NCBI RefSeq assembly: GCF_001424165.1
Contig: NZ_LMOJ01000025.1
Coordinates: forward strand, 640,134-704,133
Length of the DNA stretch: 64,000 bases
DNA from: Massilia sp. Leaf139
Lineage (GTDB): Bacteria; Pseudomonadota; Gammaproteobacteria; Burkholderiales; Burkholderiaceae_D
Direction of reading: 5' to 3'
The stretch's first letter is position 1, and each line of letters begins with the position of its first letter. This document shows positions 1 to 64,000 of the stretch, piece after piece. The translations under genes were made by a program, and so were the position numbers. The notes beneath the pieces were generated by a model. That model saw only the letters and a program-made list of their open reading frames with translations, was not told the origin of the DNA and did no database searches.

Positions 1-975
1 CGCCTGGAAGTCGACTACGTGATCCAGGCGGTGGCCTTTGCAAAACTGACCAAGGGCCCGGTCAAATTCATCTGGACGCGCGAAGAAGATATCCAGCACG
101 ACATGTTCCGTCCATATTATGTGGATCGCCTGGCGGCGCGCCTGGACGACAAGGGAAAAGTGGCGGCCTGGTTCCACCGCGTGACGGGTTCGTCGATCAT
201 GGCGCGCTTCGCGCCGCCGGCAGTCAAGAACGGCGTCGATCCGGATGCGGTGGAAGGCGCGGCCGACCTGCAGTACACGATTCCCGACATGCGGGTCGAG
301 TATGTGCGCCACGAACCGCCGGGCGTGCCGACCGCCTTCTGGCGCGGCGTCGGCCCGACCCACAACGTGTTTGTGGTGGAAAGTTTTATCGACGAACTGG
401 CGCAGGCGGCGAAGCAGGATCCGCTCGCCTTCCGCCGCGCCTTGCTCGATAAATCGCCGCGCACGCTCGGCGTGCTGAACCTGGCCGCGCAAAAGGCGGG
501 CTGGGGCAAGCCGCTGGCGCCGATTGCTGGCCGCAAGGTCGGGCGCGGCATCTCGACCCAGTTCGCCTTCGGCAGCTACATGGCGCAGGTGGCGGAAGTC
601 TCGGTCGGCCCGGATGGCGACGTGCGCCTGCACCGCGTCGTGTGCGCGGTCGACTGCGGCCAGGCGATCAATCCCGACACCATCGTCGCCCAGATGGAAG
701 GCGGCATCGTCTTCGGGGCGACGGCGGCGCTGTGGAACGAGATCACGCTCGCCAACGGCCGCGTGCAGCAGACCAATTTCGGCGACTATCGCATGATGCG
801 CATCAATGAAGCGCCGAAAGTGGAAGTGCACATCGTCACCAGCACCGACGAGCCGGGCGGTATCGGCGAGCCGGGCACGTCCGGCATCGCGCCGGCGCTC
901 ACCAATGCCGTGTTTGCGGCGACCGGCAAGCGGATTCGCAAGCTGCCGATCGGAGATCAATTGAAGCGGGCGTAA
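1..975 (+). CDS. Molybdopterin-binding subunit of a xanthine dehydrogenase/isoquinoline 1-oxidoreductase type enzyme (5' truncated by window)
   Basis: The frame is open from base 1, so the gene starts before the window and only about the last 324 residues are seen. The C-terminal half of a large molybdenum hydroxylase subunit is recognisable: a PTAFWRGVGPTHN segment lining the cofactor pocket, a CAVDCGQAINPD segment, and near the end GGIGEPGTSG, which carries the glutamate that is catalytic in this family. Such subunits work with a small [2Fe-2S] subunit to hydroxylate N-heterocycles or oxidise aldehydes. The style fits the single-chain IorB branch better than classical XdhB. The substrate cannot be told from this fragment. 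It ends at a hairpin shared with the convergent ybeY gene. Confidence 0.85.
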   Translation, partial: RLEVDYVIQAVAFAKLTKGPVKFIWTREEDIQHDMFRPYYVDRLAARLDDKGKVAAWFHRVTGSSIMARFAPPAVKNGVDPDAVEGAADLQYTIPDMRVEYVRHEPPGVPTAFWRGVGPTHNVFVVESFIDELAQAAKQDPLAFRRALLDKSPRTLGVLNLAAQKAGWGKPLAPIAGRKVGRGISTQFAFGSYMAQVAEVSVGPDGDVRLHRVVCAVDCGQAINPDTIVAQMEGGIVFGATAALWNEITLANGRVQQTNFGDYRMMRINEAPKVEVHIVTSTDEPGGIGEPGTSGIAPALTNAVFAATGKRIRKLPIGDQLKRA

Positions 976-1016
976 AAAAACCGGCGCGGATGAGCTTGCC
1001 ATCTGCGCCGGTTGTT
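976..1016. terminator. Bidirectional hairpin terminator between the hydroxylase gene and ybeY
   Basis: A 12-13 bp GC-rich inverted repeat (CCGGCGCGGATG facing CATCTGCGCCGG) sits between two convergent genes. It has an A-run on the left and a weak T-run (TTGTT) on the right, so it could end transcription from both sides. Confidence 0.7.
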
Positions 1017-1044
1017 CGTTATCCGGATAATGCGTCGTGCGCGC

Positions 1045-1515
1045 TTATTCGGTTGCGTACGGATCCGGATACCCGAGCACTTCCATGATGTCGCGCTCGA
1101 ACTGTTCCATCTCCTCGGCTTCCTCGTCGTGCTCGTGGTCGTAGCCCTGCGCATGCAGCACGCCGTGCACCACCAGGTGCGCCGCGTGTTCCTCGACCGT
1201 CTTCTTCTGCTCGTCGGCTTCGCGCTGCAGCACGTCCGTGCACAGGATGATGTCGGCCTGGGTCGGCTCATCCTCCGCCAGCTCCTCGCCTTCGTTATAA
1301 GCGAAGGTGAGCACGTTGGTGGCGTAATCCTTGCCGCGGTAGTCGCGGTTCAGCGTCTGCCCCTCGGCACTGTCGACGAAGCGGATCGTCAGTTCGGCCG
1401 GCCCGAGCAGGGTGGCGCGCACCCAGCGCTCCACCAGCTCGGGCGTGATGGTCGATTCGAGGCGGGCGTCCGGGTACTGGACGTCGAGGTCAAGCGGATG
1501 ATTTTTTTCTTGCAT
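1045..1515 (-). CDS. ybeY: Endoribonuclease YbeY (16S rRNA 3' maturation)
   Basis: About 156 residues, the usual size for this single-domain zinc-dependent RNase, which acts in 16S rRNA 3'-end processing and ribosome quality control. The signature HGVLHAQGYDH is present with zinc ligands His117, His121 and His127. A longer open frame exists, but the ATG at 1515 is chosen because homologous sequence begins there and the extension is a shadow of phoH. It overlaps the end of phoH by about 26 nt, so the two are probably co-transcribed and translationally coupled. The usual next genes of this cluster (corC, lnt) are absent; a convergent gene follows instead. Confidence 0.95.
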   Translation of the reverse strand: MQEKNHPLDLDVQYPDARLESTITPELVERWVRATLLGPAELTIRFVDSAEGQTLNRDYRGKDYATNVLTFAYNEGEELAEDEPTQADIILCTDVLQREADEQKKTVEEHAAHLVVHGVLHAQGYDHEHDEEAEEMEQFERDIMEVLGYPDPYATE

Positions 1516-2575
1516 TGCTGGTCTTGGTTGGTTTTGGCAAGGCGCCCATTTCCTGGACGGCGGTCGCCTTTTCGTAGGCGTCGACGATGCGGCCCACCAG
1601 CGGGTGGCGCACCACGTCGGCACTCGAGAACTGGGTAAACGCGATGCCGCGCACGTCTTTCAGCACGTGCATGGCGTCGACCAGGCCGCTGCGCTGGGTT
1701 TTATGCAGGTCGACCTGGGTGACGTCGCCCGTCACCACGGCCTTGCTGCCGAAACCGATACGCGTCAGGAACATTTTCATCTGTTCGACGGTCGTGTTCT
1801 GCGCCTCGTCCAGGATGACGAAGGCGTGGTTCAGCGTGCGGCCGCGCATGTAGGCCAGCGGGGCAATCTCGATCACCTGTTTCTCGAACAGCTTTTGCGT
1901 GCGGTCAAAGCCGAGCAGGTCGTACAGCGCGTCGTACAGCGGACGCAGGTAAGGATCGACCTTCTGGCTCATGTCGCCCGGCAGGAAGCCCAGGCGCTCG
2001 CCGGCCTCGACCGCAGGACGGGTCAGGATGATGCGTTTCACGGCGTCGCGTTCGAGCGCGTCGACGGCGCAGGCGACGGCCAGATAGGTTTTACCCGTAC
2101 CGGCCGGGCCGATGCCGAAGCTGATGTCATGCTCGAGCACGGCCTTCAGGTACTGGATCTGGTGCGGCGTACGGCCGCGCAGGTCGCTGCGCCGGGTTTT
2201 CAGCGTCGGGCTCACGAGTTCGGCGTCGTCGGCCTCGGCTTCGCCGTCGTCGGACTGTTTATCCTGGCGCTCCTCGTCGGCGGCGGTTTCGGTTTTCGGT
2301 TTCAGGCCGGCGCGCTGCTCGACCAGGGCCAGCTGCACTTCCTCGATCGGCACGACCTTGTTGGCCACCACATAGAAGCGCTCGAGCAGTTCGACCGCGC
2401 GCTCGGCATTGGCGCCGGTGACGATAAATTTTTCGCCGCGGCGGAAGATGGTCACGTCGAGCGCCGCGCCGATCTGGCGCAGGTTTTCGTCGAGCGGGCC
2501 GCAGAGGTGGGCAAGCCGCGTGTTATCGAGCGGCTCGGGAATGAAATAGGACGGCTGGGTTGGCTGTGTTTTCAA
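1490..2575 (-). CDS. phoH: PhoH-like ATPase (YbeZ)
   Basis: 361 residues. The N-terminal part resembles a KH-like RNA-binding segment, an acidic linker follows (about residues 95-120), then a PhoH P-loop ATPase domain with Walker A GPAGTGKT at 156-163 and Walker B VILDEAQN near 253-260. In other bacteria YbeZ partners YbeY in ribosome or RNA metabolism, which agrees with the overlapping downstream ybeY. The start is a TTG whose bases overlap the stop codon of miaB, so translation probably relies on coupling; no clear Shine-Dalgarno sequence is seen. Confidence 0.95.
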
Positions 2576-3933
2576 CTGGCGATGGCGATCGTATCGAGAT
2601 TGGCGACGAGTTCGCCGCGCAATGAATAATCCAGGCTCTCGGTGACACGCACGTCGACCAGCTGGCCGATCAGCGTATGACCCGAAGCGCCCGGTGCGAA
2701 AAAGACCACCCGGTTGCTCTCGGTGCGGCCTTGCAGTTCGGATGCCTCTTTCTTCGACGGCCCCTCCACCAGCACACGCTGCACCGTGCCGACCATGGCT
2801 GCGCTGAACTTGCGCGTGTTGGCATCGATCAGGGCTTGCAGGCGCTGCAGGCGCGCGAGCTTGACCTCGTGCGGGGTATCGTCTTCCAGGTTCGCGGCCG
2901 GGGTGCCGGGACGCTTGCTGAAAATAAAACTGAAACTGTTGTCGAAGGCGACGTCTTGCACCAGCTTCATCATCGCCTCGAAATCGGCGTCGGTTTCACC
3001 AGGGAAGCCCACGATGAAGTCGGACGAGATCGCGATGTCCGGGCGTACCGCACGAATGCGGCGGATGATCGATTTGTATTCCAGTCCGGTGTAGCCCCGC
3101 TTCATGGCGCCGAGGATCCGGTCGGAACCGTGCTGCACCGGCAAATACAGGTGATTGACCAGCTGCGGGATCTTGGCGTAGGCGTCGATCAGGCGCTGGG
3201 AAAATTCCTTCGGGTGGCTGGTGACGAAACGCAGGCGCTCGATGCCGGGAATAGCAGCCACATATTCGAGCAGCAAGGCAAAGTCAGCCATCTCGCCCGA
3301 TTCCATCGTGCCGCGGTAGGCATTCACGTTCTGGCCCAGCAGCATGATTTCCTTCACGCCCTGGGCAGCCAACCCAGCCACTTCCGTCAACACATCCTCG
3401 AAGCGGCGCGATACTTCCTCGCCGCGGGTATAGGGCACGACGCAGTAGCTGCAATATTTGCTGCAGCCTTCCATGATCGACACATAGGCCACCGGGCCTT
3501 CGATCTTGGCAGGCGGCAAATGATCAAACTTCTCGATCTCCGGGAAACTGATGTCGACCTGGGCCGTGCCGCTACTGCGGCGCTCGCGGATCATTTGCGG
3601 CAAGCGATGCAGGGTTTGCGGCCCGAACACCATGTCCACATGCGGCGCCCGCTTGACGATCTGTTCGCCTTCCTGCGAGGCGACGCATCCGCCTACACCA
3701 ATAATGAGGTCGGGACGTTCGCGTTTCAAGGCGCGCAAGCGGCCGAGGTCGGAAAATACTTTTTCCTGCGCCTTTTCTCGTACGGAACAGGTATTGAACA
3801 GGATGACATCCGCATCGTCAGGCGTGTAGGTACGCACGAGGCCATCGGACGCGCCGAGGACATCCGCCATCTTGTCCGAGTCGTACTCGTTCATCTGGCA
3901 ACCAAAGGTCTTGATAAATACTTTTTTCTGCAT
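2572..3933 (-). CDS. miaB: tRNA-2-methylthio-N6-dimethylallyladenosine synthase MiaB
   Basis: 453 residues, normal length. Three N-terminal cysteines (Cys12, Cys49, Cys83) for the auxiliary cluster and the radical-SAM triad Cys157/161/164 in [10 protein letters not shown] are visible, followed by a C-terminal TRAM-type domain. The enzyme adds the methylthio group to i6A37 of tRNAs reading UNN codons. Its substrate is made by MiaA, which is also in this window (16.8-17.8 kb). First gene of the apparent miaB-phoH-ybeY operon, with stop/start overlap to phoH. Confidence 0.97.
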
Positions 3934-4559
3934 GAGTGCTGGGGGAGGGAAGAGGCGGGTACGGTGACAAGGCGACAGGCTAGTTTACCGTAATTCGGTA
4001 CTGCTCACCAAAAAACGCCTGATGCCGGGAGAATAATCAGTGCAACCAGGAATTAACTGTTGCCATGCTCAGAACGATTGCCATTCTAATCAGATTGTTA
4101 AATTGCACTCAGGAATCAAATCGCCGAGAGTAAGGTAGAGTCGGCGTTTGCTCAATATCTTTCCTGTTGTAAATCAAGACCTTCCCCTCGAATTCTTTTA
4201 CACAAATTACTAAAAAAAATCTCTTGCGTGCGCCACAAATTGTCTCCATGTGTTGAAATGCTTATGTGACAAGCTTTCCACACGATAGCTTGATTTCTAA
4301 CAATGAGTCATGTGCTCAGGACGGACACGAAGGGTTCGTAGGAGTCTGATAATTTGTTTGAAAGACAAGTGCGTTCGGGAAGTGTTTAAGCAGGACGCAT
4401 GTATGTCGGCATTGTTTTTAAGCTAGGACTCAGATTGCTTCTGCAGACTTTGTCCTGTTTCATGCTTAAAACAATGTCCGGGAACTTATGTTGACGAAAG
4501 GCAGTCATTAACAAAGTTCGTAACGGAACTATTTCATTCACTTTACGAGGTAAAACATC
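3934..4559. promoter_or_regulatory. Long AT-richer intergenic region between divergent miaB and a small regulator
   Basis: About 626 bases without a supported gene, clearly less GC-rich than the neighbours. It must hold the miaB promoter and that of the gene at 4560. Its right half contains a strong inverted repeat (listed separately) and a TTGACG hexamer at 4491-4496, but no convincing paired -10 box was found, so no promoter is called. Confidence 0.5.
4411..4475. promoter_or_regulatory. Strong inverted repeat in the leader of the 4560 gene
   Basis: ATTGTTTTTAAGC at 4411-4423 faces GCTTAAAACAAT at 4464-4475 (12 paired positions with one extra T). Inside, AGGAC pairs with GTCCT. A third related sequence, GTTTAAGCAGGAC at 4384-4396, could compete for pairing. 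The element lies about 85 nt before the start codon. It could be a leader hairpin, an attenuator or a protein-binding palindrome. Confidence 0.55.
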
Positions 4560-4943
4560 ATGGCACACCATGCTTTGTCATCACAGGAAAGTTACAACCC
4601 GAACCACCTGCTCGACATTTTGCTGGGCAAGATGCAGCTGAAGAATGACGCGGCCCTGTCGCGCATGCTCGAGGTGGCGCCACCGGTCATCAGCAAGATC
4701 CGCCACCACCGTTTGCCGGTCGGCGCCTCGCTCCTGATCCGCATGCACGAAGTTACCGGCATGAGCATCCGCGACCTGCGCGACCTGATGGGCGATCGCC
4801 GCACCAAATATCGCCTGTCCGACGCCCAGGGCCGTCCAAAGCCAGAAGAGAAGGCAGCACAGGCAGCGGCGCAACAGCAGCAGCAACAGCAGACGCAAAA
4901 CACCGAGGCAACGCCTTCGTCGTCCGGCAACTATGCGCACTGA
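4560..4943 (+). CDS. Small putative DNA-binding regulator, Cro/C1-like helical domain with Gln-rich tail
   Basis: 127 residues. Residues 14-80 look like a compact helical DNA-binding domain of the lambda-repressor type (DAALSRMLEVAPPVISKIRHHR resembles a helix-turn-helix, with ISKIRHHR as recognition helix). A low-complexity tail follows, with a run of seven glutamines near residues 105-111 that may vary in length between strains. There is a plausible ribosome site (ACGAGG) before the ATG. It stands alone, behind a long structured leader and before a good terminator, so it is probably a monocistronic, individually regulated gene. The family is familiar as a conserved hypothetical in Oxalobacteraceae; the role is unknown. 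Confidence 0.8.
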   Translation: MAHHALSSQESYNPNHLLDILLGKMQLKNDAALSRMLEVAPPVISKIRHHRLPVGASLLIRMHEVTGMSIRDLRDLMGDRRTKYRLSDAQGRPKPEEKAAQAAAQQQQQQQTQNTEATPSSSGNYAH

Positions 4944-4989
4944 TACCGACGGCTCGGCAGCACTGCCTGCCGTGCCTTCGGTTAAGCCA

Positions 4990-5037
4990 GGCAGCGGCCC
5001 GGCGTCCTGAGCGACGCTGCGCACGCTGCCTTTTTTT
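4990..5037 (+). terminator. Rho-independent terminator after the 4560 gene
   Basis: GGCAGCG faces CGCTGCC around an inner GCGTC/GACGC stem and is followed by seven T residues (5031-5037). Confidence 0.8.
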
Positions 5038-5309
5038 CGCGTCCCGCTGGCGCTGGCCTGCCGGATGCGTAGTCGTTTCCGCTTCCGCTTTTCCTTCCGG
5101 CTGTCCCCGCTTCAGTCCGCCATGCGCATGCCGCCTGCGCGGCGCTTTTCCGCTGTTCTACGTTTTATATCACCTGATCCCGGCGCTGCCGCGCGTCGCC
5201 AAACCTACTTGTGCCGCCCCAAGCAAGCCGGCGCCTCTTATTGTATTCTCGCCATGCTTCGCCGGGCAGGATCTGCCTGGCGCTCACCACCTTTGGATCA
5301 AGGATCACC
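5038..5309. other. Intergenic stretch with no supported gene
   Basis: With the preceding terminator this is about 365 bases between two same-strand genes. Short open frames here show no recognisable protein features. The gstA promoter must lie inside, but I see no box good enough to call. Confidence 0.5.
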
Positions 5310-5915
5310 ATGAAACTGTACTTCAGCCCCGGCGCCTGCTCGCTCTCTCCCCATATCGTCCTGCACGAGGCCGGCCTGGACTTCAGCACCGAGCGCGTCG
5401 ACTTGCGCCAGAAGCTGACGGCCGGCGGCGTGGATTTCGGCACCATCAGCCCGAACGGCTATGTGCCCGCGCTGGCGCTGGATGACGGCACCGTGCTGAC
5501 CGAAGCCGCGGCCGTCGTCCAGTACCTGGCGGATCGCGCGCCGGCCAGCGGGTTGCTGCCGCCGGTGGGCGATATTGCCCGCTACAAGGTGCTGTCCTGG
5601 CTGACCTTCATCTCGTCGGAGCTGCACAAGAACTTCAGTCACCTGTTCAACCCGGCGGCCAGCGAGGACATGAAAGCCCATGGGCGCAAGATGCTGGCGC
5701 TGCGCCTGGCCTATGTGGCCGCCCAACTGGAGGGACGTGACTATCTGGAAAGCCAGTTCAGCGTTGCCGATGCCTATCTGTTTACCGTGCTCGGCTGGGC
5801 CGATCTGGTGAAGGTCAGCTTGGCGGAGTGGCCGGTACTGGGCGAATACCGCGCCCGCATCGCCGCGCGTCCAGCCGTGCAGCAGGCGCTGCGTGCCGAG
5901 GGCCTGGTCAAATAA
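5310..5915 (+). CDS. gstA: Glutathione S-transferase (GstA type)
   Basis: 201 residues. It begins with MKLYFSPGACSLSPHIVLHEAG, the typical start of beta-class bacterial glutathione transferases, with Tyr/Ser/Cys candidates of the active site in the first strand-loop. NGYVPALALDDGTVLTEAAA is the glutathione-binding segment and an all-helical C-terminal domain follows. Cytosolic; conjugates or reduces electrophiles with glutathione. A longer open frame starts upstream, but the ATG at 5310 has AAGGA at the right distance and matches the family start. Confidence 0.93.
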   Translation: MKLYFSPGACSLSPHIVLHEAGLDFSTERVDLRQKLTAGGVDFGTISPNGYVPALALDDGTVLTEAAAVVQYLADRAPASGLLPPVGDIARYKVLSWLTFISSELHKNFSHLFNPAASEDMKAHGRKMLALRLAYVAAQLEGRDYLESQFSVADAYLFTVLGWADLVKVSLAEWPVLGEYRARIAARPAVQQALRAEGLVK

Positions 5916-5955
5916 AGAGGTGCCGCCCGGCGGGCAAGGGCGGTAACATGGACGC

Positions 5956-6522
5956 ATGACAAGTCAACGCTATATTGCCCTGATCCGCGGGATCAACGTC
6001 GGCCGCGCCAAGCGCGTGGCCATGGCCGATTTACGCAAGCTGATCGACGAGCTCGGCTATCGCGACGTACGCAGCGTCCTCAACAGCGGAAATCTCGTCT
6101 TCACGGCCGACGGTCTCGATCCCGCCGTCGCCGCGGCGGCAATCGAAGAGCAAATGGTGCTCAAGTTCGGCGTCGCGGCGCGCGTCATGGTGCTCAGCGG
6201 CGAGGAGCTGGCCGCTGTGCTGGCCGAGAACACCTTGCTGTCCCAGGCGACCGACCATGCGCGCCTGCTGGTCTTCATCCTGGGCGACGTGGCCGTGCGG
6301 CCCGCACTGGCGCCGCTGGGCGAACGCAGCTGGAGCCCGGAGGCGCTGGCGCTGGGCCAGCGCGCCGTGTATGTGTGGTGTCCGGAAAGCGTGCTCAGCA
6401 GTGCAGCAGCCAGTGCGCTCGGCAAGCAGCTGGGCGACAACACCACTTCGCGCAACTGGAATACCTTGTGCAAGCTCTACGCGCTCTGCAACGAGCCCGC
6501 ATCGGTGCCGCCCGGCGCCTGA
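5956..6522 (+). CDS. DUF1697 family protein
   Basis: 188 residues starting RYIALIRGINVGRAKRVAM, with LNSGNLVF further on: the hallmark of DUF1697, a widespread cytosolic family of unknown function. It follows gstA by 40 nt on the same strand and may be co-transcribed. No catalytic motif can be assigned. Confidence 0.88.
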   Translation: MTSQRYIALIRGINVGRAKRVAMADLRKLIDELGYRDVRSVLNSGNLVFTADGLDPAVAAAAIEEQMVLKFGVAARVMVLSGEELAAVLAENTLLSQATDHARLLVFILGDVAVRPALAPLGERSWSPEALALGQRAVYVWCPESVLSSAAASALGKQLGDNTTSRNWNTLCKLYALCNEPASVPPGA

Positions 6523-6546
6523 GCTGCCGCTACTTGCAGCGACGAC

Positions 6547-6792
6547 CTACTTGAATTTCTCGCGGCTGTCCCGACGTGCCCGGTAGCCGAGCAGAACCAG
6601 GCCGACGAGCATCATGGCGAACACTTCCGGCTCGGGCAATTCGGAAATGCCCGACGGTAGCGCGTATGCCTTCGTCATTGCGCTGTGCGCCGGGCTGACG
6701 GCCGCCGCTTCCGGAATCAAGTCGATGACTTTCGCCTGTGCCACGCTGCTCAGCCCAATGGCGAGCGCTGCTGCGAGTGCGAATCTGTTCAC
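6547..6792 (-). CDS. Minimal PEP-CTERM sorted protein
   Basis: 81 residues with a GTG start preceded by a strong AAGGAAG site. An N-terminal signal peptide (MNRFALAAALAIGLSSVAQA) is followed by about 28 ordinary residues, then LPEPE, a hydrophobic helix (VFAMMLVGLVLLGY) and a basic tail (RARRDSREKFK). This is the tripartite PEP-CTERM signal used by the exosortase/EpsH system of biofilm-forming Gram-negatives. Almost nothing lies between the two sorting signals, so the mature protein would be a short peptide. No exosortase gene is in the window. Confidence 0.85.
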   Translation of the reverse strand: MNRFALAAALAIGLSSVAQAKVIDLIPEAAAVSPAHSAMTKAYALPSGISELPEPEVFAMMLVGLVLLGYRARRDSREKFK

Positions 6793-7346
6793 GATTCTTC
6801 CTTCCTTGCAATGGTGCCAATACCAGGAAAGCGGGAGGGCATCGCAGGGACACCTTCACAGCCAGCATAGCAAAACGATTTCGTGTAACGCTGTACGATT
6901 CGGGCAGAAAACGACCGTATGGAAAGTAGGTGACGCGACGCGGCGAGTCGCGAGCACGGTGTGAAAGAAATGCGACAGGAAGCTAATCCGACAATGTCGA
7001 AACGCCACGTATTTCAGCCTGTTTTATTGAAACAGCATCAACTGTTTTCCATAAAGACCACACATAGGGGTGCATTTTTTGCCAAGCCTGCAATACATAG
7101 CGTTATCAGGTTTTCCAGCTATGAGACCGATCAAGAAATTTTAAGCGTGGCGTATACATCTGCGTTTTTTTTACAGGTATAGTCTCTCTATCCCATTGCC
7201 TCACGGCATCAAAACAATGTCGAATCCATATTCGACATGTCACGGCCTCCAAGAGCCGCCCCGCCTTTCCCCCCGCAGCATTCGGAACGGCAACCGCTGT
7301 TTGCACTGTCGCATACGCGCACCCATACATTTGTAGAGTACCGATC
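6793..7346. promoter_or_regulatory. Long intergenic region upstream of the FtsH-like gene
   Basis: About 554 bases of AT-richer sequence between divergent genes, with no supported coding region. A TATAGT hexamer at 7178-7183 is a possible -10 box for the downstream gene, but the -35 position is poor. A long leader before 7347 is likely. Confidence 0.4.
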
Positions 7347-9305
7347 ATGCCCAACTTTGCCCGACTTCAGATTGCCTTCAAGAATGTCTATGTGCGCATC
7401 GCCGCTGCCGTCCTGTTGGGCGCCGCGACCGGTTTCGCCATTTATACGTCCGATGTGCCGCAGGATGCGAGCCCGGTCGTCCATTCGCAGGACATTTCTG
7501 AAATCACGCGCTTGGCCGGCCAGAAGGACAAGCTCGACTACCTGATGGTCGCCAAGCCGCTGTCGGAGTCGCCGCGCTATGTCTTCAAGTTCAAGAACGC
7601 GCCCGAATTGCACGTGGTCAAGGTGCCGAGCACCTCGCACCTGTCGCTCGAGCGTGAAGTGCTGTTGAAGAATGCGATTCCGTATTCGATCGCCAAGGAC
7701 GAGTTCCTGGCTTCGCACAAGGCCGTACTCGATGAAGGCGGCTCGATGGGCGCCGCCGCCGGCGACTTCCTGAAGCGTCACGCGTTCGAAATCGTGCTGC
7801 TGCTGTTGATCGTCTACTGCCTGAAATTCGGTATCCCGGGCATGGGCGCCAGCGCGACGATGATCACCCCGGACAAGCTCAAAGGCAGCATGGACGACCT
7901 GATTGGTATGGAAGACATCAAGCAGGAAGTGCTGCACCTGGAAGACATGATCCGCAACCGCGACGAATACGCTTCGCACAACATCGACAAGCCGTTCAAC
8001 GTCATGCTGACCGGGCCTGCCGGTACCGGTAAAACCAAGCTGGTCGGCTACCTGGCCAAGCGCCTGAACATGCCGCTGATCTCGGCCTCGGGTTCGGCAC
8101 TGGAATCGGGTTATGTCGGCGGCGGCTCGAAAGCCCTGAACGCCCTCTACCGCAAGGCCTGCGCCAAGGGCAAATGCATCATCTTCCTCGACGAAGGCCA
8201 GAGCCTGTTCATGCCGCGCGGCCGCAGCGAGAAGAAATGGGAAGACGATACCGCCAACACCCTGCTCGGCCTGCTCGACGGCGTGAAGAGCGACAAGGGT
8301 CAGGGCGTGATCTGGGTCATTGCCTCGAACTTCGACGACGCCTCGACCGAGATGGACGAAGCGATGCTGCGCCGCTTCTCGGTGAAGATCAACTTCCGCC
8401 TGCCGAACAAGGGCGAGCGCCGCGAACTGCTTAAAAGCTTCCTGTCGCGTAAAAAAGAGGGCCTGGTCGACTACGACGACCTCGACCTGGATCAGGTGGC
8501 CGAGATCACCCAGAACCTGAGCCCGGCGCTGCTGGAAACCGTGGTCGAACGCGCCTCGATGCTGTCGATCCAGGAGAAGACGATCATCAACACCGACCTG
8601 CTGTTCCGTGCCTACGAGCGTGCCACGATCGGCCTGACCGACCGCGCCACGACGGCCGAGAAGCACAAGCAGCGCGAGCGTATCGCCCTGCACGAACTGG
8701 GTCACTTCTTCATGCAGATCGACCCGCACCTACGCGCCGGCCTGTCGCTGGCGGAAGTGAAGGAAAAGTCGCACCTGCTGAAGATTTCGACTGAAGCGGT
8801 CTCGAAGATCGGCGCCCTGGGTTACGTGCTGCAGTCGGGCGACGACATGTCGCTGCGCACGCTGGAAGAACTCGAGCGCGACGTGGTCGGCCTGTACGGC
8901 GGCATGGCGGCCGAAGAGCTGTTCTACGGAGCCCGCGGCATCTCGGTCGGCGCCCAGAACGACATCGAGAAAGTGACCAAGATGCTGAACCTGATGGTCA
9001 ACCGCCTGTCGATGTACTCGCGCTCGAAGATCGACTACAGCCAGCTGCAGAACGACGCCAGCGGCGAGCACACGCTGCGCCAGATGGAAGAGAAGGCCGA
9101 TGAGCTCTACAGCTACACGCTGGGTGCGATGCGCGACTACCGCGCCCTGATCGAGTCGCTGAAGGACACGCTGCTCGACCAGTACGTGCTGTCGAAGGAC
9201 GCCGTGTTCGCCCTGCTGGAAGAGCGCAAGGAACTGCTCAACTTCGCACCGAAGCACGCCAACCTGAAGCTGTGCTCGGAGACCGGCGAGATGGTCGCCG
9301 CCTGA
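7347..9305 (+). CDS. FtsH-like membrane-bound AAA+ zinc metalloprotease (divergent)
   Basis: 652 residues with FtsH architecture: transmembrane segment about 15-35, periplasmic domain about 36-145, second transmembrane segment about 146-163, AAA+ module with Walker A GPAGTGKT (223-230), a YVGGG pore-loop region (256-260) and Walker B IIFLDE (278-283), then an M41 protease domain with HELGH (His449, Glu450, His453) and a probable third ligand Asp in VGAQNDIEKVT. It departs from housekeeping FtsH: HELGH replaces HEAGH, the Walker B region reads DEGQSL instead of DEIDA, and the linker sequences differ. It is therefore probably a paralogue with its own substrates. It is monocistronic, behind a long leader and before a clear terminator. 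Confidence 0.87.
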   Translation: MPNFARLQIAFKNVYVRIAAAVLLGAATGFAIYTSDVPQDASPVVHSQDISEITRLAGQKDKLDYLMVAKPLSESPRYVFKFKNAPELHVVKVPSTSHLSLEREVLLKNAIPYSIAKDEFLASHKAVLDEGGSMGAAAGDFLKRHAFEIVLLLLIVYCLKFGIPGMGASATMITPDKLKGSMDDLIGMEDIKQEVLHLEDMIRNRDEYASHNIDKPFNVMLTGPAGTGKTKLVGYLAKRLNMPLISASGSALESGYVGGGSKALNALYRKACAKGKCIIFLDEGQSLFMPRGRSEKKWEDDTANTLLGLLDGVKSDKGQGVIWVIASNFDDASTEMDEAMLRRFSVKINFRLPNKGERRELLKSFLSRKKEGLVDYDDLDLDQVAEITQNLSPALLETVVERASMLSIQEKTIINTDLLFRAYERATIGLTDRATTAEKHKQRERIALHELGHFFMQIDPHLRAGLSLAEVKEKSHLLKISTEAVSKIGALGYVLQSGDDMSLRTLEELERDVVGLYGGMAAEELFYGARGISVGAQNDIEKVTKMLNLMVNRLSMYSRSKIDYSQLQNDASGEHTLRQMEEKADELYSYTLGAMRDYRALIESLKDTLLDQYVLSKDAVFALLEERKELLNFAPKHANLKLCSETGEMVAA

Positions 9306-9321
9306 CACTGAAACGCCCGTT

Positions 9322-9360
9322 AAAAAAGCCCGCTGTGCGCACTGCGCCAGCGGGCTTTTT
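9322..9360 (+). terminator. Rho-independent terminator of the FtsH-like gene
   Basis: AAAAAGCCCGCTG faces CAGCGGGCTTTTT, giving a GC-rich stem flanked by A and T runs; it may act in both directions. Confidence 0.9.
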
Positions 9361-9384
9361 CATTTCGACCTATACGCAGGCAAT

Positions 9385-9456
9385 GGTGGGCACAGGGTGC
9401 CCACCCTACGAGAACAACAGCCGATGTAAATGTAGGGTGGGCGCTCCGTGCCCACC
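9385..9456. repeat. Dispersed palindromic intergenic repeat, TAGGGTGGGC family (copy 1)
   Basis: GGTGGGCAC..GTGCCCACCCTAC (9385-9409) and the facing GTAGGGTGGGCGC..CGTGCCCACC (9432-9456) form a pair of palindromic arms around a short spacer. Related sequences recur near 22.87, 31.49, 36.38, 45.63, 46.49 and 48.73 kb, always between genes. Confidence 0.8.
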
Positions 9457-9469
9457 GACCCGCGCAGCC

Positions 9470-11173
9470 TCAATGCGCATGCGCCTTCTTCTCCAGCGTC
9501 TCCACCACGTAACGCGTCATGCTCCCCGCCAGCTCCTGCTCGCCGATGAAGACCCTGCCGCCGGTCTCCTTGCGCAGCAGCTCCGCCTCTTCCTCGTTGT
9601 GGGTACGCACTACGCAGCGGATCGTCGGGTTGAGCATCTTCGCCGTTTCGATCATCGCGCGCACCTCGAAGGTGTCGGGCGTGGCGATCACCAGCACGGC
9701 CGCGCGCGCGATGTGGGCCTGGATCAGCACCGCCGGCTCAGCCGCGTTGCCGACCACGGCGGGCTGGTCGCGGCGGCGTAGCGCCTCCACCAGTTCACGG
9801 TTCTGTTCCGCCACCACGAAGTGCACGCCCTGCGCCGTCAGCTCGTCGGCGATGCGCCGGCCCACGCGGCCGAAGCCGACCAGCACGACCTGGCCGGTGA
9901 GGCGCTCGTGCGGCACCGACATCGGCAGTTCGGCCAGCGGATCGGGCGAGGCCTCCATGTTGCGCACGGCCTGCGAATTGGTGCGCAGCCAGCGCTGCAG
10001 CGGCTCGATGGCCGTGAACAGCAGCGGGTTCACCGCGATCGAAATGATGGCGCCGGCCAGGATCAGGCTTTGCCCTTCCTGCGGCATCAGCCCCAGCGAA
10101 ATGCCGAGGGCAGCCAGGATGAACGAGAACTCGCCGATCTGCGCCAGGCTGGCCGAGACCGTGATCGCCGTGTTCAAGGGATAGCGCAGCGCCAGCACCA
10201 GCAGCATGGCCGCGATCGACTTGCCGAAGATGATGACGGCGACCACCGCCAGCACCCTGAACGGGCTCTCGACCAGCACCATCGGATCGAACAGCATGCC
10301 GACCGAGACGAAGAACAGCACCGAGAACGCGTCGCGCAGCGGCAGCGATTCTTCGGCGGCCCGGTGGCTCAAGTCCGACTCGCGCAGCACCATGCCCGCG
10401 AAAAAGGCGCCCAGCGCGAACGAGACGCCGAACAGCTCCGACGAACCATAGGCGATGCCGACCGCGGCGGCGATCACCGCCAGCGTGAACAGTTCGCGCG
10501 AAGCGGTCTTCGCCACCTTCCACAGGAACCAGGGGAAGAGCTTGCGGCCCACGATCAGCATGAAGGCGACGAAGGCGCCCACCTGCAGCAGCGTCTTACC
10601 CAGCGCGTAGAGGAGCGACGTGTCGCCGCCGTCCGCGCTCTTGCCGCCCAGCGGGCCGGCCAGCGCCGGCAGCAGCACCAGCACCAGCACCGTGACCAGG
10701 TCTTCGACCACCAGCCAGCCGACCGCGATGCGGCCGTTCATCGAGTCGAGAATGCCGCGGCTTTCCAGCGCGCGCAGCAGCACCACGGTACTGGCCACCG
10801 ACAGCGCCAGGCCGAACACCAGTCCCGCACCCAGGCTCCAGCCCCACAGGTACGCCATGCCGATGCCCATGGCGGTTGCCACGGCGATTTGCAGGATCGC
10901 GCCGGGCAGGGCGATCTTGCGCACATCGAGCAGGTCGCGCAGCGAGAAGTGCAGGCCCACTCCGAACATCAGCAGCATTACCCCGATCTCGGCCAGTTGC
11001 GAGGCCAGTCCAACGTCGGCGACGAAGCCCGGCGTGGCGGGGCCGATGACGATGCCGGCGGCGAGATAGCCGACCAGCGCCGGTAATTTCAGGCGCACGG
11101 CGAGCATGCCGAACAGGAGGCCGAAGCCCAGTGCGGCGGCGATGGTGGTAATCAGGCTGAGTTCATGATGCAT
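9470..11173 (-). CDS. ybaL: Cation:proton antiporter of the KefB/YbaL (CPA2) family
   Basis: 567 residues. About a dozen hydrophobic helices span residues 1-390 (GFGLLFGMLAVRLKLPALVGYLAAGIVIGP, then VGLHFSLRDLL), the Na+/H+ exchanger fold. A cytosolic TrkA-N nucleotide-binding domain follows near 415-540 (VVLVGFGRVGRRIADEL, a Rossmann GxGxxG). It is predicted to exchange K+ (or Na+) for protons across the inner membrane under nucleotide control. Length and layout match YbaL. The open frame extends upstream, but the ATG at 11173, preceded by GGAGAC, begins the first transmembrane helix. Confidence 0.9.
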   Translation of the reverse strand: MHHELSLITTIAAALGFGLLFGMLAVRLKLPALVGYLAAGIVIGPATPGFVADVGLASQLAEIGVMLLMFGVGLHFSLRDLLDVRKIALPGAILQIAVATAMGIGMAYLWGWSLGAGLVFGLALSVASTVVLLRALESRGILDSMNGRIAVGWLVVEDLVTVLVLVLLPALAGPLGGKSADGGDTSLLYALGKTLLQVGAFVAFMLIVGRKLFPWFLWKVAKTASRELFTLAVIAAAVGIAYGSSELFGVSFALGAFFAGMVLRESDLSHRAAEESLPLRDAFSVLFFVSVGMLFDPMVLVESPFRVLAVVAVIIFGKSIAAMLLVLALRYPLNTAITVSASLAQIGEFSFILAALGISLGLMPQEGQSLILAGAIISIAVNPLLFTAIEPLQRWLRTNSQAVRNMEASPDPLAELPMSVPHERLTGQVVLVGFGRVGRRIADELTAQGVHFVVAEQNRELVEALRRRDQPAVVGNAAEPAVLIQAHIARAAVLVIATPDTFEVRAMIETAKMLNPTIRCVVRTHNEEEAELLRKETGGRVFIGEQELAGSMTRYVVETLEKKAHAH

Positions 11174-11343
11174 GCAGGACGTCTCCTTATCGGGGTGGGA
11201 TCTCAGCAGTATAAGCGACGTTGACGACATGGTCGAAAAATAGAGGAGACCTTCGGTGGCCCGGCCGTTCCGGCCTGCCGCGCGCTGGCTATAATCGATC
11301 CGATAAAGGCCGGCAGACCACGAACGCATCCACAGGAGACAGC

Positions 11344-12525
11344 ATGAACAAGGTATTCGTCACGGGCGTAGGCATGATCCCCTTCGCCAAGCCGGGCGCC
11401 AGCGCCCCCTATCACGTCATGGCCGCCGAGGCCGCCCGCGCTGCGCTGCAGGATGCCGGCGTCGACTACAACGACATCGAGCAGGCCTACGCCGGCTATG
11501 TGTACGGCGACTCCACCTGCGGCCAGAAGGCCTTGTATGGCGTCGGCATGACCGGCATCCCGATCGTCAACGTCAACAACAACTGCTCGACCGGTTCCAC
11601 TGCCCTGTTCCTGGCGCGCCAGGCGATTGCCAGCGGCGTGGCCGACTGCGTACTGGTGCTGGGCTTCGAGCAGATGAGCCCCGGGGCCCTCGGTTCGGTC
11701 TTTACCGACCGTCCGGCGCCGTTCGACGACTTCGACGCCGTCACCGACCGCCTGGTCGGCAAGCCCGAGATCCCGCTGGCGCTGCGCTACTTCGGCGGCG
11801 CGGGCCTCGCCCACATGGAAAAATACGGCACGCCCCTGGAAGCGTTCGCCCGGATCCGCGCCAAGGCCAGCCGCCACGCCGTCAACAATCCGCTGGCGCT
11901 GTTCAAGAAGGAAGTCACTGCGCAAGACGTGCTCGATGCGCCGATGATCTGGCCCGGCGTGATGACGCGCCTGATGGCCTGCCCGCCGACCTGCGGCGCC
12001 GCCGCCGCCGTGCTGGTCTCGGAAGACTTTGCAAAGAAGCGCGGCCTGCGCAGCGACGTCTTCATCGCCGCCCAGGCCATGACCACCGACCGCGCCAGCA
12101 CCTTCGAGGCGAACGACATGATGCGCCTGGTCGGCTACGAGATGAGCCGCGAAGCCGCGAATAACGTCTACCAGCAGGCCGGCATCGGCCCGGAAGACCT
12201 CGACGTCGTCGAACTGCACGACTGCTTCGCGCACAATGAACTCATTACCTACGAAGCCCTCGGCCTGTGCCCGGAAGGCGGCGCCGACAAGTTCATCGTC
12301 GACGGCGACAACACCTATGGCGGCAAGGTCGTCACCAATCCGTCGGGCGGCCTGCTCTCGAAGGGCCACCCGCTCGGCGCCACGGGCCTCGCCCAGTGCT
12401 TCGAGCTGACCCACCAGCTGCGCGGCAGCGCCGGCGCGCGCCAGGTGGAAAACGCGCGCACCGCCCTGCAGCACAACCTGGGCCTGGGCGGCGCCTGCGT
12501 CGTCACCCTGTACCAGGCGGCGTGA
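11344..12525 (+). CDS. SCP-x type thiolase / lipid-transfer protein
   Basis: 393 residues. Thiolase-fold features: NVNNNCSTGSTALF with the nucleophilic Cys, LDVVELHDCFAHNE, and GHPLGATG near the C-terminus. The whole fits the non-decarboxylating SCP2-thiolase branch rather than FadA/AtoB. It would cleave or transfer acyl-CoA chains, often branched or sterol-like ones. The ATG at 11344 follows AGGAGA. It is the first gene of a three-gene acyl-CoA module (thiolase, acyl-CoA dehydrogenase, CoA transferase/racemase). The true substrate is unknown. Confidence 0.88.
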   Translation: MNKVFVTGVGMIPFAKPGASAPYHVMAAEAARAALQDAGVDYNDIEQAYAGYVYGDSTCGQKALYGVGMTGIPIVNVNNNCSTGSTALFLARQAIASGVADCVLVLGFEQMSPGALGSVFTDRPAPFDDFDAVTDRLVGKPEIPLALRYFGGAGLAHMEKYGTPLEAFARIRAKASRHAVNNPLALFKKEVTAQDVLDAPMIWPGVMTRLMACPPTCGAAAAVLVSEDFAKKRGLRSDVFIAAQAMTTDRASTFEANDMMRLVGYEMSREAANNVYQQAGIGPEDLDVVELHDCFAHNELITYEALGLCPEGGADKFIVDGDNTYGGKVVTNPSGGLLSKGHPLGATGLAQCFELTHQLRGSAGARQVENARTALQHNLGLGGACVVTLYQAA

Positions 12526-12532
12526 GGCGGTG

Positions 12533-13678
12533 ATGGAACTGATGACCCCCTCCTGGATGAACCCGGAACTGGAAGGCTTTCGCGACGCCGTGCGCCGTTT
12601 CGTCGCCAGCGAAGTGGCGCCGCACGGCGAGCGCTGGCGCGAGCAGCAGCACGTCGACCGCGAGCTGTGGACGAAGGCCGGTGAAATGGGCTTGCTGGCA
12701 GCCGACATTCCCGAGGAATACGGCGGTTCGGGCGGCGACTTCGCCCACATGGCCATCGTCTTCGAAGAACTCGGCTACGTCGGCGACATGGCCTTCGGCT
12801 TGCACGTACATGCGATCGTCGCCCATTACCTGCTGAATCAGGGCACCGAGGAGCAGAAGCGGCGCTACCTGCCCAAGCTGGCCAGCGGCGAGATGATCGC
12901 GGCGATCGCCATGTCCGAGCCGGGCGCCGGCTCCGATCTGAAGGGCATCCGCACCACCGCCGTAAAGGGCAGCGACGGCTACCGCGTCAACGGTTCCAAG
13001 ACTTTTATCTCGAACGGCTACCTGGCCGACCTGATCCTGGTGGTGGCGAAGACCGATCCGGCGGGCGGTGCGAAAGGCATTTCGCTGATGCTGCTCGAGA
13101 CGAAAGACAATCCTGGCTTTCGCGTCGGCCGCATCCTGGAAAAGGTGGGGCAGAAGGGGCAGGACACCTGCGAGCTGTTCTTCGACGACGCCCATGTGGC
13201 CTTCGACGGCGTGCTCGGGGGCGAAGAGGGCAAGGGTTTCGTGCAGCTGATGACGGAGCTGCCGTATGAACGCACGATCATCGGCGTGGCCGGCGTGGCC
13301 GCGATCGAGCGGGCCTTGCAGCTCACCGTCGAACACACCAAGGAACGCAAAGCCTTCGGCCAGGCCCTGATCGAGATGCAGAACACACGCTTCGTGCTCG
13401 CCGAAATCAAGACCGAGGCGACGGTGGCGCGCATCTTCATCGACCGCTGCATCGAAGACATGCTGGCCGGGCGCATGGACACGGTGCGCGCCTCGATGGC
13501 GAAGTACTGGATCTCGGACTTGCAGTGCAAGGTCGTCGACCAGTGCGTGCAGCTCTTCGGCGGCTACGGCTACATGCTCGAATACCCGATCGCCCAGATG
13601 TATGTCGACGCGCGCGTGCAGCGCATCTACGGCGGCGCCAACGAGATCATGAAAGAGATCATCGCCCGTTCCCTCTGA
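12533..13678 (+). CDS. Acyl-CoA dehydrogenase
   Basis: 381 residues. FAD and acyl-CoA binding elements are seen in order: AMSEPGAGSDLKG, KTFISNGYLADL, a C-terminal helical bundle with QTLGGYGYM-like QLFGGYGYMLEYP, and RIYGGANEIMKE, which carries the likely catalytic glutamate. It introduces the alpha-beta double bond in acyl-CoA and passes electrons to ETF. It begins 7 nt after the thiolase stop; a GTG at 12530 directly precedes the chosen ATG. Co-transcription with the thiolase is nearly certain. Confidence 0.92.
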   Translation: MELMTPSWMNPELEGFRDAVRRFVASEVAPHGERWREQQHVDRELWTKAGEMGLLAADIPEEYGGSGGDFAHMAIVFEELGYVGDMAFGLHVHAIVAHYLLNQGTEEQKRRYLPKLASGEMIAAIAMSEPGAGSDLKGIRTTAVKGSDGYRVNGSKTFISNGYLADLILVVAKTDPAGGAKGISLMLLETKDNPGFRVGRILEKVGQKGQDTCELFFDDAHVAFDGVLGGEEGKGFVQLMTELPYERTIIGVAGVAAIERALQLTVEHTKERKAFGQALIEMQNTRFVLAEIKTEATVARIFIDRCIEDMLAGRMDTVRASMAKYWISDLQCKVVDQCVQLFGGYGYMLEYPIAQMYVDARVQRIYGGANEIMKEIIARSL

Positions 13679-13698
13679 CGTTTTCGACTGGATGACGC

Positions 13699-14850
13699 AT
13701 GCCTGGCCCGCTTACCGGAATCAAAGTGATTGAAATGGTCGGCCTCGGCCCTTGTCCCTTCGCCGGCATGATGCTGGCCGATATGGGCGCCGAGGTGATT
13801 CGCATCGACCGCAAGACCAAACCCGGCGCCGACAATCCGTTCCCGATGCTGGGCACGAAATTCGACGTCATGGCGCGCGGCCGCCGCTCGCTCGCGCTCG
13901 ACCTGAAGCACCCGCAGGCCCGCGAAGTCGTGCTGGGGCTGGTCGAACGGGCCGACATCCTGATCGAGGGCTTCCGGCCCGGCGTGATGGAGCGCCTCGG
14001 CCTCGGCCCCGACGCCTGCCAAGCGCGCAATCCCAGGCTCGTCTTCGGGCGCGTCACCGGCTGGGGGCAGGACGGTCCGCTGGCCCAGGCCGCCGGACAC
14101 GACCTGAACTACATCGCCCTGTCCGGCATGCTGCACGCGATGGGCCGCGCCGACACGCCACCGAGTCCGCCCCTGAACCTGGTCGGCGACTTCGGCGGAG
14201 GCGCCATGATGCTGGCCTTCGGCGTGGTCTGTGCGGCGCTGGAAGCGAAGACCTCGGGCAAGGGCCAGACCGTCGATGCCGCCATGACCGACGGCGCGGC
14301 CCTGCTGGGCGCGATGATGTACGGCCTGCGCGCCTTTGGCTCCTGGCAGGATGCGCGTGAAGCGAACATGCTCGATGGCGGCGCGCCCTTCTATGACACC
14401 TATGCCTGCCGCGACGGCAGATTCCTGTCGGTGGGCGCGATCGAGCCGCAGTTCTATGCCCAGCTGCTCGACCTGAGCGGAGCAAGCGATCCCGATTTCC
14501 AGAAGCAGTGGAGCGTCAAACGCTGGCCCGATTTGAAGGCGAAGTTCGCGGCGCTGTTCGCAACGAAAACGCGCGACGAATGGTGCGCGCTGCTGGAAGG
14601 GACGGACGCCTGCGTTGCGCCCGTGCTCGACATGGCGGAAGCGCCCGCGCACCCGCACAACGCGGCGCGCGCCACCTTCGTCGAGATCGACGGCGTGACC
14701 CAGCCGGCGCCGACGCCGCGTTTCAGCCGCACAGTGGCCGAAGCAGGGCAGGCCGCCGCTGCGCCGGGGCAGCATAGCGCGGCGGTGCTCGCGGACTGGG
14801 GCTGGACGAACGAGGCAATCGAATCGCTGAAAACGGCCGGAGTCATATAG
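13699..14850 (+). CDS. CaiB/BaiF family CoA transferase, alpha-methylacyl-CoA racemase-like
   Basis: 383 residues. The start [35 protein letters not shown], the [13 protein letters not shown] segment and the [18 protein letters not shown] region are those of class III CoA transferases, and closest in style to alpha-methylacyl-CoA racemases (the His of GHDLNY and an Asp further on act as acid/base in that subfamily). With the two genes just upstream it suggests breakdown of 2-methyl-branched acyl-CoAs, whose stereochemistry must be inverted before dehydrogenation. Racemase versus transferase cannot be settled from sequence alone. Confidence 0.88.
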
Positions 14851-14885
14851 GATTGCCACGGTAACGATGAGCTACCGTGAGCACC

Positions 14886-16154
14886 ATGACCAAGGCACTT
14901 GAACTCGACAAATCGAAACGGCTGGCGCTGGGCTTCTTCATTGGCGCGGCGCTGCTGTTCGTGCTCAGTTTTTTCCTGCCGTCCTCCTGGTGGACGGGGC
15001 TATTGAAAGCTTTTGCCGAAGCGGCAATGGTGGGCGCGCTGGCCGACTGGTTTGCCGTCGTCGCCCTGTTCAAGCGGGTGCCGATTCCCATCGTCTCCAC
15101 CCACACGAACATTATCCCGAACAACAAGGTCAAGATCGCCGATAACCTGGCGCTCTTCGTGCGCGAGAAATTCCTCGATACCGAATCGATCGTGCGCCTG
15201 ATCCAGAAGCACGACCCGGCCCAGAAAGTCGCCGACTGGCTGGTAAAACCGGCGAATACCCAGCACATGGGCGGCTATCTGGTGAAGGTGGCGGGCTGGA
15301 TGCTCGACTTCACCGAAGACGCGGCGATCCAGAATTTCCTCAAAAAGGCCGTGCACACGATGGTCGGCAGCGTTGATCTATCGAAAACCGCCGGCACCAT
15401 CCTGGAAAGCCTGACCAAAGGCGGGCGCCATCAGGAACTCCTGAACGAAGGCATCTATCAGCTGGCGAAGCTGCTCGACAACGAGGACACGCAGGCGGCC
15501 ATTTCGCAGGGCATCGTCGATTGGCTGAAGGAAGAATATGCGCTCGTCGAAAAGATGCTGCCGTCCGACCTCATCGGCCGCAAGGGCGCCGATATCGCCG
15601 TCAAGCTGGCCTTCGGTATCCTGGAAAAGGTGGCGCACGACCCCAAGCATCCGCTGCGCCAGCGCTTCGATGCGTTCACCGAAGAATTCATCGAACGCCT
15701 GAAAGCCGATCCGCAATTCGCCAGCAAGAGCGAGGAAATCAAGCATTACCTGCTGAACGACGACACGCTCAACAATTATCTGGCATCGCTGTGGGGCGAC
15801 CTGAAAGCCTGGCTGAAACAGGATCTGGAAAGCGGCGATTCGACCTTGCGCCGGCGTCTGGAAGCAACCGGCACCTGGCTCGGCAAGACGCTGGCCGAGG
15901 ATCCGCAACTGCGCCGGTCGCTGAACGACAACCTGGAAATGGCGGCGCGCGCGGCGGCGCCCGAATTCGCGGTCTACCTGACCCGCCACATCGCCGATAC
16001 GGTCAAGAACTGGGACAGCGCCGAGATGTCGGAACAAATCGAACTCAATATCGGCAAGGACTTACAATTCATTCGCATTAACGGCACGATCGTCGGCGGC
16101 CTGATTGGCGTGACGCTGTACCTGCTGTCGTCGCTGCCGGCATTCGTTCACTGA
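14886..16154 (+). CDS. DUF445 family membrane protein
   Basis: 422 residues. An N-terminal hydrophobic pair (ALGFFIGAALLFVLSFFLP and a following segment) leads to EAAMVGALADWFAVVALFKRVPIPI, the conserved DUF445 block. A long soluble helical part and a C-terminal hydrophobic helix (GGLIGVTLYLLSSLPAFVH) complete it. The function of the family is unknown; it is an inner-membrane protein. An in-frame GTG lies at 14877, and neither start has a clear Shine-Dalgarno sequence. It follows the CoA transferase closely but is probably unrelated in function. Confidence 0.88.
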   Translation: MTKALELDKSKRLALGFFIGAALLFVLSFFLPSSWWTGLLKAFAEAAMVGALADWFAVVALFKRVPIPIVSTHTNIIPNNKVKIADNLALFVREKFLDTESIVRLIQKHDPAQKVADWLVKPANTQHMGGYLVKVAGWMLDFTEDAAIQNFLKKAVHTMVGSVDLSKTAGTILESLTKGGRHQELLNEGIYQLAKLLDNEDTQAAISQGIVDWLKEEYALVEKMLPSDLIGRKGADIAVKLAFGILEKVAHDPKHPLRQRFDAFTEEFIERLKADPQFASKSEEIKHYLLNDDTLNNYLASLWGDLKAWLKQDLESGDSTLRRRLEATGTWLGKTLAEDPQLRRSLNDNLEMAARAAAPEFAVYLTRHIADTVKNWDSAEMSEQIELNIGKDLQFIRINGTIVGGLIGVTLYLLSSLPAFVH

Positions 16155-16184
16155 ACAAGCGGTTCATCCATCGGGAGAGAAGTC

Positions 16185-16505
16185 ATGGAACAGGCCTTGA
16201 ATGAATGGCTGGCCGCGCATCCGGAAATCGAAGCGCTGCCGGGACGCGATTTGTTTATCGTGGCGCGCTATCTGATCCCGATCGAAGCAGCGCTGGTGCA
16301 GGGCTGCCTGGAAGCGTCCGGCATTCCGGCGGTCTTGGCCGACGCCCACCTGATGCAAACGGATTTGCTGCTGGCGCCGGCGCTCGGCGGCGTGCGCATC
16401 CTGGTGCCGGCCTCGTTCGTGCAGCAGGCGCAGGCGACCATCGAGGCATTCAAGCGCGGCGAATTCGCGCTCGACGAGAATGCGGATGTGGGGTCGATGG
16501 AATGA
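16185..16505 (+). CDS. DUF2007 domain protein (putative signal-transducing protein)
   Basis: 106 residues. LFIVARYLIPIEAALVQGCLEASGIPAVLADAH and GGVRILVPASFVQQA match the small DUF2007 ferredoxin-like fold. Homologues often occur alone or fused to other domains; the function is unknown. It has a GGGAGAG ribosome site, sits 30 nt after the DUF445 gene and is closed by a terminator. Confidence 0.85.
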   Translation: MEQALNEWLAAHPEIEALPGRDLFIVARYLIPIEAALVQGCLEASGIPAVLADAHLMQTDLLLAPALGGVRILVPASFVQQAQATIEAFKRGEFALDENADVGSME

Positions 16506-16541
16506 AAAAAGCCGCCGGCTCGTATGAGCGGGCGGCTTTTG
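16505..16541. terminator. Hairpin terminator between the DUF2007 gene and tRNA-Met
   Basis: AAAAAGCCGCC faces GGCGGCTTTT around an inner GCTC/GAGC stem, with A and T runs on both sides, so it can serve the genes from both directions. Confidence 0.88.
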
Positions 16542-16546
16542 AAATC

Positions 16547-16623
16547 TGGTGGTGATAGGTGGACTTGAACCACCGACCCCAGCATTATGAGTGCTGTGCT
16601 CTAACCAACTGAGCTATATCACC
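16547..16623 (-). tRNA. tRNA-Met (CAT), elongator, copy 2
   Basis: 77-nt cloverleaf read on the minus strand: acceptor GGTGATA/TATCACC, D-arm AGCTCAGTTGGTTAGAGC, anticodon stem CAGCA/TGCTG with loop CTCATAA (anticodon CAT), T-arm GGTGG TTCAAGT CCACC, encoded CCA end. The anticodon-arm sequence ACTCATAATG..GGGGTC is that of elongator tRNA-Met rather than initiator or Ile2. An identical gene lies 71 nt upstream in the transcript. Confidence 0.95.
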
Positions 16624-16694
16624 AAAATCTGCAAGAGCAAACTTTGAAAGCAAAATGGCCCGGCTCGTGAGAGCCAAGCCATCTGCTTGAATCC

Positions 16695-16771
16695 TGGTGG
16701 TGATAGGTGGACTTGAACCACCGACCCCAGCATTATGAGTGCTGTGCTCTAACCAACTGAGCTATATCACC
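16695..16771 (-). tRNA. tRNA-Met (CAT), elongator, copy 1
   Basis: Identical 77-nt cloverleaf to the copy at 16547, with encoded CCA. The spacer between them carries a small hairpin (GGCTC/GAGCC). It lies just downstream of miaA on the same strand, so the tRNAs may be processed from a shared transcript. Confidence 0.95.
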
Positions 16772-16807
16772 AAGAGATCGCTATTATCCAAGGCATGACG
16801 CCTTGTG

Positions 16808-17815
16808 TCAAGGCTGTGTGCGCCGAGCAAGCACGGTTTTTTCGCGGTGCTGCCAAGTTTGCAAGCCTTGCAACTGTCCGAGGAGCTCGCCCGTCGGGTC
16901 GCGCCCCAGGCAGTCGACGACGATCCGCTCCGGCATCGCGCGCAGCCAGGTCAGCTGGCGCTTGGCCAGCTGGCGGGTGGCGATGATGCCCGTTTCGCGC
17001 AGGCCCGCGCGGTCGATTTTCCCGTCCAGGTAGTCCCAGCTCTGGCGATAGCCGACGCAGCGCATCGAGGGCAGGTTGGGCGACAGGTCGCCGCGTGCGC
17101 GCAGGCGCGCCACTTCGGCAACGATCCCTTCGTCGTCCGAGTCGCCCAGCATCTGGTCGAAACGCAGGGCGATGCGCCGGTGCAGCACCGCGCGGTCGGA
17201 GGGCTCGAGCGCGAACGAGACGAGTTCGAACGGCAGCTCGGGCTTGGCCCGCCGCGCCAGCAGCGAGGACATCGGCTGGCCCGTCAGTTCGATGATCTCC
17301 AGGGCGCGGTTGATGCGCTGGGCGTCGTTCGGCGCGAGGCGCGCGGCGGTGACCGGGTCGAGCGCCTGCAGCTTCGCATGCATGCCCGGCCAGCCGATGC
17401 GCGCGGCTTCCGCGTCGAGCGCGGCGCGCACGCCGGCGTCGGCCGTCGGCAGGTCGTCCAGGCCATCGGTCAGCCCCTTAAAGTACATCATCGTGCCGCC
17501 GACCAGCAGCGGCAGCCTGCCGCGCGCGCTGATCTCGGCCACCAGCCGCAGCGTGTCGGTCCTGAACTGCATGACCGAATAGGCGTCCAGCGGGTCGATG
17601 ATGTCGATCAGGTGGTGCGGCGCGCTCGCCAGTTCCTCGGGCGTGGGCTTGGCCGTGCCGATGTCCATCTCGCGGTAGACGAGGGCGGAGTCGACCGAGA
17701 TGATCTCGCTTGGGATCTCGCGCGCGATCGCGAGCGCGGCCGCGGTCTTGCCGGAGGCGGTCGGCCCCATGATCGCCACAGCCAGCGGCTTGGCGTGCTT
17801 TGCTTCGACAGTCAT
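16808..17815 (-). CDS. miaA: tRNA dimethylallyltransferase MiaA
   Basis: 335 residues. P-loop GPTASGKT at 17-24, the [16 protein letters not shown] substrate-binding stretch, [10 protein letters not shown] and [14 protein letters not shown] are diagnostic. The enzyme transfers a dimethylallyl group to A37 of tRNAs reading UNN codons, the step before MiaB. The stop codon of mutL directly abuts its start codon region (mutL ends at 17816), giving a mutL-miaA operon as in many proteobacteria. Confidence 0.97.
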
Positions 17816-19699
17816 TTATTGGCCGCGCAGGAAGAGTTTGTCGAGCGCCGAGATGTCGAGCTGTACCCAGGTCGGGCGGCCGTGGTTGCACTGGTCGGCG
17901 CGCTCGGTGCTCTCCATCTGGCGCAGCAGCGCGTTCATCTCCTGCGTGGAGAGGATGCGGTTGGCGCGCACGGCGGTGTGGCAGGCGAGGGTGCCGAGCA
18001 ACTCGTTGCGGCGCTCGATCAGCACGCGCGAGCCGCCGTATTCGCGCACGTCGCGCAGCACGTCGCGCGCCAGGGTCTGGGCGTCGGCGTTTTTCAGCAG
18101 CGTCGGCACCGCGCGCACGGCCAGCGTCGTCGGCGACAGGGCGGCGATGTCGAAGCCGAGCGCCTTCAAGGTGTCCTGATGGTCGGTGGCGGTGGCCACT
18201 TCGATCGCGTCGGCGAAGAAGGTGACGGGAATCAGCAGCGACTGCACCCCCATGTCCTGGCCGCCAACCTGGGCGTCGAGCGCGTTTTTCAGCTGCTCGT
18301 ACAGGATGCGTTCGTGCGCGGCGTGCATGTCGACCAGCACCAGTCCCTTGGTATTCTGGGCCAGGATGTAGATGCCGTGCAGCTGGGCCAGCGCGAAGCC
18401 GAGCGGGAAGTCGTCGTTGCTGGGCGCGCTCGACGGCTGGGGCATCGGCAGCGCGCCCGCCGTGGCGGTGCGCTCAGGCGCGGCGAACAGCGCGCCGTAA
18501 TTGGCCGTGCTCTGGGCGACGCCTTGCGTGGCCGGTGCATCCCAGCGGCTGCCGGGCGGGAAGGGAGAAGGCGAGAAGGTCGGCGCCAGCTGGGCGCCGA
18601 AACCGGTCTGCTCGTGCGGCCGGCGCCAGTCCGAACCGCCGGACGGCGCGATCTCGGCCGCCGTGATCGGCGCCGGCACGCTGCCGTGGGCGGTGGCCGA
18701 GGTGGCGGCCAGCGCGCGCTGCACCGCGTGGAACACGAACTGGTGCACCGCGCGGCTGTCGCGGAAGCGCACTTCGATCTTCGAGGGGTGGACGTTGACG
18801 TCGACCAGCGCCGGATCGAGATCGAGCGCCAGCACGTAGGCCGGGAAGCGATCGCCGTGCAGCACGTCCTGGTAGGCGGCGCGCACCGCGTGCACCAGCA
18901 GTTTGTCGCGGACAAAACGCCCGTTCACGTAGAAGAACTGACCGTCGGCGCGCGCCTTGGAGGCCGTCGGCAGGCCGGCATAACCGTGCAGGCGCAAGGG
19001 GCCGGCCGCCTCGTCGATCGGCAGGCGCGCCTCGGCGAAATCGCTGCCCAGGATCTGGGCGCTGCGGCGCGCCATCTCGCACACGTTCCAGTGGTCGATG
19101 GTGCGGCCATTGTGGGTCAGGCTGAAGGACACGTCCGGCCGCGCCAGCGCGATGCGGCGCACGACTTCGGCGCAGTGGCCGTATTCGGTCTGCTCGCTTT
19201 TCAGGAATTTACGGCGTGCCGGCGTATTGAAATACAGATCCTGGACGTCGATCGTGGTGCCGCAGGGGCCGGACGAGGGGGCGACCATGCCCAGATGCGA
19301 GCCGACGATTTCCCAGGCATGCGGCGCATCGGCCGTGCGCGAGGTGATCGACACCGCCGCCACCGAGGCGATCGAGGCGAGTGCCTCGCCGCGGAAGCCC
19401 AGGGTGGCCACGTTCTCGAGGTCGGTCAGCGAAGCGATCTTCGAGGTCGCATGGCGCGCCAGGGCCAGCGGCAGCTGGTCGGGCGCAATGCCGCGGCCGT
19501 TGTCGGTAATCGCAATACGCTTGACGCCGCCTTCTTCGAGGCGCACCGTGATCTGGGTCGCGCCCGCGTCGAGCGCGTTTTCCAGCAGCTCCTTGACCAC
19601 GGCCGAGGGCCGTTCGACCACCTCGCCGGCGGCGATCTGCGAGATCAGCTGGTCGTTCAGCTGCTGGATGGGGCGGTGGGTGGGGACGGGCGCGTTCAT
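17816..19699 (-). CDS. mutL: DNA mismatch repair protein MutL
   Basis: 627 residues. The GHKL ATPase domain is intact (ELLENALDAGA, DNGRGI, TLGFRGEALASI). A variable linker (about 345-430) leads to the C-terminal dimerisation domain. There the sequence DMHAAHERILYE is a variant of the DQHA(X)2E(X)4E endonuclease motif, with Met replacing Gln, so latent nicking activity is possible, unlike Escherichia coli MutL. It couples MutS recognition to downstream repair. No mutS is in the window. It is followed directly by miaA. Confidence 0.97.
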   Translation of the reverse strand: MNAPVPTHRPIQQLNDQLISQIAAGEVVERPSAVVKELLENALDAGATQITVRLEEGGVKRIAITDNGRGIAPDQLPLALARHATSKIASLTDLENVATLGFRGEALASIASVAAVSITSRTADAPHAWEIVGSHLGMVAPSSGPCGTTIDVQDLYFNTPARRKFLKSEQTEYGHCAEVVRRIALARPDVSFSLTHNGRTIDHWNVCEMARRSAQILGSDFAEARLPIDEAAGPLRLHGYAGLPTASKARADGQFFYVNGRFVRDKLLVHAVRAAYQDVLHGDRFPAYVLALDLDPALVDVNVHPSKIEVRFRDSRAVHQFVFHAVQRALAATSATAHGSVPAPITAAEIAPSGGSDWRRPHEQTGFGAQLAPTFSPSPFPPGSRWDAPATQGVAQSTANYGALFAAPERTATAGALPMPQPSSAPSNDDFPLGFALAQLHGIYILAQNTKGLVLVDMHAAHERILYEQLKNALDAQVGGQDMGVQSLLIPVTFFADAIEVATATDHQDTLKALGFDIAALSPTTLAVRAVPTLLKNADAQTLARDVLRDVREYGGSRVLIERRNELLGTLACHTAVRANRILSTQEMNALLRQMESTERADQCNHGRPTWVQLDISALDKLFLRGQ

Positions 19700-19719
19700 A
19701 AGCGCGATTATATCCCGTC

Positions 19720-19822
19720 GGAGCGCGCGAAAATGCCTCCATGGCTGCGTTGCGTCGTCTTGCCGTACTCACGTACTGTCTTCGACGACGCGCCTTGCCC
19801 TGAAGGTTTTTTCACGCGCTCC
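19720..19822. repeat. Long imperfect palindromic element, copy 1 of 2
   Basis: About 103 bp that folds on itself almost end to end: GGAGCGCGCGAAAA at the left faces TTTTTTCACGCGCTCC at the right, and the centre holds GCGTCGTC..GTAC..GTAC..GACGACGC. A second copy lies at 52279-52380 with the same centre but different, still complementary, outer arms. It fills the gap between the mutL start and the cyclophilin end. Confidence 0.8.
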
Positions 19823-19835
19823 TATTACAGCTGAA

Positions 19836-20756
19836 TTACTTCTGTTCCCGCACCGGAATCGGCGCCGCGCACAGGTCGACATGGCCGGCCGCGACCTTCG
19901 TCCACGGGCCGCCGCGGTTGCGCTGAGCCTCCACCACTTTCTGGAAGGCCGCGCTCTCGGTACGCATGACTTCGAAGTTGCTGCGCTCGCCTTCCGGCAC
20001 ATCCGCCGCCACACGGAAGGACTTGATCGGGATCTGCATCTCCGGCTTGTCGAAAAAGCCCATCGGCGCCGGGCCGCGCGGCACGGTCGACAGCAGCGGC
20101 ATGCCGGACACGACGCGGCCGACCACGGTGATGTTGCGGTCGAGCTGGCGCGGCGCCTGGCCGGTGACGACGTAGAGGGCGGTGCCGCCGCCGCTGTCGG
20201 CATCGGCGTCGCGGCCGACGCCGACCATGGCGTAGCAGTGGGCCAGCCAGGTCTGGCCCGCCTTCGGGTCGCGCCCGACGGGGAAGCCGTTCGAGTGCCC
20301 GACCTGGGGCGCATAGCCGTCGACATCCTTCAGGCGCGTGAATCCCTTGTCGTTCTTCAGCGGCACCGTGAACTCGCCCTTCAGGGTCATCTTCGCCTTT
20401 TTTGGCTGGCGCGGATTCTTCTCGTCCGGGTCGCCCCACTGGACGACGAAATTGTCTTGCGAGCGCAGGATCACGAGGCCGTCGAAATAGTTTTCGCGGG
20501 CCAGGGCCTTGATGTTGGCGGCGTGATTCGGGGCGAAGGTGGGCGCCAGTTCGATCACGACGCGGCCGCCCGGCAAGTCCATGTAGAGGGTGTTTTCGGG
20601 GTCGAGCGGGCGCCAGTCGGCCGCCTTCGATTCCTTGATCACCTCGGCCACGCTGGGCTTGGGCGGCAACTCCTTCGCCGGGGCCGCCTGCGCGGCGGCG
20701 CTTCCCAGCACGGCCAGCGCCACGCTTACCTGAACTGCGATCTCGACTGCCTTCAT
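19836..20756 (-). CDS. Secreted cyclophilin-type peptidyl-prolyl isomerase
   Basis: 306 residues from the ATG at 20756, which follows GGAGCGGAG. A signal peptide (AVQVSVALAVLGSAAAQA) directs it to the periplasm. Cyclophilin features follow: GGRVVIELAPTFAPNHAANIKALA, YFDGLVILRSQDNFVVQWGD, and later VVGRVVSGMPLLS. It is longer than minimal cyclophilins, with inserts and a C-terminal extension (about 240-306) of unknown role. It would isomerise X-Pro bonds in exported proteins. Confidence 0.88.
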   Translation of the reverse strand: MKAVEIAVQVSVALAVLGSAAAQAAPAKELPPKPSVAEVIKESKAADWRPLDPENTLYMDLPGGRVVIELAPTFAPNHAANIKALARENYFDGLVILRSQDNFVVQWGDPDEKNPRQPKKAKMTLKGEFTVPLKNDKGFTRLKDVDGYAPQVGHSNGFPVGRDPKAGQTWLAHCYAMVGVGRDADADSGGGTALYVVTGQAPRQLDRNITVVGRVVSGMPLLSTVPRGPAPMGFFDKPEMQIPIKSFRVAADVPEGERSNFEVMRTESAAFQKVVEAQRNRGGPWTKVAAGHVDLCAAPIPVREQK

Positions 20757-20915
20757 CTCCGCTCCCGTGTTGTTTGTATTGAGCAATTGTAATCCTGATT
20801 ATTGCCCCGTCTATAAAACTTGACGCTTCTCTCCGCTCCGCTCCCTGCTTTCGCCATGCACCGGATTAGGGCGGCTGACTGGTGGTATCATTCGCTGTTA
20901 CCGATTAGGAAAAAT

Positions 20916-21560
20916 ATGGATCTGATGCAATTTTTCGACATGATTCTTCATGTCGATAAGACGCTGGGCGTGCTGCTGGCCGAGTACGGCATCTATGTTT
21001 ATATTGTCCTGTTCGCGATCGTGTTCCTGGAGACCGGTCTGGTCGTGATGTTTTTCTTCCCGGGCGACACCCTGCTCTTCATTGCCGGCGCCTTCTGCGC
21101 CACCGGGCAGATGAGTTATCCGCTTCTGATGGCGCTGCTCATCGTTGCCGCGATTACCGGCAATACCCTGAATTACCATATCGGCGAGGCCGTCGGCCAG
21201 CGCATGTTCACCCAGAACTATCGCTGGCTCAACAAGGACGCGCTGCACCGTACCCACGATTTCTTCGAAAAACACGGCGGCAAGACCATCATCGTGTCGC
21301 GCTTCGTCCCCATCGTGCGTACCTTCGCGCCGTTCGTGGCCGGGGTATCGGACATGACCCACTGGCGCTTCCAACTGTACAACGTGACCGGCGCCGTGCT
21401 CTGGGTCGCCAGCCTGGTGACCGCCGGCTACTTCTTCGGCAACATCCCGGTGGTGCGCAGCCACCTGACGGAAATCGTCATCGTCGGCGTCAGCCTGGCG
21501 CTGGGGCCGCTCGCCATCGGCGGCCTCTACAAGTTCGGGCGCAAAGTACTCAGCCGCTAG
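20916..21560 (+). CDS. DedA family membrane protein
   Basis: 214 residues with the DedA signatures FPGDTLLFIAGA and SRFVPIVRTFAPFVAGVS plus several transmembrane helices. DedA proteins affect phospholipid or undecaprenyl-phosphate flipping and membrane potential. The ATG at 20916 follows TTAGGA; a longer open frame upstream is ignored because it has no hydrophobic or family sequence. Confidence 0.92.
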   Translation: MDLMQFFDMILHVDKTLGVLLAEYGIYVYIVLFAIVFLETGLVVMFFFPGDTLLFIAGAFCATGQMSYPLLMALLIVAAITGNTLNYHIGEAVGQRMFTQNYRWLNKDALHRTHDFFEKHGGKTIIVSRFVPIVRTFAPFVAGVSDMTHWRFQLYNVTGAVLWVASLVTAGYFFGNIPVVRSHLTEIVIVGVSLALGPLAIGGLYKFGRKVLSR

Positions 21561-21702
21561 ATAAGCGCGCGACAAGCTTCTTGCATGAATGACCAGCGTG
21601 CCGGATTTATTCGGCGCGTTAACGTTGTGGCGCGCATTTTTCGCTCAAGTTTCCGTAGGGCAGCGTCGTTAAGAGGAGGTGAGTTCACTTTCCCCCACCC
21701 CC

Positions 21703-22866
21703 ATGCGTAACCTGATCGCCCTGTTTGCCTGCAGTTTTGTCATGCTCAGCGCAAACGCCTCCGAACCGCCTGCCGCCAAGGCGGCGTCGGATGCCAAGAA
21801 GACCGCCGAGGCCGCGGCCAAGCTGGCGGCCGAGCTGTCGAAGCCGGCCAAGGCGATCGAGAAGCCTGCCGCCGACAAGGCCGACAAGGCCGAGAAGGCC
21901 GAGAAGGGCGCGGCCGCACACGCGCCGCTGATCGAGAAGCCGTCGATCGACAAGTCGCTCGCCGAAAAGCCGCCCAAGGCCGTCCCCAGCGCCGCCACCG
22001 CCGACCGTGTGGCCGCCGCCGTCTCCGCCAGCGAAGACGAGGCCCAGGTCGACCTGTCGGTCAAGATCGCCGAGCGCCTGGCCGAAATGCGCGCCAAGCA
22101 GGCCGCGCGCGCCGCCGCCGCCGCCAAGGCGCGCAAGGCCGCCGAGGCCAGGCGCAAGAAGGAAGCGGCGATTGCCGCCGCGCCGAAGATCAGCAACCAT
22201 TGGGATTACGACGGCGAATTCGGCCCGGACAACTGGGGCAAGATCAATCCGGCCTGGGCCCAGTGCGGCAGCGGCAAGCGCCAGTCGCCGATCGACATCC
22301 GCGACGGCATGAAGGTCAACCTCGACGAGATCGATTTCGACTACCGCCCGGCGAGCTTCAGCGAGATCGACAACGGCCACACGGTGCAGGTGAATGTCGG
22401 CGCCGGCAACGTCATGCACGTCGGCGGCGAGCGCTACGAACTGCAGCAGTTCCACTTCCACCGGCCGTCGGAAGAAAAGGTCAACGGCAAGGGCACCGAG
22501 ATGGTGATCCACCTGGTGCACCGCGGCCCGCGCGGCAAGCTGGCGGTGGTGGCCGTGCTGCTCGAGCGCGGCAAGGCGAACGAGGCGATCCAGCTTGTCT
22601 GGAACAACATCCCGCTCGAGAAGGGCCAGTTGGGCACGCCCGATGCCGACCTCGACCCGCTCGAACTGCTGCCGAACCGGCGCGAGTACTACACCTACAT
22701 GGGTTCGCTGACAGAGCCGCCCTGCACCGAGAACGTGCTGTGGATCGTGCTGAAGCAGCCGATGACGGCTTCGCCGGCGCAGATGGCGCTGTTCTCGCGC
22801 CTGTATCCGCTGAATGCGCGGCCGCTGCAGGACAGCGGCGGGCGGATGGTGAAGGAATCGAACTAA
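21703..22866 (+). CDS. Periplasmic alpha-carbonic anhydrase with long Ala/Lys-rich N-terminal linker
   Basis: 387 residues. A signal peptide (RNLIALFACSFVMLSANA) is followed by about 140 residues rich in Ala, Lys and Glu (residues 20-160), probably extended or coiled-coil, then a complete alpha-CA domain starting HWDYDGEFGPDNW. Zinc ligands are visible in QFHFHRP (two His) and VIHLVH (third His); SPIDI and TEPPCTENV are also typical. It hydrates CO2 in the periplasm. An in-frame GTG at 21679 sits on an AGGAGG sequence but is too close to it; the ATG gives a proper signal peptide. Confidence 0.92.
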   Translation: MRNLIALFACSFVMLSANASEPPAAKAASDAKKTAEAAAKLAAELSKPAKAIEKPAADKADKAEKAEKGAAAHAPLIEKPSIDKSLAEKPPKAVPSAATADRVAAAVSASEDEAQVDLSVKIAERLAEMRAKQAARAAAAAKARKAAEARRKKEAAIAAAPKISNHWDYDGEFGPDNWGKINPAWAQCGSGKRQSPIDIRDGMKVNLDEIDFDYRPASFSEIDNGHTVQVNVGAGNVMHVGGERYELQQFHFHRPSEEKVNGKGTEMVIHLVHRGPRGKLAVVAVLLERGKANEAIQLVWNNIPLEKGQLGTPDADLDPLELLPNRREYYTYMGSLTEPPCTENVLWIVLKQPMTASPAQMALFSRLYPLNARPLQDSGGRMVKESN

Positions 22867-22870
22867 ATAC

Positions 22871-22992
22871 GGTAGGGTGGGCGCCCTGTGCCCACGCTAA
22901 AACATATGCCGTGTTGACGCATCATTCCGCGTGGGCACGGGGCGCCCGGTAAACCCGTGGTCGAGGCCATTGGCCTCGACAACCCCTACAAA
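22871..22992. repeat. Dispersed palindromic repeat, TAGGGTGGGC family (copy 2, with GAGGCCATTGGCC tail)
   Basis: GTAGGGTGGGCGCCCTGTGCCCACGC.. faces GCGTGGGCACGGGGCGCCC.. and is followed by CGTGGTCGAGGCCATTGG-CCTC-GAC-AACCCCTACAAAA, a second palindromic module. The same two-module arrangement is found at 31.49-31.67 kb. Confidence 0.8.
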
Positions 22993-22993
22993 A

Positions 22994-23797
22994 TCAGCTG
23001 ACGTGGTATTTACCGGCCCAGCGCTGGCCCGGTTCCAGGGCCGGTGCATCAAGCAAGGCCGGCTCGATGCAGACAAAACGCCGGTATTCCTCGTCCGCCA
23101 TGTCCGCCAGCGCCGCCGCATCCTCGGCGCCTGGATTCCACACGACCGCATCCGCAAAACCTTCCTGGCGCAGGGTCAGCACGACGCCGCCGTCGACCAT
23201 GGCCAGGCGCGGCGCGACACCTTCGTACACGCGGTCGAATTTACCCGTGATTGCCAGTTCTTCCGTCTCCACGCCATCGATGCGCACCGAGGCAATGTCG
23301 TCGACCAGGAAATACGTGTGCAAGGCCGCCGCGAAGGGGAAGGCTTCAGCACCGGTATTGCGGACTTCAAAACGCATGGTCAGCTCGTTGGCGCGGATCG
23401 CAATGCGCAGGGCTAGCTCGAATCCGTGCGGCCAGGCCTGCGCGTGGGCCGGCGCCAGGTCGGCCGGCGCCAGCGCCAGCGTGGCGAAGGCCCAGCCGTC
23501 GTCGACGCCCTGGCCGATCGCGCGCCAGGTGCTCACGCGTGCAAAGCCGTGGCGCATGCCGGCGCCGCGTTCGGCGAACTGGGGGAAGATGACGGGCACG
23601 CCGCCGCGGATCGCCTTGCTGCCGTCGAGCGCCGATTTGGCGCTGCAAAACAGCCGCTCGCGGCCGTCAGCGCCGCGCCAGGAAATCAGGTGGGCGCCGT
23701 ACAGCGTGATGCTGGCCTGGGCGCCGTCGGGCGCGGTGAGCAGGAGGGCCGGCAGCTGGCCGAAGGTGGTGGAACGCACGGCGTCAAGATGGTTCAT
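22994..23797 (-). CDS. D-hexose-6-phosphate mutarotase (aldose 1-epimerase family, YeaD-like)
   Basis: 267 residues. GGVPVIFPQFAERG, MRHGFARVSTW, ALHTYFLV and the C-terminal CIEPAL segment are typical of the galactose-mutarotase superfamily branch that acts on hexose-6-phosphates, with His in RHGFAR and in LHTYF and a late Glu as likely catalytic residues. Cytosolic; interconverts alpha and beta anomers. The ATG at 23797 is preferred to a GTG three codons earlier because TTAGG is better placed for it. A dispersed repeat abuts its stop codon. Confidence 0.9.
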   Translation of the reverse strand: MNHLDAVRSTTFGQLPALLLTAPDGAQASITLYGAHLISWRGADGRERLFCSAKSALDGSKAIRGGVPVIFPQFAERGAGMRHGFARVSTWRAIGQGVDDGWAFATLALAPADLAPAHAQAWPHGFELALRIAIRANELTMRFEVRNTGAEAFPFAAALHTYFLVDDIASVRIDGVETEELAITGKFDRVYEGVAPRLAMVDGGVVLTLRQEGFADAVVWNPGAEDAAALADMADEEYRRFVCIEPALLDAPALEPGQRWAGKYHVS

Positions 23798-23866
23798 GTC
23801 GAACACCTAAGGAATCGGGGCGCGTAGTATGCCATGCCTGCGCCGGCATGCCGCGCCCTCGAGCGC

Positions 23867-25258
23867 TCAGGTCGTGCGGCTCTTGGCCATCGGCGGATTG
23901 GCCGAGAAATAGCGCTTGATGCCCTTGGTGATCGCGTTCGCCAGCTGTTCCTGGTAGCCGTCGTCCTTCAGTTTCGCTTCCTCTTCCGGATTTGAAATGA
24001 AGGCCGTCTCGACCAGGATCGAAGGGATGTCCGGGGCTTTCAGCACGGCGAAGCCGGCCTGCTCGACGGCCGCCTTGTGCAGGCGGTTGATGCCGCCGAT
24101 TTCGCCCAGGACAGCCTTGCCGAGTTTCAGGCTGTCGTTGATCTGGGCGGTCGTCGAGAGGTCGAACAGCACGCTGGCGAGCTGCTTGTCGTGGCGCGCA
24201 AGGTTCACGCCGCCGATCATGTCGGCCTTGTTCTGGTCGGTCGCGAGCCAGCGCGCCGCCGTCGAGCTGGCGCCTTTTTCGGAGAGCACGAAGACCGAGG
24301 AGCCGCGGGCGCGCGCCTCGATGAAGGCGTCGGCGTGGATCGAGACGAACAGGTCGGCCTGCACCTTGCGCGCCTTTTCCACGCGGGTGCCGAGCGGGAC
24401 GAAATAGTCGCCGTCGCGCGTGAGCATGACGCGCGTGTTCGGCAGCGCCTCCAGGCGCGCTTTCAGCTTTTTTGCCACCGCCAGCACGATGTCCTTTTCG
24501 CGCGTGCCGCTCGGGCCGATCGCGCCGGGGTCTTCGCCGCCGTGGCCGGGGTCGAGGGCGATCGTCACCATGCGCACCACGTTGTTGGCCGGCGGCTGCG
24601 GCTTGATGACGGGTTTCCCGGGCGCGGGCGGCGGCTGCACCGGTGGCGTGCCGCTCATGGCGGCGATCTCCGCTTCCAGGCGCGCGACCGGATCGGGGGC
24701 GACCGGCTGCGTCGATGGACTCGGCACGGCCGGCACCGCGGTCGGCGTGCCGTCACCAGGCGACCATTCTCCCTTTTCGATCAGGGCGGCGATCGGATCG
24801 GCTTCCTTGATCGGGTACAGGTCGAAGATCAGGCGGTGCTTGTATTCGGCCACGGGCGCGAGCGTGAACACCTGCGGCTTGACTTCCTCTTTCAGGTCGA
24901 ACACCAGGCGCACCACATTCGGGCGGTTCTGACCGACGCGCACCTGCTTGATGTACGGGTCGTTCGACTCGATCTTCGCCACCAGGCTTTTCAGGGTGTC
25001 GTTCAGGGCCAGGCCATCGATGTCGACCACCAGGCGCGGCGGATCGGGCACCAGGAAGTGCTCGGCCTTCAGGTTGGTGTCGTTTTCCAGCGTGACACGG
25101 GTGTAGTCGTCGGCCGGCCAGACGCGCACGGCGAGGATCTGCGCGGCGCGCGCGGGCAGCGGGGCGATCACGGACAGCAGCAGCGTACCGCCCGCTTTCA
25201 GGATGGTACGGCGGCGCACGGGGGAAGTCAGGGGGCGAAGGAGAGGCGGTCGAGGCAT
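23867..25258 (-). CDS. amiC: N-acetylmuramoyl-L-alanine amidase (AmiC type)
   Basis: 463 residues. The N-terminus SPVRRRTILKAGGTLLLS looks like a twin-arginine signal, as in AmiC. An AMIN domain (about 40-150) targets the septum, a Pro-rich linker follows, and an Amidase_3 domain (about 230-455) carries zinc and catalytic residues in DPGHGGED, an early Glu helix, SIHADAF and VETAFISNPEEE. It splits septal peptidoglycan during cell division in the periplasm. It overlaps the end of tsaE by about 31 nt. Confidence 0.94.
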   Translation of the reverse strand: MPRPPLLRPLTSPVRRRTILKAGGTLLLSVIAPLPARAAQILAVRVWPADDYTRVTLENDTNLKAEHFLVPDPPRLVVDIDGLALNDTLKSLVAKIESNDPYIKQVRVGQNRPNVVRLVFDLKEEVKPQVFTLAPVAEYKHRLIFDLYPIKEADPIAALIEKGEWSPGDGTPTAVPAVPSPSTQPVAPDPVARLEAEIAAMSGTPPVQPPPAPGKPVIKPQPPANNVVRMVTIALDPGHGGEDPGAIGPSGTREKDIVLAVAKKLKARLEALPNTRVMLTRDGDYFVPLGTRVEKARKVQADLFVSIHADAFIEARARGSSVFVLSEKGASSTAARWLATDQNKADMIGGVNLARHDKQLASVLFDLSTTAQINDSLKLGKAVLGEIGGINRLHKAAVEQAGFAVLKAPDIPSILVETAFISNPEEEAKLKDDGYQEQLANAITKGIKRYFSANPPMAKSRTT

Positions 25259-25707
25259 AGCAGGCCCTGTGGGGACAACGCCTGCAATTCTACAGCACGG
25301 CCGGCGCCGCTGACGCTAAGCAATACTCGGACGTCGGGTGGCGGCAACACCGGCTCGCCCTTTTCCGGCCATTCGACGATGCAGATGTTCTTGCCGTCGA
25401 AGTCTTCGCGAAAGCCGGCGTCGAGGAATTCTTCCGGGCTCGACATGCGGTACAAGTCGTAGTGGATGACGTTCACAGGTGCGCCATCGACCTGCACGCG
25501 GTAGGGTTCGGACAGGGTATAGGTCGGGCTTTTCACCGTGCCCGTGTGGCCTGCCGCCTGGATCAGGGCGCGCGTGAGCGCGGTCTTGCCGGCGCCGAGA
25601 TCGCCGTGCAGGTAGATGACGAGGCCGGGCACGAGCGCCTGCGCCAGCGCGGCGCCGAGAGCGAGCGTGGCCGATTCGTCCGGCAGGTAGGCTGCGAAGT
25701 TCTGCAT
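25228..25707 (-). CDS. tsaE: tRNA t6A biosynthesis ATPase TsaE
   Basis: 159 residues. P-loop GDLGAGKTAL, followed by SPTYTL and HYDLYR, the TsaE signatures. It binds the TsaB-TsaD complex and hydrolyses ATP to keep t6A37 synthesis cycling. An in-frame TTG lies one codon before the chosen ATG. Operon with amiC, a common bacterial arrangement; its partner tsaD is elsewhere in this window (47.6-48.6 kb). Confidence 0.95.
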   Translation of the reverse strand: MQNFAAYLPDESATLALGAALAQALVPGLVIYLHGDLGAGKTALTRALIQAAGHTGTVKSPTYTLSEPYRVQVDGAPVNVIHYDLYRMSSPEEFLDAGFREDFDGKNICIVEWPEKGEPVLPPPDVRVLLSVSGAGRAVELQALSPQGLLCLDRLSFAP

Positions 25708-25776
25708 CAATTAAAATGGTAGGTTTGGCGGCGCAGGTTCGCGCCGCGATTGTCATCGCTGTTACTGCTTGCCTCA

Positions 25777-26859
25777 ATGTCCATCGAATCCCCCGACCTG
25801 CAGGAATTGACCCGCGCCATCAAGGCCTGGGGCCGCGAACTCGGCTTTGCCGAGGTGCGCATCGCCGACGTCGACCTCGCGCACGCCGAAGAAGGGTTGA
25901 GTGCCTGGCTGGCGGCCGGCCACCATGGCGAGATGGATTATATGGCAAGCCACGGCATGAAGCGCGCCCGGCCGGCCGAACTGGTGCCCGGCACCGTGCG
26001 CGCGATCGTGGCGCGCATGGATTACCTGCCCTTGACCGAGGGCTGGCGCGAACGCGAGCTGGCCCGCCAGCTGGAACCCGGCGCCGCGGTGGTGTCGATG
26101 TATGCGCGCGGCCGCGATTACCACAAGGTGCTGCGCAACCGCTTGGCCCAGCTGGCCGAGCGGATCAAGGCCGAGATCGGCGAGTACGGCTACCGGGTGT
26201 TTACCGATTCGGCGCCGGTGATGGAATTGCCGCTGGCGGAAAAGGCGGGCCTGGGCTGGCGCGGCAAGCACACGCTGCTGCTCTCGCGCGACGCCGGCTC
26301 GACCTTCTTCATCGGCGAGATCCTGGTCGACCTGCCGCTGCCGGTCGATGCGCCGACCTCGAATCACTGCGGCGCTTGCAGCAACTGCATCGACCTCTGT
26401 CCGACCGCGGCCATCCTCGGCCCCGGCCGGCTCGACGCGCGCCGCTGCATCTCCTACCTGACGATCGAACTGAAGGGCAGCATTCCGGTCGAGCTGCGGC
26501 CGCTGATCGGCAACCGCATTTACGGCTGCGACGATTGCCAGCTCGCTTGTCCGTGGAACAAGTTCGCCCAGCGCGCGAGCGTGCCGGATTTCGACGAGCG
26601 CAACGGCCTGGGCGAGTCGAGCATGCTGGAACTGTTCGCCTGGAACGAGGAGGAGTTCAACCGCCGCATGGAAGGCAGTCCGATCCGGCGCATCGGCCAC
26701 GAGCGTTGGCTGCGCAACCTGGCGGTCGGACTGGGTAACGCCGCGAACAAGCGTCGCGGCGATCCGCTGATCGTGGCGGCGCTACAAGCGCGCGCCGGCC
26801 ACCCGTCCGCGCTGGTGCGCGAACATGTCGAATGGGCGCTGCACCAGCATCAATCATAG
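25777..26859 (+). CDS. queG: Epoxyqueuosine reductase QueG
   Basis: 360 residues. Two ferredoxin-like clusters are seen: CGACSNCIDLCPT and CDDCQLACPWN, embedded in a cobalamin-dependent reductase domain with RDYH and FTDSAPVMELPLAEKAG. It catalyses the last step of queuosine synthesis in tRNA. It is divergent from tsaE, with 69 nt between them, an arrangement frequent in beta- and gammaproteobacteria. Its 3' end overlaps the convergent gene at 26854 by 6 nt. Confidence 0.96.
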   Translation: MSIESPDLQELTRAIKAWGRELGFAEVRIADVDLAHAEEGLSAWLAAGHHGEMDYMASHGMKRARPAELVPGTVRAIVARMDYLPLTEGWRERELARQLEPGAAVVSMYARGRDYHKVLRNRLAQLAERIKAEIGEYGYRVFTDSAPVMELPLAEKAGLGWRGKHTLLLSRDAGSTFFIGEILVDLPLPVDAPTSNHCGACSNCIDLCPTAAILGPGRLDARRCISYLTIELKGSIPVELRPLIGNRIYGCDDCQLACPWNKFAQRASVPDFDERNGLGESSMLELFAWNEEEFNRRMEGSPIRRIGHERWLRNLAVGLGNAANKRRGDPLIVAALQARAGHPSALVREHVEWALHQHQS

Positions 26860-27234
26860 TTCGATACGTTTTGCGCGCATGGCTGACCAGTCGCCATCGA
26901 TCGAGATCATCGCCACGGCTGTGATACCGTTTTCCTTCAGATAAGCGTTGATCGAGTCGCGATTGATATCAGTGGCCTTCGAGGCCGTCTGCTTCAAGTA
27001 GGCGATCCAGAGCGAACCCTTGTCGCCCAGGCGTTCCTTGGCCTGCGGCAGGTATTGCTCGAGATCCTTGCGGTTCATGCAGAACATCATGATCACGTCG
27101 AAGGGGCCGTCGCCTTCCTTGATCAGTTCTTGCGGAAATTGCGACACGACCGTCGGGTGCACCCCGCCATTGATGATCTGCATCGCTTTCGCGTTTCGCA
27201 AAAACATCCTGTCTGCAACTGTCTTGTCGTTCAT
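26854..27234 (-). CDS. Small cytosolic protein, DUF3052-like
   Basis: 126 residues. FDVIMMFCMNRKDLEQYLPQAKERLGDKGSLWIAYLK and the closing ISIDGDWSAMRAKRIEL resemble the DUF3052 fold, in which a hydrophobic strand, a helix and a late DWS motif recur. No catalytic residues are evident and no function is known. The ATG is preceded by GGGAAAG. It converges on queG with overlapping 3' ends. Confidence 0.7.
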   Translation of the reverse strand: MNDKTVADRMFLRNAKAMQIINGGVHPTVVSQFPQELIKEGDGPFDVIMMFCMNRKDLEQYLPQAKERLGDKGSLWIAYLKQTASKATDINRDSINAYLKENGITAVAMISIDGDWSAMRAKRIEL

Positions 27235-27419
27235 CTGCTTTCCCTCAAAAAGTTGACGTCGCGGGAGCCGCAGGCGGCGACGCGTTCAATTTGATTTTAC
27301 AAGCGATCGTCGAAAAGGGCGGGCGCCGACACGTTCTGTGCGCGCCGCTTTGTGACCGAGAGTGGTGGCTGAGTTGTCGTGCTTCAGCGCGCAAAGGGCG
27401 GGGCCATTGCTAATGAAAA

Positions 27420-28001
27420 TTACTTCAGCAAGCCCGCCAGCTCCACCGCCGTCTTGACCTGCATCTTGTCGAAGATGTGGGCACGGTGCACCTCCACCGT
27501 GCGCATGCTGATACCCAGCTCGTCGGCCACGACCTTGTTCATCTTGCCCGCCAAAATCAGGTCGAGCACTTCGCGTTCGCGCGCCGACAGGGTGGCCAGG
27601 CGCGCCTGCACTTGCGCCGCGCTGGCGGCGTTGCGCGAGGCGGCCAGGGCCTCGTCGACGCGGTCCATCAGGTCGTTGTCGTTGAAGGGCTTTTCGAAGA
27701 AATCGAAAGCGCCGCGTTTCAGGGAATCGACCGCCATCGGCACGTCGCCATGGCCGGTGAGGAAGATGACGGGCATGCGCGCCAGCCAGCCGCGCTTGAT
27801 GAGCTGTTCGAAGACGGCGATGCCGTTCATGTCGGGCATGCGCACGTCCAGCAGCACGCAGTCGCCGCCGGCATCGGGCTCGCCGACGCCGTCGAGAAAG
27901 GCCTGGCCGCCCGCATAGCCGCGTACGGCGAGGCCGCGCGATTGCGCCAGCCAGGCGAGGGCGTCGCGGATCACGTCTTCGTCGTCGACGATATGCAGCA
28001 T
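27420..28001 (-). CDS. Two-component response regulator, FixJ/DctR type
   Basis: 193 residues. The receiver domain (1-120) has the acidic pair in IVDDED, phospho-acceptor Asp in LLDVRMPDMNG and the KPF lysine; a LuxR-type HTH follows (TLSAREREVLDLILAGKMNKVVADELGIS, about 135-190). AGGAGA precedes the ATG. It lies 24 nt after the histidine kinase gene and is surely its partner. DctR-type regulators control C4-dicarboxylate TRAP transporters, in line with the divergent dctP. Confidence 0.92.
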   Translation of the reverse strand: MLHIVDDEDVIRDALAWLAQSRGLAVRGYAGGQAFLDGVGEPDAGGDCVLLDVRMPDMNGIAVFEQLIKRGWLARMPVIFLTGHGDVPMAVDSLKRGAFDFFEKPFNDNDLMDRVDEALAASRNAASAAQVQARLATLSAREREVLDLILAGKMNKVVADELGISMRTVEVHRAHIFDKMQVKTAVELAGLLK

Positions 28002-28025
28002 GGGGTCTCCTGGTCTTCTTGTGCG

Positions 28026-30029
28026 CTATTTTAGCTCGGCGGCCGCGGCGGCGGTGCTGGCCGGGCGCGGCAGGCTGAAGGTGAAGACGGTGCCGCCGCC
28101 CGGGTTCGGTGCATGGTTCAAGGTGCCGCCATGGAATTCGATCGCCGTGCGGCAGATCGACAGGCCCATGCCCATGCCTTCGGCCTTGGTCGAGAAGAAG
28201 GGCGAGAACAGGCGCTCGGCCACGTCGGACGCGATGCCGTGGCCGCGGTCGATCACCGAAACGGCCACCTGGGCCGCGTCGGCGCCCGCCGTAATGCGCA
28301 GCACGCGGCGCTCGGGCGGCACGGCCGCCATCGCCTCGATGCCGTTGCGGGTCAGGTTCAGCAGCACCTGTTCGAGCATCACGCGGTCGGCCAGCACCGG
28401 CGGCAGGACGGCCGGCAAGTCGATCTGCAAGGCGACATAGGATTTGCGCGCCTGCAGGTCGATCAGGGCGCGCACGCCCTCGACCACGTCGTGGATCGCC
28501 ACCGTCTCGCGCTGCGGCTCGCTCTTCTTGACGAACTCGTGCACGCTCTTGATGATCTGGCCGGCGCGCTGGGCCTGCTGGCGCGCCTGTTCCAGCGCGC
28601 GCCGGAGCATGGTCGGCTCGATCGGCACGCCCTTGTCGGCCCGTTCCAGCACGTTCAGGGCGCCGGCCGTGTAACTGGAAATCGCCGCCAGCGGCTGGTT
28701 CAGTTCATGCGCCAGCATCGACGAGATCTCGCCCATGGTCGCCAGGCGCGCGCTTGTTTCCAGCTTTTCCTGCTGCTGGCGGTTGAGTTCCTCGGCCTTC
28801 TTGCGGTCGGTGATGTCGAGGATCGAACTCATCCAGCCGGTCTGCTCACCGCGGCTGTCCCTAAGTGGCGCTTCGAACACCAGCACCGGCACGCGCACGC
28901 CGTCCGAGCGCTGGAACACGGTTTCGAACTGGGGTGTGATGGTGCCGGCCAGGACGCCGGCGAAGCGTTCTTCGTAGTCGCCGCGCACTTCCGGCGCCCA
29001 GTAGGGCATGGGCGGCTTCCTGCCGAGCAGCTCTTCCGGCGGCAGGCCGACGATCTCGCAAAAGGCCTTGTTGACATAGGTGACGCGGCCCTCCAGGTCG
29101 CGCGCGCGCAGGCCCGTCATCAGCGAATTTTCCATCGCCGTGCGGAAGGCCATCTGCTGGCGCAGCGCGGACTCGGCCGCCAGGGTGCGCGAGATGTGGC
29201 GCCACAGCGTGCTCAAGCTGAGCAGCAGGCCGAGGGCCAGCACGATCACCGAACCGACCAGCAGATTCGGCAGCAGGCGCGGCGCGCCCTTGACGCTGTC
29301 GGTGGCCAGCACGATCGAGGCGCCCGGCAGGTCGAGCGCGCGCCGGTGCGTGTAGACGCCGCGGCCCGGCCCGCCGTCGGCGCGCGTGGCGACCGCCACG
29401 TCGTTACGGTCGAGCAGGGCGAGGGCGTTGTCCTGAGCGAACCACCAGGGCACGGTCTCGTCGAGCAGCACCTTCAGGCTGTAGGTCGCCATCAGGCTGC
29501 CGGCATACACGCCGTCCCGGTACAGGGGCAGGTAATAGTCGAGCATGCCCGTCTGGTGCGCGCCGGCGCCGTAGGACTCGGTGTAGCGGCCGGCGCGGGT
29601 CAGGCGCGCCATCTCCTCGGTGTCGGCCAGGGCCGGCGGCGGCGCGCCCTGGGGCAGGTCGGCGCCATGGCGCGCCAGCAGCTCGCCGTTCCGGCCCAGC
29701 CACAGCAGGCGATGCAGCTCGGGGCCGTTCTTGAACAGCTGCGCCATGCGCGCCTGCAGGACGTCGGCGGCCGGCGGCTTGCCGACCAGGTCGGCGCCGA
29801 GCGTGGCCAGGGCCTCTTCGCTGCGCGTCAGCTCGAAGCGCAGGGTCTGCTCGACCCACAGCGTGTCCGCAATCAATTGCTCCTGACGTTCATTGCTCTC
29901 CATCTGGCGCGCCTGCCAGGGCAGCCAGAACAGGACGGCGAGGAAGAGCAACACCAGCAGCAGCGGCACCAGCCAGCGCCAGGGGCGGGCCAGGTTGGCG
30001 CGCCGGCGCAGCGAGAACGGGTTTTTCAT
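28026..30029 (-). CDS. PAS-containing sensor histidine kinase, DctS type
   Basis: 667 residues. Transmembrane helix about 15-35, periplasmic sensor domain about 36-250, second helix about 255-275, a PAS domain about 290-415, then HisKA with the phospho-acceptor His in LAHELNQPLAAISSY and an HATPase domain (NLTRNGIEAM, DRGHGI, GMGMGLSIC). It likely reads an external carboxylate, directly or through a binding protein, and phosphorylates the regulator downstream. The ATG at 30029 is chosen to start just before the first helix; the longer frame adds only 18 residues. Confidence 0.92.
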   Translation of the reverse strand: MKNPFSLRRRANLARPWRWLVPLLLVLLFLAVLFWLPWQARQMESNERQEQLIADTLWVEQTLRFELTRSEEALATLGADLVGKPPAADVLQARMAQLFKNGPELHRLLWLGRNGELLARHGADLPQGAPPPALADTEEMARLTRAGRYTESYGAGAHQTGMLDYYLPLYRDGVYAGSLMATYSLKVLLDETVPWWFAQDNALALLDRNDVAVATRADGGPGRGVYTHRRALDLPGASIVLATDSVKGAPRLLPNLLVGSVIVLALGLLLSLSTLWRHISRTLAAESALRQQMAFRTAMENSLMTGLRARDLEGRVTYVNKAFCEIVGLPPEELLGRKPPMPYWAPEVRGDYEERFAGVLAGTITPQFETVFQRSDGVRVPVLVFEAPLRDSRGEQTGWMSSILDITDRKKAEELNRQQQEKLETSARLATMGEISSMLAHELNQPLAAISSYTAGALNVLERADKGVPIEPTMLRRALEQARQQAQRAGQIIKSVHEFVKKSEPQRETVAIHDVVEGVRALIDLQARKSYVALQIDLPAVLPPVLADRVMLEQVLLNLTRNGIEAMAAVPPERRVLRITAGADAAQVAVSVIDRGHGIASDVAERLFSPFFSTKAEGMGMGLSICRTAIEFHGGTLNHAPNPGGGTVFTFSLPRPASTAAAAAELK

Positions 30030-30136
30030 GGGAAAGTGGAAGCTTTTCTTGTCCGATGCTATTGTGGACTTCTGTAGCGGCAACGCAACTGCGGTCTGCG
30101 CTGCTGCTCTTCTATTGCTAATCTTTTAATCGACGC

Positions 30137-31129
30137 ATGCACATCAAGTTCCTGGCGGCGGCGCTGCTGCTCGCCGCCTCCCTGGGCGGCGCCCGGGCGC
30201 AGGCCCCGATCGTCATCAAGTTCAGCCACGTGGTCGCACCCGACACACCGAAAGGGCAGGCCGCCGAACGTTTCAAACTGCTCGCGCAGCAGTTCACGCG
30301 CGGCCGCGTCAAGGTGGAAGTGTATCCGAACAGCCAGCTCTACAAAGACAAGGAAGAGCTCGAGGCCCTGCAACTGGGCGCGGTGCAGATGCTGGCCCCT
30401 TCGCTCGCCAAGTTCGGGCCGCTCGGCGTGAAGGAATTCGAGGCTTTCGATCTGCCGTATATTTTCCCGTCGAAGGCGGCGCTGTATGCGGTGACCGAAG
30501 GCCCGATCGGACGCGATCTGCTCAAGAAACTCCAGTCCAAGGGCATCACCGGCCTGGCCTACTGGGACAACGGCTTCAAGTTGATGTCGGCGAACCGGCC
30601 GCTGCACGTGCCGGCGGACTTCCGCGGCCTGCGCATGCGCATCCAGTCCTCGACCGTACTCGACGCCCAGATGCGCGCGCTTGGCGCCCGGCCCCAGGTG
30701 ATGGCCTTCTCGGAAGCCTACCAGGCGCTGGAAACGGGCGTGGTCGACGGCACCGAGAACCCGCCCTCGAACATGTACACCCAGCGCATGCACGAGGTGC
30801 AGCGGCACGTCACGGTATCGAACCACGGCTACCTGGGCTATGCGGTGATCGTCAACCGCAAGTTCTGGGACGGACTGCCGGGCGACGTGCGCGCCGCGCT
30901 CGAACGGGCCATGCATGAGGCGACGGTGTTCGAGAAAACGATCGCCCAGCGCGACAACGACCGCGCCCTGGAGGCCATCCGCAAGGCCGGCAAGACTACG
31001 ATCCATTACCTGACGCCGCAGCAGCAGGCGCAGTGGCGCGCGGCCCTGCTGCCGGTGCACCGTCAGATGGAGCGCCGCATCGGCAAGGATCTGATCGAAG
31101 CGATTGCCCGGGAAACGGCTAGAGAATAA
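30137..31129 (+). CDS. dctP: TRAP transporter solute-binding protein, DctP family (no permease nearby)
   Basis: 330 residues. Signal peptide MHIKFLAAALLLAASLGGARA; mature protein begins APIVIKFSHVVAPDTPKG and has the DctP landmarks DLPYIF, the carboxylate-binding Arg in GLRMRIQSS and VVDGTENPPSN. Periplasmic binding of C4-dicarboxylates or similar organic acids is expected. It is divergent from the DctSR-like pair with 107 nt between them. No dctQ or dctM follows: the next sequence is non-coding. It may serve a distant permease, or act as a sensory receptor for the kinase. Confidence 0.92.
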   Translation: MHIKFLAAALLLAASLGGARAQAPIVIKFSHVVAPDTPKGQAAERFKLLAQQFTRGRVKVEVYPNSQLYKDKEELEALQLGAVQMLAPSLAKFGPLGVKEFEAFDLPYIFPSKAALYAVTEGPIGRDLLKKLQSKGITGLAYWDNGFKLMSANRPLHVPADFRGLRMRIQSSTVLDAQMRALGARPQVMAFSEAYQALETGVVDGTENPPSNMYTQRMHEVQRHVTVSNHGYLGYAVIVNRKFWDGLPGDVRAALERAMHEATVFEKTIAQRDNDRALEAIRKAGKTTIHYLTPQQQAQWRAALLPVHRQMERRIGKDLIEAIARETARE

Positions 31130-31245
31130 TGACGCCGCGGTCAGTAAAGCCGGCCGCTGGTTGGACCTTGTGGCAGACAAACCTCGTCCATGTTCGGTTT
31201 TCAAAAACCGTATATAAAAAACTATTCTCTGTCGGACAGTTGCGT

Positions 31246-31437
31246 TATGATTGGGCGCTGTGGCACCAAAGCGGTGCAGGCAACCCGGACACACGTCTTG
31301 GGGAGGGCAGAAAAAGTCGGTAGTCCATACCGGAGATCATGAGAGGAGACACACGTTCGACAGAAGCCGTTGGTACTGCCAAACGGCCGGGACGTGCCTG
31401 ATGATTGAAGCGCACCTTTGGGTGCGCTTTTTTTTCG
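31246..31437 (+). ncRNA. Candidate structured non-coding RNA (unidentified)
   Basis: Several consistent stems precede a textbook terminator: GCACC/GGTGC (31263-31277), CAGGCA/TGCCTG (31277-31282 with 31395-31400), stacked CCCGG/CCGGG (31284-31288 with 31387-31391), GGCAG/CTGCC (31306-31310 with 31376-31380) and CGGTA/TACCG (31318-31332). The first two stems share base 31277, so they cannot both use it. A TATGAT hexamer at 31246-31251 is a possible -10 box, without a good -35. I could not match it to a known RNA; 6S RNA was considered. The alternative is a structured 3' UTR of dctP. Confidence 0.5.
31408..31435 (+). terminator. Strong Rho-independent terminator
   Basis: AAGCGCACC faces GGTGCGCTT with a 4-nt loop and eight T residues. 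It ends the candidate RNA upstream. Confidence 0.92.
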
Positions 31438-31490
31438 GCTGGATTTACATACGACCCGTCGACGTATCAATTTCACGGAACGGATGTGCA

Positions 31491-31666
31491 CCGTAGGGTG
31501 GGCATGCCCACGCGTTCGCACCGCATGAGCAAACGCGACGTGACGTAAAAGAAAACGCGTGCACAGCAGCATTAGATTGAAATATTGCGGTACGCATCGG
31601 CACGTACGCGTGGGCGTGCCCAGTGAAGCCGTGGGCGAGGCCATTGGCCTGGCCCACCCCTACAAA
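31491..31666. repeat. Dispersed palindromic repeat, TAGGGTGGGC family (copy 3, with GAGGCCATTGGCC tail)
   Basis: CGTAGGGTGGGCATGCCCACGCG at the left faces CGCGTGGGCGTGCCC at the right, about 100 bp apart, followed by CCGTGGGCGAGGCCATTGG-CCTGGCCCACCCCTACAAAA. The tail module is nearly the same as at 22.97 kb. Confidence 0.8.
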
Positions 31667-31671
31667 AGCCG

Positions 31672-34578
31672 CTACGCCGCGAGCTCCTCCAGCGTGCGCG
31701 CATCCACTGGCCGGCTGAATAAAAACCCCTGCCAGTGATCGCAGCCGATTCCCGCCAGGAAGGTGCGCTGGGCCTCGGTCTCGACTCCTTCTGCGATGAT
31801 TTTTAGGCCCAGCGATTTGCCGAGTGCCACCACGCTGCGCGCGATCGAGGCGTCGTTCGGGTCGATCAGTACGTCGCGCACGAAGCTCTGGTCGATCTTC
31901 AGCTGATCCAGCGGCAGGCGCTTCAGGTAGCTCAGCGACGAGTAGCCGGTGCCGAAATCGTCGAGCGAGAAGCAGATGCCGTGTTCGCGCAGGGCGCGCA
32001 TTTTGCCGATGGTTTCCTCGACGCCCTCGATCATCAGGGTCTCCGTCAATTCCAGTTTCAAACGCGCCGGATTGGCGCCGCTGGCCTGGACGATGGCGAG
32101 CGTCTCCTCGACGAAATCGGCTTGCAGGAACTGGCGCACGCTGACGTTCACGGCGAGCGTGAAGTGGGCCGTGGCCGGCGACTGCGCCCACAGCGCCAGT
32201 TGGTCGCAGGCCGTGCGCAGCACCCAGCGTCCGAGCGGCACGATCAGCCCCGAGGCTTCGGCGATGCCGATGAAGCCGGCCGGGCCCACCAGTCCGCGTG
32301 TCGGATGCTGCCAGCGTACCAGCGCTTCGGCGCCGGTCAGGATGCCGTCGCCGTCGACTTGCCCCTGGTAGTGCAGCACGAACTGCGAATGCAGCAGCGC
32401 GGCGCGCAGCTCCGTTTCGATCTCGGTGCGGTAGGTGACCTCGCTTTCCATCGACGGATGGAAGAAGCGCAGCGTGTTGCGGCCCTGGCGCTTGGCCTCG
32501 TACATGGCGAGGTCGCCGCGCCGCATCAGGTCGTCGAGTTCGTCCTTCTGGCCGATGCACAGCGTGACGCCGATGCTGCAGCTGGCGTGGTGCACGGCGC
32601 CGCCGACCTCGAACGGCTCGCGCAGGGCGGCGAGGATCTTCTCGCCAACGGTTTCGGCGTGCTGCTGCGCCTCCTGCCCGTCGACGCCGCTCGATTCGAG
32701 CAGGATCACGAATTCGTCGCCGCCCAGGCGTGCCACGGTATCGGTGTCGCGCGTGCAGGCCAGCAGGCGCGCCGCGACTTCCTGCAGCAGCTCGTCGCCG
32801 ACGGCGTGGCCGCGGCTGTCATTGAGATCCTTGAAATTGTCCATGTCGAGGAACAGCAGGGCGCCAGTGCGGCCCGTACGGCCATGCAGGCCGAGGCAGT
32901 GCCCGATCCTGTCGTACAACAGGCGCCGGTTCGGCAGGCCGGTGAGCGAATCGTAGTAGGCCAGCTGGACGATCCGCTCGTCGGCCTGCTTGCGCGCGCT
33001 GATGTCGGACTGAGTGCAGACGAAATTGGTCAGCAGGCCGTCGGCGTCGCGCACGGCGCTGACCGTCAGCCAGGCTGGATAGCGCGTGCCGTCGTGGCGG
33101 CTCATCCAGACTTCGCCCTGCCAGGACTGCGCTTCGCGCACGCTGTTCCACATGCGTTCGCGGCCGTCCTCGCCATCCTGCTCGATCGAAAAGCGGGGGA
33201 AGGGCGTTCCCGGAAGTGTGTCGGCGGGTTGGCCGCATAGTACACCCCAAGCCTGGTTCGCTTCGATCATCACGGCATCGGGGCTGAGCACGCACATGCC
33301 TTCGCCCGACTGGAACACGGTGGCGGCGATGCGCAGCGATTCCTCGGCCTGTTTATGGGGCGTGATGTCGGTCGTGATGCCGCACAGTTCGTGCACTTCC
33401 TCGCCGCGCACGAGCGGAATCTTCGTCGTGAGATAGACCTTGCCGAGCAGGTGCTCTTCGGTGACGAAGCGCTGGTGTTCCTCGATCACGGCGAGGTCGC
33501 CGGCGCGCGTCATCTTCGCTTTTTCCAGCCCGAACAACAGCTCGTCGGTCTGGCCGACGATCGCCGACGCCGGCCGGTTCAGCAGGCGGCACATGGCGCC
33601 GTTCACGTACTGGTAGCGCGACTGCGCATCCTTGATGTAGATGAGGCTGTCGACGCTGTCGAGGATGGTCGCGAGCTTGCGCTCGTTGTCGCGCAGTTCG
33701 CGCGTGCGCACGGCCACCTCGGTGCGCAGCCAGCTGGCAACGGCCAGCGCCGACAGCAGCAGGCCGACGGTGGCGGCCAGTGCCCACAGCAGCGAGGTCG
33801 GCACGGCCGGCGCCGGGCCGCCGGTCTGCCAGCGGCGCAGGGTGCTGAAATACACCGAGTTCGGATCGGCGCGCCAGGCCGTCAGGCGGCGGTCGATGGC
33901 ATCGAGCACCGCCTGCTGGCGCCCGGGCATGGCAGCGTAATGCAGGCGCGCCGGATTGAACACCACGGGCGTGGCTTCCAGGTTGTGCAGGCCGGCCACG
34001 GCGTCGCCGAAATAATGGCTGGCCGCAACCGCATCGGCCTGGCCGTCGGCGACCAGGGTGAACGCACGTTCGAGCGAGGAGGAAGGCACCAGCACGGCGC
34101 CATAGCCGGCCAGGACGTTCGGCAGGATCTGCGCCTGGATCGAGCCGGCCAGCACGGCGATGCGGCGCCCCTTCAGGTCGAGCAGGGTGCGGATCTTGTG
34201 GCCGCGCTGGGCGTAGATCTGCGACCAGCTGTGCAGCGCCGGCACCTGGTGGAAGGCGTAGCTGCGGGCGCGCTCTTCGGACCAGGCCACGTCCGGCAGC
34301 AGGTCGATCTGTCCCGCTTCCAGCGCATGCAGGCAGGCCTGCCATTCGCAAGCGACGAATTCGAGCGGCCAGTGCTCGGCGCTGGCCATCTCGCGCAGCA
34401 GGTCGACCAGGATGCCGGAGGCCTTGCCGTCGGCATCGACGAAGACCTTGGGCGCATTCGGATAGACGCCGACCCGCAGCGGCGTTGCCTGCGCCTGCGC
34501 CGCCTGCAATGCCCCCTCCGCCTGGGCCAGGGCGCCAAGCAGGAACAAGAGGGCCAGTATGCGTTTCGCGGGCGGCAT
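31672..34578 (-). CDS. Membrane GGDEF-EAL protein with periplasmic solute-binding sensor and two PAS domains
   Basis: About 968 residues. Signal peptide, a periplasmic SBP_bac_3-type domain (about 34-255), a transmembrane helix (about 264-286), two PAS domains (about 305-550), a GGDEF domain with intact RLGGDEF and a possible I-site RDTD five residues before it, and an EAL domain with AEALVRWQHP, ELTETLM and DDFGTGYSSL. It could both make and degrade cyclic di-GMP in response to a periplasmic ligand. The open frame runs on to 35415, but that extension is antisense to ogt; the ATG at 34578 has AGGAAA and starts a clean signal peptide. Confidence 0.92.
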   Translation of the reverse strand: MPPAKRILALLFLLGALAQAEGALQAAQAQATPLRVGVYPNAPKVFVDADGKASGILVDLLREMASAEHWPLEFVACEWQACLHALEAGQIDLLPDVAWSEERARSYAFHQVPALHSWSQIYAQRGHKIRTLLDLKGRRIAVLAGSIQAQILPNVLAGYGAVLVPSSSLERAFTLVADGQADAVAASHYFGDAVAGLHNLEATPVVFNPARLHYAAMPGRQQAVLDAIDRRLTAWRADPNSVYFSTLRRWQTGGPAPAVPTSLLWALAATVGLLLSALAVASWLRTEVAVRTRELRDNERKLATILDSVDSLIYIKDAQSRYQYVNGAMCRLLNRPASAIVGQTDELLFGLEKAKMTRAGDLAVIEEHQRFVTEEHLLGKVYLTTKIPLVRGEEVHELCGITTDITPHKQAEESLRIAATVFQSGEGMCVLSPDAVMIEANQAWGVLCGQPADTLPGTPFPRFSIEQDGEDGRERMWNSVREAQSWQGEVWMSRHDGTRYPAWLTVSAVRDADGLLTNFVCTQSDISARKQADERIVQLAYYDSLTGLPNRRLLYDRIGHCLGLHGRTGRTGALLFLDMDNFKDLNDSRGHAVGDELLQEVAARLLACTRDTDTVARLGGDEFVILLESSGVDGQEAQQHAETVGEKILAALREPFEVGGAVHHASCSIGVTLCIGQKDELDDLMRRGDLAMYEAKRQGRNTLRFFHPSMESEVTYRTEIETELRAALLHSQFVLHYQGQVDGDGILTGAEALVRWQHPTRGLVGPAGFIGIAEASGLIVPLGRWVLRTACDQLALWAQSPATAHFTLAVNVSVRQFLQADFVEETLAIVQASGANPARLKLELTETLMIEGVEETIGKMRALREHGICFSLDDFGTGYSSLSYLKRLPLDQLKIDQSFVRDVLIDPNDASIARSVVALGKSLGLKIIAEGVETEAQRTFLAGIGCDHWQGFLFSRPVDARTLEELAA

Positions 34579-34701
34579 GGGTTTCCTGTCACGTATGGCT
34601 GAAGGATAATCTTTTTCCGCTGAGTCAGCCGCCACGCACGAGTAATTTCCCAAGCGAAAAAGGAGTGGTGGCCGCGCCGTCCGAGGAGTAAACTGGAAAG
34701 C

Positions 34702-35226
34702 ATGAACATACAACAAGGCAGCGAGCTGTTTTCCGCCATCGTGGCGGCCCCGTTCGGCGCGATCGGCATTCGCACCGAGGATCAGCGGGTGCGCGAGCTC
34801 GTCTATCTGCAGCCGCGTTTCCACGAGAAGGACGCCCAGGATCCGGTGGCCGAAGCCGCCGCGCGCCAGGTCGAACGCTACCTGCGCGATCCCGACTTCG
34901 CCTTCGACTTGCCCCTGTTCGAAGCCGGCAGCGTTTTCCAGAAACGCGTCTGGGAGGCGATCAGCGCCATCCCGCGCGGCACGGTACTTACCTATGGCAA
35001 GATCGCCAAGGACATCGGCTCGGCCCCGCGCGCCGTCGGCCAGGCCTGCGGCGCCAATTGGTTCCCGCTCGTCATTCCCTGCCACCGGGTGACGGCCGCG
35101 GGCGGCCTCGGCGGTTTTTCGAACAACGACGACGAGAACGGATTCCACTTGTCGGTCAAGCGCTGGCTGCTGCGTCACGAAGGCGCCACCGCATCTCCAT
35201 GGCAGCAGCAGGCGATCTGGGACTGA
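34702..35226 (+). CDS. ogt: Methylated-DNA--protein-cysteine S-methyltransferase (Ogt)
   Basis: 174 residues. The acceptor motif PCHRV with its reactive Cys, preceded by VGQACGANWFPLVI and followed by GGLGGF, marks a DNA alkyltransferase; RGTVLTYGKIAKDIG is the HTH. It removes O6-methyl from guanine by suicide transfer. Its last 28 nt overlap xerD, so the two genes are translationally linked. Confidence 0.95.
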   Translation: MNIQQGSELFSAIVAAPFGAIGIRTEDQRVRELVYLQPRFHEKDAQDPVAEAAARQVERYLRDPDFAFDLPLFEAGSVFQKRVWEAISAIPRGTVLTYGKIAKDIGSAPRAVGQACGANWFPLVIPCHRVTAAGGLGGFSNNDDENGFHLSVKRWLLRHEGATASPWQQQAIWD

Positions 35227-36101
35227 TCGACGAGTTCTGCGACACGCTCTGGCTCGAGCAGGGCCTGGCGAAGAACTCGCTCGACGCTTACCGGCGCGAC
35301 ATGCGCATGTTCCTGACCTGGCTCGACACGAAGCGGCCGGGCTGCGGCCTGCTCGGCGCCGGCCCGGCAGACCTGGCCGCTTATTTCGCCGAGCGCCATC
35401 CCGACACCAAACCAAGCACCGCCAACCGGCGCCTGTCGGTACTGAAACGGTTTTATGCGCTGGCGCTGCGCAAGCACCAGGTCGTCGAAGATCCCTGCCT
35501 GAAAATGGCGACGGCGCGCCAGCCGACCCGCTTCGTGCACACGCTCTCCGAAGCGCAAGTCGAGGCCTTGCTCGCCGCGCCCGACGTTGCCACGCCGCTT
35601 GGCCTGCGCGAACGCACGATGTTGGAGCTCATGTATGCCAGCGGCTTGCGCGTGTCGGAGCTGGTGGCCCTGAAACTGGTCGAACTCAGCCTGAACGACG
35701 GCGTGTTGCGGGTCACCGGCAAGGGCGCGAAAACGCGTCTCGTCCCCTTCGGGGCAGAGGCGCGGAAATGGCTCGAACGCTATCTTGCGGATGCGCGCGG
35801 CATCATCTTGAACGGGCAGGTCGACGACGCCCTGTTCGTGACTGGCCGCGGCGGGCCGATGACGCGCCAGATGTTCTGGGTCGTGATCAAGAAGCATGCG
35901 CTCAAGGCAGGCATCCGCGCACCCTTGTCGCCGCACACGCTGCGCCATGCGTTTGCCACCCATTTGCTCAACCACGGCGCCGACTTGCGAGTAGTGCAAT
36001 TATTGCTGGGACACTCGGACATTTCCACCACACAGATCTATACCCATGTTGCGCGCGAACGCCTGAAGGGCTTGCATGCGCAACACCATCCACGTGGTTA
36101 A
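35199..36101 (+). CDS. xerD: Tyrosine recombinase XerD
   Basis: 300 residues, normal for XerD. SAM-like N-terminal domain (about 1-100) and a catalytic domain with Arg in ASGLRVSEL, Lys in VTGKGAKTRLVP, HTLRHAFATHLL, LLGHSDISTTQIYTHV holding the active Tyr. It resolves chromosome dimers at dif together with XerC under FtsK control. A longer frame exists upstream, but the ATG at 35199 matches the family start and gives the overlap with ogt. No integrative element surrounds it, so it is the housekeeping enzyme. Confidence 0.95.
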   Translation: MAAAGDLGLIDEFCDTLWLEQGLAKNSLDAYRRDMRMFLTWLDTKRPGCGLLGAGPADLAAYFAERHPDTKPSTANRRLSVLKRFYALALRKHQVVEDPCLKMATARQPTRFVHTLSEAQVEALLAAPDVATPLGLRERTMLELMYASGLRVSELVALKLVELSLNDGVLRVTGKGAKTRLVPFGAEARKWLERYLADARGIILNGQVDDALFVTGRGGPMTRQMFWVVIKKHALKAGIRAPLSPHTLRHAFATHLLNHGADLRVVQLLLGHSDISTTQIYTHVARERLKGLHAQHHPRG

Positions 36102-36177
36102 TTCAAATCTCAAAAGCTTAACTGGCGCATAATAGTCGCGCAGTACAACCCTTCAAGTCAGCGCATAAGAGGTGATC

Positions 36178-36366
36178 ATGGCCAAAACCAACTTCCAATA
36201 CGAGAAGCGGCAACGGGAACTGGAAAAGAAGCGCAAGGCAGAAGAAAAAGCCAAGCGGAAAGCGGAAGCGAAGAATCACCCGGAAGGGGAGGCAATGACG
36301 ACGGAAGCGTCGGACGAGGCCGAAGTCGAGGCAAATGAGGATGCGCAGGAGACGCAAACACCGTGA
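36178..36366 (+). CDS. Small highly charged conserved protein
   Basis: 62 residues. MAKTNFQYEKRQRELEKKRKAEEKAKRK is a basic, probably helical head; the tail is acidic (EASDEAEVEANEDAQE). AAGAGGTG precedes the ATG at 36178; an ATG two codons earlier is less well spaced. A possible -10 CATAAT lies at 36128-36133. Very similar short Lys/Glu-rich proteins occur in Burkholderiales as conserved hypotheticals. A coiled coil or nucleic-acid contact is plausible, but the function is unknown. Confidence 0.75.
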   Translation: MAKTNFQYEKRQRELEKKRKAEEKAKRKAEAKNHPEGEAMTTEASDEAEVEANEDAQETQTP

Positions 36367-36375
36367 TGTGATTTC

Positions 36376-36603
36376 GTAGGGTGGGGCGTGGCGGGGAATT
36401 CGTGCAGCATGCTGCCCGCCCGCGAAGCGCCCTGCCCGACAGGGCAGGGCGCGAGTGCCCACGCGGATGCGGCTGTTGATCATTCGCGCGGCATGCAATA
36501 TCGCTCGTGACAATTCCAATTTTTACGACAACGCGCCGCTGTGTTGGCTTCGATGGAAGCTAACACAGCGGCGCGGTTACGCGTGGGCATGCCCACCCTA
36601 CAT
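36376..36603. repeat. Large compound palindromic repeat, TAGGGTGGGC family (copy 4)
   Basis: CGTAGGGTGGGG..GTGCCCACGCG on the left faces CGCGTGGGCATGCCCACCCTAC on the right. Inside is a GCCCTGCC/GGCAGGGC hairpin (near 36430-36450) and a separate near-perfect 22-bp hairpin at 36532-36575. It fills the gap between convergent genes. Confidence 0.8.
36532..36575. repeat. Near-perfect long hairpin inside the compound repeat
   Basis: CGCGCCGCTGTGTT-GGCTTC faces GAAGCT-AACACAGCGGCGCG around GATG, with one mismatch over about 20 pairs. No T-run follows, so it is not an ordinary terminator. Confidence 0.8.
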
Positions 36604-36634
36604 GGCAACGGGATGCATGGGCATCCCGAATCCC

Positions 36635-39600
36635 TTACATGCTTTCCTTTGCCGTAACCGGCATGACCTCGACAATCTCCTCGTGCCCCTTGGCAAACCA
36701 CTTGCGGGCGCGCTTGCCGATACTGTCGAGATAGCTGTACGCCACCGGCACCACCACCAGGGTCAGCAGGGTCGAGGTGATCACGCCGCCGATCACGGCG
36801 CGGCCCATCGGCGCCTGCGTTTCTCCGCCGTCGCCGGCGCCGATCGCCATCGGCAGCATGCCGAAGATCATCGCCAGGGTCGTCATCAGGATCGGACGCA
36901 AACGCACTTGTCCCGCTTCCAGGATCGCCGCGAACTGGCCTTTACCCTCGCGCTGGCCGTGGTTGGCGAAGTCGACCAGCAGGATCGCGTTCTTGGTGAC
37001 CAGGCCCATCAGCATCACCACGCCGATCACCGAGAACACGTTCAGGGTGCTGCCCGTCGCCAGCAGCGCCAGCAGCACGCCGATGAGCGACATCGGCAGC
37101 GACATCATGATCGCGATCGGCTGCAGGAAGCTGCCGAACTGCGAAGCCAGCACCAGGTAGATGAAGATGATCGCGATCGCGATGGCCGAACCGAAGTTGG
37201 CCATGGTTTCGGCCATCTGCTGGGCGTCGCCGCCGACGTCGAAGCGCACGCCTTCCGGCAGTTCGATGGAATCCATCGCCTTCTTGATGTCGGCGTTCAC
37301 GTCGCCCGAAGGACGGCCCTCGATGCCGGCGTAGATCGCCACCCGGCGTTCCAGCGCCTGGCGTTTCAGCACCTGCGGGCTGAACGAGGGCACGAATTCG
37401 ACCACCTGGCGCAGCGGCACCATGATCGGGTTGCCGGCCGCGTCCATCCGCGAGGACGCCAGCGACAGGTCGGCCAGATCCGCGACCTTCTGGCGGCTGC
37501 TGCGCGGCAGCTGGACGTTGACCTCGTAGTTCTGGCCGTCCGGCGCCAGCCACTGGCTGATCTGGTCGCCGCCCACGAAGGGACGCAGCGCCGCACCGAC
37601 CTGCGCCACCGACAGGCCCAGGTCGCTGGCCAGCTCGTTGTTGATCTTGATGACGGTGGCCGGGTTCGCGCCCTCCTGGCTGTACTCGATGTCGGCCACG
37701 CCTTTGATCGCCCGCATCTTGTCCATCAGCTTGTGCGCGGCGGCGTCGAGTTTGGCTTCGTCGCGGCCGAGAATCGCGATGAAGATCGGCTTGTTACCGA
37801 CCGACATGGTGATGCCGGCGATCGAGGACAGGCGTTCGCGGATCACCGCCTCCATCTCTTCCTGCGAGCGCCGTTTGGTCTTCTTCACATCGGTCAGCTT
37901 CAGGATGACCTGGGCGCTGTTATGGCCTTCGTAGACGCCGATGGCGCTGCTGATCGCGTCGATCTCCTTGTAGTCGCGCAGCGCTTCTTCCACCTGCTTC
38001 ACCTTGCCGTCGGTGTAGGCCAGGCTCGAGCCGACCGGCGTCTTGAAGCGCATCTCGATGAAGCCGTTGTCGGTCTTCGGCGCGAACTCGCCGCCGATCA
38101 TCGGGATCAGGAACAGGCTGCCGACAAAAACACCGAGGGCCAGCGCCAGCGTCGCTTTCCGCCAGCGCAGGGCCAGCGCCAGCACGCGGCCGTAGATCAC
38201 GTGCACGTGCTCGATGCCGATCTCGATCTTGGCCATCGCGCGGCCCAGCCACGGTACGTACTTGAAGCGGTCTTTCACCGGATCGGGCCACACCGAGGAC
38301 AGCATCGGGTCGAGCGTGAAGGAGACGAACAGCGACACCAGCACGGCCACCGCCACCGTCACCCCGAACTGCAGGAAGAAGCGGCCGATAATGCCATCCA
38401 TGAAGGCGATCGGCACGAACACGGCGACGATGGCGAAGGTGGTGGCCATCACGGCCAGGCCGATCTCGTTGGTGCCTTCCTCGGCCGCGCGCAGGTGGCT
38501 CTTGCCCATGCCGAGGTGGCGCACGATGTTCTCGCGTACCACGATCGCATCGTCGATCAAGAGGCCGATGCACAGCGACAGCGCCATCAGCGTCAGGAAG
38601 TTCAGGGTGAAGCCGAAGTAGCGCATCGCGATGAAGGAGGCGAGCACCGAGATCGGCAAGGTCAGGCCCGTGATGACCGTGCTGCGCCAGGAGTGCAGGA
38701 ACAGGAACACGATCACCATGGTGAGAATGGCGCCCTCGATGATGGTGCGCTTGACGTTGTCGAGCTGCTGCTGGACGGTGGTCGACTGGTCGTCCATCAC
38801 GCGGAACTGGACGTCGGCCGGCATGGTCTTGCGCAGCTGTTCGACCATCTTCATGATGCCGGTGCCGACTTCCACGGTGTTCGCGTCCTGCACCTTGGTG
38901 ACGTCGAGCGAGATGGCGCGCACGCCGTTCACACGCGAGATCGAGGTCTCCTCGCGTTCGCCGTCGACCACTTCGGCCACCTGCGACAGGTAGACCGGGC
39001 CGCTGGCGCGGCGTGCCACGATGATGTTGTTGAACTCGCGCGCATCCTTCATCTTGCCCTCGACCCGCACCAGGCGCTCGGCCGCGCCGTACTGCAGGTT
39101 GCCGGCCGGGAGATTGGTGTTGGTCGCCTGGATCGCGCGCAGCACTTCGTCGATGCCGATGTTCTGGCTGCGCAGCTGTTCGGGCTTCACATGCACCAGG
39201 ATCTGACGCCGCGCGACGCCGCCGGTGCGCACTTCGCCCACGCCCGCGACGCTCTGCAGGCGCTTGACGATGACCTGCTCGGCCAGCGTCGACAGCGCGC
39301 GCATGTCGCGCTCGCTGGAGGTGACCGACAGGCGCACGATCGGCTGCTGGTTCTCGCCGTCGGCGCGGATCACGAAGGGTTCCTTGACCTCCTTCGGGAA
39401 GCCGGGACGCACGCGCGCCACCTTGTCGCGCAGATCCTGCATCGCCTTGTCCATGTTGGTGGCGATGTGGAATTCGATCGAGACGCCGCTGCGGCCTTCC
39501 CACGAGTTACTGCGGATGTTCTTGATGCCGCTGACGGTATTGATGGTTTCTTCCATCGGCCGCGTGACATCGTTCTCGACCTGTTCCGGCGAGGCGCCCG

Positions 39601-39754
39601 GATACTGGGTCTCGACCCAGGCGAAGGGGATATCGACATTGGGCATGCTTTCCACGCCCAGCGAACGGTAGGAGAACAGGCCGAGCACCATCAGGCCGAC
39701 CATGACCATGGTGGCGAAGACAGGGTGGCGAATACTGACTTTGGTGATCCACAT
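36635..39754 (-). CDS. RND efflux transporter permease (HAE1/AcrB family)
   Basis: 1039 residues, full length. The N-terminus SIRHPVFATMVMVGLMVLGLFSY is the first transmembrane helix; two large periplasmic loops and twelve helices follow. The proton-relay aspartates are in GLLIDDAIVVREN, and the duplicate helix region SLPMSLIGVLLAL and VVMLMGLVTKNAILLVDF is complete. With the adaptor gene 4 nt upstream it forms a tripartite pump for drugs or other amphiphiles; no TolC-type outer-membrane gene follows, so it must borrow one. Confidence 0.94.
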   Translation of the reverse strand: MWITKVSIRHPVFATMVMVGLMVLGLFSYRSLGVESMPNVDIPFAWVETQYPGASPEQVENDVTRPMEETINTVSGIKNIRSNSWEGRSGVSIEFHIATNMDKAMQDLRDKVARVRPGFPKEVKEPFVIRADGENQQPIVRLSVTSSERDMRALSTLAEQVIVKRLQSVAGVGEVRTGGVARRQILVHVKPEQLRSQNIGIDEVLRAIQATNTNLPAGNLQYGAAERLVRVEGKMKDAREFNNIIVARRASGPVYLSQVAEVVDGEREETSISRVNGVRAISLDVTKVQDANTVEVGTGIMKMVEQLRKTMPADVQFRVMDDQSTTVQQQLDNVKRTIIEGAILTMVIVFLFLHSWRSTVITGLTLPISVLASFIAMRYFGFTLNFLTLMALSLCIGLLIDDAIVVRENIVRHLGMGKSHLRAAEEGTNEIGLAVMATTFAIVAVFVPIAFMDGIIGRFFLQFGVTVAVAVLVSLFVSFTLDPMLSSVWPDPVKDRFKYVPWLGRAMAKIEIGIEHVHVIYGRVLALALRWRKATLALALGVFVGSLFLIPMIGGEFAPKTDNGFIEMRFKTPVGSSLAYTDGKVKQVEEALRDYKEIDAISSAIGVYEGHNSAQVILKLTDVKKTKRRSQEEMEAVIRERLSSIAGITMSVGNKPIFIAILGRDEAKLDAAAHKLMDKMRAIKGVADIEYSQEGANPATVIKINNELASDLGLSVAQVGAALRPFVGGDQISQWLAPDGQNYEVNVQLPRSSRQKVADLADLSLASSRMDAAGNPIMVPLRQVVEFVPSFSPQVLKRQALERRVAIYAGIEGRPSGDVNADIKKAMDSIELPEGVRFDVGGDAQQMAETMANFGSAIAIAIIFIYLVLASQFGSFLQPIAIMMSLPMSLIGVLLALLATGSTLNVFSVIGVVMLMGLVTKNAILLVDFANHGQREGKGQFAAILEAGQVRLRPILMTTLAMIFGMLPMAIGAGDGGETQAPMGRAVIGGVITSTLLTLVVVPVAYSYLDSIGKRARKWFAKGHEEIVEVMPVTAKESM

Positions 39755-39758
39755 GGCC

Positions 39759-40973
39759 TTAGTCCTTCTTCGCCAGGGTCGCGACAGCCGGCGCCGCGGT
39801 CGCGGGCGCAGCCAGCTTCACCGCGCTGCCGGGCTTGACGCCGTCGAGCGGCACGGCCAGCAGCACCGCGCCGGCGTCCACGCCGCCGGTCACTTCGGCC
39901 AGGCCTTCGTCGTCGCTGCGCATGCCCAGCTGCACCGGCTGGGCGACTACTTTACCGCTGTCGACGCGGTAGACCACGTCGCGCGCGCCGTCCTTGCGCA
40001 GGGCGGCGAGCGGCACGATCGGCCGCGCCGCCGATTTCTCGGTCGTGATTTCGCCCTTGGCGAACATGCCGGCGCGCAGCAGGCCGTCGTCGTTGGCCAC
40101 GCTGATATATACCAGCATCGAGCGCGAGCCGGCCTCGGTGGCCGGATTGATGCGCGCCACCTTGCCGGAGAACGCGCGGCCGTTGAAGCCGTCGACCTTG
40201 AAGCGCACGTCCTGGCCGACTTTCACGCGCGGGATGTCGGAGGCCGGCACTTGCGCGTCGAGCGTCAGGTGCTGCAGGTCGACGATGGCCATCACCGGGC
40301 TGTCGGGCGAGAGCTTTTCGCCGGCCTGCACGAAGCGCTTGCTGACCACGCCCGACAGCGGCGCGCGGATGAGCGTGTCGTTCAGGGCGATGCGCGCCAG
40401 GTCGAGCTGGGCGCGCGCCGCGTCGACCGCCGCCTGCGCCAGTTCGACGCCGTTGCGCGTCGTGTCGAAGGAGCTTTGCGAGATGTAGTTCTGCTTGAGC
40501 AGGGCCTGGCTGTTCGCTTCGTTCTTGGTGGCCAGGGACAGGCGCGCCGTGGCTTCCTTCAGCAGCGCCGCCTGCTGGGCCACGCGGGCGCGCGCGTCGG
40601 CGTCGTCCAGGCGCGCGATGACCTGGCCGGCCGCCACGTTCATGCCTTCGCGCACGCTCGTCTCCAGCACCACGCCCGAGACCTTCGACTTGACGGTGGC
40701 CTGCGACAGCGGTGCAAGCGAGCCCGACAGCGGCAGGCGCAGCGCCAGTTCGCGCGACTCGACCGTGACGACATCGTTGCGGGCCAGTTCGAAGACGACC
40801 GGTTTTTCAGGCTTTTTCGCCGCCGCCGCGGCTGGCGCCGGCGCCTTTCCCTGCAGGGCGTACCAGCCGCCGCCGGCCAGGGCCACGACGGCCAGCGCGA
40901 TGGCCGGTTTGCGCCAGCGGCGCCGGGTGGGGAGGGGAGTGGCGGTGCCGAGCGGCAGGGTTTCGATTTTCAT
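39759..40973 (-). CDS. RND efflux periplasmic adaptor (membrane fusion protein)
   Basis: 404 residues. A membrane anchor near 20-40 (ALAVVALAGGGWYAL) with no lipobox Cys, a lipoyl half (LSGSLAPLSQATVKSKVSGVV, EGMNVAAGQVIARLD), a helical hairpin, the second lipoyl half (IRAPLSGVVSKRFVQAGEKL) and beta-barrel domains. It links the permease to an outer-membrane channel. It is first in the operon, with the permease start 4 nt after its stop. The ATG at 40973 was chosen because the extension before it shows no family sequence. Confidence 0.93.
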   Translation of the reverse strand: MKIETLPLGTATPLPTRRRWRKPAIALAVVALAGGGWYALQGKAPAPAAAAAKKPEKPVVFELARNDVVTVESRELALRLPLSGSLAPLSQATVKSKVSGVVLETSVREGMNVAAGQVIARLDDADARARVAQQAALLKEATARLSLATKNEANSQALLKQNYISQSSFDTTRNGVELAQAAVDAARAQLDLARIALNDTLIRAPLSGVVSKRFVQAGEKLSPDSPVMAIVDLQHLTLDAQVPASDIPRVKVGQDVRFKVDGFNGRAFSGKVARINPATEAGSRSMLVYISVANDDGLLRAGMFAKGEITTEKSAARPIVPLAALRKDGARDVVYRVDSGKVVAQPVQLGMRSDDEGLAEVTGGVDAGAVLLAVPLDGVKPGSAVKLAAPATAAPAVATLAKKD

Positions 40974-41283
40974 GGCGGCCGTTGTTTGAGTTGTTGAGCG
41001 CGGGAATAGGGAGCGCGCGTGCTCCACCTGGTGGGAGGCGAAGCTCCGTGCGCATGGTGGGGACTATAGAAATTGACAAGTCCCGGCGCCATCGGAATGC
41101 GACAAGCAGTGAATTCCGGACGCTGAAGTGCAGAAAAGGCGGACGGAACGCAGTCGCCTACCGGGCCGTTCATGCGCTTGGCTTACCTTTGCGTGTGCGC
41201 AAACGAAATCGGGCGGGCGCCGACAAGAATGAGGCGGTCAGGGCGCGGCGTCGCCCTCGTTTCATTCGAGAAAAGGATCCTTC
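40974..41283. promoter_or_regulatory. Divergent promoter region between the RND operon and a GGDEF-EAL gene
   Basis: 310 bases with no gene. Both transcripts must start here. TATAGT on the minus strand near 41059-41064 is a possible -10, but its -35 is poor. No local regulator gene lies next to the pump. Confidence 0.4.
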
Positions 41284-43437
41284 GTGAGCAGCGAATTGCC
41301 TGAGCCGCCCCTGTCCGCCATTCCCGGCGGCCCGGCGCGTGAAGCGCTGGATTGGCTCTACCGCTTCGTCGCGGCGATCGAGCTCAGCCCTGCGGTGGCC
41401 GTGCACAGCCAGGATCGGCAAGGGGTGGTGCGCTTCTGGAACCGCGCCTGCGCCGAGCTCACCGGCATTTCCGCCGACGAGGCGGTCGGCCAGCCTTTCA
41501 CGGAGCTCGTCCGGCACCTGGGCGGGCAGGACGAATTCGACGCGGTCATGGCCTCGGTCTGGCGCAGCGGCGAGGCGGTCAAGGCGCGCGAGTGGCATGT
41601 CGAACTGCGCGACGGGCGCCGTTTGTGGCTGCAGTCGAGCCATTTTCCGATTCCGGAAAACGGCGAGACACGGCAAGTGTTCTGCATGGAAGTCGACGTC
41701 ACCGCGCGTAAAGAGCTCGAAGATTCGCTGCGCCAGGCCGGCCAGGTGTTCGACCATGCGCGCGACGCCATCCTGCTGGTCGACCGCGAGCACCGCGTGT
41801 TGGCCGCCAACCGCGCCTATGTCGAGCTGACTGGTTATATGGTGGAAGAAGTGGTCGGCGCGGAACTGCCGAGCCTGCAGCTGGGCGTGCAGGATCGCGC
41901 CTTCTACGACCGCCTGCGCGAGCAGCTCGACGGCCACCAGCACTGGGAAGGAGAACTGTGGGGCGTGCGGCGCGACGGCAGCACGATCCCGATCCGCGCG
42001 GCCCTGTCGCCCATCACCGACGTGAGTGGGGCGGTCACCAGCTATATGGTGATGCTGACCGACATCAGCGAGCGCCACCGCGCCGTCGAGCAGGCGCGCC
42101 ACCAGGCCGAGCACGACGCGCTGACCGGGCTGCCGAACCGGATCCTCTTCATGGATCGGCTCGAGCAGGCGCTGGCGAGCGCCGCGCGGCGCCGCCATCA
42201 GTTCGCCTTGATGTTCATCGACCTCGACCATTTCAAGGCGATCAACGACAACCACGGCCACGAGGTCGGCGACGCCGTGCTGCAGGAAGTGGCGCAGCGG
42301 CTGCGGCGTTGCGTGCGGCGGGTCGATACCGTCAGCCGGCTCGGCGGCGACGAATTCGTCGTGCTGCTGGCCGATATCGGCGGGGTCGACCAGGCGGCCC
42401 ATGTGGCGGCCACGATCATGCAATCGGTGGCGCGGCCGATCGCAGCCCAGGCCGGCTCGGTGGCGCTGTCGGTGTCGATCGGCATCGCCATCTGCCCGAG
42501 CGACGGCGACGACCCGAAAACCCTGCTGCGCCATGCGGACGTGGCGATGTACCACGCCAAGGAAAGCGGCCGCAGCGCCTTCCAGTTCTTCAGCCAGGAA
42601 ATGAATTCGCGCGTGCTCGAGCGCGTGCAGATGGAGAACCGGCTGCGCCAGGCCCTGGAAAACGGCGAATTCGAACTCGAGTACCAGCCCGAGATCGACA
42701 TCGGCAGCGGCCGCACGGTCGGCTTCGAGGCGCTGATCCGCTGGCGCGACCCCGAGCGCGGCCGCCTGCTGCCCGAGGCCTTCATCGGCGCGGCCGAAGA
42801 ATCCGGGCTCATCGTCCCGATCGGGCAATGGGTGCTTCTTGAGGCCTGCCGCCAGGGGCGGCGCTGGCACGACGCCGGCTTTCCCGTGGTGGTGGCGGTC
42901 AACCTGTCGAACGTCCAGTTCGTCCACGACGACCTGCTGCGCTTCGTCGACGAGGCCTTGCAGAGCTCAGGCCTGGCGCCCGAATTCCTCGACCTCGAGA
43001 TCACCGAGAAGACCATCATGAACGGCGACGCGGCCACCCTCGCCACCGTCAATACCCTGCGCGGACGCGGCGTGCATCTGACCATCGACGACTTCGGCAC
43101 CGGCTTTTCCAGCCTCGCCAGCCTGCGCCGCTTCCCGCTGTCGAAACTCAAAATCGACCGCAGCTTCATCGAGGACATCGTCGGCGAGCCCGATGGCGCG
43201 GCCATGATACCCGCCATCATCGCCCTGGCGCGCAGCCTCCGGCTGAAGGTGATCGCGGAAGGGGTGGAAACCGCCGAGCAGCTGCACTACCTGCGCCAGC
43301 ACGGCTGCGACGAATACCAGGGGTTTTATGCGGGCGACGGCGCCGGCGCCGGCGACGCCACGGGCACGCCGCCCGGCCTGGCGCCGTCCGACCCGGTACC
43401 GCCCGCGTTGCCGCCCCCTATACGCCCGCCTCCATGA
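41284..43437 (+). CDS. Cytosolic PAS-PAS-GGDEF-EAL cyclic di-GMP protein
   Basis: 717 residues; GTG start preceded by AAAAGGA. Two PAS domains (about 25-140 and 145-265), GGDEF (RLGGDEF intact, I-site RRVD five residues before it) and EAL (GFEALIRW, LEITEKTIM, DDFGTGFSSL). No transmembrane helices. The end is odd: after CDEYQGFYAG, where most EAL proteins continue with a SRPL-type segment, a low-complexity Gly/Ala then Pro tail of about 35 residues runs to the stop. Neither other frame restores the usual ending, so it does not look like a simple frameshift. It overlaps the convergent gene by 20 nt. Confidence 0.93.
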   Translation: MSSELPEPPLSAIPGGPAREALDWLYRFVAAIELSPAVAVHSQDRQGVVRFWNRACAELTGISADEAVGQPFTELVRHLGGQDEFDAVMASVWRSGEAVKAREWHVELRDGRRLWLQSSHFPIPENGETRQVFCMEVDVTARKELEDSLRQAGQVFDHARDAILLVDREHRVLAANRAYVELTGYMVEEVVGAELPSLQLGVQDRAFYDRLREQLDGHQHWEGELWGVRRDGSTIPIRAALSPITDVSGAVTSYMVMLTDISERHRAVEQARHQAEHDALTGLPNRILFMDRLEQALASAARRRHQFALMFIDLDHFKAINDNHGHEVGDAVLQEVAQRLRRCVRRVDTVSRLGGDEFVVLLADIGGVDQAAHVAATIMQSVARPIAAQAGSVALSVSIGIAICPSDGDDPKTLLRHADVAMYHAKESGRSAFQFFSQEMNSRVLERVQMENRLRQALENGEFELEYQPEIDIGSGRTVGFEALIRWRDPERGRLLPEAFIGAAEESGLIVPIGQWVLLEACRQGRRWHDAGFPVVVAVNLSNVQFVHDDLLRFVDEALQSSGLAPEFLDLEITEKTIMNGDAATLATVNTLRGRGVHLTIDDFGTGFSSLASLRRFPLSKLKIDRSFIEDIVGEPDGAAMIPAIIALARSLRLKVIAEGVETAEQLHYLRQHGCDEYQGFYAGDGAGAGDATGTPPGLAPSDPVPPALPPPIRPPP

Positions 43438-44392
43438 GGCCGTGACTCAGGTCGTAGAGGCGGATGCGCGCCAGCACCTGGCCATGGTCGGAGGCTTCTG
43501 GCAGTTCGAGATCGAGGTGATCGTTCAGGTAGAGCACGTCGACCACCTCGCCGATCGCATTGGGCAGGGCGCCGTTGAATTCCTCCGACACCAGGATGTG
43601 GTCGATGGTCGAATAGTGGCCCTCGTGCACGCTCGAAAAGCCGAGGTGGCGCGCATGATCGGCGCGGCGTTGCACCTGGCTGGCGTCATACAGGCGGTCG
43701 CCCAGCGGCGTGCCGGCGCCCAGCACGATGCTGGTCGTGACCGAATCGGCCACGTCGTTGAAGTCGCCCAGCACCACGCGCGGGCGGCGGTTGGCGCGGC
43801 CCATTTCGGTCAACAGCACGCGCAGCGCCGCCGCCTCGGTGCCGCGCCGGATCAGCGAGCGCAGGCAGGCCAGCGCGTACAGGGCCGGGTCTTCGCCGGT
43901 GTCGCCGGTACGGTAGTCGGGCCGGCGCGACTTCAAATGCACCACCACCACGTCCACCAGCACGTCGGGCGAGACCGTGACCACCGCGTGCAGCGGCGCG
44001 CGGGTGAAGCGGGCGGCATCGCGGCTGCCTACCGGCAGTTCGATCCCGCGCGGGAAGTCGACCATTGGCTGGGCGGCGCCGCTCAGGGGCAGGCGCGACA
44101 CCAGGGCCACGCTCGGCGTCAGGCGCAGCGCGGCCGGATCGGGGTCGAAGCCGAGGTGATAGGCTTCGCGGTAACGCTTCGTCCGCGCCAGCACTTCCTT
44201 CAGCGTCGCCTGCGAAAAAATTTCCTGGAAGCCGATGACGTCGGCATCGAGCAGGTCGAGCTGATGGGCCGTCCAGTTCAGCTTGGCCTCGTATTCCTGG
44301 GGCGTGGTGGGCAGCAAGTTGTCGTAGAGCTTCACACTTGGCGGCGCCAGGTTGCATACGTTAAACGTGGCAAAGCGTATTTCTTGCTGCAT
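43418..44392 (-). CDS. Endonuclease/exonuclease/phosphatase (EEP) family protein
   Basis: 324 residues. RFATFNVCNL, DVIGFQEIF (metal-binding Glu), VVHLKSRRPDY, VVLGDFNDVADS (Asp/Asn pair) and SDHGQVLARI with the catalytic DH are the EEP landmarks. No signal peptide is seen, so it is probably cytosolic. The substrate (nucleic acid, phosphoester or lipid) is not predictable. Its 3' end overlaps the convergent GGDEF-EAL gene. Confidence 0.85.
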   Translation of the reverse strand: MQQEIRFATFNVCNLAPPSVKLYDNLLPTTPQEYEAKLNWTAHQLDLLDADVIGFQEIFSQATLKEVLARTKRYREAYHLGFDPDPAALRLTPSVALVSRLPLSGAAQPMVDFPRGIELPVGSRDAARFTRAPLHAVVTVSPDVLVDVVVVHLKSRRPDYRTGDTGEDPALYALACLRSLIRRGTEAAALRVLLTEMGRANRRPRVVLGDFNDVADSVTTSIVLGAGTPLGDRLYDASQVQRRADHARHLGFSSVHEGHYSTIDHILVSEEFNGALPNAIGEVVDVLYLNDHLDLELPEASDHGQVLARIRLYDLSHGLMEAGV

Positions 44393-44430
44393 AATAGAAA
44401 CCCTTTATTCCAGTGTTTAGCGTATCACGC

Positions 44431-44922
44431 ATGGCCAAGAAAGAGCACGTGTCCGAGACACCCGCCACCGGGTTCCTGCGCAAGCATGCGGTGAGTTTTA
44501 CCGAGCATCCCTATGCCTATGAAGAACACGGCGGCACCGCGGTGTCCGCGCGCGCCCTCGGCGTCCCCGAGCACGACGTCGTCAAGACCCTGGTGATGCA
44601 GGATGAGGCGGCGCGCCCGCTGATCGTGCTGATGCACGGCGACTGCAAGGTCTCGACCAAGAACCTGGCGCGCGCGATCGGCTGCAAGTCGGTCGAGCCA
44701 TGCAAACCTGAGGTGGCCCAGCGCCATTCGGGCTACCTGGTCGGCGGCACCTCTCCCTTCGGCACGCGCAAGGCGATGCCGGTCTACGTCGAGGAATCGA
44801 TCCTCGGGCTGGAAAAGATTTATATCAACGGCGGCCGCCGCGGCTACCTGGTCGGCATCGCCCCCGGCGTGCTGACCGACGTGCTCGGCGCCAAACCGGT
44901 GCAGTGCGCACTGGCCGACTGA
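44431..44922 (+). CDS. ybaK: Cys-tRNA(Pro)/Cys-tRNA(Cys) deacylase YbaK
   Basis: 163 residues. TKNLARAIGCKSV, GYLVGGTSPFGTRK (with the conserved Lys in the KNLAR region and the GGxSPxG loop) are typical of YbaK. It clears mischarged Cys-tRNA(Pro) in trans. The ATG at 44431 begins the family sequence; a few residues of upstream frame are ignored. Confidence 0.93.
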   Translation: MAKKEHVSETPATGFLRKHAVSFTEHPYAYEEHGGTAVSARALGVPEHDVVKTLVMQDEAARPLIVLMHGDCKVSTKNLARAIGCKSVEPCKPEVAQRHSGYLVGGTSPFGTRKAMPVYVEESILGLEKIYINGGRRGYLVGIAPGVLTDVLGAKPVQCALAD

Positions 44923-45006
44923 CCCGCCGACTGACTACCGCCGCCCGCCCGGCTGGTGTATATTCACGAGCCCGCCGGAGGGACATAACAGAGAGACAAC
45001 ATCATC

Positions 45007-45627
45007 ATGAATACCCTGATTGCCACCATTGCCGCCTACCTGATCGGTTCGATTTCGTTTGCCGTCGTGATGAGCCGCGTCTTCGGCCTGTCCGACCCGC
45101 GCACCTACGGCTCGAAAAACCCCGGCGCGACCAATGTGCTGCGCAGCGGCAGCAAGAAAGCGGCGATCGCCACCCTGATCGGCGACGGCGCCAAGGGCTG
45201 GCTGGCCGTCTTCCTGGCGGTCAAGCTCGGCCCTGACTACGGCATCGACGACGCCGGCATCGCGCTGGTCGCCATCGCCGTCTTCCTTGGCCACCTGTTC
45301 CCGGTCTTCTTCCGCTTCGTCGGCGGCAAGGGCGTCGCCACTGCGCTGGGCGTGCTGCTCGGCCTGAACGTCTGGCTGGGCCTGGCCACCCTGGTGACCT
45401 GGCTGGTGGTCGCCTACACCTTCCGCTATTCCTCGCTGGCCGCCCTGATCGCCGCCGTCTTCGCGCCGTTCTACTACGGCCTGCTGTTCGGCGTGAACGA
45501 GATCCTGTTCGCCGTTGTGGCCATGAGCTCGCTGCTGCTGTGGCGCCACAGCACCAACATCGGCAACCTTATCGCCGGCAAGGAATCGCGCATCGGCAGC
45601 AAGGCCGCCGGCGCGAAGAAGAGGTAA
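45007..45627 (+). CDS. plsY: Glycerol-3-phosphate acyltransferase PlsY
   Basis: 206 residues. Inner-membrane protein with about five helices. The three active-site motifs are present: [32 protein letters not shown] and [21 protein letters not shown]. It acylates glycerol-3-phosphate from acyl-phosphate in the first step of phospholipid synthesis. It lies 84 nt after ybaK on the same strand. Confidence 0.95.
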
Positions 45628-45629
45628 GC

Positions 45630-45680
45630 TGTAGGGTGGGCGGGGGAGATCAGTCCAGTGGACTGATTTCCCGCTCACGC
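45630..45680. repeat. Partial TAGGGTGGGC family repeat (copy 5)
   Basis: GTAGGGTGGGCGGG directly follows plsY, then a perfect palindrome CAGTCCA/TGGACTG (about 45651-45664) and CACGCG. Only one arm of the usual element is clear. Confidence 0.6.
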
Positions 45681-45795
45681 GTTCAACCGGCGTACGAATA
45701 GCCGTTCACCCCCGTTGATTCCTTCATAAGCATCCCCACATACCGCCAAAGCTGGCGCACTCTGCGCCGGCACCTAATCAGGAAGGCGGTGCAGC

Positions 45796-46458
45796 GTGAG
45801 CAAGCAATTGAGGATTGATTTCGTGTCGGACGTGTCGTGCCCCTGGTGCGCGATCGGCCTCAAGTCACTCGAACAGGCCCTGGAAAAAGTCGCCCCCGAG
45901 GTCACCGCCGAGCTGCACTTCCAGCCCTTCGAACTCAATCCCGACATGGGCCCCGAAGGCCAGGACATCGTCGAGCACATCACCGAAAAATACGGCGCTC
46001 CGCTCGAGCAGCAGATCCAGTCCCGCGAACAGATCCGCCAGCGCGGCGAAGCCGTCGGCTTCACCTTCGACATGGCGCGCCGCGGCCGCATCTACAACAC
46101 CTTCGACGCGCACCGCCTGCTGCACTGGGCCGAAGAGCAGGGCCGTCAGCATGCCTTGAAACTGGCGCTGTTCGAAGCCTATTTCACCCACTGCGAGGAC
46201 CCGAGTTCGCGCGAGCTGCTGGTGCGCGTGGCCGGCCAGGTCGGCCTCGACACGACCGAGGCGGCGCGCATCCTCGAGACCGGCGAATACGCCGACGAAG
46301 TGCGCGAGACCGAGTTGTTCTTCCAGCGCGCGGGTATCCGCTCGGTGCCGGCCATCGTCATCAACCAGCGCCACCTGATCTCGGGCGGGCAGCCGCCGGA
46401 AGTGTTCGAGCGGGCGTTGCGGGAGATTGCGGCGCAGGCGGATGCGCCGCTGGTTTAA
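45796..46458 (+). CDS. DsbA-family oxidoreductase, FrnE-like
   Basis: 220 residues; GTG start preceded by AGGAAGG. The thioredoxin-fold active site is SCPWCAIG (CPWC), early in the protein and without a signal peptide, which places it in the cytosolic FrnE-like branch rather than periplasmic DsbA. A helical insert and SVPAIVINQRHLISGGQP, with the cis-Pro, follow. Such proteins are disulfide isomerases linked to stress tolerance. Confidence 0.92.
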   Translation: MSKQLRIDFVSDVSCPWCAIGLKSLEQALEKVAPEVTAELHFQPFELNPDMGPEGQDIVEHITEKYGAPLEQQIQSREQIRQRGEAVGFTFDMARRGRIYNTFDAHRLLHWAEEQGRQHALKLALFEAYFTHCEDPSSRELLVRVAGQVGLDTTEAARILETGEYADEVRETELFFQRAGIRSVPAIVINQRHLISGGQPPEVFERALREIAAQADAPLV

Positions 46459-46490
46459 GCTGCCGCCCTGCTGCGCCGAATTCGTAGGCG

Positions 46491-46590
46491 GTAGGGTGGG
46501 CGCTCCGTGCCCACCAGGAAGGCGAGTCAACGCGGCGCGGGTGCTCGGTGGGCACGGGGCGCCCACCCTACGGAAATGTAGGGTGGCCGG
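46491..46590. repeat. Dispersed palindromic repeat, TAGGGTGGGC family (copy 6)
   Basis: GGTAGGGTGGGCGCTCCGTGCCCACC at the left faces GGTGGGCACGGGGCGCCCACCCTAC at the right, 30 nt apart, followed by an extra TGTAGGGTGG. It lies between convergent genes. Confidence 0.85.
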
Positions 46591-46644
46591 CTCCACCCGG
46601 ATGCGTATAAAGCGTTTGCGCGTGCGCCGTCCACGCCTTCAAAC

Positions 46645-47499
46645 TCAACCCCCCGGAATCAGCTCCAGCACCACCGGCTGGTGATCCGACGCCGCCGTCT
46701 CCGACTGCACCTCCACACTGGCCACGCGCCGCGCCAGATCCTCGGTCACGAAGAAATAATCGTAGCAATCCGGCTTGTCCGGCCACGGATAGCCGTGCAG
46801 GCCCGTGGTCGGCGCGCGCGCGTGATCCGAATGGCGCGCGGCCCAGGCGTCGACCAGGCTGGACGCGCCGTCGAGGCGGGGCGCGAGCAGGGCCTGGTAG
46901 TCGGCGTCGCCGGGCGCCATGTTGAAGTCGCCGCAGTAGATGGCCGCGGCCGGGCGTTCGCCCAACTGATACGGCGCGTCCATTTCCGGATGCGCTGCGA
47001 AGATGCGGGCGCGGGCGCAGGCCTCGGCGTGCAGTTCGCGCAGGCGGTGTACCTGGGCCATGCGCTGCAGCGGCGAATGGTATTCGAGGTGGGTCGTGAC
47101 CAGGCGCAGCTTCGAACCCGGCGTGTCGAGCACGACTTCGGTAGCGCCGCGCGGCATGCCGGGCGCATGCCCGGGATCGGCGGGCCAGGGCAGCAGGTGG
47201 CGCTGGGCCTGGGTAATGCGGTATTTGGAGAGGATCAGGTTGCCGAACAGGCGGGGGACGTTGTTGCGGTAGATTTCACTGGGCGCATGCTCGATTGCAT
47301 GGAAGCCGCCGAAGGCGCCGGCCAGCTGCTTGAACTGGTTGGCGGTGGCGCTGCCTTCGAGCTCGGGGTGGTTGGCGGCGACTTCCTGGAGGCAGATGAT
47401 GTCGGGATTGAGTTTGCGCAGCACATCGATGATCGCGTGGATACGGATGCGCCCGTCCTTCCCGCAACCCCAGTGAATGTTCCAGCTTACAACGCGCAT
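46645..47499 (-). CDS. EEP family hydrolase (second in the window)
   Basis: 284 residues. VVSWNIHWG, IICLQEVAA (metal Glu), THLEYHSPLQR, IYCGDFNM and ASDHQPVVLEL are the EEP motifs in order. It has a very good ribosome site (GGAGG). No export signal. The protein is unlike the 43.4-kb EEP protein in sequence outside the motifs, so this is not a recent duplication. Substrate unknown. Confidence 0.87.
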   Translation of the reverse strand: MRVVSWNIHWGCGKDGRIRIHAIIDVLRKLNPDIICLQEVAANHPELEGSATANQFKQLAGAFGGFHAIEHAPSEIYRNNVPRLFGNLILSKYRITQAQRHLLPWPADPGHAPGMPRGATEVVLDTPGSKLRLVTTHLEYHSPLQRMAQVHRLRELHAEACARARIFAAHPEMDAPYQLGERPAAAIYCGDFNMAPGDADYQALLAPRLDGASSLVDAWAARHSDHARAPTTGLHGYPWPDKPDCYDYFFVTEDLARRVASVEVQSETAASDHQPVVLELIPGG

Positions 47500-47607
47500 G
47501 TAGTACCTCCCAAAACTGAACCGCCAGAGTTTGCCACCGTTCGGTGCAGGGCGGTCACACGGTAGGATCGTTGTCAGCGTTGCAAGTTCACTCGCGCAAG
47601 CCTAGGA

Positions 47608-48648
47608 TCAGGCGGCTTCCAGCTCGTCTAAGGGCCAGCGTGGGCGCACGTTGAAAGCGTACTCGCGCGTGGCCAGCGCCGGGTTGCGCTCCAGGCGCAG
47701 GGCCCCGGCAAAGGCGATCATCGCGCCGTTATCGGTGCAGAATTCGAGCTCCGGATAGTACACGCGGAACTTGCGCTTCTCGGCGGCGGCATTCAGGGAG
47801 GCGCGCAGCTGCGCGTTCGCGCCGACGCCGCCGGCGATCACCAGGCGCTTGAGGCCCGTGTGGCGCAGCGCGTTCACACATTTCGCGGTCAGCACGTCGA
47901 CGATCGCATCGACGAAGCCACGCGCGATGTTGGCCTTGTCCTGCTCGCAGATATTCGCGACGAGCTTCTCTTCATGGTTCTTCACCACGGTCAGCACGGC
48001 GGTCTTCAGGCCCGAGAAGCTGAAATTGAAATCCTTCGAGTGCAGCATCGGGCGCGGCAGCGTGTAGGCGGCCGGGTCGCCGAATTCGGCCAGGCGCGAG
48101 ATCGCGGGGCCGCCCGGATAACCGAGGCCGAGCAGCTTGGCCGATTTGTCGAAGGCTTCGCCGGCCGCGTCGTCCAGGGTCTCGCCGAGCAGCGTATAGC
48201 GCCCGACGCCGTCGACCCGCATCAGCTGCGTGTGCCCGCCCGAGACCAGCAGGGCGATGAAGGGAAATGCCGGCCGGTCGCTCGCCAGCAGCGGCGACAG
48301 CAGGTGGCCCTCGAGGTGGTGCACGCCGAGCACGGGCTTGTCCAGCGCCAGCGCCAGGCTGCAGGCGACCGAGGAGCCGACCAGCAGCGCGCCGGCCAGG
48401 CCCGGGCCCTGGGTGTAGGCGATGGCGTCGATATCGCCCTTGGCGATGCCGGCCTTGTCGAGCGTCTGTTCGAGCAGGGGCAGGGCGCGCCGGATATGGT
48501 CGCGCGAAGCCAGTTCCGGCACCACGCCACCGTACTCCTCGTGCATGGCGACCTGCGAATGCAGGGCATGGGACAGCAGCCCGCGCTCGGTATCGTACAG
48601 AGCCAGGCCGGTTTCATCGCAGGAGGATTCGACGCCGAGAACAATCAT
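47608..48648 (-). CDS. tsaD: tRNA t6A threonylcarbamoyltransferase TsaD
   Basis: 346 residues. [20 protein letters not shown] (iron-binding His pair), SGGHTQL and GVGANAQLR are the Kae1/TsaD landmarks. With TsaB and TsaE it transfers threonylcarbamoyl to A37 of ANN-decoding tRNAs. The ATG at 48648 begins the family sequence. In many relatives tsaD sits directly opposite rpsU; here it lies about 3.8 kb from it with three other genes between. Confidence 0.96.
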
Positions 48649-48729
48649 GGGAAAAGCCGGAAGGGGAAAGCGGAAGGCAGCATTGTAAATCACATGGGCG
48701 ATAGACGCCGGACAGCGGCAGATGCGCAC

Positions 48730-48758
48730 CGTAGGGTGGGCACCCCGTGCCCACGCGT
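48730..48758. repeat. Short TAGGGTGGGC family repeat (copy 7)
   Basis: CGTAGGGTGGGCACC facing CGTGCCCACGCG between tsaD and the DAHP synthase gene; a single arm pair. Confidence 0.7.
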
Positions 48759-48784
48759 ACGTGCCTGCGCATACCACCACCGCA

Positions 48785-49846
48785 TCACGGACGCTGCATC
48801 AACTCCTTGTGCGCATTCCTCAGCATCGTCACCGTATCGTCCCAGCCGATGCAGCCATCCGTCACCGAGCAGCCATACTTCAACTGGCTCAAGTCCGACG
48901 GAATCGGCTGGTTTCCCGCCACGATATTCGATTCGATCATCACGCCCACCAGCGACCGATTACCGTGCCTGATCTGCTGGATCACGTCCGACATCACCAG
49001 CGGCTGCAGTTCCGGCTTCTTGTAGCTGTTCGCGTGCGAGCAGTCGACCACGAGATTGGCCGGCAGTCCCGCCTTTTTCAGGGCCTGCTCGGCAATCGTG
49101 ACCGACACCGAATCGTAGTTCGGGCGGTCGCCGCCGCCGCGCAGCACGACGTGGCCGTACGCGTTGCCGCGGGTGCGCACGATCGAGACCGCGCCCTTGT
49201 CGTTGATACCCAGGAAGGCATGCGGATTGGCCGAGGACAGCACCGCGTTGATGGCGATGCCCACGTCGCCGTCGGTGCCGTTCTTGAAGCCGACCGGGGT
49301 GGAAAGGCCCGAGGACATCTCGCGGTGGGTCTGCGATTCGGTGGTGCGCGCGCCGATTGCCGTCCAGGCGATCAGGTCGCCCAGGTACTGCGGCGAAATC
49401 GGATCGAGCGCCTCGGTGGCCGTCGGCAGGCCCAGTTCGCAGACGTCGATCAGGAACTGGCGTGCGCGTTCCATGCCGACGTCGACCTGGAACGAGTCGT
49501 CCATGAACGGATCGTTGATATAGCCCTTCCAGCCGGTGGTCGTGCGCGGCTTCTCGAAGTAGACGCGCATCACCAGCAGCATGGTCTCGCTGACCTCGTC
49601 CTGCAAGGCTTTCAGGCGGCGCGCATAGTCCAGGCCCGCTTCCGGATCGTGGATCGAGCAGGGGCCGACCACGACGAACAGGCGCCTGTCCTTGCGGTCG
49701 AGGATGTCGCGCAGCGCGGCGCGGCCGTTCATGACGGTGGTAAAGGCGCGCTCGGACAGCGGCAGCTTGGCATGCAGCTCGGTCGGGGTCGGCATGCGTC
49801 CGAACGAGGTAACGTTGGTATTTTCGATATCTGGAGTGATCAGCAT
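48785..49846 (-). CDS. aroG: 3-deoxy-7-phosphoheptulonate (DAHP) synthase, class I
   Basis: About 353 residues. [54 protein letters not shown] and [10 protein letters not shown] are the AroF/G/H signatures, with the metal-binding Cys in GPCS and later His/Glu/Asp. It condenses PEP with erythrose-4-phosphate, the entry to the shikimate pathway. Start ambiguous: ATGs at 49846 and 49858 both lack a good ribosome site. The name aroG is used loosely; the feedback specificity is not readable here. Confidence 0.94.
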
Positions 49847-49955
49847 GATGCGGCCCATTGGACAAAGTCGGATCGACGAGTGTAGCGCCAAAAATGCTTG
49901 TGTGCAGCAGACAAGTCAAATGCAGGGCAAACCCGCGACGGTGTAAGCTGGCGCC

Positions 49956-50939
49956 ATGGACACCAAAATGCATACCGACCCATTCCCCGCCGCCCACTTC
50001 ATCAAGGAGATCGGCCGCGGCGTGAAAGGCGCGCGCAGCATGACGCGCGTCGATGCCGCAGCGCTCTACAAGGCCATGCTGGACGGCCGCGTCTCCGACC
50101 TCGAACTGGGCGCCATCCTGCTCGCCATGCGCATCAAGGGCGAGTCGGTGGACGAGCTGGCCGGCTTCATGGACGCCGCAGAAGAGGCCTTCGCGCCGCT
50201 GCCGGCGCCCGCCGGCGAGTTCGCGCCCGTGCTCATCCCAAGTTACAACGGCGCGCGCAAACTCGCCAACCTGACGCCGCTCCTGGCGCTGCTGCTCGCG
50301 CGCGAAGGCGTGCCGACCCTGGTGCATGGCGTGCGCAGCGATCCGGGCCGCGTCACCACGGCCGAGATCCTGGCGGAACTCGGCCTGGCCGAAGCGGCCA
50401 CCAGCGCCACCGTGCACGACGCCTTCGAAGCGGGCCGTCCGGCCTTCATGCCGATCGAGACGCTGGCGCCGGCTTTGTCCCACATGCTGTCGCTGCGCCG
50501 TATCCTCGGCGTGCGCAACTCGACCCACACCATCGTCAAGATCCTGCAGCCCTTCGAGGGCGCTGCGCTGCGCCTGGTCTCCTACACCCACCCCGAATAC
50601 CTGCAGACCCTGGGCGAGTATTTTCTGAGCGCCGCGCCGCACGCGCGCGGCGACGCCTTCCTGATGCGTGGCACCGAAGGGGAGACCGTCGCCAATCCGC
50701 ACCGCGCCCAGCAGATCGACTGGTTCCACGAAGGCCAGCGCGAGCTGCTGGTCGAACGCGATCCGCCGGCCGACACCTTGTCGGCCGTGCCCGAGGCGCG
50801 CGACGCGGCCGCCACTGCGGCCTGGATCCGCGCCGCCTTGGCCGGCGAAGCGCCGGTGCCCGTCTCGATCGCGAATCAGGTGGCGCGCGTGACGGCTGCC
50901 GCGCGCGAGGTACGCCGGCGCCATCCGCTCGCCGTCTAG
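49956..50939 (+). CDS. ybiB: YbiB-like protein (TrpD2 fold)
   Basis: 327 residues. LELGAILLAMRIKGESVDELAGFMDAA is the N-terminal helical bundle of the anthranilate phosphoribosyltransferase fold, but the PRPP-binding loop of true TrpD is not obvious. The overall likeness is to YbiB, a nucleic-acid-binding homologue of unknown role. It is divergent from the DAHP synthase gene. The alternative, a genuine TrpD, is unlikely. Confidence 0.8.
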   Translation: MDTKMHTDPFPAAHFIKEIGRGVKGARSMTRVDAAALYKAMLDGRVSDLELGAILLAMRIKGESVDELAGFMDAAEEAFAPLPAPAGEFAPVLIPSYNGARKLANLTPLLALLLAREGVPTLVHGVRSDPGRVTTAEILAELGLAEAATSATVHDAFEAGRPAFMPIETLAPALSHMLSLRRILGVRNSTHTIVKILQPFEGAALRLVSYTHPEYLQTLGEYFLSAAPHARGDAFLMRGTEGETVANPHRAQQIDWFHEGQRELLVERDPPADTLSAVPEARDAAATAAWIRAALAGEAPVPVSIANQVARVTAAAREVRRRHPLAV

Positions 50940-51069
50940 CCGCCGTCTGGCTGCTTTCGCAACAAGCCAACCGTAAAACCACAGTGGCTGCATCGGCCGT
51001 GCGGCCGGTGCAGCCAGCGTTTACAATGGCGGGTTTGGAATTTGGCGGCGGCAGTTCGTTGCAACAATC

Positions 51070-52278
51070 ATGGCAAAACAATTCGATGTAGCGATTATCG
51101 GCGCGGGCGCGGCCGGAATGATGTGCGCGGCGATCGCCGGCGCACGCGGCAAGCGCGTGGTGCTGATCGACCACGCGGAAAAACTGGCCGAGAAAATCCG
51201 TATCTCCGGCGGGGGACGCTGCAACTTCACCAACATCAACGCGGGGCCGGCCAATTTCCTGTCCGAGAATCCGCACTTTTGCAAGAGCGCGCTGTCGCGC
51301 TACACGGCCCAGGACTTCCTGGCGCTGGTCAAAAAGCACCGCATCGGCTACCACGAGAAGCACCGCGGCCAGCTGTTCTGTAACGACTCGGCCGAGCAGA
51401 TCATCGCCATGCTGAAGGCCGAGTGCAGCGCGGCCGAGGTCAACTGGCGCATGCCATGCAAGGTGCATGGCGTGACGAAAGAGGCGGACGGCTACGTCGT
51501 TGCCACCGACCATGGTGACATTGGCGCCGACAGCGTCGTGATCGCCACCGGTGGCCTGTCGATTCCGAAGATCGGCGCGACCGATCTGGGCTATCGCATC
51601 GCCACCCAGTTCGGCTTGCCATTGGTCGAGCCGCGTCCGGGCCTGGTGCCGCTGACCTTCGATGGCCCGAGCTGGGCCGCTTTCGCTCCGCTGGCCGGCA
51701 TCGCGCTCGAGGTCGAGGTGTCCACGGGCTCCGGCAAGGGGAAAAATGCCAAGCGTGGCCTGTTCCGCGAAGACCTGCTGTTTACCCACCGCGGCCTGTC
51801 CGGCCCGGCGATCCTGCAGATTTCCAGCTACTGGGAACCGGGCACGCCGATCGTCGTGAACCTGCTGCCGGAAATGGACGTGGCCGACGAACTGATCGGT
51901 TCGAAAACGACGGTCAAGAAGCAGCTCGGCAACGTGCTGACCCAGTGGCTGCCGGCGCGCCTGGTCGAAGGCTTGCTGCTGGCCAATGGCCTCGCGCCGG
52001 ACGCCCGCCCGGCCGACATGCCAGATGCCAAGCTGCGCAAACTGGGCGACGCCATCAACCGCTGGGCCATCGTCCCGACCGGTTCCGAAGGCTACCGCAA
52101 GGCCGAGGTCACCCTCGGCGGCGTCGACACCCGCGCGCTGTCGCAGCAGACGATGATGGCCAAGGATGTGCCGGGCCTGTATTTCATCGGCGAAACGGTG
52201 GACGTGACCGGCTGGCTCGGCGGCTACAACTTCCAGTGGGCCTGGGCTTCCGGCTACGTGGCAGGGCAGAGCGTCTGA
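51070..52278 (+). CDS. HI0933/YhiN family flavoprotein
   Basis: 402 residues. FDVAIIGAGAAGMMCA is the FAD Rossmann motif, RISGGGRCNFTNIN the family hallmark, and GETVDVTGWLGGYNFQWAWASG the C-terminal flavin contact. A NAD(P)/FAD-dependent oxidoreductase of unknown substrate, probably cytosolic. Its stop codon is immediately followed by a long palindromic element. Confidence 0.92.
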   Translation: MAKQFDVAIIGAGAAGMMCAAIAGARGKRVVLIDHAEKLAEKIRISGGGRCNFTNINAGPANFLSENPHFCKSALSRYTAQDFLALVKKHRIGYHEKHRGQLFCNDSAEQIIAMLKAECSAAEVNWRMPCKVHGVTKEADGYVVATDHGDIGADSVVIATGGLSIPKIGATDLGYRIATQFGLPLVEPRPGLVPLTFDGPSWAAFAPLAGIALEVEVSTGSGKGKNAKRGLFREDLLFTHRGLSGPAILQISSYWEPGTPIVVNLLPEMDVADELIGSKTTVKKQLGNVLTQWLPARLVEGLLLANGLAPDARPADMPDAKLRKLGDAINRWAIVPTGSEGYRKAEVTLGGVDTRALSQQTMMAKDVPGLYFIGETVDVTGWLGGYNFQWAWASGYVAGQSV

Positions 52279-52380
52279 GGGCGCCTGACAACACCTTCAT
52301 GGCAGCGTTGCATCGTCTCGCCGTACTAGCGTACTGTCTTCGACGATGCGCCTTGCCCTGAAGGCGTTGTCAGACGCTCC
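52279..52380. repeat. Long imperfect palindromic element, copy 2 of 2
   Basis: GGGCGCCTGACAACACCTTCA at the left faces TGAAGGCGTTGTCAGACGCTCC at the right, with the centre GCATCGTC..GTAC..GTAC..GACGATGC. It starts right after the stop of the flavoprotein gene. It shares the centre and CTTGCCCTGAAGG with copy 1 at 19720-19822, but its outer arms differ and still pair. Confidence 0.8.
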
Positions 52381-52481
52381 GCAGGCTGTATCAAATTCAT
52401 CACACCCATGTAATCTCTTCCACTAGCCGCTAAAACCTGCTAAACTTTCGTTCTTTCTAAATCCAACGGTTTCATTTTTAC

Positions 52482-52694
52482 ATGACCACTATCCGCCTTA
52501 AAGAAAACGAGCCGTTCGAAGTCGCAATGCGTCGCTTCAAGCGCACCATCGAAAAAACCGGTCTGCTGACCGAACTGCGCGCACGCGAGTTCTACGAGAA
52601 GCCAACTGCAGAGCGTAAGCGCAAGCTTGCCGCTGCCGTGAAGCGCCACTACAAGCGCATCCGCAGCCAGCAACTGCCTAAGAAACTGTACTAA
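52482..52694 (+). CDS. rpsU: Small ribosomal subunit protein bS21
   Basis: 70 residues, standard length: [20 protein letters not shown] and a Lys/Arg-rich tail ending KKLY. It helps initiation through the 16S 3' region. First gene of the rpsU-yqeY-dnaG-rpoD series. The leader has no strong Shine-Dalgarno sequence. Confidence 0.97.
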
Positions 52695-52762
52695 GACTGT
52701 CCTGCCGGTTGATCCGGTGACGTAGCAGTAGGCTCGTCCCGGCAGCTGCGAGAAGTCCTGCG

Positions 52763-52797
52763 AACCCGCCCTGGTTGTATCCCGGCGGGTTTTGTTG
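52763..52797 (+). terminator. Hairpin terminator or attenuator after rpsU
   Basis: AACCCGCC faces GGCGGGTT followed by TTGTTGTTT. It would let rpsU be made in excess over dnaG and rpoD, as in the classical macromolecular synthesis operon. Confidence 0.7.
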
Positions 52798-52824
52798 TTT
52801 GTCCCTATTCATTTCGGAGAATCC

Positions 52825-53274
52825 ATGAGCTTGAAAGAACAAATCACCAACGACATGAAAGCGGCGATGCGCGCCAAGGAAGCCGGCAAGCTCAACACCA
52901 TCCGCCTGCTGCTGGCCGAAATCAAGCGCAAGGAAGTCGACGAGCAGATCGAGGTGAACGACCAGCAAACCGTGGCCATCGTCGAAAAGATGATCAAGCA
53001 GCGCAAGGATTCGATCACCCAGTTCGAAGCCGGCAACCGCGCCGACCTGGCCGAGATCGAAAAGGCCGAGCTCGAGGTGCTGGTCGCCTACATGCCGGCC
53101 GGCCTGTCGGACGAGGAGATCGCCGCCGAAGTCGCCGCCGCCGTGGCTGCCTCGGGCGCCGCCGGCCCGCAGGACATGGGCAAGGTCATGGCCATCGTCA
53201 AGCCAAAGCTGGCAGGACGTGCCGACATGACGGTCGTCTCGACCCTGGTCAAGAAAGCGCTGACTGGCGCCTGA
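52825..53274 (+). CDS. yqeY: GatB/YqeY domain protein
   Basis: 149 residues. MSLKEQITNDMKAAMRAKEAGKLNTIRLLLAEIKRKEVD starts the YqeY domain, and GPQDMGKVMAIVKPKLAGRADM the C-terminal tail domain shared with GatB. Possibly involved in tRNA-dependent amidation or in RNA binding; the function is not established. ATG at 52825 with CGGAGA. It lies between rpsU and dnaG as in many betaproteobacteria. Confidence 0.93.
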   Translation: MSLKEQITNDMKAAMRAKEAGKLNTIRLLLAEIKRKEVDEQIEVNDQQTVAIVEKMIKQRKDSITQFEAGNRADLAEIEKAELEVLVAYMPAGLSDEEIAAEVAAAVAASGAAGPQDMGKVMAIVKPKLAGRADMTVVSTLVKKALTGA

Positions 53275-53389
53275 AGTAACACAAAGTGAGCACAAACGGG
53301 TCGGTCTTGCCCGGGCTTGTTGTAAATCAATTTACTGCGAGCGCTGCGGTATAGTCTGACCTTAGACAAATACGGTGTAAGCCTCCCAC

Positions 53390-55186
53390 GTGATTCCGCA
53401 ATCCTTCATTACCGATCTGCTCAACCGCGTCGACATCGTCGATGTGGTTGGGCGCTACGTCCAGCTCAAAAAGGGCGGCGCCAATTACATGGGGCTGTGT
53501 CCTTTCCATAGCGAAAAGTCCCCCAGTTTCACGGTCAGCCCGACCAAACAGTTCTATCACTGCTTCGGTTGCGGCGCCCATGGCACCTCGATCGGCTTCC
53601 TGATCGAATACTCGGGCATGGGCTTCGTCGATGCCGTCAAGGATCTGGCCCAGAACGTGGGCATGGTCGTGCCCGAAGCCGACGACAAGATTCCGCCCTT
53701 GCAGCGCGCCGCCCAGCAGGCGCAATCGCTGGCCATGACCGACGCCCTCAGCCAGGCCTGCGACTATTACCGCGCCCAATTGCGCGGCGCGCCGAACGCG
53801 ATCAGCTACCTGAAAAACCGCGGCCTGACGGGAGAGATCGCCGCCCGCTTCGGCATGGGCTATGCCCCTTCCGGCTGGGACAACCTGCGCAGCGTCTTCT
53901 CCGATTACGAGGCCCTGGCCCTGGTCGAATCCGGTCTCGTCATCGACAAGGTCGACGAGGACGGCGGCAACAAGAAACGCTACGACCGCTTCCGCGAACG
54001 CATCATGTTCCCGATTCGCAATACCAAAGGGCAGGTGATCGGCTTCGGCGGCCGCGTGCTCGACGGCGGCGAGCCGAAATACCTGAACTCGCCGGAAACG
54101 CCGCTGTTCCAGAAGGGGCTGGAGCTGTATGGCTTGTTCGAGGCGAGGCAAAGCATCCGCGATGCCGGCTATGTGCTGGTAACGGAAGGCTATATGGACG
54201 TCGTCGCGCTGGCCCAGCTCGGCTTCCCGCAAGCGGTCGCCACCCTCGGCACCGCCTGCACCAGTACCCACGTGCAAAAGCTGCTGCGCCAGACCGACAA
54301 CGTCATCTTCAGTTTCGATGGCGACAAGGCCGGCCGCCGCGCTGCCCGCCGCGCACTGGAAGCCTGCTTGCCGCAAGTGTCGGACAACAAGACCATCCAG
54401 TTCCTGTTCTTGCCGGAAAAGCATGACCCGGACAGCTTCGTGCGCGAATTCGGCGCCGATGCCTTCGCCCAGGAAATCAACGACGCCATGCCGCTGTCGC
54501 AATTCCTGCTGCGCGAAGTGACGGGCGACCACGACTTGTCGACGCCGGAAGGGCGGGCCGCCACCCAGTACGATGCCAAACCCTTGCTGCAGGCCATGAC
54601 GCCATCTTCGCTGCGCCTGCAGATCGTGCGCGGCCTGGCCAGCCTGACGGAATCGAGCCCGGCCGAGATCGAAAGCCTGTTCGAATTGTCGAAGCCGGTG
54701 TCGGTGGCGAAAAAGGCGCCGCCGCGCCAGGGACGGCCGGAACCGGTCGGCCTGGAACTGCAGATCGTGCGCATCCTGGTCGCACACCCGGCGCTGTCGC
54801 TTGGTCTGGACGAAGACGCGCTGCAGGCTTTCGATCACTTCGGCCCGGAGTCGAGCGAGGCTCTGCGCTACCTGATCGGCACCGCCCAGGCCCTGGGCGA
54901 ATACGGTAACTTCGCGGCCCTGTCCGAGCAGCTGAAGGAGGGCGGCAACGGCTACGACCGCATCATCGCCGAGATCGCCTCGGAGCCGGAATCCGACCCC
55001 GAGGCCGACCGCGTCTGGCTCGCTAGTGCCGTGAGGCAAATCAAGAAAGACGCGCTGAAACAGGAGACAAACCAGTTGTTTTCCAAGGGGCTGACCCCAG
55101 ATCAGGTGAGCACTCGCTATCGCGAAATCACAGCCCAGCTGCAGCTTCTGGAGCGTGAAGACCTTGCCCAGATGAGTCCGCGATGA
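53390..55186 (+). CDS. dnaG: DNA primase
   Basis: 598 residues; GTG start. The zinc-binding domain shows CPFHSEKSPSF and HCFGCGAHG; the TOPRIM core holds VTEGYMDVVAL and FSFDGDKAGRRAA with the metal-binding acids; the C-terminal helicase-binding domain is complete. It makes RNA primers at the replication fork. It is followed after about 210 nt by rpoD, with a promoter in the gap. Confidence 0.97.
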   Translation: MIPQSFITDLLNRVDIVDVVGRYVQLKKGGANYMGLCPFHSEKSPSFTVSPTKQFYHCFGCGAHGTSIGFLIEYSGMGFVDAVKDLAQNVGMVVPEADDKIPPLQRAAQQAQSLAMTDALSQACDYYRAQLRGAPNAISYLKNRGLTGEIAARFGMGYAPSGWDNLRSVFSDYEALALVESGLVIDKVDEDGGNKKRYDRFRERIMFPIRNTKGQVIGFGGRVLDGGEPKYLNSPETPLFQKGLELYGLFEARQSIRDAGYVLVTEGYMDVVALAQLGFPQAVATLGTACTSTHVQKLLRQTDNVIFSFDGDKAGRRAARRALEACLPQVSDNKTIQFLFLPEKHDPDSFVREFGADAFAQEINDAMPLSQFLLREVTGDHDLSTPEGRAATQYDAKPLLQAMTPSSLRLQIVRGLASLTESSPAEIESLFELSKPVSVAKKAPPRQGRPEPVGLELQIVRILVAHPALSLGLDEDALQAFDHFGPESSEALRYLIGTAQALGEYGNFAALSEQLKEGGNGYDRIIAEIASEPESDPEADRVWLASAVRQIKKDALKQETNQLFSKGLTPDQVSTRYREITAQLQLLEREDLAQMSPR

Positions 55187-55224
55187 GAGGGTGTTGCAAA
55201 CTCGGTCAAGGGCTCCCATGCACC

Positions 55225-55252
55225 TTGGAAAAAGAGGGGTGCGTGCTATAAT
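55225..55252 (+). promoter_or_regulatory. Sigma-70 type promoter for rpoD
   Basis: TTGGAA (55225-55230), a 16-bp spacer and a perfect TATAAT (55247-55252), about 145 nt before the rpoD start. It would let rpoD be expressed apart from dnaG. Confidence 0.8.
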
Positions 55253-55397
55253 AAAACGCTAACTATTGCAACCTTTGAAACGACTTTCGTGTCAAAAGGG
55301 GCGTGGAGTTTCAGTTAGCGCAGCAGTGTTGTACGCTGTTTGCCGCGTGATGTAAGGTAACAAAACTTTATCTTTAACCATCGTAAAGTTAGTCGTT

Positions 55398-57674
<2,277 letters not shown>

Positions 57675-57805
57675 TTGTTGCTGCTGAGTTCAGCTAAGGC
57701 TTGACGGCTCGACACTAAACGCAATATCCTCTCGCCACTCTGCTTCACGGTACCGCGCCGTCGAAGCCGGTGGCGAGATCTTTTCTAGCCAATGTCCCGA
57801 TTTCT

Positions 57806-57884
<79 letters not shown>

Positions 57885-58047
57885 ATCAAATCAAGCACTT
57901 AAGCGCAATCTTATGTCGCCTTGATGAGCTTGAGTGGAACACGTTTTCCACCTTTTACACACTTTTAAAACTCAGCGATAAACGCGCTGTAGCGGAAAAC
58001 TGTGGAGCTCTCTGCGTTTTTACGGCTCAAATCCGCCAGAATGCGTC

Positions 58048-58737
58048 TCAGCGCGGCTTCGCGCCTTTCATCACGTCAGCAAACGACTGGCTTGGGTCGT
58101 GGCGTGGTGCAGCCTTAGGCGGCCAAGCCTCTCCGCCGAGGACCTCGACAATCGACGGCACTCGTGGCGGAGCATCAGCCGTAGCCCCCAGTGCAGCCGT
58201 TATAACGTCATCGAGCCGGCCAGCGCGGAGGGCGTCAAGCGGCGTTTCGCCAAGGGACGTCCTGACTGTTGTATAAAACAGATATTGCGAACGTGGGTGA
58301 AGGACGGCGAGGGTACGCGTGACTCGCTCGACGTGCTCACGATGGATAGCCGGGTCTGCATAGAACGCGGGATAGTAGGCCCGGCCGCTAGGGCCGGTAA
58401 TTGCGAAGACTCGGTATTCTTCTAGCGCGTCGTCAAGCCAATCGACATCGACTTCGAGCACTTCGCAAAACTCATCAGCAGTTAGCAGCTCTTTGCTCTC
58501 AATTTGTCGCTTCACCATTTCTGCAGCGCGAAGGTGGGCCTCTGCCATAAACGCGTCTCCCGCAGCGATTGACTCAGGTGTGACCGTTGGGTGGCGGCGA
58601 GGCTTCGCCATTTCGGTAAAGGCTTTCTCAGCGATGCGCTCTTCTTCCTGAGCGACGAGCCACTCATCTAGGGTCGGAATCTCGGCATAGTCGGGCCAAT
58701 CTGCTGGCAAATAATCTGGCAGTGCGCGCTTTGTCAT
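58048..58737 (-). CDS. Hypothetical protein with HTH-like and MbcA/ParS-like C-terminal segment
   Basis: 229 residues. After an acidic N-terminal region, LLTADEFCEVLEVDVDWLDDAL (about 84-106) looks like a helix-turn-helix and GRAYYPAFYAD like a DNA-binding wing. The end, RSQYLFYTTVRTSLGETPLDALRAGRLDDVITAA (about 139-172), resembles the toxin-binding domain of MbcA/ParS antitoxins (TPL.AL..GR...V..A). No RES-type toxin gene lies next to it. Possibly an orphan antitoxin-like regulator of the accessory region. Codon use is less GC-biased than in the core. Confidence 0.65.
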   Translation of the reverse strand: MTKRALPDYLPADWPDYAEIPTLDEWLVAQEEERIAEKAFTEMAKPRRHPTVTPESIAAGDAFMAEAHLRAAEMVKRQIESKELLTADEFCEVLEVDVDWLDDALEEYRVFAITGPSGRAYYPAFYADPAIHREHVERVTRTLAVLHPRSQYLFYTTVRTSLGETPLDALRAGRLDDVITAALGATADAPPRVPSIVEVLGGEAWPPKAAPRHDPSQSFADVMKGAKPR

Positions 58738-59091
58738 AGAGCCTCCTTTGTGGCTTCAAGTATAACGCCGGCACGTCGCCGGCGCAGGCTTACGCTACCC
58801 TGTTGGCGGCCAAGTCCAGCCCACGACGGCAAGAAGCTCGGGGGTTTTGTTTAAGATTTTCGCGGGCGCAGGCTCGACCACTGGCGAAAGGTGTCGCATG
58901 CGTTGGCTCTGTCGGCAATTGAGTCGAACGCCCTCCGCGGGTTTGTCCTCACCGAACTACTCCGTGACGGTGCAGCGCTGAAGAAAAATAGTTCAGAGCG
59001 CTTAGCGAGTAAAAGTAGAAGCTAGCGAGTCGGTAGCACGTCCGTATATCGTCAGGCTACAATCCTATATTGTCGAAAAAGGGATGGCGGT
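58738..59091. other. Intergenic region between divergent accessory genes
   Basis: About 354 bases without a supported gene. It holds the promoters of both neighbours. A GCCGGCACGTCGCCGGC palindrome lies near 58770-58786. TACAAT (59058-59063) is a possible -10 for the gene at 59092, without a good -35. Confidence 0.4.
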
Positions 59092-60279
59092 ATGGCAAAG
59101 GTAATCAGTCAGTTCTTCTCAGATTTAGGGTATCCCCTGCGGAACACACGTTGGTCGTGGGGTGCGCGTAACGGAAACTCTCTATTGCTGCGTACCTGGA
59201 ACGACGAATATGCATTCAAAGAGCGGAAGCTGAGAGTCTTAGATATTGAGGACGCCGACCAACGGTTCGATTCGTTTGGCCTGGACGAGCGTATCGTTCA
59301 ACTTAAGGCCCTATGGGATGGAAACGTCGCCGGATACACCGTTATTGCAACGGCAAAGGACAAGAACGCTCGTCCGCGCGAAATAATTGCGTACCGGGAC
59401 GATGGTGTATTCGCACTCTCCCGGCTTGAGCAAAATTCCAACGGGGATATCGTTGCAATCGTCGGTGACATTGTTCCCCTCTCCGGATTAGCACTGCACG
59501 CACAGACGCACCGGACCGCGCGGGCGCAAGGCGACTTCCCCATAGGCGACGAGCAGCGCTCAGGGCTGTCCACTGACTCGTACAAGGAGAAGATTCCCGC
59601 TATCCGCGCCTGGCTCATTGAAATTTGCCACGCTCGAGGGACCGTAACGTATTCGGACGTCATGAACCGCTTTGCGCTGACGTTCTACCCTTTGCGCAAT
59701 GCAATGAGTCGTCTCGGTCACGAATGCAAGGACGCCAAGGAACCTATTATCACGGCGCTCATCGTCGATAAGGATACCCGGCGCTGCTCCCAAGGGCTAT
59801 TCGACGAGTTCCAGATTGATGACGATGTATTGGAGCGGGACCGGTGCTACGCTCACTGGGCGCCCACAGTCGCAGACGCATCGCCCGCTATAGTTGCCCC
59901 ATTACTGAGCAGCCATCTGGGCCGACCCAACGATGAGTTTGAACAGCGCGCGGCACGATTCACAGAGGTGCAAACGCGCCCAGAGCAAAGTGTTTTCCGA
60001 GATGCGGTGTTCCGAGCTTGTGGAGGCCAGTGTGTTGTTAGCGGATGCACCGTCCCGGAGGCTTTGGAAGCTGCTCACAGACTTGGTCGCGATTGGCGTC
60101 AGGGGCACAATCGCGCGGCTGATGGCATCTTGCTTCGTCGGGACCTACACAACTTGTACGACCGTGGGCTGTTACGGATAAGTGGTACAGGCCAGGTCGA
60201 GTTGTCAGATGCGCTGCTTGCTTACTACGGCGAGTTCAACGGAGTGATGGTGACCCTAGACGCCTGGGACAACCTGTGA
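59092..60279 (+). CDS. HNH endonuclease domain protein (HNH_2 type)
   Basis: 395 residues; ATG preceded by AAAGGGATGG. The C-terminal 95 residues (about 300-395) read FRDAVFRACGGQCVVSGCTVPEALEAAHRLG..ADGILLRRDLHNLYDRGLL, the HNH_2 nuclease core with a Cys pair, AAH and the later LHNLYD helix. The first 290 residues are not recognised; they contain a putative winged-helix-like part (KIPAIRAWLIEICHARGTVTYSDVMNRF). It may be a solitary restriction-like enzyme. No methyltransferase is adjacent. Confidence 0.8.
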   Translation: MAKVISQFFSDLGYPLRNTRWSWGARNGNSLLLRTWNDEYAFKERKLRVLDIEDADQRFDSFGLDERIVQLKALWDGNVAGYTVIATAKDKNARPREIIAYRDDGVFALSRLEQNSNGDIVAIVGDIVPLSGLALHAQTHRTARAQGDFPIGDEQRSGLSTDSYKEKIPAIRAWLIEICHARGTVTYSDVMNRFALTFYPLRNAMSRLGHECKDAKEPIITALIVDKDTRRCSQGLFDEFQIDDDVLERDRCYAHWAPTVADASPAIVAPLLSSHLGRPNDEFEQRAARFTEVQTRPEQSVFRDAVFRACGGQCVVSGCTVPEALEAAHRLGRDWRQGHNRAADGILLRRDLHNLYDRGLLRISGTGQVELSDALLAYYGEFNGVMVTLDAWDNL

Positions 60280-60722
60280 CCAGGGAACGCGTCGAAACGT
60301 AGAAGTTGGTGCGTGAGGCATCACATTATTCCAGAGCTAAGTTTAACTTTCCGCCTCCGCGATACTCCAAGAGGGCTAAATAGGCAGACGGAGCAGGCGC
60401 TGCAGCCTACTACTCATACCTTCCGGTTTCTGCCCAAGCGCAGGCACGTTAGAGCCTGCGGCCAAAGTTGTAGGCTACAGAACTTGCTCGTAGCTGAGTA
60501 CGTCGTAATAGGAATCGCATCGGTAGCCGTTCAGGTTTCCCTTCAGCGCCCCGGTCGAGAGACCTCTGTGGTTGCGGCACCGGCCGTCATCACAGGGTCC
60601 CAGTAGGCGTTGCCCTCTCGGTTCTTAGCACAGTCGCGGGGGCTAAAGATTTTGGTGTTTCGTCTGCCATCACCCCCTCATTGGCGGCTTGCAGGGAATT
60701 TGGAATCTGCGTCTAGCACCCT

Positions 60723-60771
60723 GCACTCAGCACTCAGCACTCAGCACTCAGCACTCAGCACTCAGCACGCA
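60723..60771. repeat. Heptanucleotide tandem repeat (GCACTCA)n
   Basis: Six perfect GCACTCA units (60723-60764) followed by one variant GCACGCA (60765-60771). The variant is also the first bases of the neighbouring array unit, so the heptamer block probably grew from the array edge. Confidence 0.95.
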
Positions 60772-61693
60772 GCTCTAGGGTGAAGAACGCAGATTCGGGG
60801 TGAAACCGCAGGGGCGAGTAGTAGAGGGAGGCCAAGCGTTACGAGGGCCTCCCGGTACGAATAAAGGCACGCAGATTTCGGCAGAAGTTGCGCCGATTTA
60901 GGTTGAAGTACAGATGGGCATGGCGAAAGGCAACCGAGGAGTAAAGGAGCGCCATACGTTGCGGGGCCGCCAGCGATGAATATTGCCACGCAGATTTAGG
61001 GTGAAGTTGCGCAGATTAAGGGTGAAGTACAGGTTGGCCATGGCGAAAGGCTACCGAGGAGTAGAGGGGCGCCATACTTATGAGGCTACCGGTCACGAAT
61101 ACAGGCACGCAGATTCAGCTGCAGTACATGTTAGCCAAAGCGAAGGGCAATCCAGAAGCAGAGGGGCGTCAAACGTAGGAGGGTTGCTGGCCGCGAATCG
61201 GACACGCAGATTTAGGGTGAAGTTGCGCAGATTTAGGGTGGAGTACAGGTTAGCCATGGCGAAAGGCTACCGGAGAGTAGAGGGCCCCATACTTATGAGG
61301 CCCACCGGGCAGGAATTGGGCACGCAGATTTAGGGTGTGTAGTACAGGGTGGTCAAGGTGAAGGGCAATCCAGACGTAGAGGGGCGTCAAACGTAGGAGG
61401 GTTGCTTGCCAAGAATCGGACACACAGATTTAGGGTGAAGTTGTGCAGATTTAGGGTGGAGTACAGGTTAGCCATGGCGAAAGGCTACCGGGGAGTAGAG
61501 GGGCGCCATACTTATGAGGCCCACCGGGCAGGAATTGAGCACGCAGATTTAGGGCGATGTACAGGTTGGCTAAGGTGAAGGGCAATCCAGACGTAGAGGG
61601 GCGTCAAACATTATGAGGGTTGCCGGCCACGAATCGGCCGCGCAGATTTAGGGTGAAGTTGCGCAGATTCAGGGTGACGTACAGGTTGGCAAC
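60766..61693. repeat. Degenerate tandem array with alternating about 119-bp and 99-bp units
   Basis: Units begin with CACGCAG at 60766, 60868, 60987, 61106, 61203, 61321, 61421 (CACACAG), 61540 and 61639 (CGCGCAG), with lengths 102, 119, 119, 97, 118, 100, 119, 99 and a truncated last unit. Long units carry two copies of a GCAGATTTAGGGTGAAGT sequence about 20 bp apart, then GCCATGGCGAAAGGCTACC. Short units carry one copy, then AAGGGCAATCCAGA and GGGCGTCAAAC. Long-short pairs of about 217 bp repeat three times from 60987, a higher-order repeat. Confidence 0.9.
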
Positions 61694-61905
61694 TTAACGT
61701 AGCGTCGGGCCCCCATCGAGCGACATCTTGTAACGGGTGTATTTACGTCGGACAGGGGCTGGGCGCTGTATCTCCTCGAAATTGGACTCTGCACGAATAA
61801 GCGCCAATTTATACGTTTTGAGGATTTGATAAAAAGTTCGCCGGATGGGTGCCGGCTTTGCCCATGCCATGAGTGACCGGCCGGTATGCTGCGTGGCCTG
61901 GACTC

Positions 61906-61919
61906 TTGCGCCGGCGCAA
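61906..61919. repeat. 14-bp palindrome TTGCGCCGGCGCAA (first of five)
   Basis: Perfect copies at 61906-61919, 62816-62829, 62964-62977 and 63096-63109; an imperfect one (TTACGCCGACGCAA) at 62029-62042. All lie in non-coding accessory DNA. Confidence 0.9.
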
Positions 61920-62452
61920 AACTCTTAGCAGCGCCAACCCTGCCTTTCACTCAATACCGCACCGTAGCGCCCGCGTCCGGGCGAGACGTCTTTAGGCTGT
62001 TGAGCTATTGAGCTTAGCCTACATACCCTTACGCCGACGCAAGGGGCCTCCAGCGCCACCAAAACCCCTTTTGATTACAAAGCCCCTCTGCCGCTCTGCG
62101 GCAGTTCCATCCGACCAAGCTGCGCCCCGGAGGGCGCGACGTTGAGCGCGCAGCGTGGGACGGGTACGACAGGCCAAAATCCCGCAGCATAAATGGGGAA
62201 ACTCCCCGGCGATGGTTTGTAGTGTCTTCGGTATTCATGCGGGCGGAGCACGCACGAAAACAAGGAGGCGATGCGAAGCAGCGCCACCGACGTGCTGCAC
62301 CCTCTCGGGAACCTGAATGCGCGTTCTTCGGTAAGACGATTTCGCGCAATGGCCGTACACGCCCTTTGCCAACAACGGCTTTCGAGCGGGCGTAGCGATG
62401 CGGGTAGTACAGCACCCCGGCCTTCGGCCGGGCGCAGAACTCCCTTTTGTTG

Positions 62453-62677
62453 TCAACGCTCTATCGCTGTCGCTTCGGGAAGTGCTCGGGCGACATCGGC
62501 TCTAGCACTCTCGATTGCAGCTGCCTCGGACTCTGCCGCTCGCGTGAAATCGAGGCACAACTGCCCGGGACGGCCGAGGCCTACGAGTGCATCTGTGCAC
62601 CCCGCCGCGGCCAAGCGCTCTAGCGCGTCATCGACATTGCTCTCAACGCTGTATCTCAGTGTGAACTCGTACTCCAT
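62453..62677 (-). CDS. Small hypothetical accessory protein
   Basis: 74 residues. MEYEFTLRYSVESNVDDALERLAAAGCTDALVGLGRPGQLCLDFTRAAES has the pattern of a small ferredoxin-like family found in accessory regions (a beta strand, a helix, AGC-D-AL-G-G..G...LDF.R, then a helix with A.ADV..A.P). In some relatives, as I recall them, an HTH follows; here the protein stops after that point. A very good GGAGGATG ribosome site at 62681-62690 decides the start; the frame open to 63109 runs through the repeat array and is not thought to be translated. Confidence 0.65.
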   Translation of the reverse strand: MEYEFTLRYSVESNVDDALERLAAAGCTDALVGLGRPGQLCLDFTRAAESEAAAIESARADVARALPEATAIER

Positions 62678-62788
62678 CACATCCTCCAGTAGTCCTGCCC
62701 CCTCAAAGCGTACCTCGCCTTGTAGCCCCGCGAACCATAAGCCATAAAAATCCGCTGCCCAAGACTCTCGCCGATGTGCAGCGCTAGC

Positions 62789-63157
62789 ATTGAAGCAAGA
62801 GGGAGTCCCGTCACCTTGCGCCGGCGCAAGAACGCACGCACTCCACTTTGAAAGCAAAGGAGTGTCAACCCGACATGCAACACCAGGAGTTCTGCCGGAG
62901 AGGCAGCACCAGACATTGAAAACAAAGAGCGCTTCCGCCGATACGTAGCACCAGACCGCGGCCTTGCGCCGGCGCAAGGGTCTAGGAACCACCGCATTGA
63001 AAACAATAGGAAGCTCGGCCAAGGGGCAGCAGTCCGGGCCCGCGGCTCTAGTGAGGGAAGGCCATAGCATTGCAAACAAGGCGTTGTCGCGAGGCTTGCG
63101 CCGGCGCAAGGTGATGCTCGAGTTACGAGAGAGTCGGAGTTTAAATTGAAAACAAAG
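62789..63157. repeat. Spaced array of the motif ATTGAAAACAAAG with interleaved palindromes
   Basis: Motif copies at 62789 (degenerate), 62846 (CTTTGAAAGCAAAGG), 62915, 62996, 63069 (one change) and 63145, spaced about 57, 69, 81, 73 and 76 bp. The palindrome TTGCGCCGGCGCAA lies in alternate intervals (62816, 62964, 63096). The sequences between are otherwise different from one another. Confidence 0.75.
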
Positions 63158-63414
63158 GGGGTAGTGCGGCTCGGGAGGGCTTGTAGGTAGGTATTGCAGG
63201 TCTGAGAGGCATACCGAGCGTAGCGAGGGGTCTTATTCGCCGCCAGCAGTCCTGACTGCCGTTCACGTTAGCCGTCCTGTTGTGGGCTGCATTGGTTTTC
63301 AAGCACCGACACTCGGGACCGGTGCTAGCCTGAAAGCCGCACCAGTGCTGGCTTTTGCTCCCTTTCAGGGGTTGGAACTTTAAGGGAAAACGCGTTGTAG
63401 CTATACACGAAGAA

Positions 63415-63436
63415 CCCTGTTGCAGATTCAACAGGG
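63415..63436. promoter_or_regulatory. Perfect inverted repeat upstream of the last gene
   Basis: CCCTGTTG and CAACAGGG, 6 nt apart, 28 nt before the start codon. No T-run follows. It could be an operator or a leader hairpin close to the ribosome site. Confidence 0.6.
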
Positions 63437-63464
63437 GTATCAACCCACCTACACGGAAACTACA

Positions 63465-64000
63465 ATGAAAAGCCTCACCCCTCAGCAACTCCACATTCTG
63501 ACGCTGCTCGGAACGTTCGGCTACCTCTCGACTCGTGACGTGTCCAAGCTCGCCTGGCCGAACAGCGAATCGCACAGTGCACATGTAATGGCCCAGGCCT
63601 CCCTCTCCCGGCTCGCTGACCTCGGGCTTGTCCTGGCCCGCGATTTGCGCGAACGGCCGGCGGCAAAGCGTGAGGCGCCCCCACCGAAAACTGGCATCGC
63701 CAAAGGCTATGTACTAACCAAGCGGGGTGCCGAAGAACTGAACAATCACTGGATGCCGGAGTACTCGGTGTACGACTTGCCCGAGGACGGGAATGCCTCC
63801 CTCTGGTTTGCCGACGGCTATAACTTGAGCTTGAAGGACCACGTCGTACGCGCGCCGGTCATCGAGCTTTGCCACCAGATGACGCGGCAATGGAGCCCGC
63901 TCGATGACACTGACCCTACCGAGCAGACTTTCTTGAGTATCCTGCCGGTGGGGCCGAGGGGCGCTAGCCGAAACTTTTTAGGTCTGAAGGCTTACTCGCA
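63465..64000 (+). CDS. Winged-helix protein, replication-relaxation-like (3' truncated by window)
   Basis: The frame is open from the ATG at 63465 (GGAAA upstream) to the window end, at least 178 residues. MKSLTPQQLHILTLLGTFGYLSTRDVSKLAW, then SLSRLADLGLVLAR and GYVLTKRGAEELNNHW, has the winged-helix layout of the replication-relaxation family found on plasmids and integrative elements: a helix, an HTH and a hydrophobic wing. The remaining part is not recognised. It supports the view that the right end of the window is a mobile element. Confidence 0.65.
   Translation, partial: MKSLTPQQLHILTLLGTFGYLSTRDVSKLAWPNSESHSAHVMAQASLSRLADLGLVLARDLRERPAAKREAPPPKTGIAKGYVLTKRGAEELNNHWMPEYSVYDLPEDGNASLWFADGYNLSLKDHVVRAPVIELCHQMTRQWSPLDDTDPTEQTFLSILPVGPRGASRNFLGLKAYS

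Follow-up and report, generated by a model that had tools for sequence, protein, structure and literature searches.

Tandem repeats of non-coding DNA are found in bacteria as minisatellites (VNTR loci), whose units, from some tens of bases to roughly 100 bases long, diverge by slippage or unequal recombination, and in eukaryotic satellites such repeats can have a higher-order structure, in which copies of a compound unit resemble each other more closely than do the monomers inside it. Other repeats are directly repeated protein sites. A spacing of 21 bp is typical of iterons, and the origin of phage P4 has type I iterons. Several direct sites of ~20 bp, ~21–23 bp apart, are also present at the ends of IS21, Tn7 and Mu, and each end of IS21 is reported to have at least two direct repeats with 23 bp between them (PMC10122671). 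We have compared these systems with a tandem array of Massilia sp. Leaf139, located in a stretch of 64,000 nucleotides that we refer to as the window, and whose coordinates are used throughout unless another contig or locus is named.

Structure of the array

The array occupies positions 60766–61690 and contains eight full units and one partial unit, in agreement with the nine units with a CACGCAG-like start reported in a preliminary description of this DNA. The units, as defined by alignment to each other (and for U4 also by a profile scan), are as follows.

60766–60867, + strand: U1, 102 bp, two cores, the first being the CTC variant common to the phage described below; deletion in the body
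60868–60986, + strand: U2, 119 bp, long unit with two cores
60987–61105, + strand: U3, 119 bp, long unit with two cores; first half of dimer 1
61106–61202, + strand: U4, 97 bp, short unit with one degenerate core; second half of dimer 1
61203–61320, + strand: U5, 118 bp, long unit with two cores; first half of dimer 2
61321–61420, + strand: U6, 100 bp, short unit with one core; second half of dimer 2
61421–61539, + strand: U7, 119 bp, long unit with two cores; first half of dimer 3
61540–61638, + strand: U8, 99 bp, short unit with one core; second half of dimer 3
61639–61690, + strand: U9, 52 bp, truncated long unit with two cores, ending near 61690

TRF calls the array as 3.2 copies of a 218 bp repeat (score 1060) and, in a second call, as 2.5 copies of a 119 bp repeat (score 338); among 100 dinucleotide-shuffled versions of the 64-kb window the highest score is 76, and the array is a minisatellite of head-to-tail, non-coding units far above chance. 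There are fifteen cores, all on the + strand (2, 2, 2, 1, 2, 1, 2, 1 and 2 in U1–U9), with successive spacings, calculated from core positions entered by hand, of 20, 82, 21, 98, 21, 98, 97, 21, 97, 100, 21, 98, 99 and 21 bp. Fourteen of them pass a profile scan, the exception being the single core of U4 (at 61107), which is intact over its first 12 bases only. The long and short units differ by the presence or absence of one 21-bp core. Three long-short pairs of 216, 218 and 218 bp (119+97, 118+100 and 119+99) follow one another from 60987, as described earlier, and the cores of the two-core units are indeed about 20 bp apart (21 bp, and 20 bp in U1). An alternation of ~119 and ~99 bp units had been proposed for the whole array; it holds from U3 (60987) onwards but not array-wide, as U1 (102 bp), U2 (119 bp) and U3 (119 bp) all have two cores.

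The array is a true higher-order repeat, with dimer copies that are closer to each other than are the monomers within a dimer. The pairwise identities of dimers U3U4, U5U6 and U7U8 are 88.3, 88.3 and 92.6%. The long units U3, U5 and U7 are mutually 83–95% identical and the short units U4, U6 and U8 82–87%, whereas long and short units are only 69–73% identical. With dimers 88–93% alike and long and short units ~70% alike, the youngest event is a duplication of the dimer.

The preliminary description also held that the core is kept better than the rest of the unit. Fitch steps per opportunity, counted on a tree fixed by hand, with U9 left out, with column borders of our own choosing and with U1 and the short units gapped in the core region, are 0.057 for core copy 1 and 0.153 for core copy 2, compared with 0.114, 0.128 and 0.233 for the left, middle and right parts of the body. 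Both cores together give 0.100 versus 0.162 for the body. Permutation of the columns reaches this difference in 97 of 10000 trials, and when the columns are shifted circularly (118 shifts) it is reached only at zero shift. Between the recent duplicates U5 and U7 the core has no advantage (2/41 differences in the core versus 3/77 in the body). The better conservation thus applies to the first core copy, but it is weak for the second, which changes at about the same rate as the body.

Two other types of repeat were considered and rejected. A protein-coding repeat conflicts with the 8–20 stops in each of the six frames, the longest open stretch of 117 codons and periods that are not multiples of three, and a CRISPR array with units that differ by up to 44% and spacers that are themselves repeated. 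An RNA function of the array is unsupported but conceivable: there is no Rfam match at E ≤ 1, and single-unit folds are near those of shuffles (z −2.75 to 1.42 in 16 folds). The RNAalifold consensus is weak (−4.94, with a covariation term of +0.37), and its pair statistics are mixed. It has three pairs changed on both sides, a number reached by 280 of 500 shuffles; its covariation score is reached by 2/500 shuffles and its percent paired by 1/500, and slid versions score lower, as they should when a structure is evaluated on the sequences from which it was predicted.

Two further features of the sequence were seen. The + strand of the array is 63% purine, compared with a mean of 50.6% in 925-bp tiles of the window (sd 2.3, maximum 57.9%), and the explanation favored below leaves this excess unexplained. 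A second, shorter array adjoins the first:

60715–60773, + strand: 7-bp tandem array, AGCACTC, 8.4 copies (TRF), running straight into U1

Three successive units of this heptamer (≤1 mismatch) are found nowhere else in the same genome. Beyond it, 60703–60722 is an inverted 20-bp match (80%) to the core junction at 60777–60796, which may be due to chance.

Searches for related arrays

The preliminary description had recommended that the unit be sought in related genomes and plasmids, and these searches found no second array. Within the same genome the best other match is 25 bp (E 0.025). The array is in none of the 61 other same-genus genomes (present in 1 of 62, with one genome per species in the sample), and has no blastn match in 72,556 plasmid and 50,697 phage records. 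Among 392 genomes of the family (own included), the sole other match is 30 bp in G323 (E 6.8e-4); this falls in the body of U2 and not in a core, and is taken as chance. No described satellite was matched in these collections, which are of sequences and do not constitute a satellite catalogue, and among the titles listed in a literature search none concerns this repeat, its sequence strings matching no paper. The exact 19-mer core is absent from genome_contigs and viral_contigs, both of which may omit the window's own record. A gapped pattern for the core doublet has no match in genome_contigs and a single match in viral_contigs, to IMG/VR contig G517, which is also retrieved by a looser doublet pattern and by the CTC-type core. 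A gapped pattern with cores 84–114 bp apart retrieved nothing in the viral contigs.

A related site in a phage contig

Contig G517 (IMGVR_UViG_3300028585_000035) is 44,570 bp long and carries the core doublet CACGCAGATTCAGGGTGAAGTAGCGCAGATTTAGGGTGAA and, 57 bp on, a third core, ACGCAGCTCTAGGGTGAA. Over 18 bases, CTC variant included, this third core has the same sequence as the first core of U1. The doublet shares 23, 33, 37, 37, 35 and 35 of 40 bases with the six doublets of the window; the best matches are to U3 and U5 (37/40), and the U1 doublet is shifted by one base in this comparison. In G517 the cores are situated between a P4-family primase gene (TIGR01613, 8.4e-40; D5_N, 1.8e-17) and a 98-aa ORF, which starts ~47 bp from the doublet and is followed by a phage lysozyme gene. 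There are also a ParA-like gene, an integrase (PHROG 1, 1.7e-39) and, by our reading of the ORFs, structural genes. In scans of viral contigs the lysozyme is found at 58 loci and a 243-aa protein of G517 at one.

When the 10 kb that surround the array are compared with G517, seven matches appear, all in one order and orientation. One is to the gene for a 229-aa protein, p229 (58048–58750, 77%), one is to the core doublet (60985–61026, 93%), and five further stretches of 70–82% identity are at 62025–62857, 62962–63260, 63395–63559, 63803–63875 and 64230–64574, the last being past the end of the window. The features concerned are:

58048–58737, − strand: p229, 229-aa protein with no family match; also in G517 (80%) and in G011 and G037 (60%)
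62025–63260, no strand assigned: G517-like block in the same order and orientation, with stretches 78–81% identical in DNA
62453–62680, − strand: small gene (~74 aa), excisionase and transcriptional regulator by a weak PHROG match (2.3e-4); 86% identical over 72 aa in G517
63465–64000, + strand: 257-aa gene running past the window end; 48% identical to the 243-aa gene of G517

As judged from these alignments, the left end of the island in which the array lies (see below) shares collinear genes and non-coding DNA with G517, and the array stands at the place of the G517 doublet and third core. Both flanks of a G517-like element persist in the window together with its cores, and most of the middle is absent. 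In G517 the distance from the cores to the shared block is 5.2 kb, with the ParA-like and primase genes in between, and the distance to p229 is 28.6 kb, so that several deletions are needed; a possible alternative is a shared mosaic of islands. A search by tblastn found no remnant of the G517 integrase in the window or in loci L009, L010, L044 and L045. Palindrome-type repeats account for thirteen more short matches to G517 (19–32 bp), which face either way and add no collinearity. Palindromic GCGCCGGCGCAAGG-like repeats, which are in many places of G517, are present in the window at 61901–61924, 62025–62047, 62960–62981 and 63091–63112.

Comparison of the phage spacer with the eight unit bodies gives, at best, a score reached by 11 of 500 shuffles (U3). 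For the stretch after the third phage core the score is reached by 0/500 shuffles with U8 and 3/500 with U6, there being 16 spacer comparisons in all. The spacers thus do not clearly appear to be common to phage and array, and descent from the phage rests on ~40 plus 18 bases and on position.

An island at tRNA-Met

The array is near one end of an island that occupies the tRNA-Met beside rpoD, and is within ~2.2 kb that have no convincing gene, between an HNH_2 gene and the small excisionase-like gene. The features on its left are:

57806–57884, + strand: tRNA-Met (ARAGORN), attachment site and left border of the island (attL), with a copy of its 3′ end elsewhere
59092–60279, + strand: HNH_2 endonuclease-like gene (Pfam PF13391, 3.9e-08), the upstream neighbor of the array

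In 61 of the 62 genomes of the genus (own included) there is a match to the end of rpoD and tRNA-Met, either unbroken or in two pieces; G048, the remaining genome (84% complete), has only a 60-bp match to this region. A second copy of the tRNA 3′ end (48 bp) is at 6744–6791 of contig C24 of the same genome (G000), and past it is a match (77.5% over 1429 bp) to the gene that directly follows tRNA-Met in G016 (L026). One relative, G016, displays the empty site, and the gene was not matched in the other 27 of 28 relative loci within the stretches compared. Among the matches listed, the DNA behind the tRNA has counterparts only in G022 (its HNH gene) and in G011 and G037 (relatives of p229). If the two contigs represent one island, it is at least 53,951 bp long (47,208 bp from 57885 to the end of C25, and 6,743 bp of C24). 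The preliminary description's placement of a higher-order tandem array in accessory DNA is borne out by the dimer identities, the tRNA-Met border of the island and the empty site in one relative.

Further along the island there are metal-transport and copper-type genes, named by eye from their translations, and a 360-aa protein with repeated NFRNCDSGYSSCD-type motifs (L009 12647–13729). The HNH gene was considered as a partner of the array and rejected, since no array of this kind is present around the related genes in G072 and G022. Assignment of p229 to a known DNA-binding family was likewise rejected, as it has no match in Pfam, PHROGs, NCBIfam or PDB; its AlphaFold model is poor (mean pLDDT 55.6).

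Core-like sites elsewhere in the genus

In a search of 248 relatives with two or fewer mismatches allowed, the core has 19 matches in 14 genomes outside its own, versus 8 for a reversed control, and these are mostly singletons. One of the matches led to a cluster in G003 and G061. The singletons in G004 and G105 have a common flank and are taken to be a putative coding site, and further singletons are in G032, G060 and G059. Exact matches to a shortened, 14-bp form of the core, ACGCAGATTHAGGG, number 19 across 14 of 247 relatives (own genome not counted), against 3 for the reversed control; within the 61 other same-genus genomes there are 13, spread over 8 genomes, against 0 for that control. 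The H in this pattern was chosen after G061 and G003 had been seen, which inflates the excess but not the clustering. G061 has three copies within ~340 bp, and so does G003 at the orthologous position (the two being 94.7% identical over 1.9 kb). G037 has two copies 121 bp apart, and G011 has one, in a region 96.4% identical to the G037 region. Because the first pair is orthologous and the second near-identical, there are two sites here rather than four independent ones, and each is present in 2 of the 61 genomes. In a profile scan of 135 loci, with the window and nine loci that contain or border the array excluded, groups of at least two core-like matches are confined to pieces of G517 (L052, L056, L065, L082 and L140) and to L072 (G003).

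In G011 and G037 a p229 relative is 1.2–1.3 kb from the core-like sites. However, p229 also occurs without cores (G072), and its link to the core is thus only a lead. Both genomes have a run of three recombinase-size ORFs, one of which matched NF041502 (site-specific integrase). In L145 (1–4862) and L147 this trio and a 163-aa ORF are beside the p229 relative and the core-like sites, an arrangement that resembles integrase-trio islands.

Origin and possible roles of the array

The collinearity of G517 with this end of the island makes it probable that the array arose by expansion of an intergenic site in a prophage that has since decayed. The explanation that we favor, and that we think somewhat more likely than not to be correct, is that the array is a diverged minisatellite grown from a core-bearing intergenic site of a mostly lost prophage, with cores that were ancestrally putative protein sites and are now most likely vestigial. 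A doublet of cores 21 bp apart, together with its spacer, would have been duplicated in tandem; one copy would then have lost one core and diverged to give the short form, and the resulting long-short dimer (~217 bp) would have been duplicated twice more. Replication slippage or unequal recombination may have provided the route, with the cores as repeated homology and amplification taking place during prophage decay. In the ancestral phage, a DNA-binding protein belonging to the mobile element may have recognized the cores as direct repeats, as suggested by the retention of two sites two helical turns apart while the adjoining spacer is not clearly alignable. Neither primase nor integrase of a G517-like phage was found in the island, so the array is most likely vestigial and a present function is doubtful.

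Readings that assign the cores to a specific protein fare less well. The G517 cores are in the intergenic region just after the D5_N/P4-family primase gene, and their motif shares GGTGAA with the P4 iteron; they could in principle be origin repeats to which the parent phage's primase-helicase, or some other initiator, binds, a reading that we find highly improbable. Relatives of this primase are encoded by G518 (60%) and, in 295 genomes searched, by G003 (70%) and G072 (58%), and none of the three has a comparable core nearby (18, 9.8 and 16 kb around G003, G518 and G072, respectively). The best match beside them scores 13.5 (G003), compared with 22.8–30.6 for the phage cores, and ~2 matches of ≥11 are expected per 64 kb by chance. 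All four primase intergenic regions have TTACAGA/TCTGTAA repeats, eight in G517 and ten in G518 (shuffle mean 0.1), and eight in G003 and five in G072 in clusters that lack a shuffle control. The clusters in these four elements are downstream of the P4-family primases, at L052 5853–6473, L057 5897–6477, near L143 9025–9305 (G003) and near L144 9054–9262 (G072), and TTACAGA/TCTGTAA is likely to be an origin repeat. As the primase relatives share this repeat and have no comparable core, the core is unlikely to be the site of the G517 primase. Moreover, the Leaf139 genome has no match to this primase at E ≤ 0.001, and 60280–62025 of the window is without TTACAGA. The preliminary suggestion of an iteron-like site for a replication initiator is thus not upheld. 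It is also quite improbable that the cores serve the transposase of an element like IS21, Tn7 or Mu, with several direct copies of a ~20-bp site in each end. The doublet and third copy in G517 and the clusters in G061/G003 and G037 would fit such an arrangement, but each set of cores is one-directional (14 in the array, three each in G517, G061 and G003, and two in G037), with no opposite-orientation copy closing an element. No transposase gene is beside the cores among the ORFs examined in L052, L145 and L146, and the outer boundary of the G517 cores, as we read it, is without the TG/CA end of IS21.

Two more general alternatives concern whether the core is a protein site at all. The array could be neutral only, with a core that no protein ever bound and that owes its better conservation to mutual correction of neighbors at 21 bp by slippage or conversion, and with a phage match that reflects shared descent alone. 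This would account for a second core copy that changes about as fast as the body, for the equal change of core and body between U5 and U7 (2/41 and 3/77), and for an array that is in a single genome and has no coding signal and no clear RNA signal. It is nonetheless unlikely, given that G517 keeps the doublet and the CTC core and not the spacer, and that the 14-bp form recurs in clusters (with the 13 matches in 8 of 61 genomes set against 0 for the reversed control, subject to the post hoc choice of H). At the other extreme, ACGCAGATTTAGGG, followed by TGAAG in G517 and the island and by AGCTT-like sequences elsewhere, could be the putative site of an undescribed DNA-binding protein of several unrelated mobile elements in the genus, arranged in in-phase doublets (21 bp) or ~98–121 bp apart, with the array as a titration or decoy cluster. 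We regard this as a tentative proposal with a low probability. One candidate for the partner of the core is p229, which is 1.2–2 kb from the sites in the window, G011 and G037 and 28.6 kb from them in G517. The binding site proposed in the preliminary description has support that is indirect, in that the doublet and third core recur in a phage contig and that the genus has two further sites with clusters of the 14-bp form.

If the array did grow from a prophage site, as we favor, it provides a small and readable case of a phage repeat becoming a higher-order tandem array during prophage decay in a bacterial island, with G517 apparently preserving the locus as it was before the expansion. Should the 14-bp core prove to be bound by a protein, it would mark a binding protein common to mobile elements of one genus and provide a probe for finding it.

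Comparison with known systems

Like bacterial minisatellites and VNTR loci, the array has tandem non-coding units in the size range given above, diverging in the manner of slippage or unequal recombination; it departs from them in its dimeric higher-order structure, in having units that differ by one internal 21-bp core, and in its presence in one genome. Its dimer copies (88–93%) are closer than the two monomers (~70%), as in the higher-order repeats of eukaryotic satellites, but there are only three dimers, at a single locus, in bacterial mobile DNA. The G517 cores resemble the ori and crr iterons of phage P4 in lying next to a gene for a P4-family primase and in being directly repeated at about two helical turns; they differ from phage and plasmid iterons in that the core is not retained with the primase in three relatives, where another repeat is common. 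They also resemble the ends of IS21, Tn7 and Mu in the spacing of several direct sites, but are present in G517 as a single cluster with no inverted partner end found and no transposase seen among the ORFs examined. Minisatellites, higher-order repeats and direct-repeat sites are thus all known kinds, and it is their combination in a bacterial island, with a related phage locus, that sets this array apart.
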